Shown here: positions 1 to 27,279 of the stretch, piece after piece
Numbering within the stretch: the first letter of the stretch is position 1
How the letters are laid out: the number at the start of each line of letters is the position of its first letter
Virus record (IMG/VR): IMGVR_UViG_3300035670_001061
Span: 1 to 27,279 of that record
Strand: one strand, 5' to 3'
Origin: a virus
Length of the DNA stretch: 27,279 nucleotides
Translations under genes and position numbers: made by a program
Notes under the pieces: generated by a model
What the model saw: the letters and a program-made list of their open reading frames with translations, nothing else
What the model was told of the DNA's origin: nothing
Databases searched by the model: none

Positions 1-394
1 TTTTGATCGCCCGCTCGCCGAACCAGAACATGAGCACGATCAGGTTGACGCTGTAGAGCACCTGGATTTTCGGCTCCGACCACTCCGCGACGCTGGCGAA
101 GAACTGCCAATCCCACCAGGCCGTCGCTAGGGTAAAGATCGGTCGGATAAGGCCGCGCACCATGAGGATCAGCGGGCCGAAAAAGCGAACGTCCTTGTAG
201 TCTTTTGCCTCGCCCTCGTAGGAAATCACGAAAGAGCGGAAGTCGCTGTTCTCCGTTCTGGCCTCAGTTAGAACATGTTTCTCGAAGTCCAGCTCGATGG
301 ACTTCAGCGTCCCCTCGTCTACCTTGTCCCTGACGAATTTGTTCAGCCCGGTTCTGACGAGATCGATTACGGCGGTGATCGGGTCTACTGCCAT
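1..394 (-). CDS. Putative 3TM holin (GTA-type), C-terminus cut by window edge
   Basis: The frame opens at an ATG 5 bases inside the 3' end of the amidase gene, behind an AAAGGATAGGGGC leader that supplies a Shine-Dalgarno. It stays open to the window edge, giving about 131 residues. The first ~60 residues are charged and amphipathic. Hydrophobic stretches follow around GPLILMVRGLIRPIFTLATAWW and YSVNLIVLMFWF. This layout resembles the GTA_holin_3TM family (PF11351), small inner-membrane proteins of gene transfer agents and phages that let endolysin reach the cell wall. Position directly after an amidase supports a lysis role. The third membrane segment would lie outside the window, so holin identity is inferred from topology and context rather than a full-length match. 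Confidence 0.55.
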   Translation of the reverse strand, partial: MAVDPITAVIDLVRTGLNKFVRDKVDEGTLKSIELDFEKHVLTEARTENSDFRSFVISYEGEAKDYKDVRFFGPLILMVRGLIRPIFTLATAWWDWQFFASVAEWSEPKIQVLYSVNLIVLMFWFGERAIK

Positions 395-398
395 GCCC

Positions 399-821
399 CT
401 ATCCTTTCATGACATCTGCCCGGAACGCCGTCATATCGAACAGTGTTCCCGGGCAGGTCTTCGGCGCGAAATTGCGATGTCCGTAAATGTTTTCCGGCTG
501 TATCTTATAGACCGCGGAGAGCCAGCGCACCAGATCGACGGCGGCCCGCCACTGCTCCCTCGGCGGCGCCAGCACATCGAAGTTGCCGACGAGGCATATC
601 CCCAGGCTGTCGTGATTGTAGCCCTGTGTGTGCGCTCCAATGCTGCCCGGCATGCGGCCGAGAAGGGTTTCGTAGCGGCCGCCGATCTTTTCGATGCCGA
701 AGTGGTAGCCGATGTCGCGCCAGCCCATCGTCTCTACGTGGTATCTGCGGATAGCCCCCCAGGAGACTGTTTCGCCGTCTTCGGTCAGGGAGTGGTGCAG
801 GATGATGCGTTTTGGCTCCAT
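399..821 (-). CDS. Endolysin, N-acetylmuramoyl-L-alanine amidase (Amidase_2/PGRP fold)
   Basis: A 140-residue protein that should cleave the MurNAc-L-Ala bond of peptidoglycan at lysis. The chosen ATG sits in a TGATG junction with the upstream gene; a longer frame reaching 956 only reads that gene out of frame. The T7 lysozyme/PGRP zinc site is recognisable: His9 in ILHHS, His115 in YGHRN and Cys123 in KTCPG. Tyr39 in the DIGYHF motif and Lys121 match the expected catalytic Tyr and Lys. SIGAHTQGYNHDSLGICLVGNF is the conserved core strand region. No signal peptide or SAR segment is visible, so export should depend on the neighbouring holin. The length equals a catalytic domain with no separate cell-wall-binding domain. 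Confidence 0.93.
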   Translation of the reverse strand: MEPKRIILHHSLTEDGETVSWGAIRRYHVETMGWRDIGYHFGIEKIGGRYETLLGRMPGSIGAHTQGYNHDSLGICLVGNFDVLAPPREQWRAAVDLVRWLSAVYKIQPENIYGHRNFAPKTCPGTLFDMTAFRADVMKG

Positions 822-1099
822 CAGCGGTGTTCCTGTTCTATGCGCCGGTCTATCTTGGCTTCGATCCGGATCATATGGTCTTCCATGCGTTTCATCCAGC
901 CGGTCAGGCTGTCGATACGAACCGGCATCGGGCATAGGTCTCGGCGATGGTCGCACTCGTCTTCGCTGAGCTTCTCCGATAGTGAGTCTTCGACGATGGA
1001 CAACCTGCGGTGGAGAGAGTAATTCATCGCCTTGTTGATCCCGAATATCCCAAGGGCCACGGCCACGATCTTGCTCATGTTTTCAAGCCAGTCGTTCAT
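821..1099 (-). CDS. Small TM/coiled-coil protein in lysis cassette (i-spanin candidate)
   Basis: A 92-residue protein not matched to a named family. Residues ~8-25 (MSKIVAVALGIFGINKAM) form one likely membrane segment. The rest is soluble and charged, ending in a helix with heptad character (WMKRMEDHMIRIEAKIDRRIEQ). A short N-terminus, one TM helix and a coiled coil are the topology of inner-membrane spanins (Rz-like), and the gene abuts the amidase by a TGATG junction. Two cysteines (DECDHRRDLC) might form a disulfide. No overlapping o-spanin lipoprotein was found, so a spanin role is a guess. Other possibilities are an antiholin or an anchoring protein. Confidence 0.7.
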   Translation of the reverse strand: MNDWLENMSKIVAVALGIFGINKAMNYSLHRRLSIVEDSLSEKLSEDECDHRRDLCPMPVRIDSLTGWMKRMEDHMIRIEAKIDRRIEQEHR

Positions 1100-1105
1100 G
1101 CGCGG

Positions 1106-4100
1106 TTACTTCCGTCTCGGTTTAAGGGTGATGACCACATTGCCCGTGCCATTGTCCGTTACATTGACCGTCTGCCAGGGCCGCTTGTAGATCGTGCAAT
1201 TATCTCCGTTGAGCGTGATGTTGTAGGTGCCGGAGGCGAACAGGTTGAATACCAGGTTATCCGCAGAAGCGCTGATGGTATCCGCGCCGGTCAGGTAGAA
1301 CGTATCATAGGCCACGATAGTTGCGGGCGGGTCCGCGTCCCAATCTGCCACCCACCAGGCCGATTCGTTGATGGTAGGGTTTTTCGGTATGGCGATATCC
1401 ACGCTTCCCGTCCCGCCGATATCGGTTCGGGGGAGCGCCTTGTTATCGCACAGGTCGTTGGCGTCGGAGTCCTCGAACACCGCGCTGTTGCAATCGAGCG
1501 CATTGACCGATGGAAAGCTGAGATCCGTGGTCCTGTCGCCGGCAACAGCAGGCGGGTCGTACCGGAACACCATGAAGTATCTGCTGCTCGTTTCCAGGTA
1601 TCGGTGGAAGTAGGCGTACTCTACGCGGCTGTCCGGCCCGGTGATGGTCAGGAACGCTTCTTCCGGGTTCAACGTCGGGTTGACCTCGCGGTTCAGTTCA
1701 AGCCCGATATACCGCCGGGTGCTGTCGGTGATCGTAACCGACGGGTTGTCGAGGATACTGGGCGTTCCGTCCGGGTCAACGATCATGACTATATCATCCA
1801 CGCCGACCGCCGCGTTCTCGTACCCGTACTGATCGGAAAAAATCAGGTCGATGTCATCGGAGGAGAGTACCGCGTCAACGAAGGCGATCTCGTCCAGTTC
1901 CCCGAGATGGTACACGCCCCCGGTCCTCGCCCCTATGGTCAGGTCGGCGTCGGAGAGATATATTCCCGCAGCGTTGCCAGTGCCCGTTGCGGCGGAACCG
2001 ACCTCCGTGCTCGTATCGAGGTTGAAGACACGGATTTCCCAGGCCTTGGCCCCGAGGCCGTTTACCGTACCGGCCGTGTTATTGTACCTGTACGACCACG
2101 CATAGTTGACCCCGGCCGATAGCGCGGAAGCATGATCGAAGGTCTGCGTGTTGCCGCTGGTCCCGTCAGTATGGTTTTGGTATACACGGAGGATATCGCC
2201 GCCGCCGTGCGAAAGCTGCATGCCCACCGAGCGCTTGTCCCCGGTCGGATTGTACTTGGCCCAAATGTATCCATCCTGAAGCGAGGCGTCAAAGCGGGCC
2301 TTGCCGACTACGGTGAAGCTCGTCGCGCCGCCGGAAGACTTTAACGGGAACCCCGCCGCAAGGGCGGCATCGGTCCGCGAAGCGTACTGACTGGACCCAT
2401 TGAGAGACAGTGAATAGCTTCCCTCTATTTCCGTCGAGCTGTCATACGTGGGCGATCCGCTCCCGGTCAGGTCTTCAGACGCCTGGCTGTCTTCGAGGTT
2501 ATTTTCGAAGCGGTATACTGCCATGACATCGGTATTGCCGGAAAAGTCGTTGCCGGTGCCACCAACCCCCTCGTAGGTGTATGTTTTTATATGCAGCGCT
2601 GATGAATTGTCGGTATTGGTCCAACTGCCGCCGGACTGCCTACGCATAACACGCTGTGTATCAGTACTGTCATAACGGAGGGAAATATAATTCGATGCGT
2701 CATATTCTGAGGCGACAATCACCACCCAATAACCAGTAGCGGAAGTAGTGATAGCGGCGAAGTTAAAGACCATCTCCGAGTCCGCCGAAAGGGTTGTGGC
2801 GTCTACGGTGTTTGTCGAATCGCTTCCGGTCTGCGCGTTGGGAGTGTCTGTGCTCGCAGTGTCGCCGGTTTTTGTATATATCTTGGCCGTATATGTGGCA
2901 TCAGGGCTGCCGGTAACCGAATGCACGGTGACAACCACGCGGCGGAGATCAATTGCTGTCGCCACATAGCGCCCGGCGACTTCCATTCTATCATTTGCAG
3001 AACCAAGCGGTTGCCCGGCGTCAGCGTCTTTTGTACTCGGCAAATCCTGTTGGAGCACATAGTCTTCAGTTGGCGGTGGGTCGGGCGGGTCTGGCGGCGA
3101 CTCATCACTTCGCACAATCGCGCCAAACTCCCAATCAGTGCCATTATCCGACTGGTCCACGCGCACAACAGTTGGCGAGGCCGTGCCGATAGTAGACAGG
3201 TCCGTTCCGGTTGTAAGCAAAAGACCATATGCAGCACCAATTGTGCTATCCGTTTCGGTCTGATCAACAAGGCCCGAAGTTGCCCCTGGATAAAGCGAGG
3301 CGAATGTAGGTACCGTGGTTAAAGAAATCCATCCTGAAGTTGTCGGGAGTGGATGGGTTGAGTTCTCGTAAACATCATTAGCGTTGCTAAAGACCGTCGT
3401 TCCTGTCTCGGTATCAATGTATGCGCCGCTAACGCTTTCGCCGTAATAATAGTTCGGGCCGACAGTCCAGCCGGTCCATGATGTTGATGTGAATACTCCC
3501 ATATGCTCGCTTGTAGACGCGGCATCTGAACTAATTATTGAAGCGTTATTGGTAAAAATTAAATCGTTAAATGTATGGCTATGCCCTATGGATATATTAG
3601 TTTGGCAATCAATAAAAGTATTATTATATACTCTTATTGAACCATAATTTGACGTCTGCGCTTGGTTCCTGATACGAATACCATAATATCCGTCAATGAC
3701 TATATTTCCATATACTTCTATGTAACATCCAGTATTTGTGCCCGCCGTGGCCTCATCATTAATAGATACGCCGGCACCAGGGGATTGATTAAAAATCACA
3801 TTGTGCCGGACGACAGTATTCCATGTACTATTAATCGTAGTGCTCGGCATGGCAATATAAAGCGCAGGAGCAGATGTGTTTGAAATAACATTGTACTCAA
3901 CAACAGCAAACCCGTTTACGCCTATCCCTTCGCCAAAAGTATCATAAATCCGGTTATATCTACACTCATGGCCTCGCGTGTAGTTGTCAAGGGTGCTGAT
4001 GTTCTGCGGCCATCCACCCGTACCCTCGTAATCGTCCACTTGATTCGCGGCGGTTATTTCGTTGCCTTCTACAACAATGGCGTTGGATGACCCTGATAAA

Positions 4101-4696
4101 TTAATAACCCCATAAATAGATATCGCCGCCTTGCCGGTGTTTTCTATCTTGCAATATTTTACAGAACCATTCCCTGTAAAGTAGTTTGGGGCCTTGCTTG
4201 TGCCCGAGAATTGTATCCCCCCTCCCCCAGTAAGCGCACCGCCCCACGTATCTTTTATGTGAAGATTGCTAATATGGACATTGGAAATATTAGCTGACGT
4301 ATAGGTCGCGTTGCCTATCGTAACAACGAACGAACCAGTATTTGATGGATAGGCATTGTTGCCGTCGATAATCGGGTTCGCGCCCGTACCGTAAGAGGTT
4401 ATAGTCACATTAGATTTGCCAACACGGATACCAACATCGCTGGTTAGTGTCCATGTGTCCCCTTTGTCCATATAGATATTCGCAGTATCCGTCCCATTGG
4501 TCATGGACGCGATCATGCTATTCATCTTGGACAGGGACTTCCACGGATTGCCTATGCTTCCATCCCCGGTCGTGTCATCCCCTGCGGCATTGCCCGCCGC
4601 ATCGTCGGAGAAATACCAGTTGTACGTCGCCCCGAACGCCGGGCTGGCGCACAGAATCAGTATGAACGCAACAAGTCTAATCATCGGCCCCGCCAT
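1106..4696 (-). CDS. Large secreted-looking beta-helix/LamG tail fibre or tailspike protein
   Basis: Up to 1196 residues. Two starts are possible: ATG at 4696, preceded by GGGGA, or ATG at 4684 inside an 8-nt overlap with the upstream stop. Both leave a Sec signal peptide (IRLVAFILILCASPAFG, then ATYNWYF). Residues ~25-510 look like a right-handed beta-helix with recurrent Asn/Ile/Gly turns (VEYNVI, VRHNVIF, VYGNIV, VYNNTF), as in pectate-lyase-like depolymerases. A proline-rich linker (PPDPPDPPPTED) and a beta domain (~545-715) follow. A LamG/concanavalin A-like domain (~725-935) starts at MAVYRFENNLEDS. The remaining ~250 residues are unrecognised beta-rich sequence. Known families suggest glycan binding or cleavage; no catalytic residues could be assigned. 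DNA for the helix part is visibly AT-richer than both ends. Confidence 0.88.
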   Translation of the reverse strand: MAGPMIRLVAFILILCASPAFGATYNWYFSDDAAGNAAGDDTTGDGSIGNPWKSLSKMNSMIASMTNGTDTANIYMDKGDTWTLTSDVGIRVGKSNVTITSYGTGANPIIDGNNAYPSNTGSFVVTIGNATYTSANISNVHISNLHIKDTWGGALTGGGGIQFSGTSKAPNYFTGNGSVKYCKIENTGKAAISIYGVINLSGSSNAIVVEGNEITAANQVDDYEGTGGWPQNISTLDNYTRGHECRYNRIYDTFGEGIGVNGFAVVEYNVISNTSAPALYIAMPSTTINSTWNTVVRHNVIFNQSPGAGVSINDEATAGTNTGCYIEVYGNIVIDGYYGIRIRNQAQTSNYGSIRVYNNTFIDCQTNISIGHSHTFNDLIFTNNASIISSDAASTSEHMGVFTSTSWTGWTVGPNYYYGESVSGAYIDTETGTTVFSNANDVYENSTHPLPTTSGWISLTTVPTFASLYPGATSGLVDQTETDSTIGAAYGLLLTTGTDLSTIGTASPTVVRVDQSDNGTDWEFGAIVRSDESPPDPPDPPPTEDYVLQQDLPSTKDADAGQPLGSANDRMEVAGRYVATAIDLRRVVVTVHSVTGSPDATYTAKIYTKTGDTASTDTPNAQTGSDSTNTVDATTLSADSEMVFNFAAITTSATGYWVVIVASEYDASNYISLRYDSTDTQRVMRRQSGGSWTNTDNSSALHIKTYTYEGVGGTGNDFSGNTDVMAVYRFENNLEDSQASEDLTGSGSPTYDSSTEIEGSYSLSLNGSSQYASRTDAALAAGFPLKSSGGATSFTVVGKARFDASLQDGYIWAKYNPTGDKRSVGMQLSHGGGDILRVYQNHTDGTSGNTQTFDHASALSAGVNYAWSYRYNNTAGTVNGLGAKAWEIRVFNLDTSTEVGSAATGTGNAAGIYLSDADLTIGARTGGVYHLGELDEIAFVDAVLSSDDIDLIFSDQYGYENAAVGVDDIVMIVDPDGTPSILDNPSVTITDSTRRYIGLELNREVNPTLNPEEAFLTITGPDSRVEYAYFHRYLETSSRYFMVFRYDPPAVAGDRTTDLSFPSVNALDCNSAVFEDSDANDLCDNKALPRTDIGGTGSVDIAIPKNPTINESAWWVADWDADPPATIVAYDTFYLTGADTISASADNLVFNLFASGTYNITLNGDNCTIYKRPWQTVNVTDNGTGNVVITLKPRRK

Positions 4697-5828
4697 CGGT
4701 AGTAGTTCCCCAAGTCATGTAACAGCGCCATTCGTAGTTGCCCGAGCGGTCCTGCACTTCGCAACGAAGATACGCCCCGGCCGCAATGTCCATCTCGTTG
4801 TCCGCGCCCACCTGCGTATCGTTCAGGTAGGGGTTTGCGCCCGATTCTTCCCAGCCTACGGACAAGGCCGACGCACTCCTGTTCTGGATCTCGAACGAGC
4901 ACTCGAACCCGGATATCTGCTCGTCGATGTCTATCTGCCCAACGCCAGCGCCGTCGTAGAATATCACATCATAGCGCATGTATGTTTCGGTGATGTCTTC
5001 CGTATCCGCGAGTTCGACCGACATTTGCGGGCGGATCACAGTAGCACCTGACAGGGTAAGCGTTCCTGTCGGCGCCCACGTCCCAGTAGTCGGCAGATCA
5101 CCCATGCCCGCAGCGGATACCACGCCCAAGGTCAGCACCGGCACGCCGCTGATGGCCGAAGTGTCGGCTCCGGCGCCTCCGACGGACGGATCGAGCAGAT
5201 TGTCATCGGTGGCGTCGCCGGCGAGGCGGTCGGGGTCGATGTCGTTCGATGTGCTCGACTCTTTTACGTCCAGCACGGCCTTGGTCGCCTTAGCACTCGG
5301 CACCGTATCATCGTTCGCGCTGGCGTCAGCCAGGTCCGAGTCGATATCGAGCGCCGTGATATTGCCCCCGGTCGCACGCCCGAGCACTTTCTGCTCTCCG
5401 ATCTCCAGCGCTGCGGGAGTATCGTCCACGGTCGCAATGATCACCGTATTCGCGTTGTAAAGCGCCGTGATGATCGGGTCGGACTCTGCCGCCGCGACGA
5501 TGTAAGGGTCCACGCGCTCCCACACGCCGGCGGTGGCGTAGTCATCCGGCCGGATGTAGCCCGGGGCGCTCTCGGCGTCCGTCGCGGTCGAGTCGAACCG
5601 ATAGAAATAGGTCGCCGTCGCGGTCATGACAATGGCGCCGTCGCCTGTGATCAGGTCGTAAGTGTTCGGGTTCCCGGCCCCGGTGATGTCCAGGGCGTCG
5701 AGCGTCCCGGCCGTGCCGCCGGTAAGCGCCGTGCAGGAGTAAATCTGATTTTTGCCGTCATCCCTCGGCGCGGCAAGCGCCGTGCCGGCGGCAAGCAAAA
5801 TGACCATCAGTATCGCAATTCGTCGCAT
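4677..5828 (-). CDS. Tail fibre-like protein with N-terminal signal peptide
   Basis: A 383-residue protein starting at the ATG 2 bases after the upstream stop. The N-terminus is a textbook Sec signal: MRR, a hydrophobic core (IAILMVILLAAG) and an Ala-X-Ala cleavage site (TALA/APRDD). The mature part begins with a domain of carbohydrate-binding character (YRFDSTATDAESAPGYIRPDDYATAGVWERVD), as seen in many phage fibres. A low-complexity Asp/Ala/Thr-rich shaft and a C-terminal beta region ending in NYEWRCYMTWG follow. Two cysteines near the C-terminus (FECSFEI, LRCEVQ) could pair if the protein is exported. Neighbours point to a distal tail or fibre role. The signal peptide is odd for a virion protein, which would normally fold in the cytoplasm. 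Function is otherwise unrecognised. Confidence 0.85.
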   Translation of the reverse strand: MRRIAILMVILLAAGTALAAPRDDGKNQIYSCTALTGGTAGTLDALDITGAGNPNTYDLITGDGAIVMTATATYFYRFDSTATDAESAPGYIRPDDYATAGVWERVDPYIVAAAESDPIITALYNANTVIIATVDDTPAALEIGEQKVLGRATGGNITALDIDSDLADASANDDTVPSAKATKAVLDVKESSTSNDIDPDRLAGDATDDNLLDPSVGGAGADTSAISGVPVLTLGVVSAAGMGDLPTTGTWAPTGTLTLSGATVIRPQMSVELADTEDITETYMRYDVIFYDGAGVGQIDIDEQISGFECSFEIQNRSASALSVGWEESGANPYLNDTQVGADNEMDIAAGAYLRCEVQDRSGNYEWRCYMTWGTTTDGGADD

Positions 5829-5830
5829 GG

Positions 5831-6586
5831 CTAATAGCTCCAATAGAAGGCGTAGCCGTAAACCCTCGGATAAGACGCGCTGGTGTCGGCCGCGATCTGC
5901 CAGAAAAGGTCTTGCCACCCTGAAAGGCTCGATACGTCCAGGCTGTAATTTAGCCAGCCGGGCGTCCCGGAAGAAGTGGTTTGCGCCGCCGTGGTCAAGC
6001 CGCCGCAGTACAGCCGGGCCCCCACCCAGCCACTCGACCCGCCACGCGCGAGCTTGATAGTGCCGTTGAGCGTCTGCGCCCCGGCCGGCAGATAGATACG
6101 GTTCCTGATGATCCCGGCATCGTCGGTATCATACGAGGCGTCGTAGTCGATCTCGATGTATTCATCATCCACCGGGCCGTAAGACGGCAGCGAGTGCAGT
6201 GTTCCGGCCTGAATCTTTGTTACCGTCACGCGGCCGTCGGCAATCGTCAGCGCACCGCTCCCGGTCACGTCGCCGGTGTGCGCCGTATGGCTCACGGTGA
6301 CATTGCCTGTGAGCAGTGTGCCCGACACCGTGACCCCGGAGCCGGCCACGACCGTTGTGTTGCAAAAGCCCGCCGTGATCAGCACCCATGCGGTATTGGC
6401 CGCATTGCGCTGGTACATGAGGCTATCGGACGTGTTGTAGTAGAGCATGCCCGCGACAGGGTTCGACGGCGCCGAAGCCCCCGAGAAGCAGCTCTTGAGC
6501 GTCGTCAGGTTGTTCTCGATGTTCTGCATATCGGTCTGCGCGACGTGGCTCGCCGCAAAGCAGTCATCGGTGAAGGTCTGCGCCAT
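5831..6586 (-). CDS. Putative tail fibre/appendage protein
   Basis: A 251-residue protein with no signal peptide. An N-terminal helical segment (HVAQTDMQNIENNLTTLKSCF) may attach to the tail tip. It is followed by the element NPVAGMLYYNTSDSLMYQRNAANTAW, common in phage fibres. A repeat-rich shaft contains HTGDVTGSGALTIADG, another frequent fibre motif. The C-terminal ~110 residues form a beta-rich domain with many aromatics (WQDLFWQIAAD, YGYAFYWSY), probably the receptor-contacting tip. The start directly abuts the preceding stop. Assignment rests on motifs and position after the J-like hub. No chaperone domain or enzyme motif is visible. Confidence 0.85.
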   Translation of the reverse strand: MAQTFTDDCFAASHVAQTDMQNIENNLTTLKSCFSGASAPSNPVAGMLYYNTSDSLMYQRNAANTAWVLITAGFCNTTVVAGSGVTVSGTLLTGNVTVSHTAHTGDVTGSGALTIADGRVTVTKIQAGTLHSLPSYGPVDDEYIEIDYDASYDTDDAGIIRNRIYLPAGAQTLNGTIKLARGGSSGWVGARLYCGGLTTAAQTTSSGTPGWLNYSLDVSSLSGWQDLFWQIAADTSASYPRVYGYAFYWSY

Positions 6587-6844
6587 TTATTTGCCCTCCT
6601 TGGCCGCAAGCTCGGCGTTGACTTCGTTCATGGCCGCCTTGGCGATGTCCCGCACGCCGGCGCCATCCTTTTCGAACTTCTCGATATGCTCCACCCTCGC
6701 CGCGAGCTTCGCCTTGAGGTCGGCGCCGTCCTTGCCCTGCACATGGATATTGCGCACGAGCCTCTGGCCATCGTAGGCCTTGTAGTAGGCGCTGATGGTG
6801 CCGTCTTCCTCATTCACCGCACTGTCGAATTGGATGTCGATCAT
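6587..6844 (-). CDS. Small conserved-looking protein between tail hub and fibre
   Basis: An 85-residue charged protein, not recognised. It opens with a short beta-rich segment (MIDIQFDSAVNEEDGTISAYYKAYDGQRLV) and continues as mostly alpha-helix (LKAKLAARVEHIEKFEKD, AMNEVNAELAAKEGK). The ATG lies 1 base after the stop of the hub gene, and its stop abuts the fibre ATG, so it is embedded in the tail-tip operon and probably translationally coupled. It could be an assembly factor or small fibre-attachment subunit, but the sequence does not decide this. Its reality is supported by tight packing and the absence of a better frame in the interval. Confidence 0.8.
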   Translation of the reverse strand: MIDIQFDSAVNEEDGTISAYYKAYDGQRLVRNIHVQGKDGADLKAKLAARVEHIEKFEKDGAGVRDIAKAAMNEVNAELAAKEGK

Positions 6845-6845
6845 G

Positions 6846-9404
6846 TCAGCTCGGCCCCGTATAGGCCGCCATGTTCAGCGGCCGGATGTAGATCACCGAT
6901 TCGCTGTTCGGGTCGGTGATCGTGATCACTACCTTGATATACCTCGCGTAGCACTCCGCGCAGAGAATTTCGAACCAGTCAACGTCCGTGTAGGTCACGT
7001 TGTCCTCGGAATACTGCAGCGTGGCCTGCACGGTGGCCGCGGCGCTCGGCGCGAATATCTTTGCCCAGCTCAAACTGGCGGCAGAAATATCGTTCCAGGT
7101 GTAGGGGTCCGGGACCACGCCGTCCCAGGTCGAAGTGCTGGCGACGAGCACGGTAAGGAAATCGCCCCAGGTGCGCACCGTCTTAATGCTACCCATGTCA
7201 TACGTGGCGCTCGTCCATGTGCCGGTCAGCACATCATCGGTATGCGAGCACCGCAGGCAGTTGTCCGAATCGTAGACTTCCATCTCCGCGTTATCGAACG
7301 TGCCCGTAGTGTAATCCCATTCCCAGGTATGCGCGCTGGTAAAGCCCGGCGGGACAAAGACCCGGCAGGCGGCAGAAACCGGGTTCGCGCTGTAGAGGCC
7401 GTTGTTCCCTTTCGGCGACATCCAGAACGTGTGCGTTCCGGGCCGCACCCCGTTGAGCCGCAGAGAGGGCGCCTTGTTGTAACTCACAAACAGGGCCCCG
7501 AGCCACGCGGACCCGAGCCTGATCTCGTAGCCGTCGATATCGTCATCGTCCAGCGGCGTCGCGTAGATGCTCACCGAGTCGCCGTTCGCCACCGCCGTTA
7601 CGCTCGAGAGGTCGGAAGGGCTGTCATCCACGCCAATCACCTGCAGACTGGCGACATAGGCGTTGTCGAAGTCCTCCTTGCCCCCCCATATGTTGACGCT
7701 GCGAATCTTGACGTTGTACGTCGCGCCTTCTTCCACGCCCTCGATCACATAGCCATTTTCCGACCGCGTCATGTAACGCCAGTCGCCTTCGGTCCAGGTG
7801 CCGTCAATGTCGCGGTCGATCCGGAGCCATATCTCTGCGTACTCCCACCAGGCGTAAGTGGCTTCGGCCGGGGCGTCGAAGTCAACCACGATGCGCGTGT
7901 AGGAGCGCAGGCGCACGCCCACCTGCTCCTCAACGATGGTCACATTGATCACGCCCGAGACAGCATCGCTCGGGTTCGGGTAGGATGTCGTCTTCCAGGT
8001 GAGCGCCGAGGGATTGTAAAGGTCGTCGTAGAGGTCCTCGTCCTCTTCTTCGCATCGCAGGGCCACCGTGTTGCCCTCGATGCTCATGCCCACGATGCGA
8101 AGCGGCCGATCATCCCACCCGGGCATGCTGTGCGTCAGCCTGATCACGTCCATGACCTCCAACTCGTAGAACGCGTCACGGAGCTGCAGGTCTGCCGTGT
8201 GCCCGTAGCGCTCCCGCTCCAGGTAGTAGCCGGCCATCGGTTGCACGGCGTCGAGCGTGTTCAGCCCCAGGAGCGAGCGCGTGATCTTGCGCATGTCTCC
8301 GTCAGCGGACAGCGCCGTCGAGTCGGTCACCTGGTACTTGTCCCGGTGATACTTGAGGTCGGAGTTGAAGAACTCCACCTCGATTGCGTTCGGCAAATCG
8401 AACAGATCGGCCCTCGGCCGAATCCGGAGCGTGCTCCGGCCGGAGCCATCGACTACCACGTCCTCCTCGGCCACATCGAGCGCGATACTCTCATGGTTGA
8501 GGTCGCGGAAGCGCATCTTGAGCAGGGCCTCGCTGTAAATCGGCTCTCCCCGAAAGCAATCGGTGACCAGCGCGAACTGGTCTGCGAAGTAAAGCTGCGG
8601 ATCATCTATCCGGATGCCGCCGGCCCAGCCCTTGGTGGCGCAGTAGGCGCGGGCCGTTTCGAAGCTCGCAATATCGATGCGCGGGTCCGCCGGCGGCGCC
8701 GCATGCCAGTTGTCGAGGCCCAGGCCGCCCCGCGTGCTCGGCCTGGTCAGCATGTCGTAGGCCATCAGCGCAAAATTGTTGCTGTAGGCAATCGAGTCGG
8801 CCGTGGGGTCGTAGAGCTTGAGCCCGAAGATTTCAACGGTCAACTCCGGTATCTGCTGGAACTTGTCCGGGTCATATTCCAGGCGCACATAGAGATAGGC
8901 CGTGCGGCGCTTCGGATGTGTCCACTCCTGCGCCGTCGTCGCGGCGGCCAGGGTGGCGCAAACGTTCTGCGTTGCGGAGCCGTCGAAGAACTCCGCATAG
9001 ACGTGGTCGCTCCACTTTGTCGTCCAGAGCTCGCCGTCGAGGTAGAGCAGCGGCGGGTTCGAGCTCGGGAACTCGGTCGCCGTATCGGTGAAGGCCGTAC
9101 CGTCCTGCCGCACGATGCCGTGGATCGGCCCCTCGCCAATGTCGCCGATGATGTGCAGGTACTTGTTGCGGTTGCCCGAGCTGTAGAGGTAGGTCCAGTT
9201 GAGCCCGACCCGGATGCGGCCGTAGTTCAGGGCCTTCGCCACCCCAGTACTCTTGCTGTTGACCAGGTGCCCGGAGCCCTTCTTGCGCTGGTCTTCGAGC
9301 CGCTGGCGCGCCTTCTGCTGCTCGCGCCGGTTGCGCTGCATCCCGTACATGGTCGAGAGCATCGTAGAGGCGAGGTAGAGCGCTGTCAGGGTGACTGGTT
9401 CCAT
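6846..9404 (-). CDS. Central tail hub / tail tip protein (J-like, GTA gp15-like)
   Basis: An 852-residue protein at the position of lambda gpJ / GTA gp15. The N-terminus is a helical, basic segment (MQRNRREQQKARQRLEDQRKKG) typical of hub proteins. Residues ~50-480 carry the phage tail hub region, including GRIRVGLNWTYLY, a GDIGEGPIHGI motif and LKYHRDKYQVTDS. This resembles the 'putative phage tail protein' family (PF13550). Residues ~500-700 contain fibronectin III-like modules (VEEGATYNVKIRSVNIWG, DGYEIRLGSAW, GVRPGTHTFWM). The last ~150 residues are a beta-sandwich-like domain with paired cysteines (NCLRC, LCAEC). The hub should close the tail tube and bear fibres. Its ATG shares bases with the upstream stop (TAATG). 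Domain edges are estimated by eye. Confidence 0.88.
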   Translation of the reverse strand: MEPVTLTALYLASTMLSTMYGMQRNRREQQKARQRLEDQRKKGSGHLVNSKSTGVAKALNYGRIRVGLNWTYLYSSGNRNKYLHIIGDIGEGPIHGIVRQDGTAFTDTATEFPSSNPPLLYLDGELWTTKWSDHVYAEFFDGSATQNVCATLAAATTAQEWTHPKRRTAYLYVRLEYDPDKFQQIPELTVEIFGLKLYDPTADSIAYSNNFALMAYDMLTRPSTRGGLGLDNWHAAPPADPRIDIASFETARAYCATKGWAGGIRIDDPQLYFADQFALVTDCFRGEPIYSEALLKMRFRDLNHESIALDVAEEDVVVDGSGRSTLRIRPRADLFDLPNAIEVEFFNSDLKYHRDKYQVTDSTALSADGDMRKITRSLLGLNTLDAVQPMAGYYLERERYGHTADLQLRDAFYELEVMDVIRLTHSMPGWDDRPLRIVGMSIEGNTVALRCEEEDEDLYDDLYNPSALTWKTTSYPNPSDAVSGVINVTIVEEQVGVRLRSYTRIVVDFDAPAEATYAWWEYAEIWLRIDRDIDGTWTEGDWRYMTRSENGYVIEGVEEGATYNVKIRSVNIWGGKEDFDNAYVASLQVIGVDDSPSDLSSVTAVANGDSVSIYATPLDDDDIDGYEIRLGSAWLGALFVSYNKAPSLRLNGVRPGTHTFWMSPKGNNGLYSANPVSAACRVFVPPGFTSAHTWEWDYTTGTFDNAEMEVYDSDNCLRCSHTDDVLTGTWTSATYDMGSIKTVRTWGDFLTVLVASTSTWDGVVPDPYTWNDISAASLSWAKIFAPSAAATVQATLQYSEDNVTYTDVDWFEILCAECYARYIKVVITITDPNSESVIYIRPLNMAAYTGPS

Positions 9405-10144
9405 TACGCCTTATTTTTGCTCCGGCCCCAATAGATTTGGGCCTCCTCAAGGGACGGCAGAAAAGGATCGCCGCCGAAGTTGTCCTCGTTTTCGAGGTAC
9501 TCGCACCGGTCATAGGACTGATCGCACCATGTCTCGGCGCCGGCATAGGCGCACTCGGTGCCCTTGAAGGGCCATGGGCACCCCGCCTGCGCGATGCGCA
9601 GTGTCTTTTTGCGCCAGAGCACATTCCAGGAGACGAGATTCAGCGTTACCGCGTCGTCGCCGATCTCATAGTCCGCGAGGAGCCCCCGGAAAAATGTTCC
9701 GTACCCCAGGAGATACGGGCCGCCCGTGTCAAAGCCCACCTCGTCATCGGCGAACACCCCGCTATCGTCTGCCCACACCACGTCGGCGTCGGCATGAATC
9801 CGGCCGGCCGAAAGGGACGTATTCTCGGCGTAGCCGCCAATTGCGCCGATATGCAGATATACCCACACTCCGCGCTCGTTCGCCCCGAGAAGTACCGCCG
9901 AAAGCGTTCGATCGGCGTTCGCGAAGCGCAACTGGCATCGGTCAACTTCCAGGCCGCCGCCGCCCATCGTGATCGAATCGACGGCGAATTCGTCCGAAGT
10001 GTAGCTGTTGCCCCCGAGATAGAAATCGATGTCCAGGCTGGTGTAACGCAGGGTGCCGCTGGAGAAGAGCAGATCGCAGAAAACGTCCGGCCGCGCTGTT
10101 TCTTCCTGCAGGGCGGCAATGAAGGCGGCGTCAAGGGTTCTCAT
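9404..10144 (-). CDS. Tail tip protein, L-like / DUF2163 (GTA gp13-like), candidate Fe-S binder
   Basis: A 246-residue protein following a DUF2460-like gene and preceding the hub, the order seen in gene transfer agents (gp12, gp13 ... gp15) and in lambda around gpL. The N-terminal ~160 residues are a beta-rich hub domain (DVFCDLLFSSGTLRYTSLD). The C-terminal part has four cysteines, Cys189, 198, 207 and 214, spaced C-X8-C-X8-C-X6-C beginning CPWPFKGTEC. Lambda gpL carries a C-terminal iron-sulfur cluster held by four cysteines, and this arrangement resembles it, so cluster binding is inferred. The gene overlaps the upstream one by 4 nt (ATGA). No protease or hydrolase motif is seen. Confidence 0.88.
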   Translation of the reverse strand: MRTLDAAFIAALQEETARPDVFCDLLFSSGTLRYTSLDIDFYLGGNSYTSDEFAVDSITMGGGGLEVDRCQLRFANADRTLSAVLLGANERGVWVYLHIGAIGGYAENTSLSAGRIHADADVVWADDSGVFADDEVGFDTGGPYLLGYGTFFRGLLADYEIGDDAVTLNLVSWNVLWRKKTLRIAQAGCPWPFKGTECAYAGAETWCDQSYDRCEYLENEDNFGGDPFLPSLEEAQIYWGRSKNKA

Positions 10145-10734
10145 AGCGGTTTCAGCCCCTTGAGCGCGATTGAACTGTATCGGAACAGGTCGGCGGTGAA
10201 TTGCTCGCGGCCCAGGCGGTCATCGGCGAAGCGCACCCGCATGCGAAGGTACCCGGCAAAGGCCGCCGTCACGATGTCTCCTGCGGCCGGCGCCGTCGTG
10301 AACTGCACCCGATCCGCTGAAGAATCGCCGCCGCCCACCAGCATAGTATATCCGCTGCTCTGCTCCTGTCCGTTGAGGTATATCGTTTGCGACGAGGTCG
10401 AGCGGCCCGGAAGATCGAACGTGGTCGTTGATCCATCGCCGGTGCCGCAATAGAGCGCTGTCGCCTGCGTGAATGTGATCGAGTTCAATAAACTCAAATC
10501 GTAGATATGGAATGCCTCGTAGGCCCCGCGCCGCGCCATGTAGAACTGCCATAGCGTTTGCGCATCGGCGTATGTCAGGGCGTCGTAGTAGACCACCACA
10601 TCGAACTTCGGATAGAGCCACGCCGCCCGGCGCTGCTCGCCGCCGCCCCCGAGGTTGACCACCTGTGTCTGCCAGACAGGAGTGATCTCAAGCGGATATT
10701 GCGGATACGGGTTGCTTTCGGGCCAGACTGCCAT
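10141..10734 (-). CDS. DUF2460-like tail protein (GTA gp12 family, distal tail)
   Basis: A 197-residue protein. It has the family pattern of an N-terminal segment leading to GGGEQRRAAWLYPKFDV, then a helix (DAQTLWQFYMARRGAYEAFHIYD) and a beta-rich C-terminus (YLNGQEQSSGYTM, MRVRFADDRLGREQF). DUF2460/TIGR02217 proteins occupy the distal tail of siphoviruses and GTAs and join tube to tip. The LGREQFTADLFRYSSIALKGLK end is characteristic. Its position between tape measure and L-like gene fits. The ATG lies 14 bases after the tape measure stop, behind a weak GGGTGTG ribosome site. Confidence 0.88.
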   Translation of the reverse strand: MAVWPESNPYPQYPLEITPVWQTQVVNLGGGGEQRRAAWLYPKFDVVVYYDALTYADAQTLWQFYMARRGAYEAFHIYDLSLLNSITFTQATALYCGTGDGSTTTFDLPGRSTSSQTIYLNGQEQSSGYTMLVGGGDSSADRVQFTTAPAAGDIVTAAFAGYLRMRVRFADDRLGREQFTADLFRYSSIALKGLKPL

Positions 10735-10748
10735 GCGTCACACACCCA

Positions 10749-12788
10749 TCATGCATTCAGGTAGTTGGTCAGCGCCGGGCTATGCTTCAGCTCGCGCACC
10801 AGGGCGTCGGCCACGGCCGGGCTGTTGCGCCGGATGATCTCCGAAGCCCCGCCGGTGTCGAGCGCCTGGATCGAATAGTTCATGTAAATGGTCATGCCGC
10901 CGCCCATTTTGCTCGCCGGAATGACCCACTCGGCTTCCCCGCCTTCTCCGATAGCATACCGCCGCCCCGATCTGCCCATGCCGATCACCGGCTCGGTGAT
11001 CAGGCCGCCGTCGGCGTACATGCCCCAATCGCTCCCGGTAGCTCCCGAATACATCCCGGCGCCGCCGCCCCAAAGGCCACGCATCCAGCTCACGGCGCTG
11101 CTGAGCCACCCGCTGCCCTTGAAGTCCTTGCCGAAAGCGCCCTCCATGAGCATCTGACTCATGTACTGCGCGAACGACCGCTGCAGGGCCGCCATGAAGG
11201 CGTCAAAGTACTCGCCGAACGTATCCAGCCGCCCCTGCATGGCATCGAAGAAAAGGTCCCCGAAGGCATCCTGCATCGACTCGGCGGTATGCTCGCTCAA
11301 TTCTTGCATCTCGTCGAACGAGTCTTTGAGCGAGTTGTCGAGTTCCGTTTTCTTCTCGATCATTTCGCGCTGAAAATCGGACCAGGCCTTATAGTCCGGG
11401 TCTTCGAGCTGCCGCATGACCGTGTCCTTGGCCGATGTCCCGGAGCCGAGGTCCTGCGGCATGCGCCGGTTGTAATCGGCAATCGCGGCGTCAAACTCAT
11501 CCTCCACCCACTCTGCCGCCCGGCGCTCGATGTCGTTCAGGCTCTTCATCCACTCGTCGTAGCCCTCGCCCCGGGCCTTCTCGATTTCATAGGGGTCCAC
11601 GGTGACGCTCGGCGGCGGGGGCGGCGGGGGCAACTTCCCGACGGCGGGCATATTCGGCATGCTTCGGCGCCAGCTATCGCTTTCGTAAAGGGCAAGTTCG
11701 CGCTCCAGCTCGCCGAGCCATTTCTTGTGGCTCTCGATCTGCTTCTCGTACGTGTCGCGCCCGAGGACCTTCGCCTGCCATCCTTCCAGCATGCGGTAGT
11801 CCTTGGCGATCAACTCGTTAGCCTCGGATATGCTCGCCTGTAACGCCTTGACCCTCGGCATCGCCGTCGAGGCCTCTTGTCCGGCCTTCGACAGAACCGC
11901 CGCCGGCACGTTGATCAAGTCGGTGGCGAAGCCCGCCATGAAGCCCACGATCTCGCGCATGGCCGCCCGGAAGCTCGGGTCTTTGATTGTCTCCGTGAGG
12001 TTGCGCATGGACTCGGCGGCCTGGTCGAGAAAGTCGCCCTCTGCTATGGCCGCCTTGAGCCCGAACCATGCTTCGTTCCATTTGTTCGTCGCCCGGGTGG
12101 CCGCGTCAACTTGCCCGGTGTATCGCTCTTCCAAGAGACGCGCCAGCTTGGGGATCAGGACATCGGAGAGTACTGTGCCGTCCTTGAGCATCTTGTCCAG
12201 CTCGCCGGCGGTCACACCCATGGCCTCGGCGGCGAGATTGAATGCGCCCGGCAAGCGCTCGCCAAGTTGCCGCCTCAACTCCTCGGCGCTTACCTTGCCC
12301 TTGGACATCATCTGCTGCACGGCATAGAGAGACAGCTTCACGTCTTCGGACGAAAGCCCCAGGGTCGCCGAGGCCTTTACGATGCCCCGGAATGCGTCGC
12401 GCACTCCCTGGCCCTCCATCGAAGTGCCCTTCGATGCGGCCAGAACACCCTTGTATGCGTCCTGCAGATCGTAGAAGTTCTGGCCCAGGTCGTCGGATGT
12501 CTGCCGCAGGAAGTCGAACTCGGCCCGCATGCCGGCGGCCGACCCGGAGATTTCGGTGAAGGCCTTCTCGGTCCTTGCGATCTGTCGCCCGGCCGCAAAA
12601 AGCTCCTGCCCAAAACTCCTGATCTGCTGGACCCCGAGATAGGCGACGGCACCACGGAACACGTTCGAAACGGCCCGCTGCGTGTCCTGCGCATGGCGCG
12701 TGGTGATGTTCTTAGCGTCGCGCAGGTCTTTTTCGAGACTGTCCAGTCGCGCCCGTATGCTGACGTATGCTGTTCCGACCTTGGGCAC
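10749..12788 (-). CDS. Tail tape measure protein
   Basis: A 679-residue protein starting at a GTG preceded by AAGGGAA. It overlaps the end of the frameshifted chaperone reading frame by 77 nt. Residues ~1-60 are helical (SLEKDLRDAKNITTRHAQDTQ). Residues ~65-235 match the tape measure N-terminal domain (TIGR02675-like), with the blocks SAAGMRAEFDFLRQTSDDLG and EELRRQLGERLPGAFNLAAEAMG. Long helices, a proline-rich hinge (KLPPPPPPPSVTVDPYE, ~390-405) and another helical part follow. The end is Gly-rich with MYADGGLITEPVIGMG, a typical tape measure terminus. At about 0.15 nm per residue the tail would be roughly 100 nm long. The protein sets tail length and probably contacts or crosses the host membrane during DNA ejection. 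No lysozyme or peptidase insert was seen. Confidence 0.94.
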   Translation of the reverse strand: MPKVGTAYVSIRARLDSLEKDLRDAKNITTRHAQDTQRAVSNVFRGAVAYLGVQQIRSFGQELFAAGRQIARTEKAFTEISGSAAGMRAEFDFLRQTSDDLGQNFYDLQDAYKGVLAASKGTSMEGQGVRDAFRGIVKASATLGLSSEDVKLSLYAVQQMMSKGKVSAEELRRQLGERLPGAFNLAAEAMGVTAGELDKMLKDGTVLSDVLIPKLARLLEERYTGQVDAATRATNKWNEAWFGLKAAIAEGDFLDQAAESMRNLTETIKDPSFRAAMREIVGFMAGFATDLINVPAAVLSKAGQEASTAMPRVKALQASISEANELIAKDYRMLEGWQAKVLGRDTYEKQIESHKKWLGELERELALYESDSWRRSMPNMPAVGKLPPPPPPPSVTVDPYEIEKARGEGYDEWMKSLNDIERRAAEWVEDEFDAAIADYNRRMPQDLGSGTSAKDTVMRQLEDPDYKAWSDFQREMIEKKTELDNSLKDSFDEMQELSEHTAESMQDAFGDLFFDAMQGRLDTFGEYFDAFMAALQRSFAQYMSQMLMEGAFGKDFKGSGWLSSAVSWMRGLWGGGAGMYSGATGSDWGMYADGGLITEPVIGMGRSGRRYAIGEGGEAEWVIPASKMGGGMTIYMNYSIQALDTGGASEIIRRNSPAVADALVRELKHSPALTNYLNA

Positions 12789-13143
12789 TTTCTGCTTCCC
12801 TTCTCTTGGCCACGGCCCGGAGCGAGTTGCTCGTGAGCCATGTCACCCTGTCAGCTACTTCTTCGCGCTCGCTGGCCGGCACGCGGTGTATCCGCATGGC
12901 GGCCTCAAGGTCAATCGGCCGGATGCCGTCCGCTGTCGCATACCGCTGGAAGATCGACACGGCCACCACGTTGTCCGCATGCGGTTCCGGGCGGCACTCT
13001 GCGCACGGCGTCCCGCCCGCCTTCTTTGCACGGACTTCCTTGCTGTCCCATCCACTCGATCTGTACCATTCCCGGCATTTTTCGCAGTCCTGAAACCCTG
13101 TCGGCCGGCCGACCCCCGCGAACCAGTCGGCCAGCTCTTTCAG
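12712..13143 (-). CDS. C-terminal extension of tail assembly chaperone made by -1 frameshift (GT-like)
   Basis: This frame has no convincing start of its own. It is entered from the gene ending at 13140 by a -1 shift on A AAA AAC, after which it reads LKELADWFAGVG and stays open for 143 residues. The fused product would be 270 residues, close to lambda gpGT (about 279). The added domain contains C-X2-C-X23-C-X2-C (fusion residues 147, 150, 174, 177), a zinc-ribbon-like pattern, then a helical region (RPIDLEAAMRIHRVPASEREEVADRV) and a basic tail. It ends 77 nt inside the tape measure gene, whose product GT-type chaperones load. A minority initiation at an internal GTG is possible but leaves about 260 bp of coding-like sequence unexplained. 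Confidence 0.85.
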   Translation of the reverse strand: MKELADWFAGVGRPTGFQDCEKCREWYRSSGWDSKEVRAKKAGGTPCAECRPEPHADNVVAVSIFQRYATADGIRPIDLEAAMRIHRVPASEREEVADRVTWLTSNSLRAVAKRREAESAQGRNSIRQHTGATGQSRKRPARR

Positions 13144-13149
13144 TTTTTT
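13104..13149 (-). promoter_or_regulatory. Programmed -1 ribosomal frameshift signal
   Basis: The minus strand reads CT A AAA AAC TGA at the end of the short chaperone frame. The heptamer A AAA AAC (13149-13143) is a canonical X XXY YYZ slippery site in the correct phase. After a 7-nt spacer (13142-13136) comes a 10-bp stem: GCTGGCCGAC (13135-13126) pairs with GTCGGCCGGC (13113-13104) through one T-G wobble, with a 12-nt loop. The zero-frame stop is immediately after the heptamer. All elements of a -1 frameshift cassette are present at the locus where tail chaperones use one. Confidence 0.9.
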
Positions 13150-13523
13150 AGCTCAGCCTCTCGCTTCTTGGCCTCTTGGTCCTCCAGCGCCTTCAGGCAC
13201 CTGTCCACAAAGTCCATGAAGCCGTCTTCGAGGCACATGATGCGCACATTCGGCGGCGTGCACTTGAGCGCTTCGTCCTTCTCGTTGAAGAAGTTCTCCC
13301 AATCCTTAACCGCCGCGATAGTGATCTCGGTCTTGGCGCCGTGGATCCTGATCGACGTCTCGGTCTGTCGGAACTCCTTGACGTGCACAGCCTTAATCTC
13401 GCGGGCCTTCTCCATGATGGCTTCCACTTCTGCCCGCTTGAGAAGGCGCACATGCACCCGGCCCCCGAAAGGATCGTCGGGCATTTCGAACCACGCGGAT
13501 ATTTCTCTCGCTATTCTTGGCAT
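13140..13523 (-). CDS. Tail assembly chaperone, short form (gpG-like)
   Basis: A 127-residue protein. The ATG is in a TGATG junction with the preceding 64-residue gene, so the longer frame extending to 13655 is not used. The sequence opens ARREISAWFEMPDDP-like (residues 3-17) with a beta segment (GRVHVRLLKRAEVEAIMEK). It continues to VKDWENFFNEKDEALKCTPPN and a helical end (FVDRCLKALEDQEAKKREAELKN). ALE/EEAL-rich helical chaperones of this size sit between tail tube and tape measure in siphoviruses. The last codons CTA AAA AAC TGA carry the slippery site that yields the longer fusion. Function is inferred from position, length and the frameshift rather than strong sequence identity. Confidence 0.88.
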   Translation of the reverse strand: MPRIAREISAWFEMPDDPFGGRVHVRLLKRAEVEAIMEKAREIKAVHVKEFRQTETSIRIHGAKTEITIAAVKDWENFFNEKDEALKCTPPNVRIMCLEDGFMDFVDRCLKALEDQEAKKREAELKN

Positions 13524-13717
13524 CAGGTCGGCCTCCCGGCAGTGGTGTCCGCGCCGGCTTCCCACTGGACATGCGGGAACGGGACAAGCGGCCAAGGCGG
13601 CGCCACCCGATCGGGCGCGCCAAAAAGCATGCTGAGCTCTACGTGCAGTTGCCACGCCTCATGCCGCGTCAACTCCACTTCCTTGTCGCCGAACTTGAAT
13701 ATGAGCCTGTCAAGCAT
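13523..13717 (-). CDS. Small protein between tail tube and tail chaperone
   Basis: A 64-residue protein, not recognised. It begins MLDRLIFKFGDKEVELTRHEAWQ, a short beta-hairpin and a helix, and ends with a proline-rich stretch (APPWPLVPFPHVQWEAG). The ATG at 13717 follows a run of GGAGC repeats that supply several Shine-Dalgarno sequences. An upstream ATG would place the start in the hairpin after the tail tube gene and add unnatural sequence. The stop overlaps the chaperone ATG (TGATG), implying coupled translation. Position suggests an accessory of tail tube assembly. Confidence 0.72.
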   Translation of the reverse strand: MLDRLIFKFGDKEVELTRHEAWQLHVELSMLFGAPDRVAPPWPLVPFPHVQWEAGADTTAGRPT

Positions 13718-13740
13718 CGCTCCTGTGCTCCTGTCGCTCC
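13718..13740 (-). promoter_or_regulatory. Tandem GGAGC ribosome-binding region
   Basis: Read on the minus strand, three GGAGC copies lie 8-9 nt apart directly before the ATG at 13717. The nearest is only about 2 nt from the start codon, while the middle copy has a workable spacing of about 10 nt. It decides the start of the 64-residue gene and may raise initiation downstream of the hairpin. Confidence 0.55.
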
Positions 13741-13756
13741 GGCATGTGAGTGGAAC

Positions 13757-13790
13757 GGCGGGGTCGGGCCGGAGCAAGCCCGACCCCGCC
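13757..13790 (-). terminator. Strong intergenic hairpin after tail tube gene
   Basis: A perfect 13-bp inverted repeat, GGCGGGGTCGGGC and GCCCGACCCCGCC, flanks an 8-nt loop. It starts 21 bases after the tail tube stop. No T-run follows on the minus strand, so it is not a classical intrinsic terminator. It could stabilise the upstream mRNA 3' end, serve as a processing site, or attenuate transcription so the tube protein is made in excess of the downstream chaperone. Confidence 0.65.
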
Positions 13791-13811
13791 TTGGGCGCCC
13801 AACACCCAAAA

Positions 13812-14516
13812 TTACCGCCCGGCATGCAGGGTCACGGTGGCGCCGGTCGCCTCGGCGGCCATCGTGAGCCCAGTCACGGTGATCTGCGAAGCCCCGGCGG
13901 CGCTGATCACGCCAATGCCATCGTTGCTGCTGGAGTTCTCGATGATGATCGTCTGCCCGACTTCGAAGTCGCCAAGCCCCGAAGCGCTGTCGCTGATGAT
14001 TCCGGTAGTGGCGAAGGTCAGCGTCGAGGCCGTGTGGTGCTCGGTGAAGAAAGCCGTGCGCCCGCCGACCGCAAGGCCCGACTGGAACGGGAAAAGACCG
14101 TCGGAGTCTGCCGCCGGGAAGTCGTAGGCGCTCACCTGGAAAATCGACGCCGTATCATTGCCGGTGTCCAGGGCCAGGAAATCGCTGGTCAGCATCGACG
14201 TGCTGGTCCCGTTGATGTAGACCCGGCAATGCTCCGTCGAGCCCACCTTGCCGAAAGTGCTGTTGTTGTCGAAATAGGTCTTGAGCAGCATTTGGCCGAC
14301 ATCGTTGAAAGCAGCGTTGCCGCCGAACTCCAGGTTCGTGCGGTTCGCCTGCCCGGCGCGCTGCCGACTCGTCTGCCGGAACTCCTTGACCTCGATCATG
14401 GTGCGCTGGCCGCCCGGAAGCTTCATGCTGTTCAGGCCCGAGACAATCGCCTGGCCAGTCGCGCCATACCGCAGGACTACCGCCGCATTTGCAGCTTCTT
14501 GATATGAGAGTGCCAT
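13812..14516 (-). CDS. Major tail tube protein
   Basis: A 234-residue protein with a good start (AAGGAGTAGGGGAA then ATG). It opens MALSYQEAANAAVVLRYGATGQ. A helix-loop region with basic residues (RTMIEVKEFRQTSRQRAGQANRTNLEFGG) and FNDVGQMLLKTYFDNNSTFG follow, matching phage tail tube proteins of siphoviruses. The C-terminal ~70 residues are Thr/Gly/Ser-rich beta sequence (QTIIIENSSSNDGIGVISAAG, TGATVTLHAG) resembling an added Ig-like surface domain. Position between the terminator-like protein and the chaperone is the expected one. The strong hairpin after it fits high expression. Family name is inferred from position and size more than from diagnostic residues. Confidence 0.85.
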   Translation of the reverse strand: MALSYQEAANAAVVLRYGATGQAIVSGLNSMKLPGGQRTMIEVKEFRQTSRQRAGQANRTNLEFGGNAAFNDVGQMLLKTYFDNNSTFGKVGSTEHCRVYINGTSTSMLTSDFLALDTGNDTASIFQVSAYDFPAADSDGLFPFQSGLAVGGRTAFFTEHHTASTLTFATTGIISDSASGLGDFEVGQTIIIENSSSNDGIGVISAAGASQITVTGLTMAAEATGATVTLHAGR

Positions 14517-14528
14517 TTCCCCTACTCC

Positions 14529-14933
14529 TTACGTTTTTTGAAGTTTTGCCGTGAACTCGGCAGTTGCCTGCCAAAGATTATCCCGCTCGTTCCAGATCGG
14601 CCCGGATTGCTGCTCGTAGGCGATCCTCGACCCGTAATGATCCGTGACCGTCGTCAGGCTCGCGTTGTGAAACAGCGTCACGCACTTGTCGAGAAGTGAC
14701 CAGCATCCTGCGCTCGTGGACGAAAAGACGTTGATCTGCAGCGCAACATCATCGATTCTCTGCCGGAAGCAGTTGTCCGGGCTGATGGTCACAATCTGTA
14801 TCGTAGCGAAGTCATCCGTCCAGCTTTCGAGCGCCCGGCCCTGGTTCATGCGCCCGGCAGTGGCCGTGTAAAAGGCGTTCGCCGGCGTCGCCGTGTAGTA
14901 GGCATAAATCGCCTTCAGTAGATTCTCGCTCAA
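14529..14933 (-). CDS. Tail terminator-like protein (DUF3168-like)
   Basis: A 134-residue protein when started at the TTG that shares TTGA with the upstream stop and has GGGGGA 7-8 nt before it. An ATG at 14957 would add eight residues but lacks a ribosome site and makes a 28-nt overlap. The protein begins SENLLKAIYAYYTATPANAFYTATAGRM and continues with beta strands (FATIQIVTISPD, VALQINVFSSTSAGCWSLLDKCVTLF). It ends with an aromatic strand (NLWQATAEFTAKL). This alternation is typical of tail terminator/DUF3168 proteins, which cap the tube before joining to the head. The gene follows an HK97 gp10-like protein and precedes the tail tube gene. Confidence 0.82.
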   Translation of the reverse strand: MSENLLKAIYAYYTATPANAFYTATAGRMNQGRALESWTDDFATIQIVTISPDNCFRQRIDDVALQINVFSSTSAGCWSLLDKCVTLFHNASLTTVTDHYGSRIAYEQQSGPIWNERDNLWQATAEFTAKLQKT

Positions 14934-15316
14934 AAGACGGTCCCCCTGATTTCGCATTCGAGCTTGCGCTTGAGCAGCGCCCGCATGCGGTAGCGATTGC
15001 GCCGCAGGGCCTTGCGCAGATAGGCCAGCCCCTCCATCTTCGATGTGCCCAGCTCGACGAAGGATGCATAGAACTTCTTATAGTTGCCACGGCCCTGCGC
15101 TTCAACGAGCCAGCCGCCGTCCTTGTACTCGCTGGCCCGGATATCAATCTCGCTCGCCAAGGTGCCGGAAGAATCGGGCGCCATGCGCTCAAGGTTGCGC
15201 TTCGCGTCTTCCTCGGTCTGCAGCGCCCCCTCGCGCACGACTTCATCAAGAGCGCGGCGCACCATCGCCGTATAAGGCCGGGCGTCCCAATCAATTTTGA
15301 CAGTGGCCAGGCTCAC
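14930..15316 (-). CDS. HK97 gp10-like tail completion/neck protein
   Basis: A 128-residue protein starting at GTG in a 4-nt GTGA overlap with the head closure gene. The sequence shows the gp10 family pattern: a helix with basic residues (GALQTEEDAKRNLERMAPDSSGTLASEI), a strand region, and YASFVELGTSKMEGLAYLRKALRRNRYRM. The 'FVE.GT..M....fl..A' motif is the hallmark of PF04883. These proteins complete the tail end joined to the head connector. Position between closure and terminator proteins is canonical. Confidence 0.92.
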   Translation of the reverse strand: MSLATVKIDWDARPYTAMVRRALDEVVREGALQTEEDAKRNLERMAPDSSGTLASEIDIRASEYKDGGWLVEAQGRGNYKKFYASFVELGTSKMEGLAYLRKALRRNRYRMRALLKRKLECEIRGTVF

Positions 15317-15648
15317 GACTTCTCCTCGGCGATGATCTCTATCTCGCGGCCATGATTGCCCAGCGGAGTGATCGCCAGTATCCGCTGGTAGTGCGTCGTT
15401 CCGTCATGCGTCCACTTGATCCGCATGGAAGAAACGATCCTCGCGTTGTCGCGCAGATGCCAGCGGTGCAGGGAGTTCTGTCGCACCCGCGCCGCCTCGA
15501 CACGCTCCGCGCTTTTCACGCCCCACTTTTCGGCCCACACGGTCAGGGTGTCGGACCATGTGATCGTGCCGCCCGCGCCGGTGCCGTCCGAGGCCTCGGC
15601 GGCCGTCTGGAATACTATCCTGTGTCTCATCTGCCCAGGTCGAAGCAT
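15313..15648 (-). CDS. Head-tail adaptor / head closure protein (SPP1 gp16-like)
   Basis: A 111-residue protein from the ATG in the TGATG junction with the upstream gene; an internal ATG six codons later (MRHRIVFQ) is also possible. It shows the Phage_H_T_join pattern (PF05521): LRPGQMRHRIVFQ near the start, GGTITWSDTLTVWAEKWGVKSAERVEAARV in the middle, and a terminal strand pair (THYQRILAITPLGNHGREIEIIAEE). These ring proteins close the capsid channel and form the tail-docking surface. The order connector, closure, gp10-like, terminator is the standard siphovirus order. Confidence 0.92.
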   Translation of the reverse strand: MLRPGQMRHRIVFQTAAEASDGTGAGGTITWSDTLTVWAEKWGVKSAERVEAARVRQNSLHRWHLRDNARIVSSMRIKWTHDGTTHYQRILAITPLGNHGREIEIIAEEKS

Positions 15649-16253
15649 CAGAACTCGTCCCAAAGCTGTTGGGCGCCCAGCAGGCTCGCTACAGCCCTGT
15701 TCGTGCGGTAGTCCATGATCGCATTCGCGAGCACTTGCGCCTCACGGTTCTCATAGTAGTCCAGCGCAATCATCATGATTGCGGTCTTGATGCTCGACGG
15801 CACAAGGGCCGCCGTGGTCCACCCGGCGATAAACCGGATCACTACCGGGTTGCTCGGATATTCGGTGAACGTCGGCCACGACTCCCCGTAGGGCAGAACG
15901 ATTGCCCCGCACTGATCTCCGTTCGTTTCGACAAGATACTCGGTCGTCGCCGTCATCGTCGTTTGTGTGCCGGCGCTGTCGGTATACTTCACATGCGTCA
16001 CGGACTGAAGATTGCCCAGCGGCAGCTTGATCCGGTCGCTGCCCGGAAAGCCGTCGAGGTAGTAATCCCAGGTCTGCGTCAAGATCGCCCGGCGAGTGAT
16101 CGCCTCGACCTGTTCGCGGGCGGCCTTGGCAAGCGTGAGCAGCAGGGCCGCTTCCTCCCCGGCGTCATCGTCGGTCAGCCGCGAATGCAACATGAGCTCT
16201 TCGATCTTGATCGGCTCTATCGTCGGCGCCGCGTAAAGTTGCAGGTTCAACAT
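15648..16253 (-). CDS. Head-tail connector (phiE125 gp8 / HK97 gp6 family)
   Basis: A 201-residue protein, ATG preceded by AGGGA. It opens with the family's PTIEPIKIEELMLHSRLTDDDAGEEAALLLTLAKAAREQVEAITRRAI. Then come QTWDYYLDGFPG and LPLGNLQSVTHVKYTDSAG, and the C-terminal helix IKTAIMMIALDYYENRE. These match the phiE125 gp8 family (TIGR02215), whose members form the ring under the portal. In many phages this gene follows the capsid gene directly; here it lies about 6.3 kb away, after a block of accessory genes. Confidence 0.93.
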   Translation of the reverse strand: MLNLQLYAAPTIEPIKIEELMLHSRLTDDDAGEEAALLLTLAKAAREQVEAITRRAILTQTWDYYLDGFPGSDRIKLPLGNLQSVTHVKYTDSAGTQTTMTATTEYLVETNGDQCGAIVLPYGESWPTFTEYPSNPVVIRFIAGWTTAALVPSSIKTAIMMIALDYYENREAQVLANAIMDYRTNRAVASLLGAQQLWDEF

Positions 16254-16262
16254 GGTCCCTCG

Positions 16263-16640
16263 CTAAGTCGCCGTTGATGGAATTCGAGTCAGGTTGCGCA
16301 GCGGGAAGACCAGCTCCGCGCGCCCGGCCTTGGCCGTCCCGTAGGTCGAAGCATACGTCCACTTGACGCAGAGCCTCCGGCGCACGACCGGGGCCGTCTC
16401 GTCTGTCTGCACCGCGAGGTCCGCGCCCTCAAGCTCAATCGTGATCGCGGTGGCGCTGGCCTCGGTTGCGGCATTGCGGCTGTTAATCACGCTGCCGCCA
16501 TTGTCGGTCAGGGTCCACTCGATAGAACTCGCATCGGGAGTAACGACCGCGCTTGCCTCGTCCCGGAAGGTGACGGTCACCGGGTAGAACCCGCCCTCCA
16601 TCGCCTCATGGGACGCCGCCGTCAGTATCGTGATCGCCAT
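16263..16640 (-). CDS. Small Ig-like structural protein
   Basis: A 125-residue beta-rich protein. The sequence (HEAMEGGFYPVTVTFRDEASAVVTPDASSIEWTLTDNGGSVI) has the look of an immunoglobulin-like or BACON-type beta sandwich. It is followed by AITIELEGADLAVQTDE and a basic strand (RRRLCVKWTYAS). Such folds are common in phage capsid and tail decorations. It has no recognisable catalytic motif. The gene ends 9 bases before the connector ATG. Specific function is unknown; capsid decoration or a vertex role is inferred from the surrounding block. Confidence 0.8.
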   Translation of the reverse strand: MAITILTAASHEAMEGGFYPVTVTFRDEASAVVTPDASSIEWTLTDNGGSVINSRNAATEASATAITIELEGADLAVQTDETAPVVRRRLCVKWTYASTYGTAKAGRAELVFPLRNLTRIPSTAT

Positions 16641-16653
16641 GCCGGCCTCACTC

Positions 16654-16881
16654 TCACTTCAAGCTCAAATGCTTGTCGAGCACGTAGGTGAACTGGCACT
16701 TCGCGCACCGGAACGATGCCGAATTCTCGACTTCGTCGGTCATCTCCAGCCGCGTGCGGCCCTTGGCCACCAGGCAGTCGTGCCACATCTTGACCTTGGT
16801 CTTGTTCGCCATCTCGGCGCACAGAAACCCCTCGATCTTTTCGGCCTTGGCCCAATATACGCCCTTGGTGAGGTATCTCAT
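16654..16881 (-). CDS. Small CxxC-containing protein
   Basis: A 75-residue basic protein, not recognised. It starts after a good AAGGAG site. One CxxC knuckle occurs near the C-terminus (SFRCAKCQFTYVLDKH); Cys21 and His-Asp-Cys (WHDCLV) could complete a metal site. It lies 13 bases before the Ig-like gene and 10 bases after the 139-residue gene, within the accessory head block. A zinc-ribbon-like fold is possible, but with only one clear CxxC this remains a guess. Confidence 0.75.
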   Translation of the reverse strand: MRYLTKGVYWAKAEKIEGFLCAEMANKTKVKMWHDCLVAKGRTRLEMTDEVENSASFRCAKCQFTYVLDKHLSLK

Positions 16882-16891
16882 CTTCTGCTCC

Positions 16892-17311
16892 TTACGTGAT
16901 CGAAATTAGCGCGGTGCCGAAGTCAACGATGAACGACTCTCCGGCGCTCAGCGTGACCGAAGTGCCGTAGTCGTAGACCCCCAGCAGTCCGTCGCTCGCT
17001 TCATCCTCGTTGTAAATGGCGACGTAGCGGAAAGGACCGATTGCGCTGGCCGCCGTGATCGTTGCGTCCACAGCCGTCATGACTGCCGTGCCGCCGGCCT
17101 CGGTCATGTCGTTTTGGATGTCCACCGGGCCGCTGTAACCATTGCCGGTGCTGATCTCTGCCAGGTCAGCCTTCTCCAGGTCGGCCGAAGCGTCGGGCGC
17201 CGCGTTCGAAAGGTAGAACTTGAACTGGTGCCCGGCCGCATGGAGCTGGTGCTTGCCTTGGGCAAGCCGCTCCACAAAGTCGTGAAATTTGGTCAGTGCT
17301 GCGGTTGCCAT
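16892..17311 (-). CDS. Putative phage structural protein in capsid accessory block
   Basis: A 139-residue protein, ATG preceded by AAAGGA. An N-terminal helix (TKFHDFVERLAQGKHQLHAAGHQFKFYLSNAAPD) leads to beta-rich sequence (YVAIYNEDEASDGLLGVYDYG, SVTLSAGESFIVDFGTALISI). This arrangement, a targeting helix followed by a beta barrel, recalls small phage decoration or fibre-base proteins, but no named family is claimed. Its neighbours are the repeat protein and the CxxC protein. Confidence 0.8.
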   Translation of the reverse strand: MATAALTKFHDFVERLAQGKHQLHAAGHQFKFYLSNAAPDASADLEKADLAEISTGNGYSGPVDIQNDMTEAGGTAVMTAVDATITAASAIGPFRYVAIYNEDEASDGLLGVYDYGTSVTLSAGESFIVDFGTALISIT

Positions 17312-17323
17312 CGCTCGATCCTT

Positions 17324-18118
17324 TCAGTTGACTGAAAATGTTCCTCCAGGAGACTTGATGCCGAAAGAGGCCCCCGGTGATTGCGTTGAAAACGTCGCCC
17401 CGCTCACCTGGATGGTAAATGCCGCCGTGACCAGTCTCGGCACGCCGGCCGCCCCGGAATAACTCAGGGTCACGGTGGCGCCGGTGATCGTGATTATCCC
17501 GGCAGAAGCAAGCAGCTGGAGCCCGCGCACATACTCCAGATCGACATCCTCTCCGGTGATCGTGTAGGATGCCGAGGCGGCCTGCACCATCCGCTTGAAA
17601 AATAGCGCCGCGTCCGCGCCTGTAAGGGCGTAGGTGCCCTGCGACGCGCTCAATATCCGGTGCGCTGAAAGATCGGCCGCGTCCGCAGATATGGTCACCG
17701 TTCCCGGTTCGGCGGTCATGATCTTCCCGCGAGCCAGCAGTACGTCGGCGCCGGTAATCGCGTAAGCGCCCGGAGAGGCCGCCATCGTCCGCCTCGCCGC
17801 AAGATCGGCGGCATACGCCGTGATCGTGATTTGCCCGGCCCCCGCCTCAAGGGTCACCAAAGAAATACGCGAAAGCGTCGCGTCAAAGCCTGTAATGGCA
17901 TAGGTGCCGACACCGGGCGATATTTGGCGCATGGCCTTGAGCGTCGCCGATACGCCCGAGACCGCAAGCGTCCCCGGGCTCGCGCTCAACGTATAGGTTG
18001 TGCTGCCGGCAGTATCATCGGGCACCAAGCCGGCGCTGATATAGTACGAGTTCGCCGTCGCCCCGGTAGAATTGTCTATCGGGACTATGCCAGCTGGTAT
18101 ATAATATTGATTCGCCAC
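17324..18118 (-). CDS. Tandem-repeat beta protein of accessory head block
   Basis: A 264-residue protein starting at a GTG 2 nt after the beta-helix stop. The N-terminus contains two copies of a short motif (QYYIPAGIVP and SYYISAGLVP). Residues ~40-235 are about eight imperfect repeats of roughly 22-23 residues with the pattern A-S-P-G-x-Y-A-I-T-G-x-D-A-x-L-x-x-x-R, e.g. SPGAYAITGADVLLARG and SQGTYALTGADAALFFKR. The end is Ser/Gly/Phe-rich (STQSPGASFGIKSPGGTFS). The repeats suggest a beta-solenoid or string of small beta units, consistent with a fibre or decoration protein. No enzyme motif. Function unknown. Confidence 0.85.
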   Translation of the reverse strand: MANQYYIPAGIVPIDNSTGATANSYYISAGLVPDDTAGSTTYTLSASPGTLAVSGVSATLKAMRQISPGVGTYAITGFDATLSRISLVTLEAGAGQITITAYAADLAARRTMAASPGAYAITGADVLLARGKIMTAEPGTVTISADAADLSAHRILSASQGTYALTGADAALFFKRMVQAASASYTITGEDVDLEYVRGLQLLASAGIITITGATVTLSYSGAAGVPRLVTAAFTIQVSGATFSTQSPGASFGIKSPGGTFSVN

Positions 18119-18119
18119 G

Positions 18120-19172
18120 TCAGCTCGTCGGGATTGCTATCGCGGTTCGGCGCGATGAGGCATCAGACCGCAGGTTGTAATCTTCACTTCCTTCGGTAAG
18201 CGACGTATAACCTTGATTTGTGTTGCTCTGATCTTCGACGTTGGATGATGTCGGGCTACCTGAACCTGCCGTATAAGATGTTGACAGAGGAATGTTATAA
18301 TGCAAAGTTGCATTTTGGATGTTGTCACCGTCATTGTTCTCAAAGTAACAATACCCGGTTATCAACGGTTCTGATCCGGCATTGATTCCGATATCTCCGG
18401 CTCCCGATTGGTTTGTTACGCGACACCCGAAAACAAGCGGCGCGTTTAATAAGGTGCCAGCAGATATTAAGATCCCGTCATCACCATTATTGTCTACGAC
18501 ACAATTCATGATTCTGCCGGGATAAGCTGCTGTGCCGGGGTTAATACCATCATCAGTATTGTCATACGATAAGCATCCAAACATTAAACCATCTGTAAAG
18601 GTATAAAATCCAATTCCCGCATTGTCACGACTACAACAGAACAACATGGCGCATGCATACAACAACGAACTAAAGCCATGTAGCCCATTGCTATAGGCAA
18701 CACATCGGTAAAACAGCGTCCTGTCAAATCTGCCGGTAAACCCATATCGGCCGCATGTATTGGCACAACAATTAATGAACACGCATCCATCTGCCGTGTT
18801 CACAGAAGTATAGAAACCGTCATAACTTCCAGAAGCGGTATTCTTGACTTCAAGGTTTTCTACCCACCATAGATCGCTCCCATTCCAATCTATGCAATGG
18901 ATACCGTTGCCCCCAGCGTTAACGACATACCTTGTGCCGTCAACATCGCCCGAGGCATTACAGCCGATAAGCTTAATAAACCCGCCTGCGTTCGTTCCAG
19001 AACCAGCGACATCAAGCTCTGCCGCAATTGTTTCCGTGCCCCTTGCGTAAATAATATCGCCAGCAGACGGTGGCAGTGCGAAAATTGTTGATAAAGATGA
19101 TGCGGCTTTTGCCCACGTGTCATATGGTGCCGTTCTCGACCCGGCACTGGGGTCAACATAATAAGTAGACAT
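18120..19172 (-). CDS. Right-handed beta-helix protein in capsid accessory block
   Basis: A 350-residue protein, no signal peptide. It begins STYYVDPSAGSRTAPYDTWAKAASSLSTIFALPPSAGDIIYARG, the standard entry to pectate-lyase-like parallel beta-helices ('yYVdp..G......pw.t...A'). Residues ~70-290 show coil after coil of Asn/Cys/Gly stacks (GCVFINCCANTCGRYGF, RTLFYRCVAYSNGLHGF, IMNCVVDNNGDDGI). The many cysteines in the stacks are notable. The gene is AT-richer than its neighbours. Its ATG shares bases with the upstream stop (TAATG). Position in the head region, not next to the tail fibres, suggests a capsid-attached fibre or depolymerase; this is inference. Confidence 0.88.
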   Translation of the reverse strand: MSTYYVDPSAGSRTAPYDTWAKAASSLSTIFALPPSAGDIIYARGTETIAAELDVAGSGTNAGGFIKLIGCNASGDVDGTRYVVNAGGNGIHCIDWNGSDLWWVENLEVKNTASGSYDGFYTSVNTADGCVFINCCANTCGRYGFTGRFDRTLFYRCVAYSNGLHGFSSLLYACAMLFCCSRDNAGIGFYTFTDGLMFGCLSYDNTDDGINPGTAAYPGRIMNCVVDNNGDDGILISAGTLLNAPLVFGCRVTNQSGAGDIGINAGSEPLITGYCYFENNDGDNIQNATLHYNIPLSTSYTAGSGSPTSSNVEDQSNTNQGYTSLTEGSEDYNLRSDASSRRTAIAIPTS

Positions 19173-19528
19173 TATACTGCCGCCTTGTCGGCATAATGGT
19201 AAATTGTGCCGACTACAACACCGTCAATCGTGATCGTATCTATTGCCGTGACATGTTCGCAATTATCCACACAAGCAGGCAGGGCAAAGCGTTCAATCCA
19301 TGTCGGATGAATATGGGAACAGTGAGAGATATGACTGGGCGAACGCCCAATGAATGTTGAGTCTGCTGGCACATCGCAATTGGTCAGGTTGCAATTGATG
19401 AAAGTCAGTCCGCTCTTCCCGGACAGAATCGCCGTATGCGGATACAACTGTACAAAGTTGTCCCCTGTAAACGTGTGCCCGTTTTCCACATCGGGTATCG
19501 GCCTTACGCCAAGGGAATAGTTAGCCAT
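19172..19528 (-). CDS. Cys/His-rich small protein beside beta-helix gene
   Basis: A 118-residue protein, not recognised. The first part (GHTFTGDNFVQLYPHTAIL, GLTFINCNLTNCDVP) reads like two or three coils of a beta-helix or pentapeptide-like solenoid. Then comes a Cys/His-rich stretch (SPSHISHCSHIHPTW, ACVDNCEHV) that could bind metal or form disulfides, and a short beta end (ITIDGVVVGTIYHY). Its start overlaps the end of the preceding gene by 8 nt, and its stop overlaps the beta-helix ATG. Pairing suggests a linker or cap for the beta-helix protein. Confidence 0.82.
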   Translation of the reverse strand: MANYSLGVRPIPDVENGHTFTGDNFVQLYPHTAILSGKSGLTFINCNLTNCDVPADSTFIGRSPSHISHCSHIHPTWIERFALPACVDNCEHVTAIDTITIDGVVVGTIYHYADKAAV

Positions 19529-19748
19529 TATCCACCCCCTGGTCGAAGAAGTTGTCGCGCAGGTAACGGTAAGTGTTCCAGGCCAGCGTCATTATCGGGT
19601 CCTTGCCCGAAGTAATCCACAACCGCTTCTGATCATAGGTCAGCCTGCCCCAGATCGGCTTGCGCTGGTCCATCCAGCTTCGCAGGGTGGCAATGCGCGG
19701 CGCAATCTTGTCATACTCTGACTGCTGGTTTGTCAGGTTGAGGTCCAT
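19521..19748 (-). CDS. Small helical protein, unknown
   Basis: A 75-residue helical protein (MDLNLTNQQSEYDKIAPRIATLRSWMDQRKPIWGRLTYDQKRLW) with several Trp residues and a helical C-terminus (LAWNTYRYLRDNFFDQGVD). Not recognised. The ATG directly abuts the stop of the upstream gene and its end overlaps the next gene by 8 nt, so it is firmly in the operon. Confidence 0.8.
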   Translation of the reverse strand: MDLNLTNQQSEYDKIAPRIATLRSWMDQRKPIWGRLTYDQKRLWITSGKDPIMTLAWNTYRYLRDNFFDQGVDNG

Positions 19749-19985
19749 TTAAGCCCGCTTCCTCTGGTAGTTGCGCGAAGCATTCTCCGGTGCCTCTTTC
19801 ACCGCCGTTTCGACTGTGGCCTCGCGCACGAACTTTTTCATGCCGCCGACCACGCCGGCCTGCTCGAGCAGTCGGGCGTCTTCCTCGGTCACGATGATGC
19901 TGTCGCCCTGCCTGTAGGGCCGGCCGTCACGCTCCGGCCAGCTTATGCCGTTGAGCACCACGCCCTTGTAAAAAACGGTTCCCAT
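19749..19985 (-). CDS. Small basic phage protein, unknown
   Basis: A 78-residue protein starting at the ATG in a TGATG junction with the upstream gene; an extension to 20033 would only read that gene's end in another frame. The N-terminal half is a small beta unit (TVFYKGVVLNGISWPERDGRPYRQGDSIIVTEEDARLLEQAG) similar to short KOW/SH3-like modules in phage head proteins. The C-terminus is basic and unstructured (NYQRKRA). Function unknown. Confidence 0.8.
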   Translation of the reverse strand: MGTVFYKGVVLNGISWPERDGRPYRQGDSIIVTEEDARLLEQAGVVGGMKKFVREATVETAVKEAPENASRNYQRKRA

Positions 19986-20860
19986 CACGACCCCCTTTTC
20001 TGATACATCAGATCGTCTCCCAGGTTCGCCCAAATCTTTGCGATTTCGGATACCACCTGTTCGCCGCCGATGTATTGATTGATGGCCGCCTCGTCTGCCT
20101 TGTGGCGCTGCTCAAGCTGCATGCGTTTGATCTTCATGTCCTTCTTGACGCGCTCGATCTTCTCCCGCCACACATCCTGCTGTTTTTCTTCGAACCCGTA
20201 GATGAACCTGGTCTTGAGCAGGTCGGCCGCCGATGGGATGTAAACCCCGATGCCCATGCCGGCCGCTACGCCGAGCCAGAACTCGCACGAGGGCCGCTGG
20301 CTCTCGTACTCTGTGCCCACAGCCATGTCCACGCCGTAGACGTGAATCTCCTTGAACCCGAGGCAGATCGCCAGCACGATCTCATAGGTAATGCTGTTCG
20401 TGAGGTATCGGCAGATATCGTGCCTGATGCCCCGCGCGGCGAAGAAGTTGACCACGTCGTCCAGCGGATACGGGATCGACATCGGGATCAGGTTCGGCCA
20501 ATGCTTCTGCATGTAGACCGTGCACCCAACCTTGGCGATGCCCTGCATGTATTCGAGGATAGGCTGGCCCCGAAAATCCTCGGCGCCGCGCCGCACGAAT
20601 TTGCCGTTGCGCCTCGGGTCTTGCCATATGTTGTGGATTTCAAACCAGCGGTCGTAGTGCTGGCCCTTGAGCGGGATGCCGTAGAGGTTGTTTACTCCCC
20701 AAAACTCTGCGGTTTCATCGTCCCACGGAACAATGTCCTTGGTGCCTGCGCACCCGACGATGATGCATCGGTCCTTCTCTCGGATGGGGTATTGCAGAAC
20801 GATTTCGCCATCGGTGCCGTCTTCGAACTTTGCCGGTACGCTCTTTGCCTCGTGTTTCAT
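19985..20860 (-). CDS. Rossmann-like protein of phage glycosyltransferase/MptE-DUF115 type
   Basis: A 291-residue protein. The N-terminus has a Rossmann-like entry (DRCIIVGCAGTKDIVPWDDETAEFWGVNNLY) followed by HYDRWFEIHN. A later block reads TYEIVLAICLGFKEIHVYGVDMAVGTEYESQRPSCEFWLGVAAGMGI. The 'GFKEIhvyGvDm' strand resembles the GY.eI.l.G.D. motif of DUF115/MptE-like proteins and of bacterial CMP-sialic-acid transferases (GT42). The last ~75 residues are coiled coil (EKIERVKKDMKIKRMQLEQRHKADE). Together with CMP-sugar synthetase-like and FkbM genes upstream, a sugar-transfer role is plausible, but it could be a non-catalytic structural Rossmann protein. The coiled coil could tether it to the capsid or form oligomers. 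Confidence 0.85.
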   Translation of the reverse strand: MKHEAKSVPAKFEDGTDGEIVLQYPIREKDRCIIVGCAGTKDIVPWDDETAEFWGVNNLYGIPLKGQHYDRWFEIHNIWQDPRRNGKFVRRGAEDFRGQPILEYMQGIAKVGCTVYMQKHWPNLIPMSIPYPLDDVVNFFAARGIRHDICRYLTNSITYEIVLAICLGFKEIHVYGVDMAVGTEYESQRPSCEFWLGVAAGMGIGVYIPSAADLLKTRFIYGFEEKQQDVWREKIERVKKDMKIKRMQLEQRHKADEAAINQYIGGEQVVSEIAKIWANLGDDLMYQKRGS

Positions 20861-20884
20861 CTTTTCGCTCCGTTTCGCTCCGTT
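20861..20884 (-). promoter_or_regulatory. Tandem AACGGAGCGAAA ribosome-binding region
   Basis: The minus strand reads AACGGAGCGAAACGGAGCGAAAAG before the ATG at 20860: a 10-nt unit repeated twice. The nearer GGAG lies about 7 nt from the ATG and should be the Shine-Dalgarno. The repeat sits right after the hairpin that follows the 266-residue gene. Confidence 0.5.
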
Positions 20885-20886
20885 GG

Positions 20887-20928
20887 CATGCCAGGGAGAG
20901 CGGGCTCCGATTCCGCTCTCCCGGCATG
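20887..20928 (-). terminator. Strong hairpin after 266-residue head gene
   Basis: CATGCCGGGAGAGCGG and its complement CCGCTCTCCC(T)GGCATG form a 16-bp stem with one bulged base and a 9-nt loop. It begins 2 nt after the TAA stop. No T-tract follows, so termination by the intrinsic route is doubtful. RNA stabilisation or processing is as likely. Confidence 0.62.
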
Positions 20929-20930
20929 GA

Positions 20931-21731
20931 TTACTTGCTCGTGGACTGATTGATCGACTTGCTGTAAGTCACCGGGACCACAGGGCCGATCTCCTTTTGC
21001 CGCACCACATGCACCGTATACGGGTTGGCGTGCTCGGTGGAGTAAACGCCTACCGCAAGGTGCGTTTTGCCGTCGGCCATGAACTGCTGCTCAACACCAA
21101 TATGGGCGATGAACACGCCGCCGACCCCGATGCGCGAGCTGCCCGTTGTGCCAATGGCGAGCAGGTGCGTGCCGTCGGGATCCTTGGGAATGATGCGCGC
21201 CCATGCCCCGGCCATTGTGGCCGCCTGCCAATTGGCGGTAATGGCCGTCGAAGTGTTGTTCGTGCCGTTGAACATGGTGACGAATGCTTCCATGGCCACG
21301 GTGGCCGCTGCACCAGAGGCGCAGGTATACTGATTGCCGGCCGCCGTAGCGGTGGCGCAGGTGTAGGTGTAGCCGTTGATCACGAGATCGAGCGGAGCCG
21401 CGCTGGTCATCGTAGACCAGTTGATTCGGCCTTCCCTCATCTTCACGGCCGTGCCCACGCCGGTCGCAGAGTTCTTCCCGACGACAGCGGTAGCCGAGGA
21501 AATGCCCGTAGCACCGCCGCCGGTGGAATTGCTCGCCTGAATGACCCGGCAGGTGAACATCTGGAAGTCGGTCGCCCCAAGCGCCCCGGAAGCGGGCAGT
21601 TGCACCAGGCCGGACACATAGAAGTCTGCCCGGCGGTAGCCCTGCATGCCGTAGTACGGCGTGACCTGTTCTGCGGTCGCGCCGGTACTGAACATGGCGA
21701 TCTGGACGTTGTTTCGTTCCTGGAATTCCAT
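20931..21731 (-). CDS. Putative head accessory protein (paralogue of neighbouring 257-aa protein)
   Basis: A 266-residue protein with a very strong AAAGGGGGG ribosome site. N-terminal residues (FQERNNVQIAMFSTGATAEQVTPYYGMQGYRRADFYVSGLVQLPASG) are followed by a Thr/Ala/Gly-rich beta region. The middle contains LVINGYTYTCATATAAGNQYTCASGAAATVAMEAFVTMFNG, matching in layout the VTINGLSYGVATAY ... NLAAALASAINGN element of the preceding gene. The end (HTLLAIGTTGSSRIGVGGVFIAHIG-like segment, then YTVHVVRQKEIGPVVPV) is beta. The strong ribosome site and the hairpin after it suggest high expression, as for a decoration or minor capsid protein. The sequence gives no named family. Confidence 0.85.
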   Translation of the reverse strand: MEFQERNNVQIAMFSTGATAEQVTPYYGMQGYRRADFYVSGLVQLPASGALGATDFQMFTCRVIQASNSTGGGATGISSATAVVGKNSATGVGTAVKMREGRINWSTMTSAAPLDLVINGYTYTCATATAAGNQYTCASGAAATVAMEAFVTMFNGTNNTSTAITANWQAATMAGAWARIIPKDPDGTHLLAIGTTGSSRIGVGGVFIAHIGVEQQFMADGKTHLAVGVYSTEHANPYTVHVVRQKEIGPVVPVTYSKSINQSTSK

Positions 21732-21749
21732 CGCTGCACCCCCCTTTCG

Positions 21750-22523
21750 TTAGGTCGTGCAGTTGACGACGGCGCCCGGGAAAGCATCCTTGCCGCTCGG
21801 GTATCGGACCATGCTGACGGCCCGCACCACGACGCCGGACGATTCCCCGCAGATGACGCCGATATACTTCGGCGTGTTGGTGGAGAGCTTGCTGCCCTGG
21901 ACGTTGATCTTGCCCTGCGCGTAGCCCGGATAAGCAACCATTGTCGCAGCTGCGGCCGTGGTCACGATGGTCAGGCCGGTGCCGAGGTCGTCGTCGGGCC
22001 GCAGGCTCACGATGGCGCTCGCGATGTCGTTCGCAATCGCCTCGTAATGCGGCAGCTTGGGATAGCTGTTGCTGTTGCCGTTGATGGCCGAGGCCAGGGC
22101 GGCCGCCAGGTTCGCGGCGTCGGCATAGGCCGTAGCCACTCCATAGCTCAAGCCGTTGATGGTCACGGACATCGCCGTAGTAAAGGCAGAGGTCATCTGC
22201 AGCATGCTCAAGGCCCCGCCGCGCACGACCGCCACGGTGGCCGGCCCGAGAGTCAGGGTGGCCCCGCTGATCGCGCTGCCCGCAGCGCTGGCCGCAGTCG
22301 CCTCGACCACGGTGAACTCGATGGCGTTGCCGGCGTCGGTCGCCGAAAGATCGGCAATCGTGCTCGCGGCAGACAGACCATCGGTGGAGACAAAGCCGGC
22401 CTGCACCAGGATGGAGAAGTCGCCGCCGCCGCCCTTGTCGAAGCGGATTTTCTGCGACGTGGACGCCACGGTGGCCTGGCCCAGGTGCAGAGGATCGATT
22501 CGGATGTTGTCGAGCGGATACAT
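21750..22523 (-). CDS. Putative head accessory/decoration protein following MCP
   Basis: A 257-residue protein behind AAAGGAGG, an excellent ribosome site. The first ~40 residues (NIRIDPLHLGQATVASTSQKIRFDKGGGGDFS) lead to Ala/Thr/Gly/Ser-rich beta sequence with repeated elements such as SGATLTLGPATVAVVRGG. Then comes VTINGLSYGVATAYADAANLAAALASAINGN, shared in pattern with the next gene. The C-terminal part (TPKYIGVICGESSGVVVRAVSMVRYPSGK) is beta. Immediate position after the MCP and strong initiation suggest an abundant virion protein such as capsid decoration. No family is claimed. Confidence 0.85.
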   Translation of the reverse strand: MYPLDNIRIDPLHLGQATVASTSQKIRFDKGGGGDFSILVQAGFVSTDGLSAASTIADLSATDAGNAIEFTVVEATAASAAGSAISGATLTLGPATVAVVRGGALSMLQMTSAFTTAMSVTINGLSYGVATAYADAANLAAALASAINGNSNSYPKLPHYEAIANDIASAIVSLRPDDDLGTGLTIVTTAAAATMVAYPGYAQGKINVQGSKLSTNTPKYIGVICGESSGVVVRAVSMVRYPSGKDAFPGAVVNCTT

Positions 22524-22548
22524 AGTATTAATCCCCTCCTTTCAGGGC

Positions 22549-23868
22549 TTAGTTCAGGATCACGAACGGGCTCACCGTGTTGCTGGTCGAGCCCTCAAGA
22601 CCGATCGGTTCAGTCAGCCAGGGATGCGCGTCCACGTTCCAAACGATCTTGAACACGACTTTGTTGGACAGGAACAGGATATGTTCGCTGCTGGCGGCGA
22701 ACGGCCCGGAACCGTCCTTGATAAGGTAGTAGGCCAGGTTGACCAGGGAGAGGTCGCCCTTGGTCCCGAGGGCCGGCAGGCGGTCCGCGAAGACCACCGG
22801 GATGCCCAGCAGGGTAGAGGGCAGAGGGCCGGCGCCGGCGTTGTTCGCCGGACCGGAGCCGCCCAGCCAAATGGCGTGCGAGCCGGCATCGACCATCGCC
22901 GCAAGTTGCGGAATGACGGTCTGCGAAGCCAGCCACACATAGGAGCCGCCGCCGCGCATGAGCATGCGGGCCAGCATGTTGTAGACGTCGGCGAAGGCGA
23001 TTGCGTTCGCGCCGGCGCGGTTGTAGCTGATGGCCGCCGAAGTGTTCAGAAATCCGAGGGCCTTGTTGACGCCGTTGCCCCGCATGAAGTCGTAGTCTTC
23101 CTGCCCGACCACGGCCGCCGAAAGCTGCCGGGTCACGAAGGCCCCTGCCGCCGCCCAGTTGTTGAGCAGCTTGTTCGTTACCACGATGTAAGCGCTGATC
23201 TCCTTGGGCTCCAGGGAAACCTCACGCAGGCGGGCGGTAGTCTCGGTCATGGTCACGCCCTCACCGGTGTGCACCACGGTCACGCCGCCGTAGATGTTCT
23301 GCGCGCTGGTCTGGTCCAGGGCCGGGAAGGTCAGCTTGGCATCGGGCGGGCTCCCGGCGGGAATGACTGCCGCCCTCGGCCGGATGATGGCTTCCTGCGC
23401 CTGCACCTGCCGGATGGTCGCGTCGAACTGCTCGGGCAGAGCATAGCCGCCGGTGGCCCCGGTGCCCATCGTCTGCTCCCGCTGCTCCCGCAGCGCTTCC
23501 AGGCGGGCGTCGCGCACGCCGTCACTCTTGAGCCGGGCAAGGGCGTGCAGAAATTCGCCGACGTTGCGGAACTCCTTCTCCGGGTCCACGTCCTGAGTGT
23601 CGTCGCCCTTGTCCTTGGCCACCTTGATCACGGTGCGGGCGTTCCGGGCCTGGAGTTCTTTTTCCGCCAGCTTGCGGCGCCGCTCGGCATCGGCCTCGGC
23701 GTCAAGGATGTCCTTTTCGAGCTGGTCAACCTCGGCCTCGACCTTGCGATACTCGGCGTCTTCTTCGGCGGTCATGGCGCGTTTTTCGCCGTCGGCCTTG
23801 TCCAGCATGGCGCGGAGCTGCGCCAGCAGTTCGGCCTTTTTCCGTTTCATTTCAATGATCTTTTCCAT
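22549..23868 (-). CDS. HK97-fold major capsid protein
   Basis: A 439-residue protein with an AAAGGAG ribosome site. Residues 1-~80 are a long charged coiled coil (KAELLAQLRAMLDKAD ... EVDQLEKDILDAEADAERRRKLAEKELQ), the delta/scaffolding domain. The capsid domain starts near the TGATGGYALPEQFDATIRQV motif typical of the family. Beta strands and helices of the HK97 fold follow, including MTETTARLREVSLEPKEISAYIVVTNKLLNN, VVGQEDYDFMRGNGVNKALGFLN and the terminal FKIVWNVDAHPWLTEPIGLEGSTS. The upstream protease should remove the delta domain during maturation. Length agrees with the family with a delta domain (385-450). Confidence 0.96.
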   Translation of the reverse strand: MEKIIEMKRKKAELLAQLRAMLDKADGEKRAMTAEEDAEYRKVEAEVDQLEKDILDAEADAERRRKLAEKELQARNARTVIKVAKDKGDDTQDVDPEKEFRNVGEFLHALARLKSDGVRDARLEALREQREQTMGTGATGGYALPEQFDATIRQVQAQEAIIRPRAAVIPAGSPPDAKLTFPALDQTSAQNIYGGVTVVHTGEGVTMTETTARLREVSLEPKEISAYIVVTNKLLNNWAAAGAFVTRQLSAAVVGQEDYDFMRGNGVNKALGFLNTSAAISYNRAGANAIAFADVYNMLARMLMRGGGSYVWLASQTVIPQLAAMVDAGSHAIWLGGSGPANNAGAGPLPSTLLGIPVVFADRLPALGTKGDLSLVNLAYYLIKDGSGPFAASSEHILFLSNKVVFKIVWNVDAHPWLTEPIGLEGSTSNTVSPFVILN

Positions 23869-23870
23869 GT

Positions 23871-24506
23871 TCAGATTCTCCTTTTGAGAAGGTGTTTTCG
23901 CCGAGCGGATGTCTCGCTTGCGTTGCCCTCTTGCTCAACTGCCGGCGCGTGTTCCGATTCTTCCGGCACCGTACCGGTGCCGCTGACTCGCACAAATGCC
24001 TCGTGTGACCGCATGGCGATGTCGGTGCCCTCGTACGCCGGGAAAGTCACCGGCGAAACGTCCCAAAGCTTCGCCCTCTTGATCTTGCGCAGATCGAGCA
24101 TGCCCTTCTGCCCGCGCTGCCATTCGATGTCATCCGACGACTCGATCTCGAACCCGAATGACATCTGGCTGATGTCTCCGCGCTCGATGGAGACCGCCAG
24201 GTCTCGAGCAAATTGCGTGTCGGGCGGGTCGATCTCCACACGCAAGCCCTTTTCGTCTTCGGTCAGGGTCAGTGTCCCGGACTTGTTGCGGCCCATGATA
24301 TAGTCCGGGTTGTGGTTGAACAGGGCCCGCACATCATCCTGGCCGATGGATTCCGTGAAAGCACCCGGCAGAATCATCTCCCTGAACCAGCCGCCGATGT
24401 CGGTCTCCTGGTTGAAGACGGCGGCGTGTCCGACCATCTTGCGGTTGTCCTCGGACATCCTGATTTCACAGGGAAACGACCGGCTCTCTTTATTCTTGTT
24501 CGCCAT
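23871..24506 (-). CDS. HK97-type prohead protease
   Basis: A 211-residue serine protease of the HK97 gp4 family (PF04586), which processes the capsid delta domain and itself. Recognisable parts are GHAAVFNQETDIGGWFREMILPGAFTESI, the catalytic His65 in ALFNHNPDYIMGR and the Ser in GDISQMSFGF (Ser116). KLWDVSPVTFPAYEGTDIAMR completes the fold. The C-terminal ~45 residues are a Glu/Arg-rich tail that probably autoproteolyses. It overlaps the portal 3' end by 17 nt and ends 2 nt before the MCP ATG, the expected order. Confidence 0.96.
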   Translation of the reverse strand: MANKNKESRSFPCEIRMSEDNRKMVGHAAVFNQETDIGGWFREMILPGAFTESIGQDDVRALFNHNPDYIMGRNKSGTLTLTEDEKGLRVEIDPPDTQFARDLAVSIERGDISQMSFGFEIESSDDIEWQRGQKGMLDLRKIKRAKLWDVSPVTFPAYEGTDIAMRSHEAFVRVSGTGTVPEESEHAPAVEQEGNASETSARRKHLLKRRI

Positions 24507-25755
24507 TGTCTGGCTCCGATCCGGCCGGTTCCACCGGCTGAGTGCCGGCCTCGATGAAGTTCATGGGCTGAATGAAAATCTGCCCCTTGTCTTCGGGCAG
24601 CGGCGTCATGTCTTCGAGCGCCCGCACATCGTCCGCGCACAACCACCCGCCCTCGCGGCCGATCCGGTAGCCGTCCATGCGCGTCTTGAAATCGCCCCGC
24701 AGCAGGCCGTTGACGTTGATCTTGACGTAGTAGCCGCGCCGGCGCTCGCTCTCGGTCAATAGCGCCACGTTCGCAGACTGCTCGATGCGCGCCACAATCG
24801 GAGATATGGTGTGCACCACGAACGAAAGCATGAACTGCTCTGCGCTCGCATAGGTCGATACCTTGTCGGGCTCCTGCAGCAGAATCAGCGGCACTTTGAA
24901 CCAGCGGGCAATGTCGCGCACGGAGGCATTCGAAAGCTCAAGGAATTGTGCGTCCTTGTTGCTGATGCCGACGTTGTTCCACTTCATGCCCTCTTCCAGC
25001 ACCAGGGCCGTGTGCCGCCTTGACGATGCGTATTCCTGGATGCCGTCGCGCAGGTTGGCGCGGCCCTTCGGGCCGAGCGCTTTCGGCGACTCGATGATCG
25101 CTCCCGGGACCGCCTTGCGGCCGAAGAACTCGCCCTGGAAGTCTGCCAGGCCCTTTGCGAGCCCCATCGATTCGCGGGCGTTGCTGATGGTCGATAGCCC
25201 GGTCAGCCCTGTCGTGGTGAAACCCTTGACGTGCCAGATTTCGCTCGCGGAATACGTCCTGCGCGGATTACCGAGCTCGTCTTCGTTGCCGCCGCACTGA
25301 TAGTCGTACCAAACCTCGCCGTTTACGCGCTGCACCTGCATGTAGGTCGGGTTCATCGGGCAGAGACCGACGATCCGGCCGGAACCGTCCACTTCCTTGC
25401 GGCTGTACCAGTTGCCCCGCAGCTTAAGGTGCCCGATGCCCATCTCTCGGGCCTCGAAGCTCGTCTGCTGCGCGTTGAACTGGTCATGCAGGACGGAATA
25501 AAGCGGGTGCGCGTCTGCCGGCTTGTTGCCCCCGGTCGGGAGCCGCTTGCAGACCATCATCGGCAGCGAGGCTATCGTCTCGGCGAGGATCGTGACGCAG
25601 GCGTAGACGGATGAAATCTTGAGCGCGGTGTCCGGAGTGATATAGACGCCGGCAGCGGTGCCGTAGCCGGTCCGCTCCAGCGCGGTCCCGATCCACATAT
25701 TAGGATCGTTCACGCCTCCGGAACGCCCCTCACGAGCACCGAATAGAAATGACAT
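24490..25755 (-). CDS. Portal protein (HK97 family)
   Basis: A 421-residue protein from the ATG at 25755, which has GGGACGG 6 nt upstream. Other starts are ATG 25767 and TTG 25782. The family pattern (PF04860) is clear: VYACVTILAETIASLPMMVCKR near the start, HPLYSVLHDQFNAQQTSFEAREMGI, PMNPTYMQVQR, then EIWHVKGFT, GMKWNNVGISNKDAQFLELS and DIARWFKVPLILLQEPDKVSTY. Twelve copies should form the DNA channel at one capsid vertex and organise head assembly and packaging. The immediate upstream gene is a small HTH protein, not a terminase, which is unusual. Confidence 0.96.
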   Translation of the reverse strand: MSFLFGAREGRSGGVNDPNMWIGTALERTGYGTAAGVYITPDTALKISSVYACVTILAETIASLPMMVCKRLPTGGNKPADAHPLYSVLHDQFNAQQTSFEAREMGIGHLKLRGNWYSRKEVDGSGRIVGLCPMNPTYMQVQRVNGEVWYDYQCGGNEDELGNPRRTYSASEIWHVKGFTTTGLTGLSTISNARESMGLAKGLADFQGEFFGRKAVPGAIIESPKALGPKGRANLRDGIQEYASSRRHTALVLEEGMKWNNVGISNKDAQFLELSNASVRDIARWFKVPLILLQEPDKVSTYASAEQFMLSFVVHTISPIVARIEQSANVALLTESERRRGYYVKINVNGLLRGDFKTRMDGYRIGREGGWLCADDVRALEDMTPLPEDKGQIFIQPMNFIEAGTQPVEPAGSEPDNGEQE

Positions 25756-25766
25756 GAGCCGTCCCA

Positions 25767-25782
25767 TTGAGAGGATTCTCAA
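25767..25782. promoter_or_regulatory. Palindrome overlapping putative portal promoter/start (candidate operator)
   Basis: TTGAGA-ATCC-TCTCAA on the minus strand is a perfect 6-bp inverted repeat with a 4-nt spacer. It covers the possible -10 hexamer (25775-25780) and runs into the upstream alternative ATG of the portal gene. A dimeric DNA-binding protein such as the HTH product upstream could bind it; that link is inference. Confidence 0.4.
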
Positions 25783-25802
25783 CGAAACGGCCCGAAAGTC
25801 AA
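25775..25802 (-). promoter_or_regulatory. Possible sigma70-like promoter for portal operon
   Basis: TTGACT (25802-25797) is separated by 16 nt from GAGAAT (25780-25775). The -35 box is a 5/6 match, the -10 only 4/6. The AT-rich stretch further upstream (to about 25836) could serve as an UP element. It would give a short leader before the portal ATG at 25755. The match is moderate, and the late operon might instead be read through from upstream. Confidence 0.35.
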
Positions 25803-25836
25803 CCCACTGAAGAAATTTAGGAAAATTAAGAAGAAA

Positions 25837-26031
25837 CTACTTAGGGAACCGGACTGCTTTTACCGCGTCCTTTCTTATGCGCACCGAGCCCATGATCTTG
25901 AAGAAGCCGATCTTGCCCTGATAACACCAGGTGTAGATCGTCTTCGGGGCCACCTGCAGGATGTGCGCCGTCTCCTTGACGGTAAGGCTGTCCGTAGGGG
26001 TCAAGGATGTTGACGTTGCATCGTCTGTCAT
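25837..26031 (-). CDS. Small helix-turn-helix DNA-binding protein (excisionase/HTH_17-like)
   Basis: A 64-residue protein starting at the ATG with AAGGAG 5 nt upstream; the ATG lies 1 nt after the FkbM stop. The core SLTVKETAHILQVAPKTIYTWCYQGKIGFFKIMGSVRIRKDAVKAV is the winged HTH of the excisionase/MerR-like helix-turn-helix_17 family (PF12728). That pattern has 'LTvkEaA..L.vs..TIy.w...GkI...ki.g..ri.k.d...'. Such proteins act as excisionases or small regulators. It precedes the portal gene; a palindrome and possible promoter lie just downstream. It might regulate the late operon, act as excisionase, or be a small terminase-like recognition protein; evidence does not decide. Confidence 0.88.
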   Translation of the reverse strand: MTDDATSTSLTPTDSLTVKETAHILQVAPKTIYTWCYQGKIGFFKIMGSVRIRKDAVKAVRFPK

Positions 26032-26032
26032 T

Positions 26033-26737
26033 TCAACTCCTTGTGAAGACAATGTTCTCAACATTGATGCCCTCTTTCGCCCGGCGGTCGCGGCTGTGCG
26101 GCCCCATCATGTTGAAGCGGTTATTCGTAGAGAATCCATTGCTCTCGAGCGCCGCCGTTATCTCCCGACGGTCTTCAGGCGTCGTTTCCACCAGGACCGA
26201 CTTCAGCCGGCGGTCTCGCAAGAGGGATCCCATGCCGTATACCACCGCGAGCTCCTGGCCGTCGATGTCGATCTTCACGTGGTTCGGCGTTGGGAAGTCG
26301 AACGAGTAGACCACCAGCTCGTCGAGTCGCCTGGCGAATTCGATCCCCGACTCATCCTTCACGACCTGCCCGCCGGATGATCCTGTCTCTGCGCCCGCCG
26401 GCCGCGAGAAGACAGCGCGGCCGTACTGGTCGGAAATCATGTAGTTGTGCGCCTTGAGGCGGTCGCCGAAGCCGTTGAGCATGCCGTTGAGCACCAGCCT
26501 GCCGTAGTTGTGCTCGTCCGCCTCGAACGCCACTACTACGCTGTTCGGATGTTTCTTCGCGCAGTAGAGGCTATAAATGCCGATATTCGCCCCGACATCG
26601 AAGAACACGTCACCGTCGTCGAACCAGTCGATCCAGGCGATTGTCTCCGGCTCCTTGGTCGCCCAGGTGCGGGCGCGGTATCTTTCCATTTCGGTTTCAG
26701 TCATCATTTCAAACGGCGGGCGTGTCTCAACGTCCAT
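26033..26737 (-). CDS. FkbM family SAM-dependent methyltransferase
   Basis: A 234-residue protein from the ATG behind AAAGGGAGCC. Motif I, FFDVGANIGIYSLYCA (Asp47, Gly49, Asn51, Gly53), is the SAM-binding loop. VVAFEADEHNYGRLVLN (Glu72) is motif II. NHVKIDIDGQELAVVYGM is the FkbM signature (K-I-D-x-D/E-G-x-E). FkbM enzymes O-methylate sugars and natural products. The start overlaps the end of the CMP-sugar synthetase-like gene by 11 nt, so the pair is co-transcribed and probably acts on one glycan. Its substrate cannot be read from the sequence. Methylation of a phage or host surface sugar is the leading guess. Confidence 0.93.
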   Translation of the reverse strand: MDVETRPPFEMMTETEMERYRARTWATKEPETIAWIDWFDDGDVFFDVGANIGIYSLYCAKKHPNSVVVAFEADEHNYGRLVLNGMLNGFGDRLKAHNYMISDQYGRAVFSRPAGAETGSSGGQVVKDESGIEFARRLDELVVYSFDFPTPNHVKIDIDGQELAVVYGMGSLLRDRRLKSVLVETTPEDRREITAALESNGFSTNNRFNMMGPHSRDRRAKEGINVENIVFTRS

Positions 26738-27279
26738 AGTACGGCTCCCTTTCGATGAAGTTAGGTTCCTCGATCCCGGTCCGCACCATCAGCCGCGCCA
26801 TGTTCCAGTCGCGCATCGTGTTGATATCGAAGTCCTCGGGGTATGCCGTGAAATAGGGCTGATATCGCATCCTGGCCAATGGCGCCGATGTGCTATTGAG
26901 CGGCATACCGTGGCCGTAGGCGCTGACCCTGAACTCGATGCACCCATTCTGCACGTACAGCGGCGGGAACGTGGACGACTGGCAAAGATGATGCTCGCCG
27001 CACATGAACGGATACATGATCGGCCGTTCTTCGTCGCCGATCATCTTCCACATCTTCTCCGGGCGCTCTGTCACTTCCCGAACACTTTTCATGTGGCTCT
27101 CTTTGTCCCATGCCTCATAGGCATCCCGGATCGTGCGCGCTGTACGAAAAGGGTTCGTTGGCCGAAGGATTGCGTACCGCTCGCACGGAGCCACAGACAG
27201 GGCGTGATCGATCCATTCCTGGTCGGGCGAAACGGCCGTTGCGAATTCGACCGGCCGCCTGATGAATTTGGCCCCGTAG
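26727..27279 (-). CDS. CMP-sugar synthetase-like cytidylyltransferase, N-terminus cut by window edge
   Basis: The frame is open to the window edge and 183 residues are visible. YGAKFIRRPVEFATAVSPDQEWIDHAL and YAILRPTNPFRTARTIRDAYEAW match the acylneuraminate cytidylyltransferase family (PF02348), whose 'LqPTsPlR' block is diagnostic. Lower down are HMKSVREVTERPEKMWKM, QNGCIEFRVSA and a terminal DFDINTMRDWNMARLMV, matching the family's 'DID...D...A' end. The enzyme class activates an acidic or other sugar as CMP-sugar. The CTP-binding N-terminal motif is outside the window. Sugar identity is unknown; it might be sialic acid-like, KDO-like or another. Confidence 0.88.
   Translation of the reverse strand, partial: YGAKFIRRPVEFATAVSPDQEWIDHALSVAPCERYAILRPTNPFRTARTIRDAYEAWDKESHMKSVREVTERPEKMWKMIGDEERPIMYPFMCGEHHLCQSSTFPPLYVQNGCIEFRVSAYGHGMPLNSTSAPLARMRYQPYFTAYPEDFDINTMRDWNMARLMVRTGIEEPNFIEREPYYGR

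Follow-up and report, generated by a model that had tools for sequence, protein, structure and literature searches.

A NeuB/NeuA-type sugar gene cassette in the head operon of uncultured HK97-type phages: a candidate system for virion glycosylation

The window, that is, the whole stretch of DNA analyzed here, is a 27,279-base virus contig whose head and tail genes lie on the minus strand and whose end falls inside a neuA-like gene. This gene (26727..27278, minus strand; 183 codons, 5' open, cut by the contig edge) encodes the C-terminal part of a putative CMP-sugar synthetase and overlaps by 11 nt (26727-26737) a gene for an FkbM family methyltransferase (26033..26737, minus strand; 234 aa), the ATG of which is preceded by a ribosome-binding-like AAGGGAG. 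The first-pass annotation had described a CMP-activating enzyme and an FkbM methyltransferase with this overlap, transcribed with the head genes; both genes are present as described, and they lie on the same strand as the head genes and run into them. It had also placed the pair directly before the portal gene. The pair does precede the portal gene, but a gene for a small HTH_17 (excisionase/MerR-type) DNA-binding protein (25837..26064, minus strand; PF12728, 7.3e-12; 64-75 aa) intervenes, with its likely start at the ATG at 26031, ahead of which is AAGGAG. An HTH_17 protein occupies the same place between fkbM and portal in many relatives, with diverging sequence. The genes that follow encode a portal protein (24490..25782; PF04860, 1.1e-90), a prohead protease (23871..24506; PF04586, 2.3e-45), and an HK97-type major capsid protein (22549..23868; PF05065, 1.1e-30), all on the minus strand. 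Because the pair consists of same-strand, overlapping genes within the head operon, its late expression is favoured. Between the head and tail genes, a 350-aa protein (18120-19172), which looks by eye like a right-handed beta-helix, had no PHROG match.

By homology over the domain, the neuA-like gene is assigned to the NeuA superfamily (CTP_transf_3). A single-sequence phmmer search matched its product to 6ifd_A (E 1.4e-5, chain residues 82-239), and a profile made with eight relatives gave E-values of 1.4e-37 (6ifd_A) and 4.2e-37 (1eyr_A); the window gene alone matched no Pfam or PHROG model. FkbM scored above the Pfam threshold for PF05050 (35 bits, cut-off 22.7) and matched the PHROG methyltransferase family phrog_8156 (5e-18). 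Its relatives in viral contigs are 37-54% identical, and one of them (L052) scored 73 bits with TIGR01444. Single-sequence searches returned no close relatives of the window NeuA in viral contigs or in 50,697 phage records, and no FkbM relatives in the phage records.

Related viral contigs were fetched with the portal, FkbM and a 291-aa protein of the window (19985-20860) as queries. Gene order in these relatives is terminase small and large subunits, neuB-like synthase, short-chain dehydrogenase (SDR), neuA, fkbM, HTH, portal, protease and capsid, often with small ORFs between neuA and fkbM. The window pair is the downstream half of this phage-borne cassette of neuB-like synthase, SDR, neuA and fkbM, and since the same pair recurs before a homologous portal gene in other contigs, the neuA-fkbM pairing is not chance. 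The first-pass annotation had the pair occupying the place of the terminase genes and looked to sequence beyond the contig end for further sugar genes or terminase. The relatives hold both upstream of neuA, the sugar genes being neuB and SDR, and 21 of the 47 viral loci in which terminase and portal are both visible have neuB, neuA or both in the interval. Replacement of the terminase by sugar genes was accordingly rejected; in relatives, the terminase is displaced upstream, not lost.

The full neuB-sdr-neuA-fkbM set lay between terminase and portal in 17 of these 47 loci, which represent 16 contigs because L053 and L062 come from the same one; of these, 5 loci (6 when counted by contig) had been fetched with portal or GT-like queries and the others with NeuB. 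Two loci (L007 and L018) had fkbM without neu genes in this interval, one of them with Cst-fold copies (see below), and 24 had no cassette gene. Among 38 cellular-genome loci fetched with a capsid profile, none had any cassette gene between terminase and portal, and the gap between these genes was -3 to 626 bp. In the 19 closer relatives found with the portal query (L002-L020), eight of which show less than 1 kb ahead of the portal gene, fkbM preceded portal in 13 and neuA/neuB in 8. The 29 more distant portal loci (L021-L049) contained neuA, neuB or fkbM in no case and a Cst-fold gene in 2. Contigs with portal identities as low as about 40% still keep the cassette order.

A NeuB profile scan yielded 65 viral loci, 58 with new locus ids (L056-L113, where neuB is present by construction); 44 of the new loci had neuA and 16 had portal. 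In the 50,697 phage records, NeuB gave three matches, namely one Moritella bacterial contig and two uncultured viruses; the first, L161 (FPLJ01000048.1), belongs to Moritella viscosa, carries polysaccharide genes and is not a phage. A second set of viral contigs (L075-L079, L085-L093, L099 and L106), many of 40-49 kb, lacked the portal arrangement and had a shorter NeuB match separated from NeuA by a few hundred bases; it possibly represents independent acquisitions. HNH-like endonuclease genes, recognized by eye, were found within cassettes (L016 2424-3140, L017 4695-5411, L013 6010-6279 and L058 4425-5084), as if the region were an insertion site for mobile genes.

By profile match, the synthases of the relatives are assigned to the NeuB family (PF03102, 1.1e-59, plus an SAF domain; 202 and 27 bits in L052). 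NeuA relatives matched PF02348 (8.5e-19 to 4e-22), the full-length ones over the cut-off, and the SDR matched PF00106; neither NeuB nor NeuA of the relatives had a PHROG match. An IPARxGSxRxPxKN-like N-terminal motif, with variants, which we take to be the nucleotide-binding motif of NeuA-type cytidylyltransferases, was found in 8/8 full-length NeuA relatives and falls in the part missing from the window. All nine aligned NeuA sequences have D-x-N where 6ifd and 1eyr show D-x-D, presumably the metal motif of CMP-NeuAc synthetase and PseF. With this substitution, and with TIGR03584 scores of 101-110 bits in two relatives (cut-off 205.7), the enzymes stand apart from the named CMP-NeuAc synthetase/PseF. 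Likewise, two NeuB relatives scored 239-282 bits with TIGR03569 (cut-off 400), and 8/8 have Ser, Ala or Thr at the position of Arg314 of Nm NeuB, which sets them apart from N-acetylneuraminate synthase proper. In our reading of the alignment, they retain positions aligning with Nm Glu25, Lys129, His215 and Glu234. The accessible portion of PMC6795526 gives the roles of the Nm NeuB residues, with Arg314 contacting ManNAc and termed essential. NeuC was absent from all nine records searched, and therefore a host precursor or another route would be needed. Given the absence of NeuC (0/9), the loss of the ManNAc-contacting Arg from NeuB (8/8) and the D-x-N of NeuA (9/9), the sugar of the cassette is probably other than Neu5Ac; because of these changes in NeuB and NeuA, the chemistry may differ as well.

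Eight loci (one partial, L070) encode, near neuA, a transketolase-like fusion protein of about 420 aa. It follows neuA in L058 (6926-8188), L059 (6771-8033), L060 (10168-11418), L066 (5181-6482), L067 (3805-5067), L068 (2489-3748) and L071 (6486-7790). By eye, L094 has a 95-aa transketolase-like fragment following terminase. A Streptomyces plasmid (L159) carries relatives of NeuB (42%), SDR and transketolase consecutively, and the enzyme combination is therefore also found in cells; the ORFs beside this row, judged by eye, resemble P450 and NRPS genes. At E<=1e-15, no SDR relatives were found on plasmids.

Downstream of the capsid gene, the window encodes a candidate glycosyltransferase (19985..20860, minus strand; 291 aa), the model of which (pLDDT 83.4) has a predicted GT42 (CST-I) fold, i.e., a sialyltransferase (Cst/DUF115-like) fold. 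All nine PDB Foldseek matches at E<=0.001 were Cst-I/Cst-II, with low TM-scores (0.36-0.47). Structural comparison with GT42 Cst-I/Cst-II gave VIA Z-scores of 10.0-10.9 over 153-165 residues, the best being with Cst-II 1ro8_A (Z 10.9, 165 residues, 3.7 A). Matches were also obtained with a pterin pyrophosphokinase, HPPK of M. jannaschii (Z 10.0), and with a thiamin pyrophosphokinase (Z 9.4), so that the fold alone leaves the reaction undecided. The phage protein differs from Cst-I/Cst-II in having only about 15% identity and a long helix as its C-terminal part; Cst-II has a catalytic His. At the sequence level, the CST-I Pfam family PF06002 matched 2/17 family members weakly (best E 0.026), and the MptE/Maf/DUF115 family PF01973 matched 4/17 weakly (best E 0.027). 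A profile comparison by hhalign of the family with five cellular DUF115 proteins gave Prob 1.3, level with unrelated controls (1.3 and 0.2); sequence homology to Maf/DUF115 was thus not seen with these five proteins. Some cassettes have a second, shorter Cst-fold copy before portal. In a 540-aa protein of L082 (15249-16871), the Cst/DUF115-like domain is coupled with a part resembling, by eye, a family-2 glycosyltransferase, and Microcystis phage Mvi-Yong1342-1 (L160, 5902-6705) has a relative with 29% identity just before its terminase genes, annotated as 'type 11 methyltransferase'.

Two Ser/Thr-rich proteins are encoded between the capsid and Cst-fold genes of the window, g7 (21750..22523, minus strand; S+T 0.191), with relatives at the same place in L051-L053, and g8 (20931..21731, minus strand; S+T 0.192; model pLDDT 75). 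Both are candidate virion surface proteins and sugar acceptors. In 22 of the 23 viral loci having both flanking genes, this position is taken by one or two such Ser/Thr-rich proteins (about 260 aa), which align as one loose family, and an ORF after the capsid gene with S+T >=0.19 was found in 4/40 cellular loci. Their S+T is 0.19-0.28, versus means of 0.11-0.125 for capsid, portal and protease, in a comparison of 29 proteins that includes repeated contigs (L052/L056 and L053/L062) and the identical L015/L034 and leaves out one L055 ORF that we judged spurious. Within the window, the value for g7 and g8 (0.19) is unexceptional, as six other genes, several tail proteins among them, are richer (0.20-0.22). 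The g8 model is a beta-sandwich with an inserted domain resembling phage sheath/baseplate domains (8kee_C, VIA Z 11.5, 1.7 A over 90 residues; 9ndy_L, Foldseek E 7e-5). The model fits a virion surface protein; this inserted domain, which is common to sheath and baseplate proteins, leads both the Foldseek and VIA lists, and a capsid location is not proven thereby.

The Cst-fold gene after capsid co-occurs closely with the cassette. With both regions visible, it was present in 9/9 loci having neuA/neuB (8 contigs), in 2/7 other viral loci and in 0/35 cellular loci, 11 loci being set aside because the region after capsid was not visible. The two loci with a Cst-fold gene and without neuA/neuB were L055 and L007. 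Pairwise distances of neuA and neuB were correlated with each other (rho 0.75) and with those of portal (0.53 and 0.63, respectively); those of neuB were uncorrelated with terL (-0.08) and weakly correlated with capsid (0.27, p 0.06). L052 and L053, which duplicate the contigs of L056 and L062, were excluded from these correlations, as were stop-containing matches; the mutually similar L013/L083 and L016/L017 were kept. The agreement among the neuA, neuB and portal distances is the pattern as for a module inherited together with the phage.

Gene content, order, conservation and co-occurrence are direct observations, and from the enzyme families we infer the following steps. The NeuB-like enzyme would condense a host-made aldose with phosphoenolpyruvate into an alpha-keto-acid sugar of the nonulosonic-acid type, NeuA would couple it to CMP, and FkbM would O-methylate the sugar or the glycan. 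The Cst-fold protein may then transfer the sugar to Ser/Thr residues of the Ser/Thr-rich, putative virion proteins whose genes directly precede its own. From the gene families, it appears highly probable that the phages encode enzymes that make an alpha-keto-acid sugar and activate it with CMP. For these steps followed by transfer to virion proteins by the predicted Cst-fold enzyme, we lean only slightly in favour, on the grounds of position, fold and co-occurrence. The first-pass annotation had suggested that the phage makes or methylates a surface sugar for virion decoration, host surface change or masking; genes for synthesis, CMP activation and methylation do stand in the head operon of this phage lineage, and virion decoration is the reading that fits best.

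Alternatively, in the course of infection, the cassette could alter LPS, capsule or flagella on the host surface and so block superinfection or re-adsorption. The epaA/epaB genes of Acinetobacter prophages, which modify capsular pseudaminic acid according to the accessible part of PMC12053666, offer a parallel, and an integrase in 1/9 records suggests that some members may be temperate. We nevertheless consider an effect on the host surface unlikely, since the cassette is inside the head operon, on one strand and with overlapping genes, the candidate transferase gene comes after the capsid gene and a Ser/Thr-rich protein, and no flippase- or polymerase-like gene was seen by eye among the listed cassette ORFs. 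It is somewhat less likely still that the sugar nucleotide serves a non-glycan use, for example in hypermodifying DNA or nucleotides or in making a small metabolite, with the Cst-fold protein being pyrophosphokinase-like. The HPPK and thiamin pyrophosphokinase matches given above would agree with such a use, as would the row on the Streptomyces plasmid, which resembles a natural-product cluster; glycosyl transfer is instead favoured by the CMP-sugar synthetase and by the sialyltransferase-fold gene that so closely accompanies the set. Finally, a host junction at the contig edge, which the first-pass annotation had considered, or functionless decaying cargo is very improbable, because many contigs, including some with a portal only about 40% identical, share the order and none of the 38 cellular loci found with the capsid query does, and because most frames are open and motifs intact in relatives. 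Pointing the other way, the window stops within neuA, L006 has a decayed cassette (1843-2313) in which neuB and fkbM are intact, SDR and neuA are remnants and a MerR-like ORF lies between them, and reading frames seem disrupted in fkbM of L066, SDR of L016 and the pre-portal Cst-fold copy of L007.

Virion glycosylation by the cassette would resemble the glycosylation of flagellin with nonulosonic acids in bacteria (NeuB/PseI/LegI, NeuA/PseF/LegF and Maf), which likewise uses a NeuB-type synthase and NeuA-type CMP activation, and in which a transferase of Cst-like fold (predicted here) adjoins a Ser/Thr-rich surface protein (a candidate here). In the available portions of PMC11339370 and PMC3426422, Maf_flag10 (PF01973) is described as structurally Cst-II-like, and flagellin as O-glycosylated by Maf at Ser/Thr. 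The phage genes differ from the flagellin/Maf systems in being virus-encoded and in the capsid operon, with SDR and sometimes transketolase instead of NeuC (0/9), and in a transferase without a sequence-level match to the five cellular DUF115 proteins.

In Mycobacterium phages, both capsid and tail-tube proteins carry glycans, as far as the accessible part of PMC12619734 describes. Compared with virion glycosylation in such prokaryotic viruses (mycobacteriophages; HRPV-1), the virus itself here appears to encode both sugar synthesis and CMP activation. The epaA/epaB genes are also phage genes for nonulosonic-acid chemistry but, in the portion of PMC12053666 available to us, convert a sugar of the host capsule, whereas the present cassette combines a synthase and an activation enzyme in the head operon. 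The accessible part of PMC3877843 tabulates neuB and neuA among KEGG functions of viral metagenomes. PMC6918029 was considered as a precedent and discarded, as it concerns a different cytidylyltransferase. Thus, it was already known that viral metagenomes contain neuB/neuA, that phage virions can bear glycans and that some phage genes act on nonulosonic acids of the host; no description of a head-operon cassette with phage NeuB and NeuA was found in the open literature, most subscription papers being outside the search.

At the DNA level, the sign of such a cassette is strong. More tentatively, and short of what we would call probable, the data may reflect a widespread, uncultured lineage of HK97-type phages that brings its own protein O-glycosylation system of the CMP-nonulosonic-acid type, a parallel to that of flagellin/Maf, in which a non-Neu5Ac sugar made by NeuB would be CMP-activated, methylated and transferred by the Cst-fold enzyme to Ser/Thr-rich capsid decoration proteins, with all components encoded in the head operon. 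The conserved order provides a clear gene list for expression and testing. If the proposal is true, virion sugar chemistry would become genetically tractable via a route inside the structural operon, and there would be consequences for the charge and adsorption of the phages and for how lectins and immune systems recognize them.
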